Translations under genes and position numbers: made by a program
Virus record (IMG/VR): IMGVR_UViG_3300013306_000018
Span: 1 to 59,704 of that record
From: a virus
Reading direction: 5' to 3' (one strand)
DNA: 59,704 bases
Shown: positions 1 to 59,704 of the stretch, piece after piece
Numbering within the stretch: the stretch's first letter is position 1
Layout of the letters: each line of letters starts with the position of its first letter
Notes under the pieces: generated by a model
What the model was told of the DNA's origin: nothing
What the model saw: the letters and a program-made list of their open reading frames with translations, nothing else
The model's database searches: none

Positions 1-11
1 GGTGCAGAGAA
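1..11. repeat. Terminal 11-base overlap (copy of 59694-59704)
   Basis: Same 11 bases as the window end; see the entry at 59694. In the circle only one copy exists. Confidence 0.93.
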
Positions 12-1341
12 GGTGTTCCTGCCCAACGAGATGTATTTGTTCTACCCCGGCTTGAAGCGGGAAATGAACGACGAAGGATACGATGAGATAACATACAAAG
101 GCACGCACGGGGGTAGGGTTAAACTGTATGGTGCTAAATTTTGCCTTGGTGCCGGTACTAACGTGCTAACAAGCCGGGGATGGGTTCCTATAGTTGAAAT
201 ATCATCTACTGATCTCCTGTGGGATGGCGACGAGTGGGTATCACACCACGGGGTTATTTGTAATGGGCGAGCTTCGACTATTACCGTAGATGGCGTCAAG
301 ATGACGGCTGACCATAAAGTCATGACAACATATGGGTGGCAGCATGGGAAAACCTGCGAAGGATATAACCGGGCTCCGGTTTGGGTACCTGACCGCTACG
401 CGGCGCGTTGGGTCAGTCGAGACGGGGCGTGGTTTGAAGCCGATGTGGGAGATACGCTGCGATTGCGGCAGGTTAATCCAGATGAACTCATCGGCCTATT
501 GCCGAGGCACGCAGAAGTCATGCGGGTGCCGCCGGTACGAGATGATCGGCGATGCCAACCGGACGCATGGGATGTCGAAGCACCCAGCCTACGCAGTATG
601 GCGATCGATGCTGGACCGTTGCCGGCTACCGACGCATCAAGCCTGGGCCAACTACGGGGGGCGGGGGATTACAGTTTGTTCAGAGTGGCAGTCGTTCGAG
701 ACGTTCTGGGCCGACATGGGTCCGACGTACCGACGCGGCTTGACGCTAGAGCGCAAGGACAACGAGGGTGGGTATTCGGCGGTAAATTGCGAGTGGGCGA
801 CGTACCGCAAGCAGATGAACAACAAGCGGGGCAACGTGTGGATCGAGACACCGCTTGGGGTAATGACTGTGGCCGAGGCATCGCGGCTGAGCGGCATCGG
901 CCACACAACTCTGCTGTACCGCATCGCGCACGGAGTGAGCCTGTCTACGATATTATCAACGCCGGACCTAGGAACCGCTTTGTCGTCGCGGGAACCGATG
1001 GGCCGTTCATAGTCCACAACTGTGAGAACCTCAGCCAAGCCCTCTCGCGGATCATCATTACGGATATCGCCGTGCGGGTATACGTCGAGACGGGTTATCA
1101 CCCATACCTCTCGACGCACGATAGCTTGGACTACTGCGTGCCGGTGGACGAGGTCGAAGCGTGGGACGAGCTGCTCGCAGCGGAGTTTGCCATAGTGCCA
1201 ACCTGGGCGCAGGCCAGGGAGGGGGAAGCAAAGAAAGTTATGGGGCAGCTGGTGGTGGAGCAAACCCTACCGCTACCGCTCGCCAGTGAGGGGGGATGGG
1301 GCAGGAACCTGTTAGCTGCGGAGCGCGGGGAGAACCGCTGA
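1..1341 (+). CDS. polA: DNA polymerase I family, C-terminal part, interrupted by an intein
   Basis: Continuation of the polymerase that starts at 58212. The N-extein ends ...KLYGAKF and the C-extein resumes CENLSQALSRIIITD, a typical sequence between polymerase motifs B and C. Motif C is THDSLDYCVP, with HDS where many family members have HDE. Between the exteins, in frame, lies a 293-residue intein (142-1020). The stop codon at 1339-1341 overlaps the next ATG as TGATG. The intein sits in a conserved part of the fingers/palm, so splicing should be needed for activity. This is inference from position. Confidence 0.95.
   Translation, partial: GAEKVFLPNEMYLFYPGLKREMNDEGYDEITYKGTHGGRVKLYGAKFCLGAGTNVLTSRGWVPIVEISSTDLLWDGDEWVSHHGVICNGRASTITVDGVKMTADHKVMTTYGWQHGKTCEGYNRAPVWVPDRYAARWVSRDGAWFEADVGDTLRLRQVNPDELIGLLPRHAEVMRVPPVRDDRRCQPDAWDVEAPSLRSMAIDAGPLPATDASSLGQLRGAGDYSLFRVAVVRDVLGRHGSDVPTRLDARAQGQRGWVFGGKLRVGDVPQADEQQAGQRVDRDTAWGNDCGRGIAAERHRPHNSAVPHRARSEPVYDIINAGPRNRFVVAGTDGPFIVHNCENLSQALSRIIITDIAVRVYVETGYHPYLSTHDSLDYCVPVDEVEAWDELLAAEFAIVPTWAQAREGEAKKVMGQLVVEQTLPLPLASEGGWGRNLLAAERGENR
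142..1020 (+). mobile_element. Intein in DNA polymerase (Hint protein-splicing element)
   Basis: The 293-residue element starts with Cys1 (codon 142-144) and ends with Asn (1018-1020), followed by Cys+1 of the extein. Block A is CLGAGTNVLTSRGWVPI. Block B is VKMTADHKVMTTYGW, with the TxxH histidine. Block F is VYDIINAGPRNRFVV and block G is FIVHNC, so every residue needed for class 1 splicing is present. About 190 residues between blocks B and F have no recognisable domain in this frame, have low-complexity Arg/Asp-rich composition, and contain no stop. The same DNA encodes an HNH endonuclease in the +2 frame. Other inteins carry their endonuclease in frame; this one does not. Confidence 0.93.
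344..1012 (+). CDS. HNH homing endonuclease nested out of frame inside the intein
   Basis: A full-length phage HNH-family protein of 222 residues. The N-terminal module (DITGLRFGYL, then CDCG and KSCGC) is a zinc-binding region typical of these proteins. The core is YGGRGITVCSEWQSFETF, then LERKDNEGGYSAVNCEWAT. A C-terminal helix-turn-helix (MTVAEASRLSGIGHTTLLYRI) follows. It reads in the frame one base on from the intein. ATG 344 has a weak GGGTGG upstream; ATG 332 is the alternative. The stop TAG (1010-1012) lies within intein block G. The product would be a free-standing nuclease promoting intein spread, made by internal initiation; that role is inferred. Confidence 0.88.
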   Translation: MGKPAKDITGLRFGYLTATRRVGSVETGRGLKPMWEIRCDCGRLIQMNSSAYCRGTQKSCGCRRYEMIGDANRTHGMSKHPAYAVWRSMLDRCRLPTHQAWANYGGRGITVCSEWQSFETFWADMGPTYRRGLTLERKDNEGGYSAVNCEWATYRKQMNNKRGNVWIETPLGVMTVAEASRLSGIGHTTLLYRIAHGVSLSTILSTPDLGTALSSREPMGRS

Positions 1342-1595
1342 TGTTTATAAAGTTGACTAAGAGTAACGCGGACCAAAATGCAGTACTTATCAATATAAGT
1401 TGTATTGCTGCGGTTGATACCGATGAGACAGGGGTAGGTATATACCTTAGGCACGATCAGATACGCATACCTGTGAGAGAGACATTTGATGCGGTCGAGC
1501 GTATGATTGATTGGTGCGTCGACAATAGCCACATAGATCGATCAGTATCACTTAGCCAGATAGAACCCCTGGAAGTTATCTTGAAGCGCGGGTAG
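1341..1595 (+). CDS. Small protein of unknown function, coupled to DNA polymerase
   Basis: 84 residues, starting at the ATG that overlaps the polymerase stop (TGATG), so probably translationally coupled. The sequence (MFIKLTKSNADQNAVLI, then IYLRHDQIRIPVRETFDAV) has alternating hydrophobic residues that suggest a small beta-rich fold. I do not recognise the family. It belongs to the early operon. Confidence 0.75.
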   Translation: MFIKLTKSNADQNAVLINISCIAAVDTDETGVGIYLRHDQIRIPVRETFDAVERMIDWCVDNSHIDRSVSLSQIEPLEVILKRG

Positions 1596-1605
1596 ACTGA
1601 TCCCA

Positions 1606-1809
1606 ATGTCTGATGACGCTGCTACGATCATAATCAATCTAATGAAAGAGCGGGGTCACGTCTGCGACGATTGCGGCAATCCCGACATCCAGGTCTGCAG
1701 CACGCCGTGGCGCGACGACGAAGAGCCGCCGTTCGCACCGGGCGAATACGTCCAGAAATGCTTCTGCGGCCCCTGCTTTATCAAGCGTGTTCAGAAACCC
1801 AAACACTAG
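1606..1809 (+). CDS. Small cysteine-rich, zinc-ribbon-like protein
   Basis: 67 residues with two cysteine pairs: CDDC near residue 20 and CFCGPC near residue 53. This spacing suggests one structural zinc site. It lies between the polymerase-coupled gene and the HNH gene. No specific function is recognised. The ATG at 1606 follows the previous stop by 10 bases. Confidence 0.7.
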
Positions 1810-1811
1810 AG

Positions 1812-2270
1812 ATGAAATACCCGCGATACATCAAACACGATCGAGGTAGGCGAGTGCACCCCCTCTACATGAGCTGGATTGATATGCGTCGCCGTTGTCG
1901 TAACCCTAAGCATTTCGCCTACAAGGACTATGGGGCGCGCGGTATCGATGTGTGCGACCGATGGTATGACAGCTATGAGGCGTTCGTTGACGACATGCCA
2001 CCGTGGCCCGGCCAGGGCTTTACGGTCGAGCGGATCGATAACGATCGAGGATACACGCCTGACAATTGTCGGTGGGCTACGCGGGCTGAGCAGACGCACA
2101 ATCGACGAGGCACACTGACACTATCGCAGCAAGCGTTCTATATGTACAAGTTCATGGTTGGCTGGACTGTCACGGAGATTGCTGCGCGGTACGGCCACAG
2201 TTACCACTGCATCTATAAGGCGCTGCGGCGCGGGAGCCACTCATATGACGGTCCAGAAGCGTGCCTTTAG
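1812..2270 (+). CDS. Free-standing HNH-family endonuclease
   Basis: 152 residues. It belongs to the same family as the intein-nested nuclease: [19 protein letters not shown], then [31 protein letters not shown] and a C-terminal helix-turn-helix around [18 protein letters not shown]. The Asp/Asn and His-equivalent region of the motif looks intact. It lacks the N-terminal zinc module of the nested copy. It lies 0.5 kb after the polymerase gene it may once have targeted, as stand-alone phage homing endonucleases often do. The last 26 bases overlap the next gene. Confidence 0.85.
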
Positions 2271-2922
2271 TTGGTCGTTCTCGGCACTCAAAAATTGGGA
2301 AACGTGTCCTAAACGGTATTACCACTATGACATTGCTAAGACCGTGAAGGAACCTGAGAGCGGAGCATTGCGCGAAGGGCATGAGCTTCACGCCGCGTTC
2401 GATGCTCGCATTAAAAGTAAGACGCCGTTGCCATTAGGACTAGGCCACAACGAGCCGATGCTAGCGCGCGTATTAGCTGCCGAGGGGCAAACCTACAGCG
2501 AGCGTAAACTGGCAATATCATCGAACTACCAGCCTGTTAGCTGGTATTCTGACCAAGCGTGGTATCGAGGAGTATTAGATTGTACTAAGATCCGCAAGGA
2601 TAGTGCCACCGTGTTGGATTGGAAATCGGGCCGCCCTGGTGTAGACACCACTCAACTTCAACTTAGCGCCGCCTTAGTATTTCACTCCGCACCGCAGGTG
2701 AATACGGTACGAGCAGCGTTAGTATTTGTTAATCACGATAAGGTCGAGTCGGAAGAGTATGTACGAAGCGACCTGACGACGATCTGGGGGGACATACTGC
2801 CACGGGTTAAGAAACTGCAACGCGCCCGCGAGGAGCAAGAGTACCCGCCCAAGCCGGGCGGTTTGTGTAAGCGCTGGTGCCAAGTAGTATCCTGCCCGCA
2901 CTATGCAGTGGGGAGTTACTAG
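2245..2922 (+). CDS. RecB/Cas4-like PD-(D/E)XK exonuclease with a C-terminal cysteine cluster
   Basis: 225 residues. The N-terminus [18 protein letters not shown] is the usual opening of phage RecB-family nucleases and supplies the first cysteine. The catalytic core is GVLDC, then VLDWKSG (D and E/DxK elements), followed by QLQLSA (motif with Q). The C-terminus [13 protein letters not shown] gives three more cysteines, as in Cas4-type 4Fe-4S nucleases. It probably processes DNA ends in replication or recombination. The ATG at 2245 overlaps the HNH gene by 26 bases; an upstream extension of the frame has no family resemblance. Confidence 0.87.
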
Positions 2923-3105
2923 ATGAAGGCAGGGAGACGCCCAGTAGACCTGCCGGTCGAGAAGATCCTTAGGCTACACAACGAAGGTATGAGTTTAGCG
3001 ACCCTCTCTCGTCGGTTTGGTGTTGCTCCGTCTACCATACGCGAACGTCTAAAAACAGAGGCTGACCATGAGCAAGGAAATGACGCGACGCATCCAGACG
3101 CTTGA
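2923..3105 (+). CDS. Small helix-turn-helix DNA-binding protein
   Basis: 60 residues with a clear resolvase/homeodomain-like helix-turn-helix: VEKILRLHNEGMSLATL, then SRRFGVAPSTIRERLK. It starts directly after the exonuclease stop and overlaps the next gene by 38 bases. It could be a regulator of the early operon; its target is unknown. Confidence 0.75.
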   Translation: MKAGRRPVDLPVEKILRLHNEGMSLATLSRRFGVAPSTIRERLKTEADHEQGNDATHPDA

Positions 3106-3538
3106 CGGCTTGCCGGTCTACGACGCTACCGAGCCGTTGTATATCGAGGTGGTTAAAAACGACATCCACCCGAGGGACCATAAGAACCCGCAGAAGTGTG
3201 CTTTGGCGCGAGCCTGTAACCGCGAGCTGCACGTCGAGGCTAAGGCCTATCTGTCGCGCCTCTACGTCAAGCAGGGGGACCACTGGCTGCGTTACCAACT
3301 GCCAGAGACAGTGCGCCAGGAGGTCGCCGCGTTCGACCGGGGCGGCGGGTTCTCTGAAGGCACCTACCGCATTCCGCCGGTACCGCTGAACCAACGCTCC
3401 GGCGCAAAGTCCCAAGGCGGCAGCGGTAAAAAGCCTGGGCCCGCCCCCGCCTTCAAACGCCAGACCCACCGCAAGGTCGAGGGCGTTCGCGCTGTCTCGC
3501 CGCTCGCTGGCGGTGCCATCGAGCATCGGGGGGAATAA
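3068..3538 (+). CDS. Early protein of unknown function
   Basis: 156 residues. The N-terminal 100 residues look globular (PVYDATEPLYIEVVKNDI; KCALARACNRELHVEA). The last 45 are basic and rich in Gly, Pro and Lys, a likely disordered nucleic-acid-binding tail. The ATG at 3068 has AGAGG upstream. I do not recognise a characterised family. Confidence 0.75.
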   Translation: MSKEMTRRIQTLDGLPVYDATEPLYIEVVKNDIHPRDHKNPQKCALARACNRELHVEAKAYLSRLYVKQGDHWLRYQLPETVRQEVAAFDRGGGFSEGTYRIPPVPLNQRSGAKSQGGSGKKPGPAPAFKRQTHRKVEGVRAVSPLAGGAIEHRGE

Positions 3539-3540
3539 CT

Positions 3541-3810
3541 ATGGACGAAGCAGTAGCCACCGAGAAAGTAATGGCACTTGTTATAGAGTTAGACAGTAAG
3601 ATACCGAAACAACCGTGGCCGCTCCGCGAGCGTGTTGTAGAGATTACAGGGGTGCCACCATCGATGCTCGACTGGGTTCTAACTCGATTGCAGAACGACG
3701 GCCAAATTGTAGTGTGGACTACTACCACAAAAACTCATCCCCCAGGAGGCAAAGACGACGGTTTAGTACAGAGATTTATCCAGCCGACAGTGAGGGGAAA
3801 CCAGGAATGA
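3541..3810 (+). CDS. Small early protein, possible winged-helix fold
   Basis: 89 residues. LRERVVEITGVPPSMLDWVL, then RLQNDGQIVVWTT, resembles the helix-turn-helix and wing of a small winged-helix protein; this is a weak structural guess. It overlaps the next ATG (ATGA), which indicates translational coupling. Confidence 0.65.
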   Translation: MDEAVATEKVMALVIELDSKIPKQPWPLRERVVEITGVPPSMLDWVLTRLQNDGQIVVWTTTTKTHPPGGKDDGLVQRFIQPTVRGNQE

Positions 3811-4028
3811 AAGATCCGATAAACGAGCTGTGGGCCTGGGTCATAACACAACCCAACGGCGTCGAGAAGATTGCCAACCCCTGGGTGTCGCAGGGGTATT
3901 ACCCGCTAATCACCTCGTCACAAGAGTTAGCAAAGATACGCATGCTTGATTTAGCAAAAACCGTCGAGGAGGAAACCGGGTGCCCCACCAAGCTGGTTAA
4001 GTTCATACGGGCGGAGGATGCAGCATGA
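3807..4028 (+). CDS. Small early protein of unknown function
   Basis: 73 residues, including INELWAWVITQPNGVEKIAN and MLDLAKTVEEETGCPTKLVKF. The ATG at 3807 overlaps the previous stop and has CCAGGA upstream. The pattern resembles small phage proteins of unknown role. Confidence 0.7.
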   Translation: MKDPINELWAWVITQPNGVEKIANPWVSQGYYPLITSSQELAKIRMLDLAKTVEEETGCPTKLVKFIRAEDAA

Positions 4029-4255
4029 CAATGGAAGCAATCTTCGCCTGGACTGAAGAAGGCCCTGAAGGCGAGGGCGTGATCGCCACCATGTTACCCT
4101 TCCTCGACAACAAAATTGCCCTCCTGCAAAACCGCAACCTCGACTTAGCGCAGAAGTTCCGCCCGTTCGCTGAAGCCCACCAACGCGCGAGCGGGCATAC
4201 CGTGCGGCTAGTGCGCTACCTGCGTGACGAGGTGTTGGAGACAATCGATGCTTGA
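4025..4255 (+). CDS. Small early protein of unknown function
   Basis: 76 residues, acidic N-terminus (MEAIFAWTEEGPEGEGVIA) and a helical second half. Overlaps both neighbours by 4-8 bases, part of the same coupled series. No family recognised. Confidence 0.68.
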   Translation: MTMEAIFAWTEEGPEGEGVIATMLPFLDNKIALLQNRNLDLAQKFRPFAEAHQRASGHTVRLVRYLRDEVLETIDA

Positions 4256-4457
4256 TGCAACTGCGACCAGATGCAATTACTGCACCCTCAGCGACATCAA
4301 GCGGGCAGCGGCTAACGCCGGAGGCACCGTAGAAATCCGGCCGGCACCGACGAGCTACGCACCGAACGGTGTCGAGGTAGCCATTCGGTATTCCACTGAT
4401 GACGAACCAACCTGGGCAGCATGGCTGATGAAACTGCCCGACCACTGTGTCTGCTGA
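4248..4457 (+). CDS. Small early protein of unknown function
   Basis: 69 residues from the ATG at 4248, with a CNYC pair near the start and CVC at the end. Four cysteines in 69 residues may bind a metal. No family recognised. Confidence 0.62.
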   Translation: MLDATATRCNYCTLSDIKRAAANAGGTVEIRPAPTSYAPNGVEVAIRYSTDDEPTWAAWLMKLPDHCVC

Positions 4458-4471
4458 CGGGGGTAGTCCAA

Positions 4472-4555
4472 ATGATAAACAAAATCGATATCGCATTCTT
4501 CGTCGTCACCGCGTTACTAGCAGCGGTGCTGTGGGTTATGACGAGGTTGGTATGA
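4472..4555 (+). CDS. Tiny single-span membrane protein (27 residues)
   Basis: MINKIDIAFFVVTALLAAV continues with LWVMTRLV. This is one transmembrane segment with a short basic tail. The stop overlaps the next ATG (ATGA, 4552), which supports a real, coupled gene. Role unknown; small membrane proteins of this size occur in phage early regions and in lysis cassettes. Confidence 0.6.
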   Translation: MINKIDIAFFVVTALLAAVLWVMTRLV

Positions 4556-4707
4556 GGGGTAAAATATACCAACGTGCATGTTGGTTTCATCGCTGGGGTA
4601 AATGGATATACCACTGCGACTCACAATCCTGGAAGGGTCATTTCTATCGACGTTGTAAGCGCTGTAATGCTACTGAAGAAGCTAGAGTGGTGGATATTCA
4701 GGTATGA
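4552..4707 (+). CDS. Small basic zinc-ribbon-like protein
   Basis: 51 residues: MRGKIYQRACWFHRWGKWIY, then HCDSQSW and CKRCNATEEARV. Cys/His pairs and high charge suggest a zinc knuckle. This start is chosen because its ATG overlaps the preceding stop; a GTG at 4447 in the same frame is less likely. Confidence 0.62.
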   Translation: MRGKIYQRACWFHRWGKWIYHCDSQSWKGHFYRRCKRCNATEEARVVDIQV

Positions 4708-4880
4708 ACGATAATGACCGCCGCATCCTAAAATTGATAGAAGAAATCCGGCAACTGGCTGCGTCGTCGGGCTACCCCTTCACCGACGAGACGGCGCCGT
4801 CCGATTGGCGGTTACCGTTAATAATGGGGCAGATCCTGGGATTATGCGCGAGTGTAAAGGGATTGGAGCTGGATCAATGA
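4704..4880 (+). CDS. Small early protein of unknown function (58 residues)
   Basis: Overlaps the genes on both sides by four bases (ATGA at each end), so it sits inside a run of coupled genes. It begins MNDNDRRILKLIEEIRQLA, a helical, charged N-terminus. No family recognised. Confidence 0.65.
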   Translation: MNDNDRRILKLIEEIRQLAASSGYPFTDETAPSDWRLPLIMGQILGLCASVKGLELDQ

Positions 4881-5230
4881 CCCCGGAGGGTAAGATCAAA
4901 GAAAAAATAAGAATGGTGCTTGAAACCTACCGCGAAAGGGGCATATTATATTATTACATGCCGGTGCCGGTCGGCTACGGCCGATCGACGCTGGATTATC
5001 TGGGTTTCATATGCGGCTACGGCTTCGCGATCGAGGCCAAGGCCGAGGGTAAGAAGCCTTCTGAGCGACAGAAGGCGACCATCGAGGATATCGAGAAGAG
5101 CGGCGCGGCGGTGTTCGTAATCGACGGCATCGCCTCATTAACCCAGTTTAACGACTGGTGTCAGCTCAGGGTCGACCTGAGTAACTATAGTAACAATAGG
5201 AATACTACGTACCATGTTCGTAACGGCTGA
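4877..5230 (+). CDS. VRR-NUC domain nuclease
   Basis: 117 residues. VRR-NUC is the PD-(D/E)XK-type fold of FAN1-like and phage nucleases. The core is visible: MPVPVGYGRSTLDYLGFI gives the aspartate, FAIEAKAEGKKPSERQ gives the ExK catalytic pair and the following Q, and the closing AAVFVIDG strand follows. The start is the ATG at 4877, which overlaps the preceding stop. It lies next to an SNF2-type helicase, a frequent phage pairing. The likely role is resolving branched DNA or recombination intermediates. Confidence 0.9.
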   Translation: MTPEGKIKEKIRMVLETYRERGILYYYMPVPVGYGRSTLDYLGFICGYGFAIEAKAEGKKPSERQKATIEDIEKSGAAVFVIDGIASLTQFNDWCQLRVDLSNYSNNRNTTYHVRNG

Positions 5231-6764
5231 CAGTAATCATATCGTCGTTCCCTGGCGGCAGGATCTCGCCGCGGTGATCCCGCATGCCCGCGCCCTCGAT
5301 CACCAGGGGCAGCGCATGCTAGTGATCCCCAACCGCAAGGAAGAGGCGAAGCTGGCGCGCAATCTGGGCCTGCCGGTGCCGGCGCCCATATTGACGCGGT
5401 TCAACTGGTGCGGCCTCAAGCCCTGGGACGTGCAGCGTTCGACGGCGGCGCTCCTGACCGAGAGCCAGCGCTGCTACGTGCTCTCTGAGCTGGGGACGGG
5501 GAAGACCCTGGCGAGCGTCTTCTCGGCCGAGTACCTGCGCCAGACCGGCGAGGTGAAGCGGGTGCTAATCACCGCGCCCCTGTCGGTGTTAACCCCGGTC
5601 TGGGAGAAGGAGATCTTCCTCGCCAACCCGCAGGCGCGCATCCGTGTGCTGCATGCCGACAAGCGGGTGCGCCGGCTCCAGCTCCTGGCCGAGGATGCGG
5701 AGTATTACATCGTCAATCACCATGGGCTGCCGCTGCTCAAGGACGAGCTGATCGCCAAGAAATTCGACCTGTTCATCATCGACGAGCTGGCAACCTTCCG
5801 CACCCCTAAGACCGATCTGTGGCGCGCTGCCAAGGCAATCGTCGATAGCGGCATCAAGTACGTCTGGGGGATGACTGGGTCACCTAGGCCTAAGGCTCCG
5901 ACCGACGCCTGGGGTCAGGCCCGGCTGCTGACGCCGGAGCGCACGACGCGGACGTTTACCCGCTTCCGCGACCTCACGATGATGCAGGTGTCGCAGTTCA
6001 AGTGGGCGGAGCGCGCCGGCGCTAACGACATCGTCTACGAGGCGATGCAACCCAGCGTCAGGTATACGTTGAGCGACGTGACCGAGCTGCCGCCTACCGT
6101 GACCATCGACCACGCAGTGGCGAGCGAGCCGCAGGCAAAACAAGCTTACAAGTTGATGTTCGACAAACTCCGCATGATGTCGGACAAGGGGCAGATTACC
6201 GCGGCGAATGAAGGGGTACTACAAAGTAAGCTACTTCAAGTAGCGTGCGGGTTTATGTATACCGACGATAAATCAGTATACACGCTGCCTAACAAACCCC
6301 GAATGGAGGCACTGCGTGATTTCTGCCGGGCGTCGGCCGCTAAGGTGATCGTGTTTGTACCCTTCGTTCATGCCCTTCAGTCGATCGCCGATTACCTACG
6401 AAAAGAGGGTGAGACGGTGGAGATGGTGTATGGTGGTACATCCAAAACGACACGCGATCGCATATTCGCGGATTTTCAAAATGGCTTATCCCCGCGTGTT
6501 CTCGTCGCGCACCCCCAGTGCATGGCGCATGGGCTCACACTCACGGCTGCATCGACGATTATCTGGTACACCGCAACCAACAACCCGGAGCATTATGAGC
6601 AAGCTAACGGTCGCATCCGCCGCCCTGGTCAGAAGGAGAAACAACTCATCGTCCACCTAACCGGCACGCCGGTAGAGCGGGTTGCTTATGGCCGGTTGAA
6701 GAGCCGCGGCAGGATGCAAGGAATGCTGCTTGAGCTTTTCCACCAACAGGAGTTGGAGGTTTAA
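5214..6764 (+). CDS. SNF2/superfamily 2 DNA helicase
   Basis: 516 residues. Walker A is LSELGTGKT (motif I). The DExx box is FIIDELATF (motif II), and motif III-like WGMTGSPRP follows. The C-terminal RecA lobe carries GGTSKTTRDRIFADFQ and motif VI as NGRIRRPGQKEKQ, the signature of SNF2-type proteins. It overlaps the VRR-NUC gene by 17 bases. A translocase working with that nuclease or with the polymerase during replication or recombination is likely. Confidence 0.93.
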   Translation: MFVTADSNHIVVPWRQDLAAVIPHARALDHQGQRMLVIPNRKEEAKLARNLGLPVPAPILTRFNWCGLKPWDVQRSTAALLTESQRCYVLSELGTGKTLASVFSAEYLRQTGEVKRVLITAPLSVLTPVWEKEIFLANPQARIRVLHADKRVRRLQLLAEDAEYYIVNHHGLPLLKDELIAKKFDLFIIDELATFRTPKTDLWRAAKAIVDSGIKYVWGMTGSPRPKAPTDAWGQARLLTPERTTRTFTRFRDLTMMQVSQFKWAERAGANDIVYEAMQPSVRYTLSDVTELPPTVTIDHAVASEPQAKQAYKLMFDKLRMMSDKGQITAANEGVLQSKLLQVACGFMYTDDKSVYTLPNKPRMEALRDFCRASAAKVIVFVPFVHALQSIADYLRKEGETVEMVYGGTSKTTRDRIFADFQNGLSPRVLVAHPQCMAHGLTLTAASTIIWYTATNNPEHYEQANGRIRRPGQKEKQLIVHLTGTPVERVAYGRLKSRGRMQGMLLELFHQQELEV

Positions 6765-6767
6765 CGG

Positions 6768-7106
6768 ATGCAGCACTATCTGTTAACAATGGACGTAGTA
6801 CATGGCCAGCTCCGTATGCATGGTTACCTAATTTGCGATGATAAACGGCTTATGGAAAGCGCTTGTGGTCGGATAGGGGACGAGTGCGAGAAGCTCGCTA
6901 AAGAGCTGGGGGTCCGAATTGTTGCTCCTATGATGCTGGTCACGACACTGAGCACCAACGGTAAGAAGGTGGTCCGGGAGATCTTTCGTCGACACTCGCC
7001 GGAAGCGACAGAGAAAATCCGCAGGGCGCGAGATTTTCATTTTACGCTCTGGACCTGGGCGGTAGAGGATAATTCTGACGACGCGCAGCTAATGGGGTTG
7101 CATTGA
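6768..7106 (+). CDS. Early protein of unknown function
   Basis: 112 residues with GGAGG 8 bases before the ATG. The sequence (MQHYLLTMDVVHGQLRMHGY; PMMLVTTLSTNGKKVVREIF) reads as an alpha/beta fold with no recognised motif. Follows the helicase closely. Confidence 0.72.
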   Translation: MQHYLLTMDVVHGQLRMHGYLICDDKRLMESACGRIGDECEKLAKELGVRIVAPMMLVTTLSTNGKKVVREIFRRHSPEATEKIRRARDFHFTLWTWAVEDNSDDAQLMGLH

Positions 7107-7118
7107 AGGAGGTGTGAC

Positions 7119-7316
7119 ATGACAAAGTGGAACTGGCGTAACCCAGAAGCAGCGGTACTTCATCAAATCCGCCGCCTCGCCGGGCTGGATCCCGACGGGC
7201 CGCTGGTGCCGATGCAACCCCACGTCACCGAGCGGCAACAGTTTGACCAGCATATTCAGGAATACAACAAGCACGTTCGCGACCACTACCTCTGCCGCGC
7301 GTTGGAGTTTACCTGA
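7119..7316 (+). CDS. Small early protein of unknown function
   Basis: 65 residues with a strong ribosome site (GAAGGAGG). Helical and His-rich (QHIQEYNKHVRDHYLC). It sits directly before the Acb2-like gene and may be co-expressed with it. Confidence 0.7.
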   Translation: MTKWNWRNPEAAVLHQIRRLAGLDPDGPLVPMQPHVTERQQFDQHIQEYNKHVRDHYLCRALEFT

Positions 7317-7317
7317 C

Positions 7318-7536
7318 ATGGACAGCACTTCAGACGAACGCATCGTCAACAACGTTATGCGGCACGAGTACCGCGTGCTTACCGAGCTTGAAAAAGAGCA
7401 GATGCTCCGAATTAAAGACTACGGCAAAATGTTTTGGGTCGAGGTGTCTGCGATCGGGAACAGCCGCGAGTTGTCCCTAGCCAAAACCAAAATCGAAGAA
7501 GCGGTCATGTGGGCCGTCAAGCACATTACAAGGTAA
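7318..7536 (+). CDS. acb2: Acb2-like anti-CBASS cyclic nucleotide sponge
   Basis: 72 residues. The C-terminal half, SRELSLAKTKIEEAVMWA followed by VKHITR, is the signature helical hairpin of the Acb2/Tad1 hairpin family. The N-terminal NNVMRHEYRVLTELEKEQM also matches Acb2 homologues as I recall them. Acb2 forms a hexamer that binds the cyclic di- and trinucleotides made by CBASS, and so blocks effector activation. It lies among small early genes, the usual place for counter-defence. The start at 7318 is preferred because the longer frame overlaps the previous gene. Confidence 0.85.
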   Translation: MDSTSDERIVNNVMRHEYRVLTELEKEQMLRIKDYGKMFWVEVSAIGNSRELSLAKTKIEEAVMWAVKHITR

Positions 7537-7542
7537 GGGCTA

Positions 7543-7746
7543 ATGTGTATAGTTGGACCGAGCCCCGCATCACCAATAACGGTTAGCCTTACGATCGAAG
7601 AAGCGCGGCGTATCGGCAATCTCAATATCGACCTCGACGAGATTGAGATCATCCGATGGCGTCGTAAAGTACGAGACGCTGTCAGAAAATACGACAAGGA
7701 CCTAGCGTTTCAAGAGCAGAAGGAGTTTTTAAGTGGCTCGTCCTGA
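7543..7746 (+). CDS. Small early protein of unknown function
   Basis: 67 residues, next to the Acb2-like gene and probably in the same transcript. VSLTIEEARRIGNLNIDLDE and a basic helix RWRRKVRDAVRKYDKDLA. No family recognised. Being beside a counter-defence gene it could have a related role, but nothing in the sequence shows this. Confidence 0.65.
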   Translation: MCIVGPSPASPITVSLTIEEARRIGNLNIDLDEIEIIRWRRKVRDAVRKYDKDLAFQEQKEFLSGSS

Positions 7747-7906
7747 CCGGGCGCCGATGCAGAGCCGACGAAAAGTAAGGGAAGCGATATATGACATACG
7801 TTCCCTTAAGAACTATCGCAAACTCGTTAAGGAGGCAACGAAACCAGATGGCAATCTCCCAAGCTCCATTCGCAACAACCTACCAAGGAGGAACCCTGAT
7901 GTCTGA
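7733..7906 (+). CDS. Small basic protein (57 residues), GTG start
   Basis: AAGGAG stands 7 bases before GTG 7733; an internal ATG lies at 7757. The product is strongly basic (MQSRRKVREAIYDIRSLKNY). It overlaps its neighbours by 14 and 8 bases. Possibly nucleic-acid binding; function unknown. Confidence 0.6.
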   Translation: MARPDRAPMQSRRKVREAIYDIRSLKNYRKLVKEATKPDGNLPSSIRNNLPRRNPDV

Positions 7907-8600
7907 TCCCGTACCGATGACCCTGTTCGATCTCGATGCCGCCGGGCTCGATCCTTCGCTGCCCGCACCGGCCGAGTTTATCCAGTTTCTGTATGACAAC
8001 TCTCGCACCTCATACCTGACGCTGTGGTCGGCGCGCCTGGGTGAGCCCGACATGCCGTCAAAGATCCAGCGTTGGATCAGCGACGCGTTGGCGGTCTACC
8101 ACGCCCGCGCGTTGCAGACGCAGATGGCGCCAGTCGGCGACAAGCCTGCCGGCAGCAATGTCACCGAGGTGACCTATAGCGGCTCGACCACTCCCGATGC
8201 GCCGATTTGCATCGATGTGCCGGCTATCACCGGCAACGCCGCGGTAGGTGAGACCCTCAACTGCACTATGGGTAACTGGGGGAACGAGCCCACGTCATAT
8301 AGTTACGCGTGGTCTAGTGGCGGCACCGACTCGTCCTACGTCGTCGCTGCCGGTGACGCCGGTACATCGATCACCTGCGTGGTGACGGCGACCAATGCCG
8401 GCGGTTCGACCGCAGCACCCCCCAGCAACGCCATTGCCATACCGGGAGCAGCAGCCGATGCCAGTGCCCACCACGCCCACGCCCAATCGAGCAGCCACAC
8501 CAGTTCAACCACTGGCCGAAACGCAGATGAGCGTAGCGGAGATGACACAAAGGTATCTCGCACTGCGCCGAAGGAAAGAACAACTTCAAGAGATGCATAA
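7899..8600 (+). CDS. Protein with a bacterial Ig-like domain in the early region
   Basis: 233 residues from an ATG with AAGGAGG 8 bases upstream. The N-terminal 90 residues are helical (SLPAPAEFIQFLYDNSRTS; LAVYHARALQTQ). Residues 107-185 are an Ig-like domain with the usual VPAITGNAAVGETLNCTMGN start and GTSITCVVTATNAGGST end. The tail is Ser/His-rich and probably disordered. Ig-like domains are normally on virion proteins, but this gene lies between Acb2 and the replication genes. The last 143 bases overlap the next gene in another frame. Confidence 0.75.
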   Translation: MSDPVPMTLFDLDAAGLDPSLPAPAEFIQFLYDNSRTSYLTLWSARLGEPDMPSKIQRWISDALAVYHARALQTQMAPVGDKPAGSNVTEVTYSGSTTPDAPICIDVPAITGNAAVGETLNCTMGNWGNEPTSYSYAWSSGGTDSSYVVAAGDAGTSITCVVTATNAGGSTAAPPSNAIAIPGAAADASAHHAHAQSSSHTSSTTGRNADERSGDDTKVSRTAPKERTTSRDA

Positions 8601-8907
8601 AAAGGCGCTGCATCCGTTCAACGACATGCTGGCGACACTGGCAAACCTGATCCTGGCGGAACTCCAGGCGGCTGGTGTCAATAGTATGTCGTCACCGGAT
8701 GGCACGGTGTACAAATCGACCGAAACCTCTGTCACCGTCAAAGACTGGGCAGCAACGCTGTCTTATATACAGCAGCACCAAGCCTGGGATTTGCTGGAGG
8801 CAAGGGTCAGTAAGACTGCCGTAATGGCAGTCATGGACGAGACCGCGGAGCCGATCCCCGGAGTCAACATGAGCCAAGAAACGGTCTTGCGCGTGCGCCG
8901 GAGCTGA
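8458..8907 (+). CDS. Early protein of unknown function with a coiled-coil segment
   Basis: 149 residues. A Pro-rich start is followed by MSVAEMTQRYLALRRRKEQL and a helical segment, then a compact domain (VKDWAATLSYIQQHQAWDLL; PGVNMSQETVLRVRRS). The pattern resembles small phage proteins coded beside single-strand DNA-binding proteins. The ATG at 8458 is a guess; MSVAEM further in (8521) could also be the start and would shorten the overlap with the Ig-like gene to 80 bases. Confidence 0.75.
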   Translation: MPVPTTPTPNRAATPVQPLAETQMSVAEMTQRYLALRRRKEQLQEMHKKALHPFNDMLATLANLILAELQAAGVNSMSSPDGTVYKSTETSVTVKDWAATLSYIQQHQAWDLLEARVSKTAVMAVMDETAEPIPGVNMSQETVLRVRRS

Positions 8908-8939
8908 GTGACTATAGGTCTCATAGGAAGGATTACCGC

Positions 8940-10124
8940 ATGAGTGGAGTGAACGCCCTAGCCGTCCTTAATCAGGGGCGGCCCCCCAGTATTTATCACG
9001 GCCGATCGTCATCCCTGAACACCGCGGCGCAAGCAAACATCCCGCTGGGGTTTGCCGTCGTCACCTATAGGGGCAAGATCTGGCGCCTCGTTTACCAGGG
9101 TGACGAAGACATTGTGCGCGATCCGGTGCGGCCGGACCAGCCGGCGGGCACCATCGAGGTGGTTATTATTGGTGCCGCTGCTGCGGTTAGTAAGCAGTAC
9201 TACATCAAGCCGTACACCGAGGGGTCCGATCAGGCGCCGGACTGCTACTCGCTCGACGGTATCAAACCCGAGGCCAATGCGCCGGCTAAGCAGAGCGCGC
9301 TCTGCGCCCGGTGTCCGCAGAACGAATGGGGGTCACGGGTCACCGATAGCGGCGCCAAGGCCAAGCGCTGCGCCGACAGCAAACGCCTCGCCATCGTGCC
9401 GGCCCTCGACCTCGAAAACGACAGCTATGGCGGGCCGATGTTGCTGCGGATACCGCCGACTAGCCTCGCCAATCTGAGCCTCTATGCCGGCAATCTGTCG
9501 CGCATGGGCGCGCCGATGGAGGCGGTGGTCACCCGGATCGGCTTCAATGTCGAGGTGGCATACCCACAGCTGACATTCACCCCTCTGCGCTGGCTAACCG
9601 ATGAGGAGGCCCGCCTCGTCGTCGGGCCAGACGGTAAGTCTGGGGTCATGGCGCACCCGGTAGTGAGCCGCATCCTGGTCGACAGCGTGGCGCAGGCGGC
9701 GGTGGGCGAGAGCGATCCCGAGCCCGAGCCAGAGGCGGAACCCCAGCGGACATCCTCGCCGCAGGCCGCGACAACTATCACCAAACAATCAGGTGTCGAG
9801 GTCGAGGATCTCGGCCATCTGCATCCCGCAATGGCAGCCCAGGAGGCACAAGCTCAGGCTGCTATCGCCGAGGCCCAGCAGGCGGCGGCCTTTGCTCGAG
9901 AGAAGGAAGCCGAGCAGGCCCGAGCCCAGGAGGCCCGCAAGGTCACCCCGATGCGCCGGCCCGCCGCGTTTGGGGGCGCAACGCCTCCATCCGAGGTGCG
10001 TGCATCGGTACAAGAAGCAGCGCCGGGGACGCCCCCGCCCAACGGCGCCGCGGCGCCGGTATCCACGGCACCTCCAGGGCTGAATGCTGCGATCGATGCT
10101 TTGCTAGCGACCCGCGTCGACTAG
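8940..10124 (+). CDS. Putative single-stranded DNA-binding or replication accessory protein
   Basis: 394 residues. The first 260 form a globular domain with a conserved-looking cysteine group (CARCPQNEWGSRVTDSG, then RCADSKR) typical of a phage family found next to primases and helicases. The C-terminal 130 residues are rich in Ala, Gln, Glu and Pro, as in the acidic or flexible tails of DNA-binding proteins. It ends just before a strong terminator. The single-stranded DNA-binding role is inferred from context and layout; it is not shown by a motif I can name. Confidence 0.7.
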   Translation: MSGVNALAVLNQGRPPSIYHGRSSSLNTAAQANIPLGFAVVTYRGKIWRLVYQGDEDIVRDPVRPDQPAGTIEVVIIGAAAAVSKQYYIKPYTEGSDQAPDCYSLDGIKPEANAPAKQSALCARCPQNEWGSRVTDSGAKAKRCADSKRLAIVPALDLENDSYGGPMLLRIPPTSLANLSLYAGNLSRMGAPMEAVVTRIGFNVEVAYPQLTFTPLRWLTDEEARLVVGPDGKSGVMAHPVVSRILVDSVAQAAVGESDPEPEPEAEPQRTSSPQAATTITKQSGVEVEDLGHLHPAMAAQEAQAQAAIAEAQQAAAFAREKEAEQARAQEARKVTPMRRPAAFGGATPPSEVRASVQEAAPGTPPPNGAAAPVSTAPPGLNAAIDALLATRVD

Positions 10125-10133
10125 CGACTTCAA

Positions 10134-10159
10134 GCGGGGCCCAAAGCCCCGCTTTTTTT
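10134..10159 (+). terminator. Rho-independent terminator
   Basis: GCGGGGC (10134-10140), loop CCAAA, GCCCCGC (10146-10152), then seven T. It directly follows the stop of the preceding gene and separates it from the primase/helicase pair. Confidence 0.93.
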
Positions 10160-10175
10160 CCCGAAGGGACTGCTG

Positions 10176-10832
10176 ATGGATACCGCCACATTCTTGGCGT
10201 GCGTTGTTGCGCCCGGTAACTACTTCGCGGTCTGCTACAAGGGGCCGGGCAAGCCAATGGGGCAGCGGTTCTTCCCTAGAGCAAACACCCAGGAAGCGGC
10301 GGGGTTCATTCGATGGGCTGATGGTAAGGGGATGGATGTCTGGTTCTCGCCAGCGAGTTTTAAATTGGCGGAGGCTAAGGGGCATGACCCGATGGGTAAT
10401 CCCACATACAAAGGTGAACGCACCCACCCCAACGTCGATAAGCTGCAATGTTTTTGGTACGACGCCGACATTAAACGCGATGGTGATGGTAAAGACCCAT
10501 CGCGGTGTTTTATTAGTTTAAATGATGTTAAAAACTGGTTAATCGATCTGACCATCCCCCAACCTAACTTGGCGGTACGCAGCGGCTACGGCGTGCACCT
10601 CTACTGGGTTATCGATCACGCCTATACCCGCGTCGAGTGGCAAACCCGCGCCGACTGGGTAAAGGCGATGCTGATCGCGCACAAAGCTCCCGGCGACGTG
10701 CAGATCACCGGCGATGCATCGCGGATATTGCGCCCGCCGAATACCCGCAACCACAAGGTGGTCGACCAGCCGGCGCCGGTTACCGTCCTCTGGGACACGC
10801 TCAACCCAGCGGCAAACTATGGGACCGATTGA
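10176..10832 (+). CDS. Archaeo-eukaryotic-type primase (AEP/PrimPol-like)
   Basis: 218 residues. The metal-binding pair is in CFWYDADIKRDG (DxD), followed by SGYGVHLYW with the family histidine. GDASRILRPPNTRNHK is the third AEP motif (arginine and D-x-x-R). This is the catalytic core without a zinc-ribbon extension. The gene overlaps the helicase gene by 14 bases, and the two probably form the phage primosome. Confidence 0.88.
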   Translation: MDTATFLACVVAPGNYFAVCYKGPGKPMGQRFFPRANTQEAAGFIRWADGKGMDVWFSPASFKLAEAKGHDPMGNPTYKGERTHPNVDKLQCFWYDADIKRDGDGKDPSRCFISLNDVKNWLIDLTIPQPNLAVRSGYGVHLYWVIDHAYTRVEWQTRADWVKAMLIAHKAPGDVQITGDASRILRPPNTRNHKVVDQPAPVTVLWDTLNPAANYGTD

Positions 10833-13062
10833 CTGGGAGGAGTTCGACGCTGCCCTGGCGCCCTACGCGCACCTCGTCGAGCGACCTAGCACCAGTAGCG
10901 GCCTAGAGGGAGGCCCCGCCAGCGCGTTCGCTGGGCACGAGGGACTCAACGCCGCGGTGCAGGCCGGCATCAGCGGCCGACCGCACTACATGGCGCTGAT
11001 CGCCGAGCGCTGCGAGCAGGTTAAAACCTCCCTGGCGTCGGGCGGAGTGACCGACAGCCGCGACCTCTGGTACCTGGGGCACGTCACCTTGTCGACGGGG
11101 TGCGTCGACGGCGATGCCTACGCGCACCGGCTGGGCCAGGGGCACGCCGCATATTCAAAAGAAGACACCGAGGCCGAGATCCAGCGAGCGCACGATGAGA
11201 GGGCCCGCAAGTCCTTGGGGCTCCCCACCTGCGCCAAATACAACGGCTACCGGCGCGACGTGTGCCCCGGCTGCCCGCACTGGGGTCACATCCGCTCGCC
11301 GCTCTCCCTCGGCATCGAGAATTTTGACATGCCGCTGGGCTACCGGCGCCACCAGGGGTGGTTGGAGAAAGGTGGCGAGGCGGGCTGGATGCCATTCGTG
11401 AAAAGCCTCGCTGTTGCACCGCGGCTAATCAAACTGCCGGAAGGACACCGCCTGTCCTTCACCCACAACCCAGGGCATTACGTCTATTTTGACGAGGTGG
11501 CAATACCCGGCGAGAAGCTGGCTCGGCAGTATTTTGCTCGACAACACATTACATTGCAAGACCACGAGGCGAAAGCGTTTGGAGGATTTCTAGTGGCTTG
11601 GATCAAGCACCTCGAAGAGATGATGCAGGTCCATGACGATGTTAAACCTTGTACCTGGACCAAGGCCGGCTTCGCTGTTGGGGACATTCTGTACCAGCCG
11701 GACGGCAGTACCCGGTCGATCGTCTGCTCCGACCCGATCATGGCGGCGGATTTTACTCCGCGGGGCAAGCGCGAGGTATGGACCCAGGCGGTCAACACCC
11801 TGATCCAGGACCGGCCGGATATCCAGATCGTCGTCGCCGCAGCCTTCGCAGCACCGCTGGTGCAGCTGGGTAGCTTTGGCGGCGGCCTCATTGCCTCGAC
11901 CTATGGTGCGTCCGGCACCGCCAAGTCCACCGCTGCCGCCGCCGGGCAGTCGGTGTGGACGGGTTGGCACGGCAATCACATCAAGCTGCGCGACACCGTC
12001 AACGCCATCAGTGACCGGCTGGGCCGGTGGGGGAACATCCCGCAATACATCGACGAGATCAGGATCTACGACGACGAGAGCAGCCGGCGGGTGATCGAGA
12101 TGTTGTTCTCGATATCGGAGGGGTCGGACAAGCTGCGGCTCGACCGCAACGCCAAGGCACGTACCGTCAATGCCTGGAACAGCCTCTGCATTATCACCAC
12201 CAACGAAGTCATTATGGACGACGTGATTAGTTTGACCGGTGGCAAGACCGATGCCGGGGCGTTGCGGCTATTCTCGTTCCCGCTTGAGACCATGTACACG
12301 GGCGTGACCGATACGAGTTTGGTAAAGGCCTTTGAGGATAACCGGGGCAGTGCTGGCGCCGTGTATGCTGCGTGGCTGGCGCAGAATATGGATGTCGCAC
12401 AGCACGACTACAATGCGTTTGCTAGAAAGTTAGTAGACATACTCCAGCCGCAGGCGGGGGAACGGTTCTATATCGGGTTTATTACTTGTATTCTGCTCGG
12501 CGCTATATATGCGTCGAACCTGGGGTTGGTTGAGTTCGATACCGCTGGTATGCGGGACGTATTGTTTACTAATTTTCATAACCTGCGTCAGGAACGTAAG
12601 GATGAAATAATCACAGCGCAGCGGGCCGACGAGGTGTTGGATAAATTCATATCATCGTTTCAGCAAGAAACCATCGTAACCGATACTATGAGCACAAAGC
12701 TAAATGTAAAACTTACACCAACAGCGGTACGGTTCCCACATCCCAACGCTAAACGAATAGAAATCCACATCGCGCTTGAGGACGAGGTGATGCGGATTAA
12801 TCGGTATACATTTATCGAATGGTGCAAAAAACACCAAGTGAACTGGACTATGGTTAGAAAAGATATGGAGAAACAGTGGCGGGTCGATGCTAATAAACAA
12901 GCTGTTATCGGTAAGTCAAATCGTAGTAATCCACCTGGAGCATATTTTACACGTTGCATCGAGTTCGATATGAAGCATCCTCAGCTGACGCACATTCTCG
13001 ATAACGTGCGGAAAGAAGAAGCACCGATATCAAACCTACCGTCGAGGAATAAATATGAGTGA
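10819..13062 (+). CDS. DUF927-family replicative helicase/ATPase
   Basis: 747 residues. An N-terminal domain of about 330 residues includes a cysteine cluster (CAKYNGYRRDVCPGCPHWGH), probably a zinc site. A RecA-like ATPase follows, with Walker A ASTYGASGTAKST and a later Walker B-like IDEIRIYDD. The last 150 residues include a winged-helix-like region (INRYTFIEWCKKHQVNW). The DUF927 assignment follows the arrangement seen in phage and plasmid replication proteins next to AEP primases. The ATG at 10819 overlaps the primase end. It likely unwinds DNA for polymerase A. Confidence 0.85.
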   Translation: MGPIDWEEFDAALAPYAHLVERPSTSSGLEGGPASAFAGHEGLNAAVQAGISGRPHYMALIAERCEQVKTSLASGGVTDSRDLWYLGHVTLSTGCVDGDAYAHRLGQGHAAYSKEDTEAEIQRAHDERARKSLGLPTCAKYNGYRRDVCPGCPHWGHIRSPLSLGIENFDMPLGYRRHQGWLEKGGEAGWMPFVKSLAVAPRLIKLPEGHRLSFTHNPGHYVYFDEVAIPGEKLARQYFARQHITLQDHEAKAFGGFLVAWIKHLEEMMQVHDDVKPCTWTKAGFAVGDILYQPDGSTRSIVCSDPIMAADFTPRGKREVWTQAVNTLIQDRPDIQIVVAAAFAAPLVQLGSFGGGLIASTYGASGTAKSTAAAAGQSVWTGWHGNHIKLRDTVNAISDRLGRWGNIPQYIDEIRIYDDESSRRVIEMLFSISEGSDKLRLDRNAKARTVNAWNSLCIITTNEVIMDDVISLTGGKTDAGALRLFSFPLETMYTGVTDTSLVKAFEDNRGSAGAVYAAWLAQNMDVAQHDYNAFARKLVDILQPQAGERFYIGFITCILLGAIYASNLGLVEFDTAGMRDVLFTNFHNLRQERKDEIITAQRADEVLDKFISSFQQETIVTDTMSTKLNVKLTPTAVRFPHPNAKRIEIHIALEDEVMRINRYTFIEWCKKHQVNWTMVRKDMEKQWRVDANKQAVIGKSNRSNPPGAYFTRCIEFDMKHPQLTHILDNVRKEEAPISNLPSRNKYE

Positions 13063-13237
13063 CGAAAAGCAGGGCTGGCGCGTCAGTGAGTGGCACCCCC
13101 AGGTGGGCATCTCCCGCTCGCTTACCTATGAACTAATCAAGGACCGCAGGATAAAAATAGTAAAGGTGGGCAGAGCAACGATCATCGTTACCCCGCCCAG
13201 TGAGTTTCTAGCTAGTCTACCAATCGTAGTGGAATAA
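13055..13237 (+). CDS. Excisionase-like small helix-turn-helix protein
   Basis: 60 residues. WRVSEWHPQVGISRSLTYEL then IKDRRIKIVKVGRATII is the winged MerR/AlpA-type fold of excisionases. It ends 26 bases inside the convergent integrase gene, a typical place for a recombination directionality factor. Overlaps the helicase gene by 8 bases, so it is expressed with the early genes. Confidence 0.78.
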   Translation: MSDEKQGWRVSEWHPQVGISRSLTYELIKDRRIKIVKVGRATIIVTPPSEFLASLPIVVE

Positions 13238-14444
13238 CTGTTGCGCCGAAGCTATAGTTTGCCCACGCCTCCATTAGCAGGCGGCGCTCTTCTAATAGAT
13301 CGCTGCGTTGATAGGCTGCTTCAACCTTGCCGAGTGCATGTGCCAATGCCATCTCGGCCGCGGCATGCGAACGGTTGGTATCCGCCGCCCACTGGCGGAA
13401 GGTTGAGCGGAACCCATGCACGGTAATGTTGCGATTGATGGATTTTAGCAGCTCGTGCATGGTGCTGCGGTGCATTGCCAGGGTGGTATTTAAGCCAGGG
13501 AATACAAATTTACTGGGTAGGTATACATGGTATTTAAGTTGTTTAGTTAGAAGTGTCATCACCGCATCGCACAGTGGTACGCGATGTTCCCGACCACCTT
13601 TCATGCGAATGGCTGGGGTTACCCACACTCGATTGTCGAGGTCGAACTCGTCCCAGCATGCACCTACTGTCTGGCTGGTCCGGCCAGCGGTCAGGATGGT
13701 AAACTCAAGAGCGCGGGCACTCATAAACGGTTTGCTGCGGAGCACGGCCATAAAGGCCGGCAGTTCCTGCCAGGATAGAGCCTGGAAATGTCCGTCTGAC
13801 CCTTTTTCGCGACGCACCGCCTCGGCCGCCTTAGTGGGCGAGGCCAGCAACATCTTGAGCTTACCGTTCCAGCGGGCCGGGTTATCCGGGGCTACGCGGT
13901 AACCCATCGCAATAGCCCAATCAAGGATCTGCTCGATGCGATTGCGTATTCGGCTCGCCGTCTCGGGTATCGTCATCCAGATCGGGTGCAACACCGCTAG
14001 CACGTCAGCCGTGGTGATGTCCTGCACTGATCGCTCACCCAAGAGAGGGTAGGCGTGACGGTTCAACGATGCCGGCCAGTCCCGTGCATGCGTAGCATTC
14101 TTCCAGGTCGAGCGACGCGTCGCGATGAACTGCTCGGCGGCGTGCCGGAAAATGATCGTGCGCGTCTTAACCTGCGTCGCTTTCTCCTCAAGGGGGTCGA
14201 CACCGCTCTTGGCTTTTTTCTGAATGATGCGCGCCTGCTCGCGCGCTTCCGCCAAGCTATGAGGCCGGTCGACAGAACCCAGACCGATTGTCCGCCGCTT
14301 TTGGCGGGGGAGCGCGTAGCGCACCTCCCAGGCTCGCGCGCCGCTGTCTTTAACGATCAGGAACAGCCCGTTCCCGTCGCCGTAAACGCCAGTCTTATGG
14401 GTGATAACCTGCCGTGCCGTAAGGGGTGTTGCTCTGCGCGCCAT
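13212..14444 (-). CDS. int: Tyrosine-family site-specific integrase
   Basis: 410 residues. The N-terminal DUF4102 arm-binding domain reads LTARQVITHKTGVYGDGNGL then RTIGLGSVDRPHSLAEAREQ, as in P4-type integrases. The core-binding domain is around FRHAAEQFIATRRSTWKNAT. The catalytic set is Arg in TAGRTSQTVG, His and Arg in HGFRSTFRQWA, His in LAHALGKVEAAY, and the nucleophile Tyr in AYQRSD. The start is the ATG at 14444 with GGAGAG upstream; the frame continues further up without family resemblance. Inserts the phage into the host chromosome. The host site is unknown. Confidence 0.95.
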   Translation of the reverse strand: MARRATPLTARQVITHKTGVYGDGNGLFLIVKDSGARAWEVRYALPRQKRRTIGLGSVDRPHSLAEAREQARIIQKKAKSGVDPLEEKATQVKTRTIIFRHAAEQFIATRRSTWKNATHARDWPASLNRHAYPLLGERSVQDITTADVLAVLHPIWMTIPETASRIRNRIEQILDWAIAMGYRVAPDNPARWNGKLKMLLASPTKAAEAVRREKGSDGHFQALSWQELPAFMAVLRSKPFMSARALEFTILTAGRTSQTVGACWDEFDLDNRVWVTPAIRMKGGREHRVPLCDAVMTLLTKQLKYHVYLPSKFVFPGLNTTLAMHRSTMHELLKSINRNITVHGFRSTFRQWAADTNRSHAAAEMALAHALGKVEAAYQRSDLLEERRLLMEAWANYSFGATVIPLRLVD

Positions 14445-14745
14445 CACGATCTCTCCGCCCAAAAACCGCCCCGCTCCTACCCCACCCAACAATCAGCAAT
14501 TACTGGGTTGCGGTGGTCATCGCGGGATTTTGCCAGCTCGTATGCCTAACAATAATCTCTGGATCGCCCTGGGTCAAGGTGGACGTATGTGGACAAACTT
14601 CTCGCGGAAACCCTCAGGTTTTCCCGTTTTCTTCTCCGGTTCTGGACGCTAGTGGACGCTAGTGGCTATAGCCTCTATATCGTGCCGTTCCGCCACAACG
14701 CAGCCGTTATCAATGGCTTATAGGGTACCTTTTGAGGAGTCCCCC
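14445..14745. other. Non-coding region upstream of integrase, candidate attP
   Basis: No credible gene. It holds the integrase promoter side and a tandem direct repeat, GGACGCTAGT twice (14644-14653 and 14654-14663). A related GTGGAC occurs near 14579 and 14590. Repeats of this type beside int can be arm sites for the integrase. The 20 bases after the repeat contain CTATAG, a motif that recurs in other gaps of this genome. No tRNA 3' end is visible, so the core site cannot be placed. Confidence 0.5.
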
Positions 14746-14889
14746 CTAAAAATCTAACAATTCGGCAGCGCGCGCAAAACAATCGCCATCCCCAGCGAAA
14801 CGCCGGCCGGCATCATCCCGAAACGGGGGTGGGATAAAGAAGGCGCCGACGGCGAGCACCAGCACCACTAGGTTAAGAACGGTCCTCAT
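14746..14889 (-). CDS. Small membrane or secreted protein (47 residues)
   Basis: MRTVLNLVVLVLAVGAFFIP is one hydrophobic segment, followed by a polar tail with one cysteine. Its ATG overlaps the stop of the upstream gene (ATGA), which supports a real gene. Role unknown. Confidence 0.6.
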   Translation of the reverse strand: MRTVLNLVVLVLAVGAFFIPPPFRDDAGRRFAGDGDCFARAAELLDF

Positions 14890-15080
14890 AGGTTACCCTG
14901 CCGGGCGGTGTTCGCCGCCGCGATCAGGAGGCCAGCCAGCTCGCGCGCCTCGTCGATTGTGAGCCTGATGAGCCACCGTCGTTCCCAGGTCAGCCAGATA
15001 TCTGGCGGGTGCCCCTCGACGCCGCGTGTGACCTCCACATCGAGCGTACTGTCGTCCATGTCGAGCTTCATCGTACCCAT
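14886..15080 (-). CDS. Small protein of unknown function
   Basis: 64 residues (61 if the ATG at 15071, with better GAGG spacing, is used). MKLDMDDSTLDVEVTRGVEG, then LIRLTIDEARELAGLLIAA. The last part is an amphipathic helix. Divergent from the plus-strand gene at 15102. Confidence 0.65.
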   Translation of the reverse strand: MGTMKLDMDDSTLDVEVTRGVEGHPPDIWLTWERRWLIRLTIDEARELAGLLIAAANTARQGNL

Positions 15081-15101
15081 CCTCGGTGATATACTCCGCG
15101 G
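15081..15101. promoter_or_regulatory. Short divergent gap with a motif shared with the 54-kb control region
   Basis: The gap between two divergent genes contains GATATACTCCGC (15088-15099). The identical 12 bases occur at 54149-54160, inside a perfect hairpin. A shared operator or promoter element is possible. This is inference from identity and position only. Confidence 0.35.
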
Positions 15102-15326
15102 ATGGTAGCAAAGATCGTACCCCTCGACGCCGGGGCATACCGGGACATCCCCCGCCAGCTCCGCGAACTAGCCAACGAAATCGAGCGGGGTGATCAGCCC
15201 GACCTGCAATTCATCGTTGCCGTGTTGGCGAGCGCTAACACCCAGTGCGAGGTTCGTGGCTGGGGGAATTACACGATATGGGAAGGGTTTGGTGCGCTAG
15301 CTCGCGCGCTCACACATCCTGGCTAA
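15102..15326 (+). CDS. Small phage protein of unknown function
   Basis: 74 residues. IPRQLRELANEIERGDQPDL then CEVRGWGN resembles a widespread family of short phage proteins that begin with an LR-LADEIE helix and end in beta strands. No biochemical role is known to me. Divergently transcribed from the 64-residue gene. Confidence 0.68.
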   Translation: MVAKIVPLDAGAYRDIPRQLRELANEIERGDQPDLQFIVAVLASANTQCEVRGWGNYTIWEGFGALARALTHPG

Positions 15327-15358
15327 GTCTGTCGCCGCCAGGGAAACCCGGCTACCCT

Positions 15359-15664
15359 TCAAAAGCGAGGTATGTTCTGGAGTGCCGGCTTATCGGGCGC
15401 ACGATGGTAATCGGCCAGGTGCAGATCGCCACACTCGGGGCATTCAAAAGCCTCATCTGCTTCCTCGCGCGGCGAATTGATGTCGCGGAGTAGCGACAGC
15501 GCATCGGCCGGCTTGTCCGATAACAGCTTGGCGATGATGTAGGCGACGTTCTTATCCATCGGTCCATCGACCTTCTGGATGCAGAACCCATTGGGGCCGC
15601 GCACTGACCAGCCCGAGCCGTCATGCTCGCGGGCGTAATAATAGGGGTCTAACTTTTCGCTCAT
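15359..15664 (-). CDS. Protein of unknown function with a CPEC zinc knuckle
   Basis: 101 residues. YYYAREHDGSGWSVRGPNG then a helical middle and FECPECGDLHLADYH near the C-terminus, half of a zinc ribbon. It faces the plus-strand gene that starts at 15739. Confidence 0.68.
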   Translation of the reverse strand: MSEKLDPYYYAREHDGSGWSVRGPNGFCIQKVDGPMDKNVAYIIAKLLSDKPADALSLLRDINSPREEADEAFECPECGDLHLADYHRAPDKPALQNIPRF

Positions 15665-15738
15665 GCCATACGCTCCTAAGGGTTTTCTTTTTCCTGGTCC
15701 CTATTATATTCATAGCACCCTTATAGGAGCTATTGGAT

Positions 15739-16146
15739 ATGAGCGATACCGATACCTTTGCCGAGTTCATGGAGCAGGAGCGCGCCCGCATCCACCAGGA
15801 ACGGGAGGGCTTGCTCGTCGACAAGAACGCTATCGAGCAGCGTCTGACGCAACTCGACCGCGATATGCAGGCTGTCGACGCCTATGCCGCCGCCAAGACT
15901 GGGAGGGTACCGACGGCGAAGCGGGTACGAACCGCCAAGACCAATGGTGCGCGCCCTGGTAGCCGGCGGGCTGCAATCGTCGAGGCGGTAGGCGCGAACC
16001 CACAGGGGCTCGGCCGCGGCGAGCTACTCCAGATGCTCGATGTCAAGGGCAACAAGTCGGGCGAGATGGCGGTATCCAACGCCCTGACCGCGCTGATCAA
16101 GTCCAACGCGCTGACGCGCGTCGAAGGGAAGTACGTCCTTGCCTGA
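15739..16146 (+). CDS. Coiled-coil plus winged-helix protein, probable regulator
   Basis: 135 residues from the ATG after TAGGAG. Residues 1-55 form a coiled coil (FMEQERARIHQEREGLLVDK). A basic linker (KRVRTAKTNGARPGSRR) follows, then a winged-helix-like domain (RAAIVEAVGANPQGLGRGEL; VSNALTALIKSNALTRVEGK). The layout suggests a dimeric DNA-binding protein. Target unknown. Confidence 0.72.
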   Translation: MSDTDTFAEFMEQERARIHQEREGLLVDKNAIEQRLTQLDRDMQAVDAYAAAKTGRVPTAKRVRTAKTNGARPGSRRAAIVEAVGANPQGLGRGELLQMLDVKGNKSGEMAVSNALTALIKSNALTRVEGKYVLA

Positions 16147-16516
16147 TGAGCGATACACGATCGTACCGGACGGCAGGTCGATCACCTGCCGTACCTGCGG
16201 CCTGACCAGCTACAATCCGAACGACGTGGCCCAGCGGTACTGTGGCCGGTGCAACGTATTCCACCACGATCTCGTCAATCATCCCAGCCACTACTCGCAC
16301 CCGTCAGGCATCGAGTGCATCGAGGTTGCGCGCCACATGAATTTTAATCTCGGCAACGCGCTGAAATATATCTGGCGCGCTGGGGCAAAAGGTGACGCGG
16401 TAACCGATTTACGCAAGGCGCGCTGGTACATCGACGACGAGATCGCGCGGTTGGAACGCAACCAAGGGGAGAATAAAAATGCCAGCGTGCCGGGAGTACC
16501 GTCAGTATCTACGTGA
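16139..16516 (+). CDS. DUF3310-domain protein with N-terminal zinc ribbon, TTG start
   Basis: 125 residues. The zinc ribbon is CRTCGLTSYN then YCGRCNVFHHD. DUF3310 follows, with NHPSHYSHPSGIECIEVARH and NALKYIWRAGAKGDAVTDLR, a helical domain common in phages and sometimes linked to nucleotide metabolism. TTG 16139 lies after GGGAAG, 7 bases away, and overlaps the previous stop; no ATG fits the family start. Confidence 0.82.
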   Translation: MPDERYTIVPDGRSITCRTCGLTSYNPNDVAQRYCGRCNVFHHDLVNHPSHYSHPSGIECIEVARHMNFNLGNALKYIWRAGAKGDAVTDLRKARWYIDDEIARLERNQGENKNASVPGVPSVST

Positions 16517-16676
16517 AGGTATCCGCCTCTGCCTCGGCCCCGAGCACGAGGCTTTGCTCATGGGTGAGAGGATAAGCTATCTGCGGATGCTGGATCTTGA
16601 GGCTCTGTTCGAGTTGATATTCGGGGTGAGCCCTCGCGACCGCGCTCCGGCTGGCTATCGGCCCCTTCATCATTGA
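16479..16676 (+). CDS. Small protein of unknown function
   Basis: 65 residues, coded over the last 38 bases of the DUF3310 gene in another frame, with GGGGAG upstream of the ATG. Helical (GERISYLRMLDLEALFELIF). No family recognised. Confidence 0.6.
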   Translation: MPACREYRQYLREGIRLCLGPEHEALLMGERISYLRMLDLEALFELIFGVSPRDRAPAGYRPLHH

Positions 16677-16728
16677 CCCGTAGCGGACCAAGTCGCATAT
16701 TCACGAGCGGGAGCTACGATGCTTGACC

Positions 16729-16801
16729 ATCGTGGTTTCTACCGGAGGGATAGGGAGCCGGCGTGAACCGGCTCCCCCTCCTACTACAGAGCTACCACGA
16801 T
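16729..16801. repeat. Nested inverted repeat / long hairpin
   Basis: Outer arms ATCGTGGT (16729-16736) and ACCACGAT (16794-16801) enclose inner arms GGGAGCCGG (16753-16761) and CCGGCTCCC (16768-16776) with loop CGTGAA. Both sets pair perfectly. There is no T tract after it. Confidence 0.8.
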
Positions 16802-16907
16802 CTTGACCCGCAAAGGCCCAAACCGTATAGTCAGCAGCAGGAGCTTACGACGGATTGTGCCCATCGTTCCCTCCTAGGTACCGGGTTTGCCAATCGGCCC
16901 GGCTCCC

Positions 16908-16940
16908 GACGCCGGCCCAGGACCACCCTAGGCCGGCGTC
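16908..16940 (+). terminator. Terminator-like hairpin
   Basis: GACGCCGGCC (16908-16917) and GGCCGGCGTC (16931-16940) form a 10-base perfect stem, followed by ATCATTTTAG. The T run is short and interrupted, so termination strength is uncertain. Confidence 0.6.
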
Positions 16941-17152
16941 ATCATTTTAGTGTATCGCGATAAACCAGGGTAAACTGATTATAACCAGCAATGCGCGGTA
17001 GCTGGGTGGCTAGCTTCCCAGACGCCTCGGGCGGTCACCTATCGAGGGGTGCATTGCCGGCCAGGGAGAGCGGTGCGACTCCGGGAAAGCATAGGGATCA
17101 AACGTCCGATGTGGCGCCCGGCTCCGGCAATCCGCTCTCCCGAAACGACTTC

Positions 17153-17347
17153 TCATCCTTCGTTCTCGTCGGCATAGTAAAAATTCTGCTCATCGCATTG
17201 CTCGCGCAGCAAGATGAAGCAGCGCCGGATCGAGGCCTCCGAGGTGCCGAAACTCTCGGCTGTCGCCTCGCACCGGGTGCAGGTCACGATCACCCCGTCG
17301 ATCGGGCGACCGTTATCGTTTTCCAGCTCGGCTTCCTCGACGGTAAA
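17153..17347 (-). CDS. Short phage zinc-finger-like protein, start codon not visible
   Basis: The frame encodes FTVEEAELENDNGRPIDG, then VTCTRCEATAESFGTSEASI and RRCFILLREQC. This matches a phage family of about 65 residues with a CxxC zinc knuckle, as I recall it. A TAA codon directly precedes the first residue shown. No ATG, GTG or TTG occurs before the GTG in DGVIV. Either a CTG start (GAGGAAG lies 5 bases before CTG at AEL), or loss of the 5' end, could explain this. Confidence 0.55.
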   Translation of the reverse strand, partial: FTVEEAELENDNGRPIDGVIVTCTRCEATAESFGTSEASIRRCFILLREQCDEQNFYYADENEG

Positions 17348-17376
17348 TTAGGCCCTGTGTTTAGTGGAGAAAACCC

Positions 17377-17622
17377 TTGGCGCTCGACCTTGAAACCCTG
17401 ATCCGTGACCCGGTGTGGGCGGCTTACATCGCCCGCGTGCGGCAGCTCGGCCTCGCCTTCCACCCCGACACGAGGGGGAACGACTATGTCGCCGAGGGCG
17501 GCGGGCCGGCCTTCACACCGACCGAGGCCGCCGAGTACGAGCGGGACGTCGAAGCTGCTTTCGCCCGTGACGACGAGGACCCCTACGAGGTTGCCATCGC
17601 GGTCTGGCAAAAATTATTCTGA
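17377..17622 (+). CDS. Small acidic protein of unknown function, TTG start
   Basis: 81 residues. TTG 17377 follows GGAGAAAA. WAAYIARVRQLGLAFHPDTR then AEYERDVEAAFARDDEDPYE, a pattern I associate with small phage proteins of unknown role. Divergent from the zinc-finger-like gene. Confidence 0.72.
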   Translation: MALDLETLIRDPVWAAYIARVRQLGLAFHPDTRGNDYVAEGGGPAFTPTEAAEYERDVEAAFARDDEDPYEVAIAVWQKLF

Positions 17623-17626
17623 TCGC

Positions 17627-17775
17627 GCTCGTCCTGTGCGAGGAGAGCAGCGTTCAGCCGCGCTACATCGGCTGCATATAGTGTAATCGACCGTTCTGCT
17701 GCGGCAATCTGTTCTTGTAGCCTAATGTAACGTACAAATGCAGCAACTGCATCGCGTGCTCGTCGGGCACATCAA
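17627..17775 (-). other. Possible decayed or start-less small gene
   Basis: Directly after the stop of the next gene upstream and in the same frame lies a protein-like, coiled-coil sequence (AAFVRYIRLQEQIAAAERSI; LYAADVARLNAALLAQDERD). It has no ATG, GTG or TTG. An overlapping 48-residue frame that begins MRLRNYWKNDDVDVPDEH is the alternative. I cannot decide whether either is expressed. Confidence 0.3.
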
Positions 17776-17780
17776 CGTCG

Positions 17781-18011
17781 TCATTTTTCCAATAGTTTCT
17801 TAATCGCATCGCAGGTTTCCAGCACGGCGATTAGTTTTCCGTCGTCCATCCAGAGGACGCAGCGCGCTGCCGGAGAGAGCAACTTATTTTTTGCGTCCGC
17901 CGGCGGCGCCTTTGCGTGTATGCTGGCGATGTGGGCCGGGATAACCGCAACCTCACCACCGTCCGCCCGGTGTAACAGGATCATCGACAACGCGGCAGCT
18001 AGTGCATTCAT
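17781..18011 (-). CDS. Small protein of unknown function
   Basis: 76 residues. MILLHRADGGEVAVIPAHIA, then RCVLWMDDGKLIAVLETCD. The two strands with a middle DG turn recall short FlbD-like or phage proteins. It overlaps the upstream gene by 59 bases; AGAAGAAG precedes the ATG at 18011. Confidence 0.66.
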   Translation of the reverse strand: MNALAAALSMILLHRADGGEVAVIPAHIASIHAKAPPADAKNKLLSPAARCVLWMDDGKLIAVLETCDAIKKLLEK

Positions 18012-18147
18012 CTTCTTCTACCTGCCTCACCCCGATCGCCCGCAACCGCTCTGCTGAGCGAAGCACCTGCTTTGCTGCCTCGATCTCGGCTGCACGCTCG
18101 GGCGGCCAGTCAATCTTTTTCAAGTGTCCTAAGTTATGCAGCCTCAT
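17953..18147 (-). CDS. Small helical protein of unknown function
   Basis: 64 residues, WPPERAAEIEAAKQVLRSAE then a CTSC pair. Its ATG overlaps the previous stop (ATGA). Part of a run of six small minus-strand genes with four-base overlaps. Confidence 0.6.
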   Translation of the reverse strand: MRLHNLGHLKKIDWPPERAAEIEAAKQVLRSAERLRAIGVRQVEEDECTSCRVVDDPVTPGGRW

Positions 18148-18332
18148 CGAAACCCGCTGCCTCGTGGCATCTTGAAAAAGTTGGCTGGGTCCAGCTCAAA
18201 CTCCAGCATGCGCCGGGTCATGTCGGCGCTGTATTGTTCTTCCTCGGTGCCGGCCGGCGGCTGCTCCGGCGGCAAGGTCGAGGGGATGCGCGACGGTCCA
18301 TAGAGCGCAGACCAACGACCACGGGTGATCAT
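18144..18332 (-). CDS. Small protein of unknown function
   Basis: 62 residues starting MITRGRWSALYGPSRIPSTL. A Pro-rich first half is followed by a helix (YSADMTRRMLEFELDPANFF). The start is chosen because its ATG overlaps the stop of the membrane protein gene before it. Confidence 0.66.
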   Translation of the reverse strand: MITRGRWSALYGPSRIPSTLPPEQPPAGTEEEQYSADMTRRMLEFELDPANFFKMPRGSGFR

Positions 18333-18499
18333 CGGATCGGCGCGCCGAAAACACCCCAACCTAAAAGACCGATCAGGATAAAAAAGATCAGGCTGAAAGG
18401 CCCGTATGGCTGCAATATCGTTTGATTACGCCAGTACCAGCCGCCGCTGAAGACGATACTAATAACGAAGAAAATCCAGAACCAGATAGCTGCACTCAT
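18329..18499 (-). CDS. Small two-span membrane protein, possible holin candidate
   Basis: 56 residues. Spans are IWFWIFFVISIVFSGGWYW and FSLIFFILIGLLGWGVF, joined by a short polar loop. Size and topology would fit a small holin or an inner-membrane accessory protein, but no lysis enzyme lies beside it. Four-base overlaps on both sides support expression with its neighbours. Confidence 0.62.
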   Translation of the reverse strand: MSAAIWFWIFFVISIVFSGGWYWRNQTILQPYGPFSLIFFILIGLLGWGVFGAPIR

Positions 18500-18717
18500 C
18501 GCTCACCTACCAGCCAGAATACACCATTGGTCATGTCGCGCCAGCGACTACCGTTTTTTGCAAACAACATCCTATCCTCGGCGGTGGTCCACACCAGCGT
18601 CCCCAGCGGGTTCATACAAGGTTGCGTTTCTATATGCTGACGGGCAGCGTTGAACCGGTTCTGGGGGAGAGGGTTGGTGGTGTGTACTGTCGCCTGCGCC
18701 AGACCGGTTGGGTTCAT
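18496..18717 (-). CDS. Small protein of unknown function
   Basis: 73 residues from the ATG at 18717: MNPTGLAQATVHTTNPLPQN, then TLVWTTAEDRMLFAKNGSRW. The gene overlaps both neighbours (ATGA). Upstream in-frame sequence is Arg-rich and overlaps another gene, so it is not included. Confidence 0.6.
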   Translation of the reverse strand: MNPTGLAQATVHTTNPLPQNRFNAARQHIETQPCMNPLGTLVWTTAEDRMLFAKNGSRWRDMTNGVFWLVGER

Positions 18718-18881
18718 GGTGTGCCTCCGTCCTGCTCGACAACGATCACCTCGGCGGCGTCGAATTGCCGCTGTAACGCGGAGTAAACCGCACGTTCTTT
18801 TGCCTGCTGTGCATCCGCGGCCTCGGTAACAACTCTTTCGCTGATCGCCGGAGCCCTGATCGTCACGGTGTAAATCGGCAT
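18714..18881 (-). CDS. Small protein of unknown function (55 residues)
   Basis: MPIYTVTIRAPAISERVVTE, then AADAQQAKERAVYSALQ. The beta-strand and helix layout matches short phage proteins with a TV-I-A...A-A-A-A motif. AGGAG lies 6 bases before the ATG. It follows the large virion gene by 8 bases and begins the six-gene overlap series. Confidence 0.68.
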   Translation of the reverse strand: MPIYTVTIRAPAISERVVTEAADAQQAKERAVYSALQRQFDAAEVIVVEQDGGTP

Positions 18882-18889
18882 AGCGGCTC

Positions 18890-21800
18890 CTAATAGTTAG
18901 CAAACGCCCCTTGTTGTCTAACCGCACCCCGTGCTGCCTTCGACACGGTCAGCCCATACAATGTCGGGTCGCGCACTTTCTCGATCTCACGCTTACGCTC
19001 GGCCGCCACATCTTTAAATTCGATCTTGGCGAAGGGGTACCGAGCGTTGTGTTCTTGGATCATCTGGTTCGCGGCGCGTCGCTCACTCGCTGAACCAGCG
19101 GTCAACACCCGTGCCGCCTCCACCGTCGCCGCGTGGCGGCTGTCCTTAACCGCGTCGGTGAATTGTTTCTCCGAGCTGTAGCCCTCCTGCCGTTCGCCCT
19201 GACGAGCGGAGCGGAAGCCGATGGACTGGTAGAACGTATCGAGCGCAGAGATTTGTTCCGGGGTCTGCGTCTGCTGTCCACGGCGGGTCACCGTGCCCTC
19301 AGTTTCACCTCGGTAGGCTTTGATTGGGTCGCGGATGATTTTTGGGAACAGGTCGATCGCTGCCTGCCCAAAATTGCCGGCGCCGAAATTCGGTATCGAG
19401 CTGAGAACTTCCGAGCCGGCTTGTACCGCGGGAACCCCGGCGACAGCATTCACCGCAGCCATCGTTATGTCTTTGGGGTTTTTGTAGTCGCCCTGAAACT
19501 CCGGTATCCCCAGCATGTTGGCCGCGCCCATGCGCTGGCTGACATCGGCACCGTAGCCCAGACCGCGCGACAGACCGTGGGAGAACAACTCGCCGCCGGT
19601 AGGACCGAGGATGCTCGCCGCAGCGCGGCGGAAGTCGAGGGCGTGGTTGGTCGGCTTGTTGCCGGCCAGGAAATCGTAGGCACCCCACAGGTACCGCAGC
19701 GGATCAGTGAGCCACGTCAGCGCCCCATACATCACCGTCTGCATGCCGATGGTGAAGGCCAGCGCGTAGCGTGCCTCGGTCTTTGTTGCCGCGTCCGCGC
19801 CCTTGAAAGCGTTGCGGATGTCGAGGGCCATCTGGCTGTAGGCCCACATCCCGTGCTGACGGAACTGGGTGATCGGGATCCCCCAGGCGCCGAACCCACC
19901 CTGGCTGGTGGCGAAGCGCGGCTTGTTCGACAGGTTGAAGTTGGGCGCCGACTTCCGCAGAATTTCCTCGGCGTAGTTGATCGCCGCTGCACGGTTCGCA
20001 GGACCGTGCCGCTGCATGTACACATCGTAGGCCGCGAGTGCTGTGACGGCGCGGTTGGCGTCCTCCATCTTGTTGTGGAGGATCGACACCATATCCGCGG
20101 CCATGTCGGCAATGCGGCGGGTTCGCCCACCGCCGCCCTTCGCCATGTTCTGGAGGTCCCTGTAGCTGCTATAGCCAATCAGGTTGTTGTCCTGAAGCCG
20201 CTGGAACAGCGCGGTCATCCCCGCGGCGTCGTTGCGCCGGCTACCGGCGATCAGGTGGTCCCTGATTTGCTGTCCACTGTTCCACTCGCCGGGATCGAGG
20301 CGGCGCAACGCCGCTGCTCCGGTGCCGGCAACCCCGCGAGCAAACTGCCGCGGCATGATCTCCGCGCTAGCGCGAGCCATCGCCGTCGTAGCGCGGCCCA
20401 GCCCGAAGGTCGCACCGATGCGGGGGATCCCCTGCATGTACGTCTCGATGCCGTTCATGATGGTCTGCGCCGGCGAGGCGAGGAATTTGAAGTAGGTCAG
20501 CATCGTCGCGTTGTGGGCACCGCGCAGGAGGATGTTGTTTGAGTCCTCGCTCACCGGCCGGCGGCGGCGGAACTCCTCCATGACTTGCTGCGCTCTCTGC
20601 ACGTCGGCGCTGGTAGGGTTCCCGCCGTTGACCTTCACGGTGTTGGCACCGCGCCCCATCTCGCCGACGTGGCGCCGCATGGCGGCCAGCGCAGCGTCAT
20701 ATTGCGGGCCATACTCCAGGTGCCCCATGGCGTTTTTCAGCGCCAGGAAGGACTGCGACATCGCCTCCTTCAGTTTTGCCGGGTCGGCGCCGTGCACCCC
20801 CAGGCGTTTGCGCATGGTGCCGGCGAAGCGGCTCTGATCGAGCATGACCTTAGTCAGAAGATCGCGCGCAGCGGTGGCTTGCTCCGAGGTGAAATTGGGG
20901 TTGCGGCGCAGCTTGTCGTCGAACCGGTCGACCATCGCCAACCGCGGGATATCGCTCGGCTCCATATGCTCGCGCGATAGCACCAGGGATGGCTCGGCAC
21001 CCTCGGTGATCAGTTGCTGCCGCGCCGCCTCCGCTTCCCGCATCGTATAGCGGGAGAGCATCCCCTTCTCGCTTGTCGTCGGGTCGGTGTAGGTCACCAC
21101 CCAGTCGCCCGAGCGGTGTAAGGGCACGTAGTTGTTGATCCAGCCGCGCTTCCACTCCGTCGCCATCGCGCGAACAAACTCGCGGTTGCCCTCCCACTGA
21201 TCACCAAATGCGCGTGCGACGGGGTTGGTGTCGGTGTTGGCGAGGATCTCGTTGACTCCCTCCATCGTCCGCATCTGCCGCACCATCGTCTCGACCTGGG
21301 CGTCGCTCACCCCTTCGAGGTAGGCCTTACCGATGCCGCGCATGGCGGCGTCGCCGCGGTCGACGCGCTGCTGACGGGTCAGGTTGAAGGTGTCGGTCAC
21401 TGCCTGTCGCTGCGCCGGCGACAGCTTGTTGTAGTCCGCCACAACTGCCTTGAACTCGTCGGGCGTTGCCCGGCTGTGGCTGTTCAGCGGGTGGTCCGGC
21501 GGGTGGGCCGGGTTCATGTCGACGCGCGACGCCTTGGTCAGAACGTGGCTGACCTCGGCGTCGAGGTTCTTTATCACCGCGCCCACTCTGGCTTGGTTTG
21601 CGTCGCCATACGCACGCGACACCCGCTCCACCCCCTCGCGAGCGCGGTTCAGCACGTCGAGGTGGTTCTCTCCCCCCTCCGACGGCTGGAACAGGTGCCG
21701 GTTGAAACCGATCAGCTGCTCGGTGGGCAGAGCCTGCCGAAGCCCCCGGCGGAACCCGGAGGTGGTGTTGCCGAGGCGCCCCTGCGGGTCGCGCATCTCG

Positions 21801-24800
21801 TTGACCTTGTCGCGCACGTCGCTGAAGCTCGGCAGCTCGTGTTCCGAGCGGGCTACCAGCGGCTCTGGCTCCCAGCCGCGCCGGTAAACCATGCTGCTGG
21901 CTGAGGCAGGCCGGGCTTCGCGGTTAAACCGGGCGCCGGCCGCGGCAATATCGTCGAGCGGGCGCATGACGTGATCCATGAGGCTGGTCACGTTCTGCGG
22001 CAGGTGCAGCGCTTGCCGGACGAAGCGGACGAAGCTCTGCCAGAGCGACTTGGCCGGACCCACGGGGTAGCCCAGCTGCGCCATGCGGGCGCGGTACTCG
22101 GGCCCCGGCACGATACCCCGCATCAAATCGTGCATCTCCGGGTTGGTGCGGAGCATCGAGTGGAGCTCGTGCGGGTTACTCAGCGCATAAGCAACCCGCT
22201 CGTCGCCGCCCATACCGTGCATCTCGGCGCCGCGGGCAAACTCGTCGCGGATCGTGCTCAGCACCTGCATCTCGCGTGAGCCGGGCTGGAGGTTGTCGAT
22301 GAAACGCTGCGTCACCCCGTGCGTCGCCTCGTGGAGCAGCACCTCGGCCGACTTCTCACGCACCTCGACGTGCTCGGAGCGCCGCCCAGTCGCAAGGTTT
22401 TCGTCCGACACATACGCGCCGCGGCGAACCGTCTCCGACGGGCGCAGCTCAAGATCCGGCGCCAGCCGCAGCATCGAGCGTGCATAGGCCGCGACGTGCG
22501 GCAGGCGCTTATTGATAAAGGGGTTGTTGGCGATGGCGCGCAGCCCGTCATGCAAGCTGCCACCAGCATCGATCGCCTCGCGCACCGGGGTGTTGACCCG
22601 GTCGTCTTGCATCACCCGCGATAGCGGGCTTGTCGAGGCGGTGGGTTGGTCGCGCTGCGCGCGCGACGCGTCAAGCGGACGCTCCTCGCCCCGCAAGGGC
22701 GGCTCCGCCTCGGGAGTACCTTCGACGCGCGCGGCCCGCTGCTCAGCGGCACGCTCCCGCGCCGCCCTGGCGTCAGGCGGAGCGCGGGCTTGCGGTAGTT
22801 CTAGGGTAGACCGCCCGTCAGGTCCGGTTCTTCCTCCGGCTCCTGGGCGAGAGGCGGCGAGGCGGGCTTCTGGGTCTGCCCAGGCGTCGAGGAGCTTCCC
22901 GAACGCTGCATGCCGATCATGAAGCCACGACTGAAAAGCGGGTGATCCGCCGGCAGCGTCGGCAAGGACTTCTCCCGTTCGATCAGACTTCCAGTTGTGG
23001 ACCGGGCCATATTCACCCTCCGAACCAAATTTCGATACCGTGCTTATACCAAGATCGGTACGTGCCGCAATCCGTTCAACCGCGTCATGAAAGCGCACAT
23101 CGTCGACGAATGGTAACCCGTCATCCCCTCGAAAGTTTATAACGACCGCTTCACGGTCGCCGACTTTAGTAAACCCAGCATCGGAGCCTAGTTCTTGGTT
23201 AATAGCAGCAAGCAGGCGGCTCTGCGCTGCCTCATCGAACGGCTGCTCAAATTCCAGATGACGACCGCGGGCTAAATCGCCGCCCGCAACAGTGCGGCCC
23301 GCCTCGCGATCCGCGTAAGCTTGCGCGTCTGCCTGCTCGTCGAATTTGCGGATAACCTTACCAGCGGCGTTGCGTACCGAGTAGTCACCCTCAAAATCAT
23401 ACGCGCGGTCAGCTCGGAAAAATGGAACCGCATCTTGCCGGTAAATAAACTGAGTAGCGCGGGCATACATCTTCGCTTTTGTTCGATCGAAGAACCCGGC
23501 TGGCTTCTCAGGCACCAAGGTCGTAACGACGTTAGGACTAACCTTCCCCTCAAAACTCCCAGCGCCATAGGTGTCGTAGCCGAGGTTCACCCCAATCCGC
23601 CGCGCCAGTTCGTTGTTACCGTCCTCGTCGAGGATCAGCGCATGCGCTTCGCGGGTGAACTGCTCCTGCGCTGCCCGGCTGGCGTTGTTGATGGGGTGAT
23701 CCAGGTCCTTCGACGGGATCGCCGCGACGGTGACGTGCTGCGACATGCGGTCGATGGCAGATCCAAAGTCGCCGCGCGCGGTGTCGATGACGGCTGCCAC
23801 ATCGGCCGGGTCGGCGGCCAGCGCGTGCTTGCGCCAGATCGCCATATGCCCCTGGCGGGCGGGGCCGTTCTTGTCCGGCGCCTTTGGCTTGAGGACGCCG
23901 TTTTTGTCCGGCTCCATCGTGGCAAACTTAGCGGCGAGGCTCTCCTTCCAGGTCGCCTCTTTGACCGCGGGCAGCTCAAACCTAGCTTTGATCGCACTCC
24001 ACAGCGCCGCCTGGACTTGGTGCGGCAGCCAGCGCTGCTCGCCCACCGGCACGCCGGCATTAAGCTCGCCGGCGAGACGCTGTATCTCGAGCTGGGAAAA
24101 TCCGTATTTGTCGGTGATGCCACCCCTAGCCCCGGTGCCGCCGGGACCGCCGGCAGCATCGACCCGGTGACCCATAGCGCGCAGCACCCACAGGTCAACC
24201 GTCGCACCCTTGATCGCCGACACCACATCGGCCGGCAGGTTGAGCCGGTTGTTGCCGGGTTCCAACACCTCGGGGTGAGCGGTAATCAGCTCATGCATCA
24301 GGTTGAGGTAGAAATTATTGGTCTTGCGCCCGCCCCAGTCCTGGCCGCTGTCGAGCCAGCGCTGGGCTCTGGCATTCTGCGACTCGGTGCCGACATGGAT
24401 TGGTTCGCCGCGGTGCCACTGCTCGTAGGCGTCGATGGCAAACTTCATATTGGTGGGCACCGGGCGCTGCGGCGAGTAGATCGCGACGAGCCCGGTTAAC
24501 CGGTCGGCTTCACGCAGATCACCACGAGTAACCTGCATGATTTTCTTCATGCTGTCTTCGTACCAGTACCGGCCTTTCTCGCCTTCTTTGACGAGCTGTT
24601 TCATTAACTTCTGCAATTGTCGGTAATGCCGGGGCGTCTGCACCCATTCAGGCGCGCCCTTGTATCTACCGTCAGCCGTCCGCTCCGGCTTTAGCGCCCG
24701 CCACCGTCGGTCCTCACGCTCACCCTGCGGGTGCCCCTTGGTTTCGTCCGGCCCCGCCTCCATGACGGTGCGAACAATGTTCTGGTCTTGCTCAGGCGCG

Positions 24801-27781
24801 GGTCGTTCTCCTGAAACTTTTTCGCCTTTTCTTTCACCAGAAACCCGGTCGATCGCCTCGGCTTCCTGCCGCACCAGTCGGTCATACGCGGCAGCGCGCT
24901 GCACTTTATTAACGAATTGGTTGACTTCCTTCTTAGAAAGCCCAAGTTTTTCGAGTGCTTCGCCTAGCGCCTTGTGGCTCATGCCCTCGGACGGGCGAGC
25001 GGTCGGCGCCGGTTCCCGCGCTTCAGCCCCGCGAGGAGCCGGTGCCGACTCCCGAGCCCTGATCTCTTCTATTTGGTCGAGCGCTGCGGCACGGGCGGTG
25101 CGGCTGACCAGCCGCTCTCGTGCCCTCTGCGATACACCTAGATCTGCCAGACGCTGACCCAGTTCCTCGTGGCTCAACCCCTCGCTGGGGCGCCGCTCGA
25201 CGCGTCCTGGTGGCTGGGTGGTAAACCCTTCGCCTCGCACCGCTTGCTCGATACGACGAGGGGCTGCGGCTCGCTGTTGTCCTTCAGGCAGCGGCGTGCC
25301 GCCGGGGCTCTCCCCTGGACCTTGCTGACGCCGCGGTACCCGCCGCACCGGCTCGGCCGGCAGTGGTGCACCACCCGGCCCCGCCGGGGTTGGTGCGGGT
25401 CGCGGGGGAGCTGGTGCCGGCGTCGGCTCCTCTCGTAGCGGTGCACCGCCGGGCCCGACACGGGCCGGTGCTGCCGATCGTGTGGCCGCGGCAGGGGCTG
25501 TCTCGGCAGGTAGCGGCATGCCACCCGGCCCAGCCCCCGCGGGGGCCTGCGGGCGTGGTGCCGCCGCAGCCGTTGCTTCTGGGGTACGAGCGCGAGCAAA
25601 CTCGACGGCTTGCTGCGGCGTGTCCCCTACCGCGATGACGTTACCGGCAGCATTTTTTACGACATGCCCTGGGCCGGTATGATCCGGCTCCACTGTCCAG
25701 CCCTCGGGAGTACGAGCCCCAGGCGGTGCACTGACAGGGCCGCGCGCCGAGGCTGGCGCAGTAGGTTGTTCAACGGCGCCGACAGGGCGTAGCGCCGCCT
25801 CACCCGGTGCAAAAGCTCGGGGCTGGCTCGGTGTCGGCTCGGCGACGCGCGGCAACCCCAGCTGTTCAGCCGGGCGGGCCTGTGGCGAACCTAGAGGTAG
25901 CGCCGGTTCTGTCCCCCCAGGTCGCGCAACCGGCGCCTCAGCGGGACGCGCTAGCGGCAGTTGCGTCGGCCCCTCCGGGGCTCCGCGCACCGCCCCTGGC
26001 GGCGGCTGGTAGGCCGGGTAATTCTCACGCGGGAAATAGGTGTCGGCCGGCTGGTCGTAGCGCGGCGGCGCCGGCCCGAAGAAACTCTCGTCGGCGCCGA
26101 TCGCCACCTGGGGGCCGCGGCGCGGCAACGCCAGCGCCGGCTCGGGTGCCATCGCGGCACCGCCGATACCGGCCCCACCGGCAGCCCGCGCTGGCGGCCC
26201 CTGGGTGAGCGGGTCAGCGGGTCTGATCCGCGCCGGATCAGCCGGCAACGGGGTACCGCCGGGACCGACGGAAGGTGCCGGCGGGCGCTCAGCGGGGTTG
26301 GTCAGTAATAGTGGCGGCTGCGAAAGGTCAACCCGTCCCCCAGGTGGGCGGCCGATACCCGACGCGTTGAGCGCTGCGGTGTGCTCGGGCGGTACCCCCG
26401 CCGGGGTGACATTGTCGACGCGCGCCGAGGGGGGTAGCTCGAGAGGTGGCGGCTCCGCCGGGCGGCCTCCGCGCAGCGCCCCCGCGCCGGCACCAAAGGC
26501 GGTGCCCATGCCGGCGCCTACCGCCGTCTCGGCGGCAACCTGCCCCCAGTTGATCGCCGGCTGGGCGCCGGCAGCGACGTTCGATTGTTGCTGCGTATAA
26601 GAACTGTAGCCAGTCCCGATCGCGCCGGCGCCGCCCGCCTCCGCTGCGCCCACCGCGACGTTGCCGAGACGGGTTGCTTGCTGACCCATGGCGCCACGCA
26701 GACCCGGTGTCACTGCGGCGAGCCCGGTCGACGCGATCAGATTGGCGCCGAATTGCTGCAGCGTCGGGAATTGCTGCTTCATCTGCTCCCGCGCCGCGGC
26801 ATCATCCATGCCTTGGTTGCGGAAGCCCTGGTACATCGCCGAGTTGGCTTTTTCCTCCGGCGTCATATTGTCGATGGTGTGGGCGTAGTCCTCGTAGCGG
26901 GCACCGGCACCCGCCGTACCGCCCTGCACCCCTGCCCCGGCTATGCCGGCAACCTCGCCCGCCCGTGCCACGCCGGTGGCACCAACCCCAACAGCCCGCG
27001 CCGCGGTACGCACTGCGAACTTCGTCGCAGCGCCAGCACCCAGACCACCGGCAAGCGCGGTTACGCCGCTGACGAGGTACGACTCAAGCACCGCGCCGGG
27101 GTTGCTACCGGCGACTTCAAAGAGTTTTTTGGGGTCAAACACCGATACTCCAGCCGCTGCCTGCCGGTCTGGAGACAACGATGCCGTAAGCTGCTCGTTG
27201 AACTTCTGCCACTGCTCGTTGACGTGGTCGAGGTACTCGGTGGAAGCGCCAAGTTGTTTCAGGCCAACCGCGGCGAGGCTCGCCATCTGATGGCCCATCG
27301 TCGAGAAATCGAGGCCGACGACGGTCGCGAGCCCACCGCTCGGCTTTGGTTTGGCGTCCTCGGCAATACCAAGTACCGGCGCATCCGGCACCGGGGTGCC
27401 AAACCGGTCGTAGTTATCCTGATCGACACGCTGTTGGCGGGTTACCCGCGGCGCCGCCGCCGGCATGGGTGATAGGAGACGTTGCTGCGGCGCAGCTTGC
27501 GGCTGCGCTGGAGCGGTAGGGCCGCCAACGACCTCTTGCTGAGCATAGTATGGATCTTGCGGTCGCTGCGGTTCCTGCGGCTGCGCTTCCTGCGGTGCCG
27601 GTTGGTATTGCGCTTGTTGTGGCTGCGGGGTGGGTTGGTACGACGTAGGAATAGCCTGCGTCGCAGGAGCTTGCTGCTCCTCCGGCACGGTGAGCAACCC
27701 CGCCCGCGCCGCCTCTTCCTGATCGTAGGTAGCCTGCTCGCGCTGATCAGCAACGTCTTCATCGTCGTAGGGGTCAGCCAT
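18890..27781 (-). CDS. Giant internal virion protein (polyvalent, 2963 residues) with a metalloprotease-like motif
   Basis: Probably ejected with the DNA, like other giant podovirus virion proteins. Order of parts: Gln/Pro-rich start; Gly/Ala-rich, membrane-compatible segment (about 240-460); Pro-rich linker with repeats of GPGGTPLP type (about 470-860); two copies of a small domain, GLSHEELGQRLADLGVS and GMSHKALGEALEKLGLS (about 865-975); a domain with WYEDSMKKIMQVTRGDLREA; HEATH at 1817-1821, an HExxH zinc-protease motif; and a long helical C-terminus with hydrophobic patches. It starts at ATG 27781, overlapping the stop of the upstream gene. The protease function is inferred from the motif alone. 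Confidence 0.85.
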   Translation of the reverse strand: MADPYDDEDVADQREQATYDQEEAARAGLLTVPEEQQAPATQAIPTSYQPTPQPQQAQYQPAPQEAQPQEPQRPQDPYYAQQEVVGGPTAPAQPQAAPQQRLLSPMPAAAPRVTRQQRVDQDNYDRFGTPVPDAPVLGIAEDAKPKPSGGLATVVGLDFSTMGHQMASLAAVGLKQLGASTEYLDHVNEQWQKFNEQLTASLSPDRQAAAGVSVFDPKKLFEVAGSNPGAVLESYLVSGVTALAGGLGAGAATKFAVRTAARAVGVGATGVARAGEVAGIAGAGVQGGTAGAGARYEDYAHTIDNMTPEEKANSAMYQGFRNQGMDDAAAREQMKQQFPTLQQFGANLIASTGLAAVTPGLRGAMGQQATRLGNVAVGAAEAGGAGAIGTGYSSYTQQQSNVAAGAQPAINWGQVAAETAVGAGMGTAFGAGAGALRGGRPAEPPPLELPPSARVDNVTPAGVPPEHTAALNASGIGRPPGGRVDLSQPPLLLTNPAERPPAPSVGPGGTPLPADPARIRPADPLTQGPPARAAGGAGIGGAAMAPEPALALPRRGPQVAIGADESFFGPAPPRYDQPADTYFPRENYPAYQPPPGAVRGAPEGPTQLPLARPAEAPVARPGGTEPALPLGSPQARPAEQLGLPRVAEPTPSQPRAFAPGEAALRPVGAVEQPTAPASARGPVSAPPGARTPEGWTVEPDHTGPGHVVKNAAGNVIAVGDTPQQAVEFARARTPEATAAAAPRPQAPAGAGPGGMPLPAETAPAAATRSAAPARVGPGGAPLREEPTPAPAPPRPAPTPAGPGGAPLPAEPVRRVPRRQQGPGESPGGTPLPEGQQRAAAPRRIEQAVRGEGFTTQPPGRVERRPSEGLSHEELGQRLADLGVSQRARERLVSRTARAAALDQIEEIRARESAPAPRGAEAREPAPTARPSEGMSHKALGEALEKLGLSKKEVNQFVNKVQRAAAYDRLVRQEAEAIDRVSGERKGEKVSGERPAPEQDQNIVRTVMEAGPDETKGHPQGEREDRRWRALKPERTADGRYKGAPEWVQTPRHYRQLQKLMKQLVKEGEKGRYWYEDSMKKIMQVTRGDLREADRLTGLVAIYSPQRPVPTNMKFAIDAYEQWHRGEPIHVGTESQNARAQRWLDSGQDWGGRKTNNFYLNLMHELITAHPEVLEPGNNRLNLPADVVSAIKGATVDLWVLRAMGHRVDAAGGPGGTGARGGITDKYGFSQLEIQRLAGELNAGVPVGEQRWLPHQVQAALWSAIKARFELPAVKEATWKESLAAKFATMEPDKNGVLKPKAPDKNGPARQGHMAIWRKHALAADPADVAAVIDTARGDFGSAIDRMSQHVTVAAIPSKDLDHPINNASRAAQEQFTREAHALILDEDGNNELARRIGVNLGYDTYGAGSFEGKVSPNVVTTLVPEKPAGFFDRTKAKMYARATQFIYRQDAVPFFRADRAYDFEGDYSVRNAAGKVIRKFDEQADAQAYADREAGRTVAGGDLARGRHLEFEQPFDEAAQSRLLAAINQELGSDAGFTKVGDREAVVINFRGDDGLPFVDDVRFHDAVERIAARTDLGISTVSKFGSEGEYGPVHNWKSDRTGEVLADAAGGSPAFQSWLHDRHAAFGKLLDAWADPEARLAASRPGAGGRTGPDGRSTLELPQARAPPDARAARERAAEQRAARVEGTPEAEPPLRGEERPLDASRAQRDQPTASTSPLSRVMQDDRVNTPVREAIDAGGSLHDGLRAIANNPFINKRLPHVAAYARSMLRLAPDLELRPSETVRRGAYVSDENLATGRRSEHVEVREKSAEVLLHEATHGVTQRFIDNLQPGSREMQVLSTIRDEFARGAEMHGMGGDERVAYALSNPHELHSMLRTNPEMHDLMRGIVPGPEYRARMAQLGYPVGPAKSLWQSFVRFVRQALHLPQNVTSLMDHVMRPLDDIAAAGARFNREARPASASSMVYRRGWEPEPLVARSEHELPSFSDVRDKVNEMRDPQGRLGNTTSGFRRGLRQALPTEQLIGFNRHLFQPSEGGENHLDVLNRAREGVERVSRAYGDANQARVGAVIKNLDAEVSHVLTKASRVDMNPAHPPDHPLNSHSRATPDEFKAVVADYNKLSPAQRQAVTDTFNLTRQQRVDRGDAAMRGIGKAYLEGVSDAQVETMVRQMRTMEGVNEILANTDTNPVARAFGDQWEGNREFVRAMATEWKRGWINNYVPLHRSGDWVVTYTDPTTSEKGMLSRYTMREAEAARQQLITEGAEPSLVLSREHMEPSDIPRLAMVDRFDDKLRRNPNFTSEQATAARDLLTKVMLDQSRFAGTMRKRLGVHGADPAKLKEAMSQSFLALKNAMGHLEYGPQYDAALAAMRRHVGEMGRGANTVKVNGGNPTSADVQRAQQVMEEFRRRRPVSEDSNNILLRGAHNATMLTYFKFLASPAQTIMNGIETYMQGIPRIGATFGLGRATTAMARASAEIMPRQFARGVAGTGAAALRRLDPGEWNSGQQIRDHLIAGSRRNDAAGMTALFQRLQDNNLIGYSSYRDLQNMAKGGGGRTRRIADMAADMVSILHNKMEDANRAVTALAAYDVYMQRHGPANRAAAINYAEEILRKSAPNFNLSNKPRFATSQGGFGAWGIPITQFRQHGMWAYSQMALDIRNAFKGADAATKTEARYALAFTIGMQTVMYGALTWLTDPLRYLWGAYDFLAGNKPTNHALDFRRAAASILGPTGGELFSHGLSRGLGYGADVSQRMGAANMLGIPEFQGDYKNPKDITMAAVNAVAGVPAVQAGSEVLSSIPNFGAGNFGQAAIDLFPKIIRDPIKAYRGETEGTVTRRGQQTQTPEQISALDTFYQSIGFRSARQGERQEGYSSEKQFTDAVKDSRHAATVEAARVLTAGSASERRAANQMIQEHNARYPFAKIEFKDVAAERKREIEKVRDPTLYGLTVSKAARGAVRQQGAFANY

Positions 27782-30435
27782 CAATGCATCGCCAATCGTG
27801 CGCCGGTTTGCGGATTAATCAGCTCCATGTGGTTCCGCTCTTTTGGATCATGCGCCAGCGGGAACCCCAGACCATAACGTCGACCATTTTTGGTAACCCA
27901 GTCGAGGACGACAGGGTCCTCCTTCAAATCCATCGCGATGCCAGACCCCGGCGGCCCCGTGCCGGCACCGTGGCGGGAGTTAGGCGCGCTAGGATTAACC
28001 TGCATCTGTCGAGCGGTGTCACGATAACCAGAGATAATCCTAAACCGGCGCTCCACTTCCGGTGGCATATCCTTCACCATGTTCTGGACTGCCTGCGTCA
28101 TCGCCGGTGCGACGCCGGTAATACTTGACGCGCCCCCCGGCACCGCATTGCCTATAGTGTAAGGCGCCAGCGGATGAGCCCCACCAGTACCCAGTGCCGC
28201 GCCCTGTTGCGCTGGCCTTTGTTGCGTCGGTGCTTGCTGCGACTGTTGATATTGCTGCTGCATCAGCGCCCGTGCCGGGTGCTGGGTATTGGTGAAGGCT
28301 TCTCCGGCGTGGGTATTAATGTAGTAGCTACCCGGTACCGGCTGTTTGGTTTTCGGATCAACCACAACGTAGCCGTTCTGCGACGGGTCTTTTGGGTTCA
28401 TAGTTGGCACTATACCGTAGGTACCCTTGATGACACCGTCGGCGATGAGTTTGATCTGCGAGTCCGCGATACTCATATTGGGCGCGGTCGTTTTCAACCC
28501 ACGCGCCAGTGCATCCCGTCGCGCCACATAGGCCTGCTGATCTTCCGGCGTTTTATACTCCGGCGGTATCGGCCAGCCTGACTGCATCGGATCGCTGTTT
28601 GCCCACTGGTCTACCTGCTTCGCCGTCTCGGCGTCCTTGGCCCCCTTAAGCTCGGAGTACTTTGCGTCCAGCTCCGCCTGCTTACGCATGTTGGCGTAGA
28701 GCTGGTTGCGCTCCGCTTGGTTGATCGTCGCCGCTGCGCGTTCGCTGCGCCCCGCTTCCTTCATCCCCTCGATCGCCGGCCGAACTTCCTGGTACCCAGC
28801 CTGGGCGTTGTGCAGACGGATCTCAGCGGCGGCTTTTTGCTGGTCGGTGAGGAATTTGGCGAAGGTCACCGGGTTACCGGTGACCTTTAACTGACTGTTG
28901 ATATCCTGCGCGGTGATCTTAAATGGCTGGCCCAACGGTTTCCCGGTCGCCTCGTCGAGGCGCACACCAAACACCTCGGTGCCATTGGTCATAAACCGGC
29001 CGGCGGTGCCGTCGGGGAAGAACGCATGCGCTTTTGCCAACTGCTGCGCTGCGGTTGTGCCGTCACCGCGCTGCAACGAAGCCATCGCTCCCATGAGGTG
29101 CATGTTTGACCCCATAAAAGCCTGCCGCATGACAAAATCCTGTGCCTTCTCGGCGCCATCGGTATCGCCCTTGGCGAGGAAATTCTGCACCATCAGATCT
29201 TGTACGTGTTGCCACGCATCACTCATCGACTGGCCGCTGGGCGCCGCGTCGGCTACGTATTTCATAGCAGCATCAGGGCTAATTTTGGCTGCTCTAACAA
29301 ACCCATTTGCAGTCGCAGTGCCACCGACGCCACTGCCAAAATCGAGCTTGGAATAGTCCTCGTTTTTGTTGTTGGGGTCGAAATAGCGAGCGGCGTAGCG
29401 CATCGCGTTCTCGCGTCCCCGCGACTCCATAAAACCAGGACCCCCGTTGTAGGCAGCCACCGACGCGTAGCTACCGGCGCCGAATTTGCTGTCCAGCTCA
29501 CGGGTATAAAGCGCTGCCAATTTTGCCGCGACGGGAAGGTTCTCGTCTTTAGTGAGATCGTAATGTTGCCCGCCGAAATACTTATCTTCTAGCGCCTTCT
29601 GGGTGCTCGGCAGAATTTGAAAGATACTCGTTTCGCCGTCTTTACCAACCTTCTGGTTGTTGAACGAAAAACCGGTTTCAACCCCAGCCGTGTGCATGAG
29701 CTGGCGCGGATCGACGCCAACACTCTCTGCGGTGCTCTTGATCAGGTTAAACAACTCGGGGTGTTGATTGCCGAGGATGTTATACGAATGGATCGGGATC
29801 TCGCCCTTATACTGCGCTGCCGAAGGGGGTGGGCCTGTTTGTACTGCACCGCCGCTAGTCGCAGCGAGCGGCTGTTCCTGCGCCGGCTGTTGCTTTGGTG
29901 GTGCTGCCGCGGTCTTCGCCGGCTCAGGGCTCGTGGTGACAGCGGTGCCGCCAGGGCCGGGAGTAACCGGGATCGCTTCTTTAGGCGGAGTAAGGGTTGC
30001 TCGATCCGCTGGAGTGACTGGTCCCGCGTCTCCCTGTACCTGTGCGTATCCGCTAGTTTCCTGACGCGGCGGTACCCGCAGCGTCTTGTCTTCGTTCGCG
30101 GCAGCCCGCGCGTCCATCGCGGTGTTCCAGGCGCCGATATTCGGGTAGTACGTATCCTCCACATACCCGCCAGCCGTCTTAGTCGGCACCGCTTGCTCCG
30201 CCGGCGCAGCGGCGGGCGCCGGGGCTACGGAAACTGCCCGGTCACCCCCCGCGGCTGAGTCGTCGACGGGGGGCGGGAAATTGACGACAGCAGGAGGAGT
30301 ACCGCCGCCCGACAGCGGCAGGGCGCTTTCCTGCGGTGGTGATACCGCCGGCCGCCCCGCCTGCCCCTGCACCGCCTCGGGCGGCGGTGGCGGGGACTGG
30401 TCGGCGTCGCGGACGTAGGGAGGGAGATCTGACAT
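27781..30435 (-). CDS. Virion-associated murein enzyme: lytic transglycosylase plus M15 peptidase
   Basis: 884 residues. A Pro/Ala-rich N-terminus of about 215 residues precedes a Slt-type lytic transglycosylase domain (about 235-350). Its catalytic Glu is E253 in HTAGVETGFSF, with TSIFQILPST and SVAAYNGGPG as further motifs. A long helical middle follows. The C-terminal 80 residues are M15/VanY-like: NSRHGAGTG, then IAMDL and ERNHMEL. Two different cell-wall activities in one virion protein would open murein during DNA entry. It could also serve in lysis, as no separate endolysin is seen. It overlaps both neighbours at start and stop codons. Confidence 0.88.
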   Translation of the reverse strand: MSDLPPYVRDADQSPPPPPEAVQGQAGRPAVSPPQESALPLSGGGTPPAVVNFPPPVDDSAAGGDRAVSVAPAPAAAPAEQAVPTKTAGGYVEDTYYPNIGAWNTAMDARAAANEDKTLRVPPRQETSGYAQVQGDAGPVTPADRATLTPPKEAIPVTPGPGGTAVTTSPEPAKTAAAPPKQQPAQEQPLAATSGGAVQTGPPPSAAQYKGEIPIHSYNILGNQHPELFNLIKSTAESVGVDPRQLMHTAGVETGFSFNNQKVGKDGETSIFQILPSTQKALEDKYFGGQHYDLTKDENLPVAAKLAALYTRELDSKFGAGSYASVAAYNGGPGFMESRGRENAMRYAARYFDPNNKNEDYSKLDFGSGVGGTATANGFVRAAKISPDAAMKYVADAAPSGQSMSDAWQHVQDLMVQNFLAKGDTDGAEKAQDFVMRQAFMGSNMHLMGAMASLQRGDGTTAAQQLAKAHAFFPDGTAGRFMTNGTEVFGVRLDEATGKPLGQPFKITAQDINSQLKVTGNPVTFAKFLTDQQKAAAEIRLHNAQAGYQEVRPAIEGMKEAGRSERAAATINQAERNQLYANMRKQAELDAKYSELKGAKDAETAKQVDQWANSDPMQSGWPIPPEYKTPEDQQAYVARRDALARGLKTTAPNMSIADSQIKLIADGVIKGTYGIVPTMNPKDPSQNGYVVVDPKTKQPVPGSYYINTHAGEAFTNTQHPARALMQQQYQQSQQAPTQQRPAQQGAALGTGGAHPLAPYTIGNAVPGGASSITGVAPAMTQAVQNMVKDMPPEVERRFRIISGYRDTARQMQVNPSAPNSRHGAGTGPPGSGIAMDLKEDPVVLDWVTKNGRRYGLGFPLAHDPKERNHMELINPQTGARLAMH

Positions 30436-31412
30436 CAGTATGGCACCAGATTGCCGTTGCGGTCGTAGCGCACAGGCCGGTCGTTGCTGCCGGGCTGCGA
30501 CTCAAACGGCCCCAGTGAAGACGTGGGAGGGGGCAGCGCTGACGTTGTTGGCGCCGGCTGATCCTGAATGATCACGCCAGAGTGCCCGCCGACTACCCCC
30601 GGCATCGTCGTCGAGCCTGGAGGAAGATAGGTCGGAAGCCCTTGGTTCCGAGGCGGCGGCGGTGCTGCCGGTGGAGGCATCGGCCCCCATGTCGACGCGG
30701 GTACCGCGGGGGTACGCGCTCGACCACCGCCAGTGCCCGCTGCCGGTCCTGGGGTTGGGATCAGAGGGGTTGGGATCAGAGGGGTTGGGATCAGACCGCG
30801 CGCCCACGACCATGCACTGCTGAGCTGATTACTAATAGGTTGTGCGGGTGCCCCTTGTCGCGTGGTCGGGCCAGAATACGCTGGAGCCGCCGGGTACTCG
30901 GTCGCCATCTCCTCCGGTGGCGGAAGCGGTGGCGGGATCGCCGCGGTAGCAACCACTGGTCCAGTAGCCGGTGGTACCGCAGCCGCTGCCGCGGGTTTCG
31001 TCGCTAGCGGATAATAATCCGGCACCTTGCTAATATCGATTTGGGATTGCCACGGCGCTACCAACGCCACCGGCTTCGCCGCAGTCTTAGGAACCGCGTT
31101 ACCGTCCTTGTCTAAAGTGGGCGGTGTCGTCGCGTCGGGGTGAGCCGTTGGGTCGTCCCACCCTGTCTCCGTGAGATTAGTCTGCCCTGCACTTAACCCC
31201 GCCGGACCTGAAGTATCCGGGTCGTTTACGCTCGGCGCCTTTGCCGCGACCGACGGCAACGCAGCCTTAGCCTTAGCGTCCTCCTGGGCCTTCTTTGTCG
31301 CAGACCGAATGTCTTCTTCCCGTGAGTATGCTTGGATATCTTTACCGAGCTTCCACCCACTATCCAGCCCTTCACTCAAACCCGCGGCAAATGATCCAAC
31401 CATAAACGACAT
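30435..31412 (-). CDS. Proline-rich virion-region protein of unknown function
   Basis: 325 residues. The N-terminus MSFMVGSFAAGLSEGLDSGW resembles the start of other phage internal virion proteins. The rest is very rich in Pro, Ala and Thr and probably disordered. It includes LIPTP repeats encoded by a 15-base tandem repeat. GAGGTG precedes the ATG. Confidence 0.72.
   Translation of the reverse strand: MSFMVGSFAAGLSEGLDSGWKLGKDIQAYSREEDIRSATKKAQEDAKAKAALPSVAAKAPSVNDPDTSGPAGLSAGQTNLTETGWDDPTAHPDATTPPTLDKDGNAVPKTAAKPVALVAPWQSQIDISKVPDYYPLATKPAAAAAVPPATGPVVATAAIPPPLPPPEEMATEYPAAPAYSGPTTRQGAPAQPISNQLSSAWSWARGLIPTPLIPTPLIPTPGPAAGTGGGRARTPAVPASTWGPMPPPAAPPPPRNQGLPTYLPPGSTTMPGVVGGHSGVIIQDQPAPTTSALPPPTSSLGPFESQPGSNDRPVRYDRNGNLVPY
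30751..30795 (-). repeat. Three perfect 15-base tandem repeats
   Basis: Unit GGGGTTGGGATCAGA, on the plus strand, at 30751, 30766 and 30781. In the gene it encodes repeated LIPTP. Perfect identity suggests recent slippage; copy number may vary. Confidence 0.95.
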
Positions 31413-31415
31413 GGT

Positions 31416-32459
31416 TCACCTCACTGCCGCAGCGAGTGCCAGGGGGTACCGCACAAAGTCGAAGCCGCCGATGGAAGCTACTGCTTCCGGCGCTATCGCG
31501 CGTACCTCATCGGCCATAAACCCGTAGCGAGGTTCTGCGCCCAGAACGTCCCATACGTAATTATACGCATACACCATTAACCGGCCAAAATATCCCCGCG
31601 GTTCGATGTTGCGTTTTACCCGACGATCAGACAGTGCAAACGGCAGCGCCGTACCAATCAGCTTACCGGCAAGGTTGCCGATACCGGCCGATTGCTGCGC
31701 TGATACATCCGCGTTCAACTTCGCTCCCGCTAGCTCGTTGTTGTACCCATAGTTCATCGCGTTTGCTGCATTACCATACGCAGCGTTACCGCCGCTAAAA
31801 TACGACGTGGGACTGCCCATCGCACCGGCGCCGGTGGCGAAGTGGGTGTCGCCGGCCTTGGTTCCAGCCTGTCCGGCTGCGGTTGATGTCTGGTAGAACT
31901 GCGCGGTCTGCGGCCCAAACCCGCGGCCGGTGGCGATGGCTGAGCCCTCAAGTGCCAGTTCCTGCTGCGCCACCTCGTTGCGTGCCCCTGTCCCTGCCGC
32001 GGCCTCCCCCGCCGCCTTGCTGATGCGATAGCCCGCATCGAGCGCGCCATAGCGCGTCGTACTCGGGTCGATGCCGTAACTTTGAAGGTTGGTCAGCGCG
32101 GCCTGCCGCTGGGCGTCGACCGTCGAGCTGACATCCGCCCGCGCCATCGCCGATTGCTGCGCGGCTCGCGCCGGACTGTTCCAGTCAAGCGCTTGGTTGA
32201 CAAAGCGTTGTTCGACAGGAGCATAAGTTTCTAAGTACATACCCTCCTGTTGCTTCGCAATATTCGCCGCTTCCTGACTAGAACGAGTCTGAAGATCGAG
32301 GTAATTCGTAATATAGGGGTCGTAGCGGGCAGATTGATCTTTCGCCCAGTCGAGCTGTTCTTGTCCGAGATCAAATTGCAGCTGGGCCGCGTGAGCGTCT
32401 GCTTGTACGATCGGTGTATAATCTGGCGCCTTTGGGGCTGGACTACTCTTGCTACCCAC
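31416..32459 (-). CDS. Virion protein with a C-terminal S74-type chaperone domain
   Basis: 347 residues. The N-terminal 260 are helical and Ala/Gln/Gly-rich (QLQFDLGQEQLDWAKDQSAR), as in podovirus internal or adaptor proteins. From about residue 275 comes the S74 intramolecular chaperone signature SDRRVKRNI, then YAYNYVW and YGFMADEVRAIAPEAV. S74 domains usually trimerise and then cut themselves from tail fibres. Here the domain sits on a different kind of protein. Autocleavage would need the Ser-Asp at the domain start, which is present. Confidence 0.85.
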   Translation of the reverse strand: MGSKSSPAPKAPDYTPIVQADAHAAQLQFDLGQEQLDWAKDQSARYDPYITNYLDLQTRSSQEAANIAKQQEGMYLETYAPVEQRFVNQALDWNSPARAAQQSAMARADVSSTVDAQRQAALTNLQSYGIDPSTTRYGALDAGYRISKAAGEAAAGTGARNEVAQQELALEGSAIATGRGFGPQTAQFYQTSTAAGQAGTKAGDTHFATGAGAMGSPTSYFSGGNAAYGNAANAMNYGYNNELAGAKLNADVSAQQSAGIGNLAGKLIGTALPFALSDRRVKRNIEPRGYFGRLMVYAYNYVWDVLGAEPRYGFMADEVRAIAPEAVASIGGFDFVRYPLALAAAVR

Positions 32460-32471
32460 GGCGGGTACTCC

Positions 32472-32936
32472 CTAACGGGTGTCGGAGGATACTACAGTTC
32501 TACTAGGAACCACCCACCCTTTCGGGACGTGATTGAGCCAGCGACAGAACTCCGGCTTCATGTAGAGAATAAAAGCGTGAACCCCCTCGCCGTACATGTC
32601 ACGAACCAGTGTCTCAACCCGCCATCCCCCCCGCAAATCGAGGGAAAGCGCGGGGTAGTTGTCCGAGCGGACCATTCCCAGCAGCTTTTTCACCCCGAGC
32701 TGGTTAAACGCGTAGTCGAAGAGCATCCACAACAGATCCGGCGTCGCCCACCCCGGTCGTTCCCCTGCCATGTGCACGCAGGCGCAGACACCCGTGAAAC
32801 CATCGAGAACGAAGCCGCCCTGGATCTCACCGTCATGATGGGTCGACAATGAATGCCCATAGCCGGGCACAAAGTGCCCGTCGGCCCGCTGCATGATCCA
32901 CGCCCCCGCGCCGGGAGCATTAATTTTTATTTCCAA
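32472..32936 (-). CDS. GNAT-like acetyltransferase in the virion gene cluster
   Basis: 154 residues. The fold order fits GNAT enzymes: strands around QGGFVLDGFTGVCACVHMAG, then WATPDLLWMLFDYAFNQLGV (helix) and KKLLGMVRSDNYPALSLDLR. The last includes the usual N-x-x-x-A/S-x-x-x-x helix that follows the acetyl-CoA site. Such genes are common among structural genes of podoviruses; the substrate is unknown. Confidence 0.75.
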   Translation of the reverse strand: MEIKINAPGAGAWIMQRADGHFVPGYGHSLSTHHDGEIQGGFVLDGFTGVCACVHMAGERPGWATPDLLWMLFDYAFNQLGVKKLLGMVRSDNYPALSLDLRGGWRVETLVRDMYGEGVHAFILYMKPEFCRWLNHVPKGWVVPSRTVVSSDTR

Positions 32937-32941
32937 CGCCC

Positions 32942-33484
32942 CTATACCCCTAGAACCAACCAGAACACGGCACCAGTGTAGGGCGCACCTGTAGTAACAT
33001 CCATACCTGCATTGGTCAGATTGGCATAGTTAAAGGAAAAATCAACGCCGGCAGCAGAACCTCCTGTTATTTGGACATTAAGAACAGAACTTAATGTTAT
33101 TGGGAATACAACTGGATCAGAAGTTCCACCAGTAAAAGCGGAATAACCGTACTGTATAGTTAAACCATTCGCTAAAACTAACCATCCGGGTTCAGCGTTT
33201 GAAAAGTTAGGGAAGACGAGGTCAGCCAACTCGTCCTTGGTTACGAGGCCGCTCGTCACCGTACCCGTAGCACTGTTACCGGTGATGGGCGTCAGCAGCC
33301 CCAACGCCAACAGGTCATCAAAGGTAACTGCTCGCCCAGGGAGCGAGCCGCGATACCCGCCAAGGCTCTCGACACCTTGCTTTAGCGAGCGCACCGTGGT
33401 CACCAGCGAGCCGAGATCCGCCAGCGGGTTTTGCACCTGCGGCACGTTTTTGTTAGGGGTCAGCGCGAAGGGCCGGTCAGACAC
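32942..33484 (-). CDS. Virion or tail-fibre-like protein of unknown function
   Basis: 180 residues. The N-terminal third is helical (LADLGSLVTTVRSLKQGVES). The C-terminal half is a beta domain (GWLVLANGLTIQYGYSAFTG; PITLSSVLNVQITGG) like the tail-fibre C-terminal domain of Gp53 type. It overlaps the next gene by 8 bases. Confidence 0.72.
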   Translation of the reverse strand: MSDRPFALTPNKNVPQVQNPLADLGSLVTTVRSLKQGVESLGGYRGSLPGRAVTFDDLLALGLLTPITGNSATGTVTSGLVTKDELADLVFPNFSNAEPGWLVLANGLTIQYGYSAFTGGTSDPVVFPITLSSVLNVQITGGSAAGVDFSFNYANLTNAGMDVTTGAPYTGAVFWLVLGV

Positions 33485-35201
33485 CTTGAAGCTCCTTCAT
33501 CGTCGAGGCCAGTTCCACGCTGTCGATACGAACCCGGCCAATCAGCTCGATCTGCCAGTCAAAGGCGCGAAAGCCGGAGGGCAGGCGGAAGATGTCCGTC
33601 GGCTTCTGAATGTCCCGCTCCATAATCAATGTCAGATCCGGCCCCGAGAAGATGCGAAACCGCGCGTGGACGCCATCGGGCAACAGCCCTGAGGGGTCAG
33701 ACGGCATCGCGTCGTCCACCCGTGGACTTGATGTAACATGCACCGCCCCGAGACTGATTGGTGCCGGTGCGTAGAACTGCTTAGACTTCCACTGATAAGT
33801 ATCATGTGCTGCCGTCGGACTGTCCCAGAGATAGACATTACCCGCGATCATCACATAGGTGTTACCTTCAAACTCATCGTTCCAGATCGCTGTCGCGTTA
33901 TCGACCGTGTTCAATAGCACAAACCCGGTTTTGTTGTCGGTACCGTCAAAAATGAAACCACCATCGCTGTGAATGGCGATGTACTGGGCGCGGTGCCGTG
34001 CTCCGATGATAGTATCCCCATGATACGATGTAAGCCACAGTTGCTTACTCATCGTATCCAACGATATGATGTCGGCCTGGAAATAATTGGTTTTTACCAA
34101 ACCATTTTGCGAAGAATAAATAACCCCCTGGAGGTCCGTGACCACCGAGCCGCGTGAAATACATGGCTCTGCTACCTGGGTTTGATTTATAATATAATTC
34201 GCCGGTGAGTTACCGGTACCGGCCGAGATAAAGCCAGCGGTAAGAATTGCGAGCGATTGGTTCCACGCTGTCAATGCGACGATGTCGTACAACACTGACT
34301 GGTCATAGATTGCCGGCCATGCGTGCGGGCGGTATGGCTCGCAGAAATGAATTGTGTTACCAGTGAACCCCACCATCATGCCGCCGGGTAGAGCGACTAG
34401 CCCGTCGAGGTGATCCGGCGGGTTACCCCAGCTCGTCGAGATCAGCGTGGGGTTGTCTATAATTTGAAGGTCGGTCGATACATCGACGTAAGGATCTGGA
34501 GATATCAAAAAATCCACAATCATGTAAAACGAGGCACCGGTCTGTAACCCCGTCACCGTGCGGTAGAGCCGCACCTTGCGTACAAACGGATAGTTTCGAC
34601 CGGAACTCCCAGCGGGTGGCGGGGGCGGCAAGCCGTAGATTGTCCAAGTGCCGTCGGCAGGCCCCTCGACAATAACGCTGGGATAGCTAGGTGCGCTCTC
34701 TTCACCAAAATCGTTGATAAAGGTGTAACAATAACTCCGCGCCACCTGAGGAACCGAGGTTGTTCCGCCAGTCACCGATACAGATAGTGCGCTACCACTA
34801 CCAGGATTAGGCTGGTCAATCCCCAGATCGTAGGGTACCAGCGGTACGCCAAAATTGTTATCGTCGTTGATCATCGCGAAGGTCGCCCAGTGCGGGCTCA
34901 GATCACCAGGATTGGTCCAGTAAATCCGTCGCGTGGCGTCGTTGGTCAGCGGGGACCGGCAAACGCTGGAGAACTCACTTGGCAGCTTTAGCCATACCAC
35001 CACTTCGTTCAGCGCGTCGGGAAATCGGAACGCCTTGCGGGCGCCCGGTAGAGATTTGACAAACTGGATCTGCGGCAACCCGTCGAGGTTGCCGGAACGA
35101 AAGTCGCAGTCCTGCGCCTGCTCCGACATATTGTCGGGCAGCACCCCAGGATCGAGGCGGGGGACCATGCCCCCCATACCCCGGATGGCGAAGCGGGCCA
35201 T
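33477..35201 (-). CDS. Probable tail or nozzle protein, beta-rich
   Basis: 574 residues, mostly beta strand. It starts MARFAIRGMGGMVPRLDPGV and has repeated strands, as in beta-propeller-like proteins of podovirus tail nozzles. Its size and its place between the adaptor-like genes and the virion fibre region agree. The function is inferred from size, composition and position. Confidence 0.7.
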   Translation of the reverse strand: MARFAIRGMGGMVPRLDPGVLPDNMSEQAQDCDFRSGNLDGLPQIQFVKSLPGARKAFRFPDALNEVVVWLKLPSEFSSVCRSPLTNDATRRIYWTNPGDLSPHWATFAMINDDNNFGVPLVPYDLGIDQPNPGSGSALSVSVTGGTTSVPQVARSYCYTFINDFGEESAPSYPSVIVEGPADGTWTIYGLPPPPPAGSSGRNYPFVRKVRLYRTVTGLQTGASFYMIVDFLISPDPYVDVSTDLQIIDNPTLISTSWGNPPDHLDGLVALPGGMMVGFTGNTIHFCEPYRPHAWPAIYDQSVLYDIVALTAWNQSLAILTAGFISAGTGNSPANYIINQTQVAEPCISRGSVVTDLQGVIYSSQNGLVKTNYFQADIISLDTMSKQLWLTSYHGDTIIGARHRAQYIAIHSDGGFIFDGTDNKTGFVLLNTVDNATAIWNDEFEGNTYVMIAGNVYLWDSPTAAHDTYQWKSKQFYAPAPISLGAVHVTSSPRVDDAMPSDPSGLLPDGVHARFRIFSGPDLTLIMERDIQKPTDIFRLPSGFRAFDWQIELIGRVRIDSVELASTMKELQGV

Positions 35202-35204
35202 AGC

Positions 35205-35549
35205 CTACCAGTAGATCCAACCAACCGTGTTATCGACGTACCGGTATTCCTGCTTCTGCCCCGCCGTCGCCGTGACTGGAGCCGTAGTCACCGTCACCGC
35301 AGCGGCGTTCTGCACCGTCAAGGTTGTGACGATCGAGCGGAACTTGAGGATCACAGCATCCCCCGGCCTGGAGCTAGCCGGTAGTTTCACGGTCAATGCA
35401 GCGATCGTCGCCGAGTGGTTGAAGTATACCTCGTCTTGACCGGCTGACATTGTATATGTCTGACCGGTTGTCGGGACGTTTACAGTAGTTGTCGGAATGG
35501 CATCCGACACAAAGAATGTACCACCGCCTCGGGCTAGAAAACTTGGCAT
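35205..35549 (-). CDS. Small beta-rich virion-region protein
   Basis: 114 residues, Thr/Val/Ala-rich strands throughout (SATIAALTVKLPASSRPGDA; TTLTVQNAAAVTVTTAPV), ending in W. Such patterns occur in head-decoration and fibre domains. No family named. Confidence 0.66.
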   Translation of the reverse strand: MPSFLARGGGTFFVSDAIPTTTVNVPTTGQTYTMSAGQDEVYFNHSATIAALTVKLPASSRPGDAVILKFRSIVTTLTVQNAAAVTVTTAPVTATAGQKQEYRYVDNTVGWIYW

Positions 35550-35573
35550 TGTTTTAACTCCTCTATGATGATC

Positions 35574-35834
35574 CTATTTCGCCTCGGCCTTTAGTTTGCA
35601 TGCCTCGCCACACAAACGCTCTAGTTCGACGATCCTGGCATCCTTTTCAGCCAGCTTACGGATCACCTCCTCGACGTAAAGGTTTACCGCAGGCATAATC
35701 TGCTGCACCGCCGCCGCAAGATTACGTTCTGCCATCGTCGGCTGCGGCGTTTGTTGTGGCGTTTGTTGTGGCGTTTGCTGCGCCCAAGCAACCGCAGGCA
35801 GCAGCATCAAAACACCCAGTAATACAAACCTCAT
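35574..35834 (-). CDS. Small secreted coiled-coil protein with TPQQ repeats
   Basis: 86 residues. MRFVLLGVLMLLPAVAWAQQ is a Sec signal peptide with an AWA cleavage site. Three TPQQ-type repeats and a coiled coil (EEVIRKLAEKDARIVELERL) with two cysteines follow. There is no lipobox, so it should be periplasmic or surface located. The ATG overlaps the previous stop (ATGA). Spanin-like shape is possible but unproven. Confidence 0.72.
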   Translation of the reverse strand: MRFVLLGVLMLLPAVAWAQQTPQQTPQQTPQPTMAERNLAAAVQQIMPAVNLYVEEVIRKLAEKDARIVELERLCGEACKLKAEAK

Positions 35835-37420
35835 GGACACCTCACTAAGACTCCGGTGCCCGTCGTCGCGATAACCACGCCATTAGCTTGCCCCGAACAA
35901 TTAGCCGCACTGATCAGCCCCGACGCCACAATCTGCCCAGAAAATAAAGCGTTGCCCGTTACCTGCAACGTAGCGCCGCCGCCAATGTCGGTCGTGGTCC
36001 CTATTAAAAAATTACCCGATCCGACCGCAAACCGCGCCCGCTCGACAAGAGAAGCACCGTTATGCACCGAGAACGACATGCCAGCTTGTATGTTACTACT
36101 CGAGTTGGAAATAAAATCAATCCGACCTTGTGTATCGCCGGTATATAGCTTTTGAGCGATGCCTGTTTTGACATTATCGGCAATAGCATTAACATTAACA
36201 GTTATCATTTCAACATCCGCCGATCCAGTATGGGTCATGTGTAGATTACCCCCAATCGTAGCATCACCCCCAACTGTCAATAGCCCGCTAACCGAAGTGT
36301 CGCCGGCAACCTGTAATTTATTATTACCACCCGCATCGGTCGTCGTGCCAATCAAAAAATTACCTGATCCAAGTGCAAATCGCGCCCGCTCGGTAGGGAG
36401 ACCCCCGTTATGCACGGTAAAAGCTATGCCACTTTTCACATCAGTACCGGAGTTAGCAATAAAATCGATACGGCTTTGCACATCGCCGTTATATAGTCTT
36501 TGTATGATACTCGTAGTCGTGTTGTCGGCAGCAGAGGCAACCGTAAAAACCAATGCGGCGTGAACGTCTCCTCCCGCTACCTCGTGATCCAGCCAAATAG
36601 GACTTTTCGTATGAATTGCCGGCCCGGTAAAATTTGCGTCGTGCCAGTCGAGACCGGCATAAGCAGTAAACCCGCCGGCCCGCCACAAACTACCGGTAGG
36701 ATTGATGGGTCCACGCCCGTATATACCATCTGGCCGAATGGTCAATAATACATATTCCCAATTAGTACCATCGTCACTAAGTCCCTGAACCAAAAACGCG
36801 GTATTCTTTTTTACGATAGCGTGGCTATTTGCTACCGCCATCGTACCAGTAGTAACACCAGTATCAGTTGAGTTTATCGCGATAGCATATTTACCATCGA
36901 CGTCAACCGTATTAAACGTGTCGATCTCAATACAGGCGATCCCCCCACCAACCGTAACATTGTGCTCGCACCGCGCCTCTATCGCGTAAAGCACACCGCC
37001 ACGATTGCTCGAAGCCGCTGCCCAGATCCCAATCGCCCCCGACCCGCCGTCACCACCATCGGTCCAAGTGCCCTCGACGCGCCCTTGAGCCAGCATGCCG
37101 GTCGCGAGCCCATGTATCCCTGACACCAAAGTCGAATTACCATGCACCGCGACTGCTAATGGCAACAGCGTAGTATCGGCCGGGCCTGTAGTAAAAAGCT
37201 CCGTCTGGTTTCCGACATACCCGACAATCGGGTTGATCGGTAATGGCGCAGCCTGAGTTCCATAATGAAACTTAGCGATGTTTGCCTGGGGCACCGTGGA
37301 ATTTAATACAAACGGTATTACAGCATTGGTCGCATCCTTCGACATCGGATTTGGCACTTGTTGTGCTCGCGCCGGCAACGCCGATAACAGCAGAACAACA
37401 GTAAAAGCTAGTTTTTGCAT
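35831..37420 (-). CDS. Tail-fibre-like protein carrying a Sec signal peptide
   Basis: 529 residues from the ATG at 37420 (GTG 37423 is the alternative). MQKLAFTVVLLLSALPARAQ is a signal peptide. The rest is beta-rich and fibre-like. Two repeats each contain IDFI(A/S)NS then ERARFA(L/V)GSGNFLIGTTTD, a pattern common just before S74 chaperone domains in tail spikes. No S74 domain follows here; that domain is in the 31416-32459 gene. It ends with VVIATTGTGVLVRCP. Confidence 0.78.
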   Translation of the reverse strand: MQKLAFTVVLLLSALPARAQQVPNPMSKDATNAVIPFVLNSTVPQANIAKFHYGTQAAPLPINPIVGYVGNQTELFTTGPADTTLLPLAVAVHGNSTLVSGIHGLATGMLAQGRVEGTWTDGGDGGSGAIGIWAAASSNRGGVLYAIEARCEHNVTVGGGIACIEIDTFNTVDVDGKYAIAINSTDTGVTTGTMAVANSHAIVKKNTAFLVQGLSDDGTNWEYVLLTIRPDGIYGRGPINPTGSLWRAGGFTAYAGLDWHDANFTGPAIHTKSPIWLDHEVAGGDVHAALVFTVASAADNTTTSIIQRLYNGDVQSRIDFIANSGTDVKSGIAFTVHNGGLPTERARFALGSGNFLIGTTTDAGGNNKLQVAGDTSVSGLLTVGGDATIGGNLHMTHTGSADVEMITVNVNAIADNVKTGIAQKLYTGDTQGRIDFISNSSSNIQAGMSFSVHNGASLVERARFAVGSGNFLIGTTTDIGGGATLQVTGNALFSGQIVASGLISAANCSGQANGVVIATTGTGVLVRCP

Positions 37421-38304
37421 CACGGTGTCCCAAAATAATTCTTTTGATTAACCTGAAAAGCTGCCCGCTCATTGGTCGTCAGCGCGTAAGCGTTCCACCA
37501 GATCATCTCGCTTTCATCGCAGGTCGTACCGGGCACTCCGATGAAACCCACATTACCCGGCGTTGTATCAACCGTTACCGTTCCGGTATATTCATCCCCG
37601 TCAATCCGTAATACCGACGCGGCGCCGTTTGACACGCCGCTAAGTGTGTGGGGTATAAACGACGGAGATATCGGGCCGCTGACCGTAGTAGAAGCGGCAC
37701 CGTTTAGTGTGACACCCGTATTTACCAGTAATAAGTTATTACCACCGACGGCGCCGACATAACACCCGGTACCGTTATACGATCCTACCGCAGAGACCGA
37801 CCACGGCCCTGCTATTGTCACGCCGACAAAACTCATACCACCAGCATAACCGGTCGTATGCCGGCCGCAGGGCAAACCGTTAATACAACTCGCTATATAT
37901 TGCGGTTGATCTACCAAACTCGCTTGCGTCAAATGCCGGGCAAGCCCGCTCTGGTCATACCAAGTATCCCAAAAACAAGTGGTCGCAGCGCAAAAAACAC
38001 TTGCAGCTGCGGTATCCAACGGCGCGCCGGTAAACCCGGTAGCGCCTAAATAATTTATATCCTGGGTGCCGCCCGTGGTCCGGCGTAATTTTAGTGCCGG
38101 ACCAGCATAGTTCGCCTTGAGCCGGCGCACGCTGTAAACACCAGCCGGCTGACTGGCGATGCTGGCTAATATATCACCGCTGCCGCCACGCACCGCAATA
38201 TCGGATAGCCCAACACCAAGGCCCAGCGACTGCCCGAGTAAGGGCGCCGATAAGATCGAGCAACCGAAAAAGGTTGCTAATAGAGCGCCAGTACTAGCGT
38301 GCAT
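37420..38304 (-). CDS. Secreted arabinofuranosidase-like / LamG-like fibre protein
   Basis: 294 residues. A hydrophobic N-terminus ending LLGQS looks like a signal peptide. GVYSVRRLKANYAGPALKLR and FWDTWYDQSGLARHLTQAS follow, then ALTTNERAAFQVNQKNYF at the end. These match the concanavalin-like domain of arabinofuranosidase B type that phages often use in tail fibres. It overlaps both neighbours. Sugar binding or cleavage at the cell surface is likely; activity cannot be judged. Confidence 0.8.
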   Translation of the reverse strand: MHASTGALLATFFGCSILSAPLLGQSLGLGVGLSDIAVRGGSGDILASIASQPAGVYSVRRLKANYAGPALKLRRTTGGTQDINYLGATGFTGAPLDTAAASVFCAATTCFWDTWYDQSGLARHLTQASLVDQPQYIASCINGLPCGRHTTGYAGGMSFVGVTIAGPWSVSAVGSYNGTGCYVGAVGGNNLLLVNTGVTLNGAASTTVSGPISPSFIPHTLSGVSNGAASVLRIDGDEYTGTVTVDTTPGNVGFIGVPGTTCDESEMIWWNAYALTTNERAAFQVNQKNYFGTP

Positions 38305-38606
38305 GTCGTGTTTGTACTCATTACCTTTGCAACTTGCAGAGGTAGGAAAGACCCAGGCTGGACGTTGCTGAAAGTCACCGCTGCACCGGCTCCGGTGGCG
38401 TTATCGGCCTGGAGCACCACAGCCACGTTGCACGGTGTTGCGTCGCCCACATAAAGCCCACGCGTCCCCGGTAAGAGCGTAGCATCGCTCTTCGTCACGG
38501 CACGGGCCGAAATGCCTTGGTTCAGCGTTGCGCTGCCAGTGGGCTTACTCTGTGCCCAGGCGGAGCCCCAGATGCCTAGCAGAACGATAAGTAGGAGGAA
38601 ACGCAT
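38277..38606 (-). CDS. Spike-base-like protein with a Sec signal peptide
   Basis: 109 residues from the ATG at 38606. MRFLLLIVLLGIWGSAWAQS is a signal peptide nearly identical in style to that of the 86-residue protein downstream. The mature part, AVTKSDATLLPGTRGLYVGD then VTFSNVQPGSFLPLQVAKVM, resembles the spike-base/head-spike protein of gene transfer agents and phages. An upstream in-frame extension overlaps another gene and is left out. Confidence 0.75.
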   Translation of the reverse strand: MRFLLLIVLLGIWGSAWAQSKPTGSATLNQGISARAVTKSDATLLPGTRGLYVGDATPCNVAVVLQADNATGAGAAVTFSNVQPGSFLPLQVAKVMSTNTTCTLVLALY

Positions 38607-38607
38607 C

Positions 38608-38772
38608 TCAGCGTCCTTTACCGCGAGCGCCCAGTCGTTTCTGACCGGCGCGGTCAGCGCGCTTCTCGGCAGCAGAAGTTTCATATTGCTTCGCGCTCAC
38701 CCCGGCCCGTTTCGCACCGGACGTGTCCTCGCGCTTATCGGCTTTGCTGTCTTCGTATGGTTTTGCTTTCAT
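38608..38772 (-). CDS. Small lysine-rich protein (54 residues)
   Basis: MKAKPYEDSKADKREDTSGA, then SAKQYETSAAEKRADRAGQ. Strong AGGAG before the ATG and a one-base gap to the next gene. Highly charged and probably disordered; could be a minor virion or DNA-binding protein. Confidence 0.7.
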   Translation of the reverse strand: MKAKPYEDSKADKREDTSGAKRAGVSAKQYETSAAEKRADRAGQKRLGARGKGR

Positions 38773-38782
38773 CACGCGCTCC

Positions 38783-39001
38783 TCAGTATAGCCCAGGGCT
38801 ATTGCGGCCCTTGTTGGGCGTAGACTTCTTTGCCAACGCCTTCTTCATCGCCGTCGGCTGACCGGGGTTCGTCGGACCTGGGATCGGTCCCGCTGGCACT
38901 GACTTGCCGGGATTACCCGACAAATTCTGCGGGCTAGACCCTTTAGAACTAGGATTGACCGCGATACCACCCTTACCCGGTTTATCGTACATACCGTGCA
39001 T
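38783..39001 (-). CDS. Small Gly/Pro/Lys-rich protein of unknown function
   Basis: 72 residues without clear secondary structure (GKGGIAVNPSSKGSSPQNL), basic C-terminus. An ATG at 38992 is an alternative start. Probably a minor structural protein. Confidence 0.62.
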   Translation of the reverse strand: MHGMYDKPGKGGIAVNPSSKGSSPQNLSGNPGKSVPAGPIPGPTNPGQPTAMKKALAKKSTPNKGRNSPGLY

Positions 39002-39017
39002 GCTGTAACCCTTTCAT

Positions 39018-39740
39018 CTATACCTGTACCCATTGGGCGCCGGTGAAAGTTAATTCTACCCAGTTATAGTTATAGTTCATCACCAGGGTTGGCTGACCTT
39101 CGATATTCGCCGAGCCGCCGATAATGGTAATTGGGTGTTCTGTAGCAGTACCAGTGATGTCCTTGATTGTCAGAGTTTGTCCCAACACTGGCGAGGGCGG
39201 CAGGGTAACTGACATCGCTACGCCGCTAGCGTTGCTAATGTAGATGAGTCCAGCCGTGCCAGCTGGCAGCGCCGTCGTTGAGTAGACGATCATATTCGGT
39301 GGAGTGGGCGGCATGGCGGGGGGTTCCGGTGCGGGGGTGGTGACCGGCGGCGGCGTCACCGCGACAACGAGATCGACCTGTTTCGCTCGGCCAGTGCCAG
39401 CGGTCGCCAAAAACGACACCAGATACGACACACCAGGAGTGCCAGATGCCAGCATCAATGCCACGGTTTTACCGGACATCACAATCGCACCGAAATCAAA
39501 GATCAGCGGAAAACTATCCTCAATCTCAGTATCGACCGTGCCAAATGGATAATCTACCTGCCAACCCCAACCGGCTTGCCCAGGTAGCGCAGAAAAATTA
39601 GACAAGAACGAAATCGTATCACCAACGTCAAGCCACCGCTTAAAGTCGAAATAATACTTTCGGACATCAGGGTGCTGCTTGACCGTGTTACCGATCACCC
39701 CAACATTTTCGGATACCCGGTATGTTATTGGTCCGCTCAA
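39018..39740 (-). CDS. Beta-rich virion-region protein, TTG start
   Basis: 240 residues. TTG 39740 has GGGAGG 8 bases upstream and overlaps the preceding stop. The N-terminal domain (YYFDFKRWLDVGDTISFLSN) is followed by an Ig-like strand pattern and a Pro-rich linker (VTTPAPEPPAMPPTPPNMI). A second beta domain ends in WVQV. Probably a decoration or fibre protein. Confidence 0.72.
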   Translation of the reverse strand: MSGPITYRVSENVGVIGNTVKQHPDVRKYYFDFKRWLDVGDTISFLSNFSALPGQAGWGWQVDYPFGTVDTEIEDSFPLIFDFGAIVMSGKTVALMLASGTPGVSYLVSFLATAGTGRAKQVDLVVAVTPPPVTTPAPEPPAMPPTPPNMIVYSTTALPAGTAGLIYISNASGVAMSVTLPPSPVLGQTLTIKDITGTATEHPITIIGGSANIEGQPTLVMNYNYNWVELTFTGAQWVQV

Positions 39741-41350
39741 CTTTTACGCCTCCCACTGGCAAAATACGGGAACCGCCAAGCCGACCCATCAGTATATTGC
39801 ATCGCGGCAAACGAGCGAGCGTGAACAATCCCAGACCGAAAGCGTCTACCATAAAACGTCGCTAGTTGCGGCGAACTGTAGGGTTTACCCGGCTGCCCAT
39901 AAAGACTATTCAAAGTGCCAGCTTTAATGTAATTAAACCACTGGGACCACGCCATAGATCCAACATCGGACAGAAAATCTTTTGGCTTTAGTGCCAGCCA
40001 CGCTTGCCCCGTACGGCGTGCATCTACCGGTGGCGGGGTTATATCACGTAATATTGCCGGCGGTTCAATTCTAGCGTAATACAACCCGGTATAGTTCAAG
40101 ATCCAGGCAACATCCCAGTCGCCGTCGAACGGGTTAAAGTCAACCCAGCTGATCCCCGGCGCCATCTGCCAGAACACATGTTCCCGACGCGTCGTCGACT
40201 GGATAAAAAATTCTTCCAACGTGTTCCACAACGCCAACTGCACCTGAGTGTGCGGCACGTCGGGCAGCTCGGCGTAGATATTCGAGTACAGGCGATCAAA
40301 GTTATCGGGCTTGAGCGCCTGCGGACTGACCACCTGGGGCTTCTGGCCGCCAGCCAGTGCGATCCCCGCCTCGTAGGCCGCCGCGAACAGGGCGGCGCGC
40401 TCAGGGTTAGCCCAAGGTTGGCCCGCTTCGGCCAGCAACCTTGCCAAAACCCCGCTTCGTAATGTCTCAAGCCAAGTCTGGAACAAGACCTCCGGCACAT
40501 GCGCCAGATCCACCGGCTGCAAGGTAACCAGAGCTGTGCCGCTGGCTTCGGTTGGCTCCAGCGGGATCAGACGGTCGGGTTGCTCGACCCGGTACTGTTC
40601 GAGCCCGTAGACTTCCACCACTTCGTTGACCAGCCCGTCGGGCGAAGTCAGCTGAATTTGAGTGTCGGCGTCGACCAAGGACCACTCGACCGTCTTGCGG
40701 TACCAGCCGGAGCGCCCGCAGAAATCCTCGATGGTGTTCCACGCCATCATCTGGATATGCGTGTGCGGCACCAGCGGCACTTCGGCGAAGATGTTGGCGT
40801 AGAGCCGGTCGAGCCCGTCCGGCTCGCCGACTGCGGGGGTGACAACCTGCGCCGCTTCAAGCAACGTGCGCGCAAGCTCAGCCTCGTAAAGCTGTAGATA
40901 CGGCCCGGCTACCTCAAGATTTGTGTAGGGTTTAGATGGCTCGGACAGTAGCCGCGCCAAAGCACCAACCCGCAGCGGCCGGAACCACGTCTCGAAAACA
41001 AAGGCTGGGGTCGCGTCGAGATTGGTCGGACGTAAGCTAACCAAAGCAGTGCCGCTAGCACTCGCTCCCAACGAAATCAGCTTATCCGGTTGCTCGATGC
41101 GGTAGCGATCGATGCCGTAGACCTCGATGATATGCTGAACGTCCCCGTCGGGGGAAACTACGGTAGTTGTAGTGCCGCTGGCGCCCACCGCGACCGCTAC
41201 TACCCGGCGGAAACACCCCGAACGCGTACAGAAATCCTCGACGGTGTCCCAGATCGCCGCCCGCACCATCGGCTCAAGCGTACCCGGCAGCTCGGCGAGG
41301 AGCCCGTCAATCAGGCGGTCCAGTGAACCTGCGCCCTCGGTGCTAAGCAT
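39737..41350 (-). CDS. Three-repeat head-tail adaptor-like protein
   Basis: 537 residues built of three homologous repeats of about 170. Each repeat carries a LDRLI/LYANIFAEV-type start, then W(N/D)T(I/V/L)E(D/E)F and a TSPDG- or SPDGD-like turn, for example AAIWDTVEDFCTRSGCFRR and MAWNTIEDFCGRSGWYRKTV. Single-domain versions of this unit are known next to phage coat genes. Internal triplication in one chain is unusual. The role is probably adaptor or neck. Confidence 0.74.
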   Translation of the reverse strand: MLSTEGAGSLDRLIDGLLAELPGTLEPMVRAAIWDTVEDFCTRSGCFRRVVAVAVGASGTTTTVVSPDGDVQHIIEVYGIDRYRIEQPDKLISLGASASGTALVSLRPTNLDATPAFVFETWFRPLRVGALARLLSEPSKPYTNLEVAGPYLQLYEAELARTLLEAAQVVTPAVGEPDGLDRLYANIFAEVPLVPHTHIQMMAWNTIEDFCGRSGWYRKTVEWSLVDADTQIQLTSPDGLVNEVVEVYGLEQYRVEQPDRLIPLEPTEASGTALVTLQPVDLAHVPEVLFQTWLETLRSGVLARLLAEAGQPWANPERAALFAAAYEAGIALAGGQKPQVVSPQALKPDNFDRLYSNIYAELPDVPHTQVQLALWNTLEEFFIQSTTRREHVFWQMAPGISWVDFNPFDGDWDVAWILNYTGLYYARIEPPAILRDITPPPVDARRTGQAWLALKPKDFLSDVGSMAWSQWFNYIKAGTLNSLYGQPGKPYSSPQLATFYGRRFRSGIVHARSFAAMQYTDGSAWRFPYFASGRRKS

Positions 41351-41724
41351 TAGCTTGCAGCCGTCAATAGGCCGGTAACAAATTTATTGAGCATCGCCAC
41401 GGCACGGCCCTCCGCGGCAAACTCGTCTTCTCGTAGTTCCGATCTACCGACGATATAATTGATGCAGAGAGGGTAGAAGATTAAATCAAGCGGAAAGTGC
41501 TGGGTCTGATCGTCAGGCATGACATACTGCGGGACACTGACGCGCAGCCCCGTCGCGAGAAACGCATCAGGACGTTTCGCACGAACCTCAGAGAGGGCAC
41601 TGTTAAACGCCTGGATCAAATCCGTATCCGAGTACCGCACCGATCCTGTGATCGGCACGACATCATTGAGGATCGCCCTGGCGTCTGACAGCATCCGCCC
41701 GATGGTGGGCTGCGTCGTCAGCAT
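41350..41724 (-). CDS. Head-tail connector-like protein
   Basis: 124 residues. MLSDARAILNDVVPITGSVR, then DTDLIQAFNSALSEVRAKRP. It is mostly helical, like the connector proteins coded just after the coat gene in many phages (DUF6682-type). Position directly after the coat gene agrees. Stop and next start overlap. Confidence 0.76.
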   Translation of the reverse strand: MLTTQPTIGRMLSDARAILNDVVPITGSVRYSDTDLIQAFNSALSEVRAKRPDAFLATGLRVSVPQYVMPDDQTQHFPLDLIFYPLCINYIVGRSELREDEFAAEGRAVAMLNKFVTGLLTAAS

Positions 41725-41741
41725 CTGGAGTACCTATAGAA

Positions 41742-41754
41742 CCTATAGTTACCC
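41742..41754 (-). promoter_or_regulatory. Recurring 13-base motif GGGTAACTATAGG (minus strand)
   Basis: It overlaps the coat gene stop, and the identical 13 bases lie at 45198-45210. A shorter CTATAG core occurs in many other gaps. Possibly a promoter or processing element; see findings. Confidence 0.4.
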
Positions 41755-42589
41755 ACGCACCGCATATAGCTCCGTAATTGCGATGCCGTCGAGCACTTTC
41801 GCCCCGTAGACCTGGAGGCCGCGGAGCAATGTGCCAAAGGTGCTCTCCGAGCGCAGGGTTTCCACCTTGCTGATTTGCGAAGCGAAAGTGAGCCCGTGTG
41901 GGTGTCCGCCAAAGATGCGGGTGGCGCTAGCCGAGCCTTCGGTCGCTGTCGGCAGCAAATTGGAGCTGTACAGCGTGAAGCGATCGATCATCCCGAGCCT
42001 GCCGTTTCGCATCAGAGAAACGCCATCACCGGAGATCGATGCATTGCGTAGATCCGACTTCTTGACGAGACCGGCAACCCAGGGTGGGACCACCAGCCAC
42101 CTCCCCGTTTCAGGGATGTTTTGTTCGTCTAGCACGGTGCCCATATCCACGATCGAGTCGAGGATGTTGGTTGCGGTCAATGCGATCGGTGCGCCGGCAG
42201 CACCTAGGTTGAAGTCGGAAATCCTGCCCGCGGTTGCTCCCTTGTTGTTGGCATCGATGCCGGCATCGATCAGACCGAGAACACCGGTATCAATGGTGAT
42301 CTTGAGCTGCTCGCTGGCATCGTCGGCCCACATCGACAGGAGGTGCATATCCGCTTGGCGTTCCATCACGTCGTCAAGTACCAAGTTGAAATATTTGGCA
42401 TAGTCGATCGTGAGTTCAACCGTCGAGGACGAGGGACGGTCGACCGTCAACGCCATATCAAGCTGATAATCTTTGATGGTGATCGTCGGCTTGGTACGGA
42501 TTTTTACCTTGTCGCCTTTGTTCTGGATCTCCCCTTCGTAGTCGGTGTTGGAGATAGCGGAAAGAACCGTTGCACTATAGAACTTTTCG
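41749..42589 (-). CDS. Major capsid protein, exon 2
   Basis: With exon 1 (43535-43644) this makes a 316-residue coat protein. Exon 2 starts CGAAAAGTTC, giving EKFYSATVLSAISNTDYEGE, the conserved region after WSGKL in N4/P22-like phage coats. It continues with IKDYQLDMALTVDRPSSS. The C-terminus ends LDGIAITELYAVRG. An internal ATG at 42456 would start a shorter product but cuts off the N-terminal arm. The splice junction keeps the frame exactly: AAG CTG ATC GAA AAG. Confidence 0.9.
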
Positions 42590-43534
42590 CAACCTACATT
42601 AATATAGGTTCGACTGTCGCTTCAAAGCATTACGTGTCCACTTCGTAGGAATGTCGAAACTCACTCCCCGAACTAGATCCGCTGCATGCCCTGTCGGATC
42701 ACTCAGTCTGTGCTGCTGCGAGTTGAGGGCTATAACGTGCTCTCGGATGGCATTTCCATCACGGAAATTCCCACCAACGGCACAGCCCAGCAAGAACGCT
42801 GCTTGCGCGCGCTTAATTACCAAGTGGTGTGCGAAGTGCCCAAGAAACTCCTTCGCTTTCGATGGTTGCGACAATTGAAGCTGCCACAACAAATTATCTC
42901 CCACCTGACAAACCGCCCCACCGAATGCCTTAGCAACTAGGTCGACGCCCGCACGATACTGCGGGGCCGCTAAAATACTAGCCGTCGGATAGGCGTAGCC
43001 GGTCTTATAGCACACTTTGACGGTAAAACAGCCATCGCCATCAAAATAGCCCGCAAGCCATTTTCGGGGTGGATAATTTACCGTACGCGGCCCTTCGACC
43101 TTACGCAAATCACTGACCTTCTTACGAAAAGTCAGGACGCTCTGCTCAGTCTGCAACACAGGAGCTTCGTCAACCAGCTTTAACGCGCTAGCAGCAAAAG
43201 CGTGCTTGCAGACTAGATACCCCTTGAGGCGTTCGACGCATTTACGAGCCATACCGCCACGCATCGCAGCGTAGACATATTTCCCGTTCATACGTTCCCG
43301 TAGATACCCACCAAAGTTAGCGGTGTACGCTTCAGGCACCTCACGATACACAGCTCGCTGCGCTACCTCAACAACGAAGTCAGGTCGCGCACCTATTCGG
43401 CACCGCACGCCAATACTTCCATCGGCGTCCAGAAACCCAGCCATGTATTTATCACTTAGAGGCATCGTCTCTCGCTTGCATCGGGTTACCTCTCAGCTCC
43501 CCGTTATTCAGATCCGATATAACGCTGACCTCAG
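42590..43534 (-). mobile_element. Group I intron in the major capsid gene
   Basis: 945 bases. P1: exon GCTGAT pairs with GTCAGC (43529-43524), with the required U-G at the splice site. P3: TCGGATC (43517-43511) pairs with GATCCGA (42700-42694), 7 of 7. P7: GACTG (42708-42704) pairs with CAGTC (42616-42612). P9: AACCTA and TAGGTT form a hairpin directly before the terminal G (42590). The exon ends in T and the intron in G, as expected. The P4-P6 part lies between P3 and P7 and holds most of the LAGLIDADG gene. Confidence 0.93.
42599..43465 (-). CDS. LAGLIDADG homing endonuclease in the group I intron
   Basis: 288 residues with the two LAGLIDADG motifs of a single-chain enzyme: YMAGFLDADGSIG (about residues 7-19) and WLAGYFDGDGCFTV (about 134-147). 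The acidic catalytic residues are the D of each motif. The first ATG follows GAGAGACG. The last about 110 bases encode both protein and intron elements P7, P3', P8, P7' and the P9 stem; the stop TAA lies in the P9 loop. The gene spans 867 of the 945 intron bases. It would cut intronless capsid genes and drive intron homing. Confidence 0.93.
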   Translation of the reverse strand: MPLSDKYMAGFLDADGSIGVRCRIGARPDFVVEVAQRAVYREVPEAYTANFGGYLRERMNGKYVYAAMRGGMARKCVERLKGYLVCKHAFAASALKLVDEAPVLQTEQSVLTFRKKVSDLRKVEGPRTVNYPPRKWLAGYFDGDGCFTVKVCYKTGYAYPTASILAAPQYRAGVDLVAKAFGGAVCQVGDNLLWQLQLSQPSKAKEFLGHFAHHLVIKRAQAAFLLGCAVGGNFRDGNAIREHVIALNSQQHRLSDPTGHAADLVRGVSFDIPTKWTRNALKRQSNLY

Positions 43535-43644
43535 ATCAGCTTACCGCTCCAGATCTCAGGAACGAATACGCCACCGGCTGCCGCACCCGAATAGGCAGGA
43601 CTAGCGGCCGACCCCGAATACGGGGTGCCCTGGGTAACAGGCAT
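43535..43644 (-). CDS. Major capsid protein, exon 1
   Basis: Start ATG at 43644, with AAGGAG 7 bases upstream. It encodes the first 36 residues of the coat protein plus two bases of codon 37: MPVTQGTPYSGSAASPAY, then GGVFVPEIWSGKL. The VPEIWSGKL motif is typical of the N-terminus of N4/P22-like phage coats. Read on without splicing, a TGA follows after one more codon (Ile). Splicing restores the frame to exon 2. Confidence 0.92.
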
Positions 43645-43668
43645 AACATAACTCCTTCAGAAGCGCGT

Positions 43669-44688
43669 TTACTGGAAGACGCGTCCTTCGGAAGCAGCAG
43701 CTAGGATATCCGCCTCGATGCGGTCTTTATCCGCTTGTCGACTTCGGTACACACCACGCTGCACATCCCGATAGAACGCGCCGATTTCTCGGTTTGTCCA
43801 CATGCGTCTCTCCGGGGAAGCGCCGCCGTTTGTACCTGAAGCCGCTGGGCGGCCGGGTGCAGCCAGTTCTTCAAGTCGCATCCGACCCGCCGGTGCAGAA
43901 CCATTCTGCATGGTATGGGGCGAACCTCTTGAAACTGGCGGAGCGGTATGCTCTGCGAGATACGTTTTGAAAAAACGTCCAGTGCGGTTTGCATCGCCCT
44001 GGGCGTAGGCTTCGCGGAGCAGCTCGAGTCGAGGCCGCGCCGAGAATTGGTCGATCTCCGATAACCACTGGAGATAACGAGGATCGTCATTGAGCTGGCG
44101 CCACCGGCCGGCAAGCTCGGGGTCCATATCCAGCTGCGACATCACTGAATGCTGGGTCAGCGACACATCGTGGCGCTGCTGACCACCCTTGAGGTATTCA
44201 ACCTCGGCTCTGAGCTGGCGTACTTCCTCGCTCGCCGCACCACCCACCCAACGCGACACCGCCTGCGGGAGATCGTCCCCCCACATCTCACGGTCTTCGT
44301 CGGTGATCTGGGGGGCGGCTGGGGGTGGTGGCGGCGGAGGTGCAGGCGCCGGGGCGTTCTGCATCGAGGTGATGAGATTTGTCAGGTTGCGGATCTGGCC
44401 GTAGAGCTGCGGCACCTCGGCGTCGTATTTGCCCTGGAGGGTGTTGAAGCGCTGCCGCCAGCTCTCGTCCTCGGGCTCGCGCACCGGGGCGCGCTGATCG
44501 TCCGGTTCCTGGTGCTCCGGTGGGGACGGGGGCGTCCCGTCCCCACCCTGCTCACGCTCCCCCTCAGGGGCGTCCGACACGTTGGCTGAACCCAGCTCGC
44601 GTGCCAGCTGGTCCGCCCGCTCCGCCTGCTCGCGCACCGCGCGCGGGATCGGAGAGGCGTATTCGTCGTTGCTTCGATTATCGGACAT
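43669..44688 (-). CDS. Capsid scaffolding protein
   Basis: 339 residues, Pro/Glu-rich and acidic at the start (PPSPPEHQEPDDQRAPVREP), then a coiled coil (SWRQRFNTLQGKYDAEVPQL) and a helical C-terminus with basic residues. Position just before the coat gene and composition match phage scaffolds. It overlaps the upstream gene by 11 bases. Confidence 0.8.
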   Translation of the reverse strand: MSDNRSNDEYASPIPRAVREQAERADQLARELGSANVSDAPEGEREQGGDGTPPSPPEHQEPDDQRAPVREPEDESWRQRFNTLQGKYDAEVPQLYGQIRNLTNLITSMQNAPAPAPPPPPPPAAPQITDEDREMWGDDLPQAVSRWVGGAASEEVRQLRAEVEYLKGGQQRHDVSLTQHSVMSQLDMDPELAGRWRQLNDDPRYLQWLSEIDQFSARPRLELLREAYAQGDANRTGRFFKTYLAEHTAPPVSRGSPHTMQNGSAPAGRMRLEELAAPGRPAASGTNGGASPERRMWTNREIGAFYRDVQRGVYRSRQADKDRIEADILAAASEGRVFQ

Positions 44689-44953
44689 TGCCGTTGCCCA
44701 CCGTCAGCGGCGCCGGTTTTCTGACAGCGTTAGCCCGCTGCCCCGTCGCCGCCGCTTCAATTGCGATCCACAAATCTCGCAGGGCCCGTGCGTACCCGAT
44801 GGCGTCGTCCCGCTTCGCGGGCTCGATATCGAGCGCTTGGTTCATCTGGTCGCGGGCGCGCTCTAAGAGAGCGTCGCGGAACATCACAAAATCCGCCGCA
44901 TTCGCCAGATTGGCGCAGGCGTTGACGCCTTCGGTGCCGAGGTTGAGGCTCAC
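44678..44953 (-). CDS. Small helical virion-region protein
   Basis: 91 residues, mostly helix (RDALLERARDQMNQALDIEP; AIGYARALRDLWIAIEAAAT). Lies between portal and scaffold; probably a minor head or assembly protein. Stop and start overlap with neighbours. Confidence 0.68.
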   Translation of the reverse strand: MSLNLGTEGVNACANLANAADFVMFRDALLERARDQMNQALDIEPAKRDDAIGYARALRDLWIAIEAAATGQRANAVRKPAPLTVGNGNVR

Positions 44954-45186
44954 CGGCGCCCCGCTCTGAACACACTCGGGCGCGGCAGCCCGGTAACCCC
45001 CCAGGGATCACCGAGGATCTGCGGGCCGTCCTTGCCGTAATGGCTAAGCGAGTGCGCCAGCTGGTCGCCGCCGCCGACTGTCGTCAGCCCGGCGCCGCGG
45101 CGGCCGGTGATATTGCCCAGATGCTCGGCTTTCAGGGGCTTATGGGTCGCCGCCGGCACCGTGCTAGAGACAAAGGCCTTTGCCAT
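44950..45186 (-). CDS. Small glycine-rich virion-region protein
   Basis: 78 residues. KPLKAEHLGNITGRRGAGLT then DQLAHSLSHYGKDGPQILGD. Overlaps the next gene by four bases. Preceded by the recurring GGGTAACTATAGG motif and AGGAG. Role unknown. Confidence 0.62.
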   Translation of the reverse strand: MAKAFVSSTVPAATHKPLKAEHLGNITGRRGAGLTTVGGGDQLAHSLSHYGKDGPQILGDPWGVTGLPRPSVFRAGRR

Positions 45187-45197
45187 TGCCTATTACT

Positions 45198-45210
45198 CCT
45201 ATAGTTACCC
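45198..45210 (-). promoter_or_regulatory. Recurring 13-base motif GGGTAACTATAGG (minus strand)
   Basis: Identical to the 13 bases at 41742-41754. Here it overlaps the stop of one gene and merges into AGGAG, the ribosome site of the next. Confidence 0.4.
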
Positions 45211-45443
45211 TAGACGCCACCGACGCCGTAATCCGTCGCCGGCACCTTCATCGGGTTGAAGTCGGCACTCAGTGACACCCTCGAACCCTTGGGGTAACTG
45301 CGCGAGCTACCGGTAGGGCCGCTACCGTCGCCGGAACCGCCGCCCTTAATCATCGGCGGGGTGCTCGTTGCCTGGAGCTTGTCGTCGCCCTCGGTACCAG
45401 TCTTGCTGCCGTATTCCTGTCGTTGTGCGTGTCCGTCAGCCAT
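45210..45443 (-). CDS. Small virion-region protein of unknown function
   Basis: 77 residues, polar and Gly/Ser-rich (GGGSGDGSGPTGSSRSYPKG), ending PMKVPATDYGVGGV. Overlaps the portal gene by 8 bases. Possibly a disordered minor structural protein. Confidence 0.64.
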   Translation of the reverse strand: MADGHAQRQEYGSKTGTEGDDKLQATSTPPMIKGGGSGDGSGPTGSSRSYPKGSRVSLSADFNPMKVPATDYGVGGV

Positions 45444-47637
45444 TGTACGGAGTTCCTTGCTGAAACGAGTTCATCGGTGGGGCGATGTCGCTGTGCTGCG
45501 ACGGGGTGGCGGCGGGCGCCTGGGCGCCTTGGGCGCGGGAGGCGGGGGACGCCCCCTGCCCTCCCCTACCCGGCGGACCCTGCTGTTCCGGTGGTTCTGG
45601 GCGGCCGAGCTGGCCGGTCATCGCGGCGCTGTGCGCCTGGAGGGCTATCTGCGCCTTCTGGAGGTCCTGCTCGGCCTTGAGCTGCTGGGCAATTTCCTGG
45701 TCGTCCGGCACCACATCGTCCGGCATGCCGAGGTTCTGCGCCACTGAGCGAAGGACCCTGGCGCGTCCTGGCTTGCCGAGGATCGGCGCGTCGATGGGGT
45801 TGGCCGTAATCTGCAGGAACTGGAGCTGCTTCTGACGTTCCGTCTCTTTCTGGATTGCGACTTTGACGCCGCTGACGACAATCTGCTCCTCGCCCGAGAG
45901 CATGCCACTCTCGTCGGTAAGCATGATCATGTCGTAGACCGCGGTTAAAAGCCCCTTCATCACGTCGATGTCGACGTTGGAGGCAACGGTCTGGAGGATT
46001 TTCGATGCGTTATTCATCAGCATCGACAAGCCAGAAGCAGTCCTGCCGGCACCACCACTTAAACTTTCCCCCGTTGTGTAGCGGGGGATCGCGCTGATAT
46101 CGTCGGCGATATTGGTAAATTGCTGGTAGATCGTCAGAAGTTCTTGCGCGTTGCTGGCAGGCTGGAAAAACGTGATGGGTTCGCGGGTGTTTGCCAGCGG
46201 GTCGTTGATGACATGCCAGCGCTTCCAGGGGTAGAGCTGGTCGGCGTTCTCGGTCGGGCTCAGACAATCGTCGTTGATGACGACCTGGGGTCCGCTAGAC
46301 ATGCCCATGTTGTTGACCAGAGCACGTAGCGTCGCGTTGGCTACCTCTTGGATATCTTCAAGGATATCCGGCAACCCGTGCCCGGCAACGGTGCCGGGGA
46401 CTTTTTCAAAACTGGTGATGAAGTAAGGGTGACGCTGGCGCGGGCTGGGATTTAACTGGGTTTTTAGGACATGGCGACCGACGACCCAGGTTTGTACCGC
46501 GTAGTCGCGGTCGAGGTCGGGGATGAGTTCTCGGTCTACGCCTTGATCGAGGAGGATCTGCCCTTGGACGTTGCCATGATATTCTATGGCATCGATCATC
46601 TGGCTTTGGTTGAAGTTTGGGTCTTCCCGGCCGGCGGCGAGGGCCGCCTCGGTGTCGGGTGAGTCCATCCAGTCGCGCAACCCGTGCGCGTGGTCTTGCA
46701 AGGCAGCGCGCACCGCGTCTTGGTCGTAGCCGGGGAGCCCGAGGAGATCGTTGAGGTCGGTGCGGGTCAGGCGCTTGCGCTCGATCACCTCGGCGTCTTC
46801 GATGCGCGAAACGCCTGGGGTCCAGTAGATCGCAAAGGGATCGATGCGCTCCCAGAACATCTGGGGTGCTTGTTCCAGCACCGCCTTCCCCTGTTGCCAG
46901 GAGAGGCGCGGCACCATCCGCACCACCGGCCCCTTGATGCAGGCAAAGGGGAAGAGGGGGAGATCAGTTAGAAATTCCGCCAGCGCGTCGTAGAAATTAC
47001 CCGCCTGGAGAAGGTCTTCGACCTTATCCCCGGCTTGGTCGGCCTGCCGCATGGATTGCCGGCGGGCTGCTTGCTGGGCTTGGTAGAGAAGGTCCGAAAC
47101 GCGCTGGTGGACTTGGTCCTCATCGATCGGCTGCCCACCCAGCTGCAGGTTCTGCACCTCCGCCTGGACCAGCTTCATAATGTCTTGCTTGACGTTCAGC
47201 GGCACCGGCGGGGCCGGTTGCGGCGCGATATCCCACGGCCGGTCGGGCCCGAGATACACGTCGCGGAGCAAAGAGTTGGCGCCGCGGCACTTTACCGCGA
47301 CGACGCGGGCATAAACTTCCGAGCCGCCAAACCGCTTTATGTCGTGGAGTTTTGAAGGATCGTACTTGCCTTCAAACATGCGCTGGGCGCGCAGGAGGCG
47401 ATCGTTGAGGTTGTTCTCGCCGCTATTGCGGGCGTTCCGCATAATCTGCCAGCGACTGCGAACAAATGCTCCCAGGTCCGCTGGTAGAGGATTTGGTCGG
47501 TTGCGTTCAGAGAGAGCGGCGAGGCGCTGGGCGTCTTGTTCGTCGAGCTGGGCCGGGCTGACCAGACGCACCAGCCCTGTTCCGCCGCGATTATACGACG
47601 GTGTCGACGAGCTGACGCCTGCCAATGCCTGTGGCAA
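45436..47637 (-). CDS. Portal protein
   Basis: 733 residues, the normal size for P22/N4-like portals. TTG start with GGAGG 4 bases upstream. FVRSRWQIMRNARNSGENNL is the usual N-terminal segment. FWERIDPFAIYWTPGVSRIE and KVPGTVAGHGLPDILEDIQE belong to the portal core (clip and stem region). The C-terminus is Gln/Pro/Ala-rich. The portal forms the ring through which DNA enters and leaves. It is transcribed away from the terminase genes. Confidence 0.9.
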   Translation of the reverse strand: MPQALAGVSSSTPSYNRGGTGLVRLVSPAQLDEQDAQRLAALSERNRPNPLPADLGAFVRSRWQIMRNARNSGENNLNDRLLRAQRMFEGKYDPSKLHDIKRFGGSEVYARVVAVKCRGANSLLRDVYLGPDRPWDIAPQPAPPVPLNVKQDIMKLVQAEVQNLQLGGQPIDEDQVHQRVSDLLYQAQQAARRQSMRQADQAGDKVEDLLQAGNFYDALAEFLTDLPLFPFACIKGPVVRMVPRLSWQQGKAVLEQAPQMFWERIDPFAIYWTPGVSRIEDAEVIERKRLTRTDLNDLLGLPGYDQDAVRAALQDHAHGLRDWMDSPDTEAALAAGREDPNFNQSQMIDAIEYHGNVQGQILLDQGVDRELIPDLDRDYAVQTWVVGRHVLKTQLNPSPRQRHPYFITSFEKVPGTVAGHGLPDILEDIQEVANATLRALVNNMGMSSGPQVVINDDCLSPTENADQLYPWKRWHVINDPLANTREPITFFQPASNAQELLTIYQQFTNIADDISAIPRYTTGESLSGGAGRTASGLSMLMNNASKILQTVASNVDIDVMKGLLTAVYDMIMLTDESGMLSGEEQIVVSGVKVAIQKETERQKQLQFLQITANPIDAPILGKPGRARVLRSVAQNLGMPDDVVPDDQEIAQQLKAEQDLQKAQIALQAHSAAMTGQLGRPEPPEQQGPPGRGGQGASPASRAQGAQAPAATPSQHSDIAPPMNSFQQGTPYNG

Positions 47638-47733
47638 CCTACCTCCGGCATGGGGATAGCATTCAGCCCTTACTATAGCCCCTATATTTAGTTATGCTTG
47701 TCGGTGAAACCTTGTCAACAGGTAGTTTGCACC
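47638..47733. promoter_or_regulatory. Divergent control gap between portal and small terminase genes
   Basis: 96 bases with AT-rich stretches (CTATATTTAG) and CTATAG. No gene. It must contain the signals for the late minus-strand series and the terminase genes. Exact promoters cannot be placed by eye. Confidence 0.45.
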
Positions 47734-48231
47734 ATGCTCGACGAGCCAATCCACCGAGAGCTGGTCGACGATCACCAACAGCTCACCCAGTTTGTCACCG
47801 ACTACGCCCAGGGGTTCTACGACTACGACGAAATCTGCACCCGCTACGGGTTCGTCAACCGAGCAGTGCTATTCCATTTCGTCCGCAGTAACGCAGCGCT
47901 TTCCCGGCTAATCAACCAGCACAAGACAGCCTATGAAAGCGACGACAATGTCGAGCGGCGAATACGCCAGAAAGCTGGGCTCGCGGTCGAGCGGGCAATC
48001 TCCACCATCGCCCACCTCGTGACGCAAACAGACACGCCCGTGGGGCAGAAGATCGAGTGCTTTCACAAACTCCTGCGCGCGGCCGGCACCGATGGACCGC
48101 CGCCGGCACCGTTACGGGCAGACCAGGGCGGTGGAGGCCCGAGCTTTACCCTCAACTTTATCTGGAGTGATGGGACGAAGGAGAACGTCCTGACCGCCCG
48201 CCCCTCGCCGGTCATCGATCACCAGGAGTAA
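47734..48231 (+). CDS. terS: Small terminase subunit (probable)
   Basis: 165 residues. The N-terminal helix-turn-helix (FYDYDEICTRYGFVNRAVLF) and following helices fit small terminase subunits, which recognise the packaging site. It lies one gene before the large subunit. ATG 47734 is chosen; a TTG at 47698 in frame is less likely. The C-terminus contains GGGGPSFTLNFIWSDG. Confidence 0.72.
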   Translation: MLDEPIHRELVDDHQQLTQFVTDYAQGFYDYDEICTRYGFVNRAVLFHFVRSNAALSRLINQHKTAYESDDNVERRIRQKAGLAVERAISTIAHLVTQTDTPVGQKIECFHKLLRAAGTDGPPPAPLRADQGGGGPSFTLNFIWSDGTKENVLTARPSPVIDHQE

Positions 48232-48233
48232 TC

Positions 48234-48539
48234 ATGCAATCCAGCGAGTGCATGCGATTATCAGGGCATAGCGTCGTATTGTGCCGCTGTAACACTCCGA
48301 GCGGGTTCCTTGAATGCCCGAGGGAGGCCCGGTTTCTCACTCCGACTTACCCACCGGAGGCCTACCGGCGCGCTCGGGCCGAATTGCAGCGGGAGAAACA
48401 GTCTACAAAGCCACACCTCATCTATAGCCGAGGTGCTTATAGCGGCAATATCTGCGATGCCTGTGGCGGCACCCGGATGCGCCGGGCTGGAACCTGCGAA
48501 GTGTGTGACGACTGTGGCACCGCTGGCGGCTGTGGCTGA
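48234..48539 (+). CDS. Small zinc-ribbon protein between terminase genes
   Basis: 101 residues. The C-terminus, CDACGGTRMRRAGTCEVCDD then CGTAGGCG, resembles the zinc ribbon at the end of B12-dependent ribonucleotide reductases and some phage proteins. An N-terminal CRCN pair adds possible ligands. It overlaps the large terminase start by one base. Role unknown. Confidence 0.7.
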   Translation: MQSSECMRLSGHSVVLCRCNTPSGFLECPREARFLTPTYPPEAYRRARAELQREKQSTKPHLIYSRGAYSGNICDACGGTRMRRAGTCEVCDDCGTAGGCG

Positions 48540-49936
48540 TGGACCTCGACTATAAGCCGCCCCCCACCGTCGAGAAGTTCTGCACCAGCCCGGCGCTGGT
48601 GCGCGCTCTTGTTGGACCTCTAGGGTCCGGCAAGTCGATGGGATGTATTATGGAGTTATTGCGGCGGTGCACGCTGCAAGCTCCTAGTAACGGAGTGCGG
48701 TATACCCGCGGGGCGCTGATCCGTAACACACTACAACAGCTCAGACAGACGGTGTTGTCCGATGTGCAGACCTACCTCGGGCCGATGGTGCACTATTACG
48801 TTACTGATAGTACTATCCAAATTCGTTCTGATCTTCCAGACGGGACCAAGCTCCATTCCGATTGGATCATGATCCCGCTGGATACCAAGGAAGACGTGCG
48901 GCGGCTGTTATCGATGCAGCTCACTTTTGCCTGGATCAACGAGTTGCGCGAGGTGCCGATCGAGGTGGTGTCCGGCGTCATCGGCCGTCTGGGACGGTAT
49001 CCCAGCAGACTTATGGGCGGCCCCTCCTGGTATGGACTTATCGCCGACACCAACCCCTGGGACACCGACAGCCCCTATCACGACCGGTTTGTCCTGAACC
49101 CGATAGCCGGGTGGGAATTGTTCCACCAGCCCTCGGGGCTCAGCCCCCAGGCGGAGAATGTCGAGAACCTGCCGCCCGGTTACTACGAGACGCTCAGCGG
49201 CGACCGGGACGAGGGGTGGGTGCAGGTGCACGTCGAGAGCCAGTGGGGCACCAGCAACGCGGGGCAAGCGGTGTTCCGCCGGTCGTTCCACTCGCCGACG
49301 CATGTGCGCGACATCAGGGCGATCGTCAACCCGCACAAACCCCTGATGGTCGGCCTCGATTTTGGCCGCACCCCCTGCGCTCTCATAACTCAAGTCGACA
49401 CGCAAGGGCGGTTGATCATCTACAAGGAAATCGTCACCGAGGGGATGGGGCTGCTCCAGATGGTGCAGGAGCACCTGAAGCCGGCCCTCATGGCGGCGCC
49501 TTTTGATACCAACCGGGTGTTTATCGTGGGTGACCCCGCCGGCGCGCAGAAATCCCAGATCACCGAGGAGACCGCGTTCGACACCTTGAAAGGGGAGGGT
49601 TTCCTGGCCTACCCGGCGGCAACCAACAACATCGAGCCGCGGCTATTGGCGGTGGAGCGGCTCTTCAGGACGACGTTGATGGGCGAGCCGGCGATCCAGA
49701 TCTCGCGCGAGGGCTGCCCCACCCTGATCCAGGCGCTGGGCAACCGGTACCGGTACCGCCGCAAGCGCGACGGGCAGTTTGAGGACATCCCCGAGAAGCT
49801 ACACCCCTGGTCTGACGTGTGCGACGCGCTGCAATACGCAGCGCTGGGGACGCAATCGAACTACACCGCCAGGGTGTTGCGGCGAGAACGACCAGCGATA
49901 CGGGCGGAAGCGATGTCCGCCGCGGGGTGGACCTGA
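48539..49936 (+). CDS. terL: Large terminase subunit
   Basis: 465 residues. The ATPase has Walker A at 26-33 (GPLGSGKS) and a Walker B-like LTFAWINELREV with Asn in the usual Asp position followed by Glu. The RNase H-like nuclease has VGLDFGRTP (about 271), then VGDPAGAQKS and ETAFD, and a final WSDVCDALQYA. It packages DNA into the prohead through the portal. The product is likely to use headful packaging, given the apparent circular permutation; that link is inferred. Confidence 0.93.
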   Translation: MDLDYKPPPTVEKFCTSPALVRALVGPLGSGKSMGCIMELLRRCTLQAPSNGVRYTRGALIRNTLQQLRQTVLSDVQTYLGPMVHYYVTDSTIQIRSDLPDGTKLHSDWIMIPLDTKEDVRRLLSMQLTFAWINELREVPIEVVSGVIGRLGRYPSRLMGGPSWYGLIADTNPWDTDSPYHDRFVLNPIAGWELFHQPSGLSPQAENVENLPPGYYETLSGDRDEGWVQVHVESQWGTSNAGQAVFRRSFHSPTHVRDIRAIVNPHKPLMVGLDFGRTPCALITQVDTQGRLIIYKEIVTEGMGLLQMVQEHLKPALMAAPFDTNRVFIVGDPAGAQKSQITEETAFDTLKGEGFLAYPAATNNIEPRLLAVERLFRTTLMGEPAIQISREGCPTLIQALGNRYRYRRKRDGQFEDIPEKLHPWSDVCDALQYAALGTQSNYTARVLRRERPAIRAEAMSAAGWT

Positions 49937-50016
49937 CGTAACAAAAACTGTGGCTAGATCAACGAAAAAGAACCGAGGCAACGAGGTACACATCGATGGT
50001 TATGGGAGCTGACGAT

Positions 50017-50421
50017 ATGAACTATATCAACCCGAACAAAGAAAACCCTACTGGACGAGGCAACGAGGCCCGAGGCCCGGCATCCCGGCGGGGCTATGAG
50101 AAACACCCCGAGCGGGTGTTCAGGTCAAAACAGGATATAGTCGTGCCGGCGGGGACGGTGTTTGCTCGCGCCCCCCTGGAGCGCGGCGGGGTGGACAGAA
50201 CCGAGGGGATCGTAGCGCTGGGGTCTGACGCCACAGCCTACCTAAACCTGCCGGTGCGCGTCGTCGAGATCGACGCCAAGGAGTGGTTCGAGGAGATAAC
50301 CGGCTACGAGCGGTTGGGATCGCCTAGAGAAGAAGTTGGAGCTGAGCGACAAGCTGGGACTGAGCGACAAGTTGGAGTTGAGCGACAGGTGGGGCATGAA
50401 GAAACAGCTGGGAATACCTGA
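50017..50421 (+). CDS. Protein of unknown function with RGNE and repeat-encoded tail
   Basis: 134 residues from the ATG at 50017 (GGGAG 8 bases before). The N-terminus contains NPTGRGNEARGPASRRGYEK. A compact middle part follows (RVFRSKQDIVVPAGTVFARA). The C-terminus, EVGAERQAGTERQVGVER, is encoded by an 18-base tandem repeat. A 13-base DNA repeat encodes the RGNE segment. Role unknown. Confidence 0.65.
   Translation: MNYINPNKENPTGRGNEARGPASRRGYEKHPERVFRSKQDIVVPAGTVFARAPLERGGVDRTEGIVALGSDATAYLNLPVRVVEIDAKEWFEEITGYERLGSPREEVGAERQAGTERQVGVERQVGHEETAGNT
50332..50403 (+). repeat. 18-base tandem repeat, about four copies
   Basis: Units start at 50332, 50350, 50368 and 50386. The first three are near identical (GAAGTTGGAGCTGAGCGA type), the fourth diverged. 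Two frames stay open through the array. One encodes Q-x-G-x-E-R repeats at the end of the upstream gene; the other encodes L-x-L-S-D-K. Confidence 0.88.
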
Positions 50422-50683
50422 GATCCGCGACTGGCTGCACGTCCTGGCGGATCTGGAAGTGGCGGCGGGGCGGAGTACTCAAGGGGCCCTGCTTCACTTC
50501 CTGGCGGAGGCAACAAGGAGGCGGCGGGCGGTGCGCCGCGCGCCGGTGCAGCGGGCCGCCCGGCCGCCCCGGAAGCTGGTCGACGCGTATATCCACAACC
50601 ACCCCGGCGCCGACTACATGGCAATTGCCAACGCATTCGGGACGAATGTAGGCAGAATATCCGAAGTGCTCAGTCCACCCTAA
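50396..50683 (+). CDS. Small protein, paralogous to the gene at 50920
   Basis: 95 residues. It starts at ATG 50396 inside the repeat array, after AGGTGGGG. IPEIRDWLHVLADLEVAAGR then LHFLAEATRRR matches the neighbour at 50920 over about 45 residues. A helical, helix-turn-helix-like C-terminus follows (KLVDAYIHNHPGADYMAIAN). The family is unknown. Confidence 0.66.
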   Translation: MKKQLGIPEIRDWLHVLADLEVAAGRSTQGALLHFLAEATRRRRAVRRAPVQRAARPPRKLVDAYIHNHPGADYMAIANAFGTNVGRISEVLSPP

Positions 50684-50738
50684 GGAGTAAGCGATTGCCC
50701 TCTAGCGAGGGTATCGCCCAGAAGGAAGGAGATGTCCG

Positions 50739-50918
50739 ATGCCGATCAAGACCCGAGGCAACGAGGGTAGTCCGGCGCAGCGCAAGAAGCAGGTGTTTGA
50801 CGAGTTCAAGGCCGGTACGCTCAACTCGGGCAAGAACGGACCTATAGTCAAGGACCGGAAACAGGCGATCGCCATCGCCTTAAGTGAAGCGAAGCCGCGT
50901 AAGGGAGCGAAGAAATAA
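50739..50918 (+). CDS. Small basic DUF6496-like protein (59 residues)
   Basis: MPIKTRGNEGSPAQRKKQVF, then IVKDRKQAIAIALSEAKP. The KxRKQAIAIALSEA pattern is typical of short proteins in phage and bacterial genomes sometimes labelled DUF6496. The RGNE segment is shared with the 134-residue neighbour through a 13-base DNA repeat. AAGGAG precedes the ATG. Confidence 0.74.
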   Translation: MPIKTRGNEGSPAQRKKQVFDEFKAGTLNSGKNGPIVKDRKQAIAIALSEAKPRKGAKK

Positions 50919-50919
50919 C

Positions 50920-51126
50920 ATGACGATACCAGAGGTTAGACACTGCCTCGTAGCGCTAGCGGGCAGGATCGAGGCTGGCGAGGCGGGCGATCCGCAGGAG
51001 ACCGCGGCGATCCTGCGATACCTCGCCGAGCAGACCCGGCGGGCGCCGCGGGGTAGTCGGAAAGGGGTCGATGGGAGTGGGATCCCAGCGCAGGACGACC
51101 CGCCGGAGCAACAGGCGGCGGAGTGA
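50920..51126 (+). CDS. Small protein, paralogous to the gene at 50396
   Basis: 68 residues. MTIPEVRHCLVALAGRIEAG then ETAAILRYLAEQTRRAP, alike in pattern to the 50396 protein. It starts two bases after the previous stop. The pair looks like a local gene duplication. Function unknown. Confidence 0.68.
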   Translation: MTIPEVRHCLVALAGRIEAGEAGDPQETAAILRYLAEQTRRAPRGSRKGVDGSGIPAQDDPPEQQAAE

Positions 51127-51148
51127 GAAGCCGGAGCTGTGCGGAAGT

Positions 51149-51190
51149 GCCGCCCCTACCCCGCGCACAAGGGCCGGCGGGGTAGGCGGC
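51149..51190. terminator. GC-rich hairpin between convergent genes
   Basis: GCCGCC-C-CTACCCCGC (51149-51164) pairs with GCGGGGTAGGCGGC (51177-51190) with one bulge. There is no T run, so it may not be a simple rho-independent terminator. Its place between two convergent genes fits a shared terminator. Confidence 0.6.
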
Positions 51191-51203
51191 CCGCGGCCGG
51201 CGT

Positions 51204-51440
51204 CTAACCTGAAAACTTCTTAGGGAGTGGGGGGAGGTCGAGTGGGGCGAGCATTTCCTGCCATAGGCGGGTGAGAGAGACGAGCTGGTGCTCCGCAGTC
51301 ATCCGCCCAGCCGTCACTTCGTCGCAGCTCCAGCGGTACTGGTTCTTAAAAAACTCGCACTTGCGGGCGAGCATGTCGAAGAAAGCGAGGGTGGGCTGGC
51401 GGGGGACAGTGATAGTAGCGGGGGTGGTATTGGACAACAC
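51204..51440 (-). CDS. Protein of unknown function
   Basis: 78 residues from a GTG (51440) or TTG (51437) after GGGGAGAG. QPTLAFFDMLARKCEFFKNQ then TAEHQLVSLTRLWQEML is helical and protein-like. Ends PPLPKKFSG. No family recognised. Confidence 0.58.
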   Translation of the reverse strand: MLSNTTPATITVPRQPTLAFFDMLARKCEFFKNQYRWSCDEVTAGRMTAEHQLVSLTRLWQEMLAPLDLPPLPKKFSG

Positions 51441-51840
51441 ACACTCTCCCCAGGTTCGCCGCTGCACGAGTGCTCACACGGGGGAGTGACGCACCGACAG
51501 CGGTATGTTTGCCGCTCACGGTAAGGAGCTGTGTATGAACACGAGCCAGCTCCTATAGTTCCTATAAGCTTACAACCTAGGTAAAGGGTGTCAACCGCGA
51601 CGAGCCCTAATACCGACATATTTGTCGGGCATTAGTAGAACTCAGGCACACATACTCGCCATAAGGTCGTGTTGACCTTACGTGCTCGTTCTTATAGCAA
51701 TGCCACTGCACGAGCTTGGCGAGGGGGGGTGTTAATAGATTACTGGCGGCTCACCTCGGAGGGCTGCCCTGGCTTCCGGTGTGCATATACTACTTACCTC
51801 CCGAACAACCCTTGTTACGTTGATATGTAAGGCATTGCTT
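51441..51840. other. Non-coding gap with palindromes
   Basis: No convincing gene in 400 bases. It contains a perfect 6-base inverted repeat, CCGACA-TATT-TGTCGG (51613-51628), a possible operator. It also has CTATAGGAG-like sequence near 51553 on the minus strand and AT-rich stretches that could hold promoters for the divergent genes. Confidence 0.45.
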
Positions 51841-52050
51841 GTGGCCGAGTCAATACCTTCTACAGGAAAATCTCGTCGAGGACGGGGGCGGCCTCGAATG
51901 AACGCGGTAGCACAGCACTTCACGATGCCGCCGGCAATGTCGATGGCGATCGATCGGTGGATTGCCGCTCAACCGGAGCCGCGGCCCTCGCGGCCAGAAG
52001 CGATCAGGCGGTTGCTGACGCGGGCCCTCACGCTTGATCCTCTCCCTTAG
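51841..52050 (+). CDS. Ribbon-helix-helix-like protein
   Basis: 69 residues from the GTG after AAGG. A basic SRRGRGRPRMN segment is followed by TMPPAMSMAIDRWIAAQPEP then RPEAIRRLLTRALT, the strand-helix-helix pattern of ribbon-helix-helix proteins. Likely a small repressor. Overlaps the convergent gene by 23 bases. Confidence 0.7.
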   Translation: MAESIPSTGKSRRGRGRPRMNAVAQHFTMPPAMSMAIDRWIAAQPEPRPSRPEAIRRLLTRALTLDPLP

Positions 52051-52486
52051 GCTCGTCGTCGGGCTCAAAGCCGGGAGGTTGATAATAGTCATAAACCTGG
52101 ATCAGCACGTCCGAGGGGACGATGTAGCGCTCCTTGATGGCGCTGGCGCGGCGCTGCTCGATGTTGCCGTCGCGGTAGCGGGTCTCGATGGAGAGGTTGC
52201 CCTCGGCGATGTGCAGGTTCAAGACGGCGTCGACCGTGGGGATGGACATCTTCAGGTGCTTGGCGACTTGCGGTCGCGTCGGGAACGGCCGGGGACCACC
52301 GCGTGCCTTATGGAGCTGCACGATGAACGCCAGCAGTTTGGCGGCCTGCCGCGGCGGGCGGCAGATCTTCTCATCGATCTCCATGAGGAAGCGGACGAAC
52401 TCCTCGACCACCTCCGGCTTGGGTCTGTGGCCGATGCGCTTGGGACGGAAAGACCCACTGGGGGACTTTGCCTTAAGGTTGACCAC
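52028..52486 (-). CDS. Winged-helix regulator
   Basis: 152 residues. A helical N-terminus (EVVEEFVRFLMEIDEKICRP) precedes a clear winged-helix (RPQVAKHLKMSIPTVDAVLN, then LSIETRYRDGNIEQRR). It could be a repressor or replication regulator of the lysogeny region. Upstream (52560-52700) two copies of CTAGTTACC-type sequence stand in the gap. Confidence 0.7.
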   Translation of the reverse strand: MVNLKAKSPSGSFRPKRIGHRPKPEVVEEFVRFLMEIDEKICRPPRQAAKLLAFIVQLHKARGGPRPFPTRPQVAKHLKMSIPTVDAVLNLHIAEGNLSIETRYRDGNIEQRRASAIKERYIVPSDVLIQVYDYYQPPGFEPDDEPKGEDQA

Positions 52487-52693
52487 GTCCTGGACCCCTC
52501 TTATTTTTACCCACAGGGTCAGGCGCCGGATGGCGCGGCCTGTGTATAACCATGTATAGTAGTGCTAGTTACCCTGTGCAAGGGCTTATATAGGTTAATC
52601 ACCCTAGGGTGCGGCAGGGTGCCGCACCTCGCAGCCTCGGGGAAACCGGGATAACCCCCTCAAATTGCTTACCGTTTAATTTCGATAGCAATG

Positions 52694-52939
52694 CTAGTTA
52701 CCTGAGATGTAATCCTGCTTACGAGCACCCCTGCATAATGAGAGAGGTGTTCCACCGCAGCCGCGGCAGCGGGTCCGACCGTTCACTTTGTCGATTGCCG
52801 GAGGGCCATCCTCGACCCAGCAGACCTCACCGCCCCGGCAGGTGGTGGGGCGCTGTTGGGCGCGGTACTCGCGATACGAGGCGAAGAGGAGTAACTCGTC
52901 CTCTTCATAATAACGGTCGCCACGATAGTAATGTGTCAC
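52694..52939 (-). CDS. Small protein with a CRGCGG zinc knuckle, GTG start
   Basis: 81 residues. YEEDELLLFASYREYRAQQR then RCRGCGGTPLSLCRGARK. The GTG overlaps the previous stop (GTGA), which supports coupling. A perfect GTGTCACT/AGTGACAC inverted repeat surrounds the start region. Confidence 0.58.
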   Translation of the reverse strand: MTHYYRGDRYYEEDELLLFASYREYRAQQRPTTCRGGEVCWVEDGPPAIDKVNGRTRCRGCGGTPLSLCRGARKQDYISGN

Positions 52940-53148
52940 TGTTCATTATCCCTAGTGTTAGTGACACTCGCCACCCGCAGCAATATTGCTATAACCGGAA
53001 TGCTCACATGCTGCATCGCAGCATTAGTAGATGACACACGCTGCGGTATGATTATCGACGGACACCATCCGACACAACGTAACACGTTGAGGCGGCGAGG
53101 ATATTGCGGTGCAACAGGTGGCGGCTGGTTATCGTTGGCAGGAGTCAT
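52936..53148 (-). CDS. Small protein of unknown function
   Basis: 70 residues, MTPANDNQPPPVAPQYPRRL, a start shared by many small phage proteins. A central CVGWCPSIII segment and a helical end follow. The ATG at 53148 is preferred over the longer frame. It overlaps the next gene by four bases. Confidence 0.58.
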   Translation of the reverse strand: MTPANDNQPPPVAPQYPRRLNVLRCVGWCPSIIIPQRVSSTNAAMQHVSIPVIAILLRVASVTNTRDNEQ

Positions 53149-53208
53149 AAAAAGGCCTGCCGTCACCCAGGGGTAAGTGGCGGCAGGCAAGTGCGTCGCA
53201 TCGCTCGG

Positions 53209-53784
53209 CTATCGACGATCGAGCAGGGAGAACGGCACCTTGGTGTTGGAGCCGTCGGCGGGGCGGTACTGGCGCAGCCGGTGGGTCAAGGACCGGAGCT
53301 TGATCCCCAGCCGGGCAGCGGCCTCGGCGCGGGGGATGATCCGGGTTTTACCCGCCACCTGCTCGACGATCTGGACGCGGGCATTGACGGCGGCGCTGGC
53401 AGCCTGCTCGGCGGCCCGGTCGCGGGGCGGGTGGGAGGCGAGCCCGAGGGCCTGCTCGGTGGGCCAGCCGTGGTCCAGGCGCCACGCCACCACCCGCCGG
53501 TCGAGGCCCAGCTCCTGCGACCAGCGGAGGATCGACTGGGTCTTGCCGAGGGCGGTCAGCAGGCGAGGGGCGTAGCGGGAGCGAGGGGGTTGAGCTGCGG
53601 GCCGGGGGGGCTCGATAGCCTTCGTGGCCTCAGAAATCCGCTCTGGAGGCGCTGGAGGGGCCTCGACGGGTTTTGGGGTGTCCCAGGGCGGGGAAACCTT
53701 CCGGCCTTCTGGCGGGCTCCGGGGGGCATCTACGGGCCCACCCGCGAGGGAGCGGGCGAGCCGGCTGAGGGATGACGAGGACAT
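53209..53784 (-). CDS. DNA-binding protein with homing-endonuclease-type HTH repeats
   Basis: 191 residues. A Pro-rich first half precedes LGKTQSILRWSQELGLDRRV then VAWRLDHGWPTEQALGL. This is the helix-turn-helix unit often found at the C-terminus of phage HNH endonucleases (GKTQ...W...GLP...LRRGW). A second HTH-like unit (RAEAAARLGIKLRSLTHRLR) ends the protein. There is no nuclease domain. Regulation of the 54-kb control region is plausible. Confidence 0.68.
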   Translation of the reverse strand: MSSSSLSRLARSLAGGPVDAPRSPPEGRKVSPPWDTPKPVEAPPAPPERISEATKAIEPPRPAAQPPRSRYAPRLLTALGKTQSILRWSQELGLDRRVVAWRLDHGWPTEQALGLASHPPRDRAAEQAASAAVNARVQIVEQVAGKTRIIPRAEAAARLGIKLRSLTHRLRQYRPADGSNTKVPFSLLDRR

Positions 53785-54488
53785 TGGCCAAAGATAGCGC
53801 TCCTATAGCCACCGTCAAGGCTAATCAGCGTCCCTATCGGTCCCCCGAAAATAGTAGAATTTTTTGGTGATGAAGTGTCACTGCCGTTGTGTCACCTAGC
53901 AGTACTGTCACTTCGATAAGCACCACTATCGCTTCCCTGGAGGCCTAGCGTCTGAGCGGTGTACCTAACCCGGCGGCCGGGCGCCGAGGCCGTGGACAGA
54001 TCTCCCCCCCGGTGTCGGCCGGTTTGTCTTGTTGTACTTACGAATGCCTTGGTCATATACTGAACAGGCCGAATGGTGCTAGGTCTACCACGCCTTGAGG
54101 ACTGCGAGCTGTGCTTGCTCGACCGGGCGAAGACGCCGATGTGGCGGAGATATACTCCGCCATTGATCCCTAGGATATCAGTGGGTTAGGCGCCGATCGG
54201 CCTGCCGGCCTTTACTTAGACCCAACAATTCGGCGGAGATTGTCGAGCGATTTCAATATAACAAACGTCACACACACTAGAGATCGATCGGTGTGTTTAT
54301 GATATCCTCTAAAAACATCAGTCTCTTACATTACGAATAAACATCACAAACACCATAAACAGGCATTTCAAAGGATCCCTCGCGTCGCGTGTGGAAAAAT
54401 TTTTCGATTTCACCTAAGCTCCCAGGGGGGGAGCATCTGGGAACGTGCTTTTGGTGTTTATCCGTTTATGATCCTCGCCGCTATAACG

Positions 54489-54601
54489 CTAAGCCACTGA
54501 CATCCTAGGGATAAAAATCCCCCCTACCTCAGCCGGTAGCCAAAAAAACCCCGTGTTTGTGACCCTAAGCCATTACAATCCTATAGATAAAATCCCTCCC
54601 T
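54489..54601 (+). repeat. Imperfect direct repeat of about 36 bases
   Basis: CTAAGCCA then ATCCTA, GATAAAAATCCC in the first copy (from 54489) and CTAAGCCA, ATCCTA, GATAAAATCCC in the second (from 54565), with local differences. Such pairs can be binding sites for a phage initiator or repressor. Confidence 0.6.
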
Positions 54602-54778
54602 CCAGCTCCTCGCCAGCCTATTTCACAAAATATATTGCTGTACTTTGCTAGCTGTATTGCCACCCCCTAAAGGGTAAGCGCGCTAGGAGTACTGGTCTTC
54701 CATAGAAGACGTGGCACACCTGCTTGCCATGCGACAACCTGCCGCATCATAGTGGTGCATATAAGCCCTAATAGCCAC

Positions 54779-54807
54779 TTGACGACGTAGCGTAGCGCTA
54801 CTATCTT
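54779..54807 (+). promoter_or_regulatory. Sigma70-like promoter with operator symmetry
   Basis: TTGACG (54779-54784), 17 bases, TATCTT (54802-54807). A palindrome GTAGCGCTAC lies in the spacer. TTGACGACG is repeated inverted as CGTCGTCAA at 54816-54824. It points to the rightward genes from 54913. The symmetry suggests repressor control. Confidence 0.62.
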
Positions 54808-54912
54808 CCGATCACCGTCGTCAATCGACGCCGGCTTTTACTTGGGGCTGCACGGGATTAAACCTCTAGTCTGAACACATCGCTGACTAATTTCAATATG
54901 AGGACCAGACCT

Positions 54913-54969
54913 ATGCGTAATACCACTTTGACTTCCTGGGAAATCCTGATGATCGGGCGTGACACCTGA
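54913..54969 (+). CDS. Short leader-like peptide (18 residues)
   Basis: MRNTTLTSWEILMIGRDT, with GAGGACC upstream. Its stop overlaps the GTG of the following HTH gene (54959), so translation may be coupled. Could be a leader peptide or chance. Confidence 0.4.
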   Translation: MRNTTLTSWEILMIGRDT

Positions 54970-55135
54970 CGCGCTACGGCAGGCGTTGGCGGCTCTGGGG
55001 CTCTCCCAGACCGCCTTCGCCTCTTACCTGGGCGTGCACCGGCTGACGGTGCATAAATGGTGCACCGGCAAGCTGCCGGTGCCTCGCACCGTCGAGGTGA
55101 TCGTGCAATTGTTAACTGAGAGGGCTGAAAGATGA
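54959..55135 (+). CDS. Small Cro/C1-type helix-turn-helix protein, copy 1
   Basis: 58 residues, GTG start. MTPDALRQALAALGLSQTAF, then YLGVHRLTVHKWCTGKLPVP, is a compact xenobiotic-response-element HTH. Its C-terminal LTERAER runs into the next gene (ATGA). The gene at 55716 is a paralogue with the same length. Likely repressor or Cro-like regulator. Confidence 0.78.
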   Translation: MTPDALRQALAALGLSQTAFASYLGVHRLTVHKWCTGKLPVPRTVEVIVQLLTERAER

Positions 55136-55719
55136 CCGACGAAGAGAAGCTGAAAGCCGCGCAGGAACTAGACGCTGCTTATGCGCGAGCCGGGGTTGAG
55201 CAGGGTGACGCTAACGATAAGCTCGACGCCTATGGACATCTTAACTGGACCGTGGGGAATGAGGACTGGATTGCCTGCTTCGACGCTCGCCGCGTCACTG
55301 ACGGCATCGAGTATCACGTAGTGGTCGACTGCGAGAGCGGCGGTTTCACCGACACCATCGAGCACGGCACCGTGCCGGCAACGGCGGAGGGCATCGCGAA
55401 CCTGCTTTGCTTCCCGTCGTACTGGGCCGATATTTGCTCCGAGCACTACATCGACGACGACACGTATGGTCCGGTCGAGTGGCAGGAGACCGACGCATCA
55501 TGGCGGCGGCACCTGGAGTTCCTGCTAACCGTCGAGCCCGACGAAGACGACGAAGATGAGGCTGTTTGCCCGCACTGCGGCTCGCGCAACACCGCTGAGG
55601 TGACTGGAGGTGAGGGTGAGCGAGAGTGCCACGATTGCGGGAGAGAATTTCACGAGGAGGACCATTCGGACGAGCAGTCCCTGGCATACTTCAACCGCTA
55701 CATCGCTGGCGATCGATGA
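55132..55719 (+). CDS. Protein with a C-terminal zinc ribbon
   Basis: 195 residues. The N-terminal part is acidic and helical, the middle has ADICSEHYIDDDTYGPVEW, and the C-terminus is a zinc ribbon: CPHCGSRNTAEVTGGEGERE then CHDCG. It lies between the duplicated HTH genes and overlaps both. Function unknown. Confidence 0.72.
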   Translation: MTDEEKLKAAQELDAAYARAGVEQGDANDKLDAYGHLNWTVGNEDWIACFDARRVTDGIEYHVVVDCESGGFTDTIEHGTVPATAEGIANLLCFPSYWADICSEHYIDDDTYGPVEWQETDASWRRHLEFLLTVEPDEDDEDEAVCPHCGSRNTAEVTGGEGERECHDCGREFHEEDHSDEQSLAYFNRYIAGDR

Positions 55720-55892
55720 CCGCTGACGAACTACGCGCAGCACTGGACCGCCTGGGGTACACCCAGGCGGCCTTCGCCGAACGCATCGGCGTGCACCGCC
55801 TCACCGTGTTGCACTGGCTCGACGGCACCTACAAGGTGCCGCGCTGGGTGGGTGTGATAATCGAACTTTTGGAAGAGAGGGCTGAAAAGTGA
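55716..55892 (+). CDS. Small Cro/C1-type helix-turn-helix protein, copy 2
   Basis: 58 residues. MTADELRAALDRLGYTQAAF, then IGVHRLTVLHWLDGTYKVP. About half identical by eye to copy 1 and of the same length, with a similar end (LEERAEK). It overlaps the genes on both sides. The ATG at 55716 is chosen; the longer upstream frame is not HTH-like. Confidence 0.78.
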   Translation: MTADELRAALDRLGYTQAAFAERIGVHRLTVLHWLDGTYKVPRWVGVIIELLEERAEK

Positions 55893-56284
55893 GTGAGAAC
55901 ATCCTAAGCGCAACGGATCGCAACGCACGAGCCTGCGAGGTATGCCTGCGCGAAGTGATTACGCCTTCACGAGAAGCACTCGTGGAAGCGGGCCAGGGGG
56001 CGTCACGCAGCGCTCTTGCTGTACCTAGGAGTTCTGACATGGACGATGCTGATTTTACGCTGGACGAAATAATGACGCTGCTTAACTACGTCACTAAGCG
56101 CCTCGATACGTTCCACCGCGCCGTCGAGGAGTATAAGCGCCAAGGCGAGCGTGGCACTAGGAAGCTGAAGCAGTCGCAACACAGGTTGGCGCGGTTCGAG
56201 TCGCTTGAGCGCAAGCTGCAGGCCCTCATGCCTGCGCAGCTGCCTGGGCTGACCAACGACACCACTACCGTAGTGGAGAACTGA
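55889..56284 (+). CDS. Coiled-coil protein of unknown function
   Basis: 131 residues from GTG 55889, after GAGAGGGCTGAAAA, the same ribosome-site sequence as before the gene at 55132. A second possible start is ATG 56039 after TAGGAG. The second half is coiled coil (TLLNYVTKRLDTFHRAVEEY). The first half has a CEVC pair. No family recognised. Confidence 0.64.
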   Translation: MSENILSATDRNARACEVCLREVITPSREALVEAGQGASRSALAVPRSSDMDDADFTLDEIMTLLNYVTKRLDTFHRAVEEYKRQGERGTRKLKQSQHRLARFESLERKLQALMPAQLPGLTNDTTTVVEN

Positions 56285-56507
56285 GATGACGTTAGGTGAA
56301 GTGTTTGGCAAAATCTTCAGCGTCTAGGAAAACTTCCCCTGCCTCCGACACCGGATAGCCCGTTCCACCGCACTGGCGGCCTTCCTATCGCCTCTTTGCC
56401 GGCATGGATCACCCCAGCCGGCTTTTGGGGTGCCCGCCGGGCGGACCATGCGCGAACGAAGCGAGCGCATGCCTACACTGGCACAACACCCGAGAGGACA
56501 AAACACC

Positions 56508-56630
56508 ATGGGTCGCAGGATTATTGAAGTCTATCAGCACTGGGTGCGGCTATGCAGCTGGTGCCGGCGGCGCACTACCGTCGCAACTGACGGGCGAAAC
56601 TTATTCTGTCGCGAGTGCGGACGTTGGTAG
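56508..56630 (+). CDS. Tiny zinc-ribbon protein (40 residues)
   Basis: MGRRIIEVYQHWVRLCSWCR, then NLFCRECGRW. Two CxxC knuckles make a full zinc ribbon. GAGAGG lies before the ATG. After its TAG-TAA the same frame continues for 37 protein-like codons without a start (see rejected items). Confidence 0.66.
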   Translation: MGRRIIEVYQHWVRLCSWCRRRTTVATDGRNLFCRECGRW

Positions 56631-56749
56631 TAATCGGCCGGCGCGTTCACCTCGCGCGCGCTCCGCAGCCAGCTCGACCGCTTCCGCAACGAGACGCGCG
56701 AGACGCTGGCGCGGATCGAAGCAACACCTGACCAAAGAGGGTTGATAGG

Positions 56750-56941
56750 ATGAAGCACGTTGTTTACTGGGGCGGCTACTGGTTAGCTGCGGCCTTTGTC
56801 ATCCGCTTCCTGGTGGGTTTCGGTGAACACCAGCAAGGTCTACCCACAGCACCAACCTGGACGATATTTGCTATGGCGACTGCCTTTATTATGGGTGTCG
56901 TCATCCTCCGCTACCTGAACTCTCCTAAAAGGACTAAATAA
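56750..56941 (+). CDS. Small two-span membrane protein, lysis candidate
   Basis: 63 residues. Spans are YWGGYWLAAAFVIRFLVGF and TIFAMATAFIMGVVILRYL, with a basic tail. It is directly followed by the secreted nuclease. Size and topology would fit a small holin or membrane partner; not proven. Confidence 0.66.
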   Translation: MKHVVYWGGYWLAAAFVIRFLVGFGEHQQGLPTAPTWTIFAMATAFIMGVVILRYLNSPKRTK

Positions 56942-57433
56942 ATGAAGCATCTTATCCTCGCGGCGGCGCTCTGCGTCGCTGCCCTCCCTGCCCTGGCGCA
57001 GGACCAGACCCACGGTGCTCGCGCCATCGACGGCGACACGATCGTCACCGGCGGACAGCGCGTCCGCCTCGCCGCCATCGACGCACCGGAGCTGCACCAG
57101 TCCTGCCAGCTCCCCAGCGGCCCCTGGGCCTGCGGTGAGGTGGCGCGCGTCTCCCTGCAGACCCTGATCGATGCATCCTGGGCTTACCGCCAGACCATCA
57201 CCTGCGAGAACGAAGGGAGCGACCGCTATGGCCGGATCGTCGCCACCTGCCACGCCGGCGGGATGGATCTCGGCGCCGCCATGGTGGGGCTGGGCCTAGC
57301 GGTCCCTTACATGCAGTATGGCGGCGCACGTTACCTCGGCGAGTACCGGCAAGCCATCGCCGAACACGAGGGCATGCACGCCGGCACGTTTGAAAATCCC
57401 GCGGCGTGGCGGCACGCGCATGAGAGGAGATAA
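56942..57433 (+). CDS. Secreted thermonuclease-like (SNase) nuclease
   Basis: 163 residues. MKHLILAAALCVAALPALAQ is a Sec signal peptide. The SNase domain shows IDGDTIVTGGQRVRLAAIDA then PELHQSCQ, with the catalytic Asp and Arg. The second catalytic Arg is in DRYGRIVATC. Its periplasmic location could destroy incoming or released DNA. In a phage it may act as superinfection exclusion or nucleotide supply. The gene lies between two small membrane proteins. Confidence 0.88.
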   Translation: MKHLILAAALCVAALPALAQDQTHGARAIDGDTIVTGGQRVRLAAIDAPELHQSCQLPSGPWACGEVARVSLQTLIDASWAYRQTITCENEGSDRYGRIVATCHAGGMDLGAAMVGLGLAVPYMQYGGARYLGEYRQAIAEHEGMHAGTFENPAAWRHAHERR

Positions 57434-57435
57434 GC

Positions 57436-57636
57436 ATGGCGATCATGCTGGCTAAAACCTTCGCGGCATTTAAGGCCGCTGGGGTGTCGGATGCAGAGGC
57501 GACGGCGGCGTCCGAGGAAATCGCCGGTTACGAAAACCGCCTCGCCAAAATCGAGACCGATCTAGCGGTGATGAAGTGGATGCTGGCTGTGCTGATCGCC
57601 GGCGTTGCCACCCTCGTAATCAAGGCGTTCTCGTGA
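57436..57636 (+). CDS. Small coiled-coil protein with a C-terminal membrane anchor
   Basis: 66 residues. FAAFKAAGVSDAEATAASEE, then a coiled coil and the span MLAVLIAGVATLVIKAF. The layout matches DUF1640-like proteins common in bacteria and phages. It may belong with the nuclease and membrane protein before it. It ends shortly before a terminator. Confidence 0.72.
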   Translation: MAIMLAKTFAAFKAAGVSDAEATAASEEIAGYENRLAKIETDLAVMKWMLAVLIAGVATLVIKAFS

Positions 57637-57667
57637 AATAGTACTGCTAGCAAGCCTCTACCTAATA

Positions 57668-57699
57668 CCCCGCAACGGCTAGCGCTGCTGCGGGGTTTT
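57668..57699 (+). terminator. Rho-independent terminator
   Basis: CCCCGCA (57668-57674) pairs with TGCGGGG (57689-57695), followed by TTTT. It ends the plus-strand series that begins at 54.9 kb and precedes the HNH/polymerase operon. Confidence 0.88.
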
Positions 57700-57792
57700 C
57701 TTATACCCAGGCTAATTAGCAGGACTATTGGAACGTGCCTATTGACAGGCCCGCTTCGTAGGGTTGTCATAGTCACTCGACGGGAGGGCTGA

Positions 57793-58221
57793 GTGCAGGC
57801 TGCACATAGAGAACGCCACGGCATGTCGTTCGTAGACGGTAGGCGCACGCGACTGCACTACCTCTGGATAAATATGCGGAACAAGTGCATCAATCCTAGG
57901 CACCCAGACTATCGCTACTATGGCGAGCGGGGCATCGAGGTTTGTGATCGCTGGGAGCTGTTCCGCCTCTTTGCCGCCGACGTGGGACCGCATCCCGGTC
58001 CCGGCTGGACGCTCGACCGGATCGACAACGATGGGCACTACGAGCCGGGCAGGCAGATGCAGGCGCGCAACCGCAACTATTGCAAGCTAACTAAGATTAA
58101 AGCAGACGAGATCCGAAACCTATATGTAAACCATCATATACGCCAAGTTGATCTGGCAAAATTATTTGGAGTAACGCAAGGACTAATCAGTCAGATTATT
58201 CGAGGTGTCGCATGGCAATAG
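57793..58221 (+). CDS. HNH-family protein with a deleted core, upstream of DNA polymerase
   Basis: 142 residues, GTG start after GGGAGGG. It aligns with the other two HNH proteins: YYGERGIEVCDRW, then LDRIDNDGHYEPG. The next segment, NCRWAT and adjoining residues, is missing and RQMQARNRNY follows directly. About eight residues that hold the last HNH element appear deleted in frame. The C-terminus keeps a helix-turn-helix (QVDLAKLFGVTQGLISQII). It may be an inactive nuclease kept as a DNA-binding protein. It overlaps the polymerase gene by 10 bases. Confidence 0.8.
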   Translation: MQAAHRERHGMSFVDGRRTRLHYLWINMRNKCINPRHPDYRYYGERGIEVCDRWELFRLFAADVGPHPGPGWTLDRIDNDGHYEPGRQMQARNRNYCKLTKIKADEIRNLYVNHHIRQVDLAKLFGVTQGLISQIIRGVAWQ

Positions 58222-59704
58222 TTACGTGTGATCTCGAAACGTTCTACGCGCGCGATTACACGCTGACGCGCATGACAACGGCCGAGTACAACCTCGATCC
58301 CCGGTTCCAGCCGCTGATGCTGTCCCTCAAGGTCGATGATGGTCCAACTGAGGTTCTCGTGGGCGACGCAGCGATCCGTTCTCGTCTTGTCCAGATCGAT
58401 CCCGATAAGACAGCGCTGCTGTCCCATCATATCAATTTCGACGGCTCGATCCTCTTCTGGCACTTTGGTTTCGCACCCAAGCTCTACCTCTGCACCTTGT
58501 CGATGGCTCGCGCCATCACCCACTGGGTCATCGGCAAATCCTCGCTCGCTGCCCTCTCGACCTACCTGCATCTCCCCCCCAAGGGCGATGAAGTGGTGCG
58601 GGCCCTGGGTAAGCGCCTGGAGAGTTTCACCAGTGACGAGCTGGCGGCATACGCGGACTATTGCGTGCGCGACTGCGACAACGCCCGCCTCGCGTTCGAT
58701 AAGCTCAGACCATACTTCACCAACGCCGAGCTGCAGCTCATCGACCTGATCGCGCGCATGTTCATCATGCCGCAGGTGAAGCTCAATGCCAGCGCGCTGG
58801 CGGTGCATCTTGGCGAGGTGCAGGCCCGCAAGGCCGAGGCGTTCGACCGGCTGGGCACCGTTGACCGGGAGATCTTTTCCTCGCAGCCCCGGTTCGCTGC
58901 CTACCTCGCAAGCTTGGGCGTCGAGGTGCCGCTGAAACCCTCCCCCACCGGTGAGGGGATGATCCCGGCGCTCGCCAAGGGAGACCGGGCGTTCAGGGAG
59001 ATGTGCGAAGATCCGAGCCTGCCGATGGACGTGCAGGTAGCGCTTGCCGTGCGCCTGGAGGCCAAGAGCACCATCGAGGAGACCAGGACGCAGCGCATGC
59101 TGACCCAGGCACGCCTGCGCTGGCCTGACGGCACCTATGGGCATCTCCCCGTCCCTCTGCGCTACTACGCCGCCAGGACCGGCCGGCTGGGCGGCGACGA
59201 CAAGCTGAACCTACAGAACCTGCCGCGCGGCTCCGCCATCCGCGCCGCCATCGAGGCGCCATCGGACCGCTACCGGCTGGTGCACCGCGACGCTTCCCAG
59301 ATCGAGGCCCGCATGGTGGCGTGGCTGGCGCAGGAGCCGGCGCTACTCGCCGCCTTTGCTGCAGGGGACGATGTCTACTCAGCCTATGCCAGCGACCTGT
59401 ACAGGCAGAAGGTCTCCAGGAGCGACACGTTGCGTCGCTTTGTCGGTAAGACCGCCATCCTGGGTCTGGGCTATGGCTGCGGCGCCGACAAGTTCCGGCA
59501 TATGCTGTTCATCGGCAACGGTGGTGTGTCGATGAAGGTCGAGACGGTCGAGGCGCAGACCATCGTCGACCACTATCGTGGTTTGTACCCGGCGATACCC
59601 AGGCTGTGGCGGTTTGGCAATAAGGTCATCGACAAGATACTGGAGCCTGACGATAAGCACGCACCGGAGAAATCGCACATACCCATATCGTATGGTGCAG
59701 AGAA
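58212..59704 (+). CDS. polA: DNA polymerase I family, N-terminal part (gene continues at base 1)
   Basis: This is the replicative family A DNA polymerase of the phage, N-terminal 494 residues before the window junction. A 3'-5' exonuclease domain comes first: D7 and E9 in CDLETF (Exo I), then NFDGSI (Exo II) and YCVRD (Exo III). The polymerase domain follows, with motif A as DASQIEARM and motif B around RRFVGKTAILGLGYG. The ATG at 58212 has GAGGTG upstream and overlaps the end of the HNH-family gene before it by 10 bases. The extein total, joined to bases 1-141 and 1021-1341 without the intein, is about 647 residues. That is somewhat shorter than T7 DNA polymerase and normal for phage enzymes. 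Confidence 0.96.
   Translation, partial: MAIVTCDLETFYARDYTLTRMTTAEYNLDPRFQPLMLSLKVDDGPTEVLVGDAAIRSRLVQIDPDKTALLSHHINFDGSILFWHFGFAPKLYLCTLSMARAITHWVIGKSSLAALSTYLHLPPKGDEVVRALGKRLESFTSDELAAYADYCVRDCDNARLAFDKLRPYFTNAELQLIDLIARMFIMPQVKLNASALAVHLGEVQARKAEAFDRLGTVDREIFSSQPRFAAYLASLGVEVPLKPSPTGEGMIPALAKGDRAFREMCEDPSLPMDVQVALAVRLEAKSTIEETRTQRMLTQARLRWPDGTYGHLPVPLRYYAARTGRLGGDDKLNLQNLPRGSAIRAAIEAPSDRYRLVHRDASQIEARMVAWLAQEPALLAAFAAGDDVYSAYASDLYRQKVSRSDTLRRFVGKTAILGLGYGCGADKFRHMLFIGNGGVSMKVETVEAQTIVDHYRGLYPAIPRLWRFGNKVIDKILEPDDKHAPEKSHIPISYGAE
59694..59704. repeat. Terminal 11-base overlap (copy of 1-11)
   Basis: The last 11 bases, GGTGCAGAGAA, are identical to bases 1-11. With one copy removed, DNA polymerase continues in frame as ...SYGAEKVFLPNEMYL.... 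With both copies kept, the frame is broken. The repeat is therefore best read as the overlap of a circular assembly, not as a biological terminal repeat. Confidence 0.93.

Follow-up and report, generated by a model that had tools for sequence, protein, structure and literature searches.

A mini-intein of a phage family A DNA polymerase that probably hosts an out-of-frame homing-endonuclease gene

The window, the whole stretch of viral DNA analysed here (59,704 nucleotides), encodes a family A DNA polymerase interrupted by an element that is best read, with a probability of roughly 0.8, as a mini-intein hosting an out-of-frame homing-endonuclease gene. The intein would be mobile, and its linker would house the nuclease gene in the +1 frame rather than as an in-frame fusion. 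Ribosomes translating the polymerase would pass through the disordered linker without a break and, as the anatomy of the element suggests, the splicing blocks would fold together, cut out the inserted segment and ligate the flanking polymerase parts. Other ribosomes would initiate within the intein, at a start codon right after block B, and yield a free HNH protein; this protein may cut intein-free polymerase alleles, whose repair would copy the intein and the nuclease gene jointly. The nested layout is a real, widespread and largely unremarked architecture.

The intein and the nested HNH protein

The host gene is a family A DNA polymerase, the C-terminal part of which lies on the base 1 side of the window, where frame 1 is free of stops from base 1 to base 1341. 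The ends of the circularly permuted contig overlap by 11 bp, and the gene runs on from 59704 to base 1; the N-terminal half of the polymerase (N-extein; 58212–59704, plus strand; ORF 58212–59702) is colinear with that of the relative L002 at 96% identity. The polymerase gene of L002 is whole, comprising a full N-terminus and an identical copy of the part on the base 1 side of the window. The window polymerase is complete, not truncated. In alignment A1, the final part of the N-extein (1–141, plus strand) ends in ..VKLYGAKF, while the C-extein (1021–1341, plus strand) contains polymerase motif C (THDSLD).

The intein (142–1020, plus strand; 293 aa) begins with Cys1 (142–144), contains the motif TxxH (threonine at 304–306, histidine at 313–315) and ends in His-Asn (1015–1020), followed by Cys+1 (1021–1023). 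A preliminary description of this DNA had claimed a complete intein at 142–1020 with blocks A, B, F and G and these residues, and its coordinates are right. By its first residue, TxxH and the His-Asn end before cysteine, the sequence can be assigned to class 1 inteins, and the predicted model has the HINT fold; as the ORF is continuous, it is not a split intein. The residues C1, T55, H58, H292 and N293 are invariant in alignment A3 of 55 intein-frame sequences, and the +1 residue is cysteine across the family (serine in L024). A profile built from the 55 sequences matches only inteins among solved structures (PI-MtuI and NEQ068), and the top Foldseek matches of the model are mini-inteins (probability 1.00, best E 1.3e-3).

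AlphaFold models the intein frame confidently at residues 1–70 and approximately 264–293, with disorder in most of the middle. The N-terminal splicing block (blocks A and B) with the linker start occupies 142–423 (plus strand; residues 1–70 modelled, pLDDT >90), while the C-terminal splicing blocks F and G occupy 934–1020 (plus strand; pLDDT 85–97). Between them, the linker (424–933, plus strand) has no predicted structure (pLDDT mostly <50). Neither the domain-profile search nor the model revealed a known domain in it, as had been claimed, and the window has no endonuclease domain in the frame of the intein itself, the HNH sequence sitting in the +1 frame. Searches of Pfam and NCBIfam at normal thresholds detected neither the intein nor the HNH core.

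The second ORF (332–1012) lies in the +1 frame, and its likeliest start is ATG 344, giving a nested HNH protein of 222 aa (344–1012, plus strand; alternative start ATG 332) that is predicted to be well folded (mean pLDDT 88.5). It contains a zinc module (CxC...CGC; 455–532, plus strand), in which C39, C41 and C62 are invariant and C60 is nearly so, an HNH core (LTLERKDNEGGYSAVNCEWATYRKQMNN; 740–823, plus strand) aligned to residues 65–116 of I-HmuI, and a C-terminal helix-turn-helix (869–928, plus strand) identified by the domain search and the model. The earlier claim of a full HNH protein at 344–1012 with these three parts is borne out by the match of the window HNH to PHROG_374 'HNH endonuclease' (E 6e-54) and by the match of an HNH-frame profile (54 sequences) to the I-HmuI core (E 0.002). 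All 54 nested HNH members match PHROG HNH families, and the nested protein is thus assigned by sequence to an HNH family. As Foldseek gave no confident whole-protein match for the HNH model in the PDB (best E 0.4; PacI HNH at rank 23), the HNH identity rests on sequence profiles. The first histidine of the I-HmuI-type core aligns to arginine (R137) family-wide, and likewise in free-standing relatives, so that cutting by the nested protein is not assured.

Use of the two reading frames

The second ORF cannot be put down to chance, which is ruled out by synonymous shuffling and by the free-standing relatives. When the nested HNH genes of 95 loci were shuffled synonymously, 565 stops were expected in the intein frame and none was observed; for the window alone, the intein frame stays stop-free in 0.6% of the shuffles, in keeping with the earlier estimate of below 1%. 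The third frame is open in none of the 95 nested loci, and a search from the HNH side gave 116 free-standing relatives, each of which has both alternate frames closed (median 9 and 15 stops). The helicase intein of a Jerseyvirus (L025), used as an internal control, has a canonical in-frame endonuclease and stops throughout both other frames.

Codon-position analysis of 37 disjoint pairs separates the two frames. Substitutions in the HNH frame of the window's class fall on codon positions 1/2/3 at 0.26/0.22/0.51, and when these bases are assigned to codons of the intein frame, the pattern is reversed (0.50/0.26/0.24). The N and C splicing blocks have the substitution pattern of ordinary coding sequence. 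Within the overlap, intein residues are replaced by HNH-synonymous changes at the expected frequency and radicality, stops alone being avoided, and a test through these changes found the linker protein to be free of purifying selection. Such selection acts on the HNH frame, while the overlapped linker is merely kept stop-free, avoidance of stops being its sole constraint. These substitution patterns and the avoidance of stops alone describe an asymmetric overlap, in which a selected nuclease gene lies over an indifferent open linker. The preliminary description had held that the overlap constrains both products and had suggested checking the second frame for conservation and purifying selection: the HNH frame proves to be conserved and selected, whereas the linker is held only to being stop-free.

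The nested HNH protein is probably made by internal initiation. Its putative start codon, located after block B, takes one of a few set positions (187/190, 202/205 or 220/223 nt from Cys1), the window belonging to the 202 group. Pairing with the 16S tail upstream of the start exceeds the prediction from synonymous intein codons (p 4e-7 for 187/190 and 4e-4 for 202/205, optimistic values because the loci are related), and the signal in the 187/190 group is GAGGTA, located within block B codons. In the window, the ribosome-binding-like sequence GGGTGG (334–339, plus strand) is weak and not significant by itself (P 0.20), the enrichment being family-wide. Internal initiation, proposed earlier for this DNA, is therefore favoured by the conserved start and the family signal, though hardly by the signal of the window itself.

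Distribution, movement and loss of the element

Nesting with both frames open occurs in 95 intein loci, 74 of the window's class and 21 of a second class. The HNH frame is +1 relative to the intein in each of the 74; in the second class it is +2 in 19 and +1 in two, L058 and L060, which were assigned by the second-class profile. The initial search found L002 and 15 further relatives; the HNH is retained in 14 of the latter, always at +1 with the intein frame open. The broader search comprised 80 loci, which after removal of duplicates gave 75 inteins of the window's class with HNH at +1, including L098, later found to be split. As the loci were picked by similarity to the intein frame of the window, the prevalence of the arrangement among all inteins is not derivable from them. 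The +1 arrangement is kept at protein identities down to 28–35%, which upholds the earlier proposal that one DNA stretch encodes both intein and HNH protein.

Inteins of the window's class are inserted at slightly different points, a few codons apart, in the motif YGGKL^CENxxQA that precedes polymerase motif C, while the second-class site is polymerase motif B. Isolates carrying the window's class include the Caulobacter phages RW, RLK, KcrB and GB2A, Shewanella phage SFCi1 and the APSE phages, and +1 copies also occur on bacterial genome or MAG contigs labelled Oscillospiraceae, Selenomonadaceae, Spirochaetaceae and Sphingomonadaceae. The second class is carried by EBPR siphovirus 2, Pseudomonas phage MR14, Vibrio phage 97.13, Shigella phage EP23, Sodalis phage SO-1 and approximately 160 Salmonella and Escherichia phages. 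The same layout is thus present in well over 150 published phage genomes. Nested +1 HNH inteins were also seen in helicase-like and terminase-like genes (L094, L102, L105, L109 and L130); from their sequences, L094, L102 and L109 are provisionally placed in helicase-like genes and L105 in a probable terminase gene. As these hosts differ from the polymerase, the intein and the nuclease appear to travel jointly into new host genes. In a tree with 9 free-standing genes, both nested classes form separate groups with good support, and nesting therefore probably arose at least twice.

The homologous polymerase N-extein of the second class is found in 651 GenBank phages, and the second-class intein in only 166. 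A tract of approximately 2.0 kb around the intein (59045–59704 plus 1–1367) differs between the window and L002 by 1 mismatch, while the other compared sequence is approximately 5% different; the tract is possibly the trace of a recent co-conversion, and it could also reflect ordinary phage mosaicism. Together, the patchy distribution and the low-divergence tract fit homing without proving it. Directly 3' of the polymerase, the window has an 822-bp stretch (1368–2189) missing from L002, its closest relative, which holds much of a free-standing HNH gene (1812–2270) of the same broad family as the nested HNH. In Jerseyvirus and relatives, the match to many polymerases breaks off at query base 667 of 700, 33 nt short of the intein site, and in known intein carriers the match reaches the site; the site itself may not be the same in carriers and non-carriers.

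The intein can do without the HNH, as three loci keep an intein with the HNH lost or broken. Compared with L010, L016 lacks exactly 531 bp and with them most of the HNH, yet the intein frame is preserved and the sequence is otherwise 100% identical. Both loci come from one metagenome, however, and the apparent deletion could have arisen at a 4-bp repeat during assembly. In L080 the HNH is broken by a nonsense mutation and the intein is intact, and L129 is an intein without HNH. A broken HNH in an intact intein had been named beforehand as evidence against the arrangement; such cases do occur, yet they are what the homing cycle predicts. L010 (3265–3804) and L016 (5028–5567) also contain a short first intein with out-of-frame HNH remnants, which appears to be a decayed copy.

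Some relatives of the element are split. L098 (2537–3700) has a polA split intein with the HNH between the halves; the linker has five stops, the HNH is intact, and the start ATG of the C-half overlaps the HNH stop (ATGA). L061 (136–1150) and L104 (1575–2560) have a split intein at another polA site, again with the HNH between the halves, and in both the polymerase gene also contains a nested intein that is continuous. A three-frame layout, with IntN, HNH and IntC in different frames, is kept in 15 loci found from the L061 HNH (within L214–L232). In the tree, the split-intein loci of the L061 type form a clade adjoining the continuous +1 inteins, while L098 (as L133) is placed close to the window's class, though weakly supported there. 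Split inteins and broken-up polymerase genes may tentatively be traced to continuous inteins with an out-of-frame HNH, in which the nuclease already has a gene of its own and the linker can vary freely: a linker stop and a start near block F would turn a continuous nested intein into a split one. L098, with its linker stops, intact HNH and ATGA overlap, might then be a product of this route, which we consider possible but somewhat doubtful.

Alternative readings and known systems

Several other readings of the region were weighed. The HNH could be fused to the N-terminal block of the intein by programmed +1 frameshifting, without internal initiation, and the +1 relative frame fixed in 74 of 74 loci of the window's class agrees with this. 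However, the start varies among distinct positions (187, 190, 202, 205, 220 and 223 nt from Cys1), each with its own purine-rich upstream sequence, which makes frameshifting less likely; moreover, inspection by eye revealed no common slippery site, the HNH start is often closely preceded by an in-frame stop and the second class is at +2, so that we hold this reading to be rather improbable. A group I or II intron with an HNH ORF, spliced at the RNA level, would explain the label 'type I self-splicing intron' in the SO-1 record, and phage introns commonly hold nested HNH genes. Nevertheless, covariance models matched no intron family even at E 1 (L001, L022, L026, L018 and L019), the frame is open in 95 of 95 loci and ends in conserved intein residues, and the solved structures matched are inteins; for want of any covariance match up to E 1 an RNA intron is ruled out, and we give it next to no credence.

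Two further alternatives take the intein as given and doubt the nuclease. The element may be a decayed in-frame HNH intein in which indels shifted a now dead nuclease out of frame, and HNH decay is indeed present in the family (the nonsense mutation of L080 and the deletion of L016). However, none of 93 unique inteins has a genuine HNH in its own frame, the lone call (L027) being a frameshifted record, and purifying selection acts on the HNH frame and not on the linker; the codon-position pattern refutes decay for most members, which leaves this reading very improbable. In Salmonella phage SS3e, the source of L027, the polymerase is recorded as two genes around an HNH gene, probably owing to a frameshift in the record. 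Alternatively, the nested protein may be a DNA-binding or domesticated regulator in an immobile element, as the arginine in place of the first catalytic histidine and the C-terminal helix-turn-helix could suggest; against this, free-standing relatives annotated as HNH endonucleases have the same LDRxDN-type core and the distribution is patchy, and a regulator is considered unlikely. An assembly indel joining the two frames is ruled out, as nesting recurs in 95 loci of many different origins.

The textbook intein is a splicing domain fused to an endonuclease domain. The nested mini-intein shares with canonical large inteins (PI-SceI, PI-MtuI and L025) the blocks A, B, F and G and nuclease coding between blocks B and F, whereas their endonuclease is a fused in-frame domain. 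Dassa et al. reportedly described in 2009 'fractured genes', in which a free-standing endonuclease gene separates the two halves of a split intein; these likewise have a separate endonuclease protein encoded between intein halves, whereas the window intein is continuous and overlaps the gene, the split form being that of L098, L061 and L104. The HNH protein I-HmuI of a group I intron has a related core and is also nested in a splicing element, but its host element splices as RNA and that of the window as protein.

A close published parallel is the ShiLan domain of actinobacteriophage methylases, an insertion open in the host frame that contains an out-of-frame HNH gene, is patchily distributed and has been proposed to use internal initiation (PMC11855218). 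The nested mini-intein shares these four features; ShiLan, however, has no intein motifs and is thought to remain in the protein (PMC11855218), whereas the host element of the window is a complete intein. The Applejack phage methylase likewise has an out-of-frame HNH insertion (PMC12613952). GenBank annotates overlapping ORFs, without explaining the arrangement, in APSE-1 (P45/P46; AF157835/NC_000935) and Sodalis phage SO-1 (gp38/gp39), which have the same arrangement with homologous parts, P46 and gp39 being the nested ORFs; the APSE-1 HNH is annotated short (3563–3985 of L018), and the SO-1 record (L026) differs from our reading in labelling the region a group I intron. Ent3 is annotated as an intein only, and as most GenBank records seen with the nested element list 'DNA polymerase' alone, it is easily missed by annotation.

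In the published papers searched, no intein whose endonuclease lies out of frame is described. The earlier statement that no example had been described thus holds for an explanatory account, but not for annotation (APSE-1 and SO-1), and ShiLan provides a case without an intein. The main threat to novelty is a preprint by Gosselin et al. 2025 (10.1101/2025.01.02.630785), which may already describe such inteins; PMC11855218 cites it for overlapping frames in actinobacteriophages.

In the nested mini-intein, the nuclease is uncoupled from splicing, as one stretch of DNA encodes two proteins, one folded and selected and the other only kept open. The family is a natural overlapping-gene system comprising 95 examples, with free-standing genes as matched controls and with derivatives that lack the HNH, and it includes tractable isolates among Caulobacter and E. 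coli phages. It offers a natural design for placing a gene within a splicing linker, and would provide a testable route to split inteins, which are tools in wide use.
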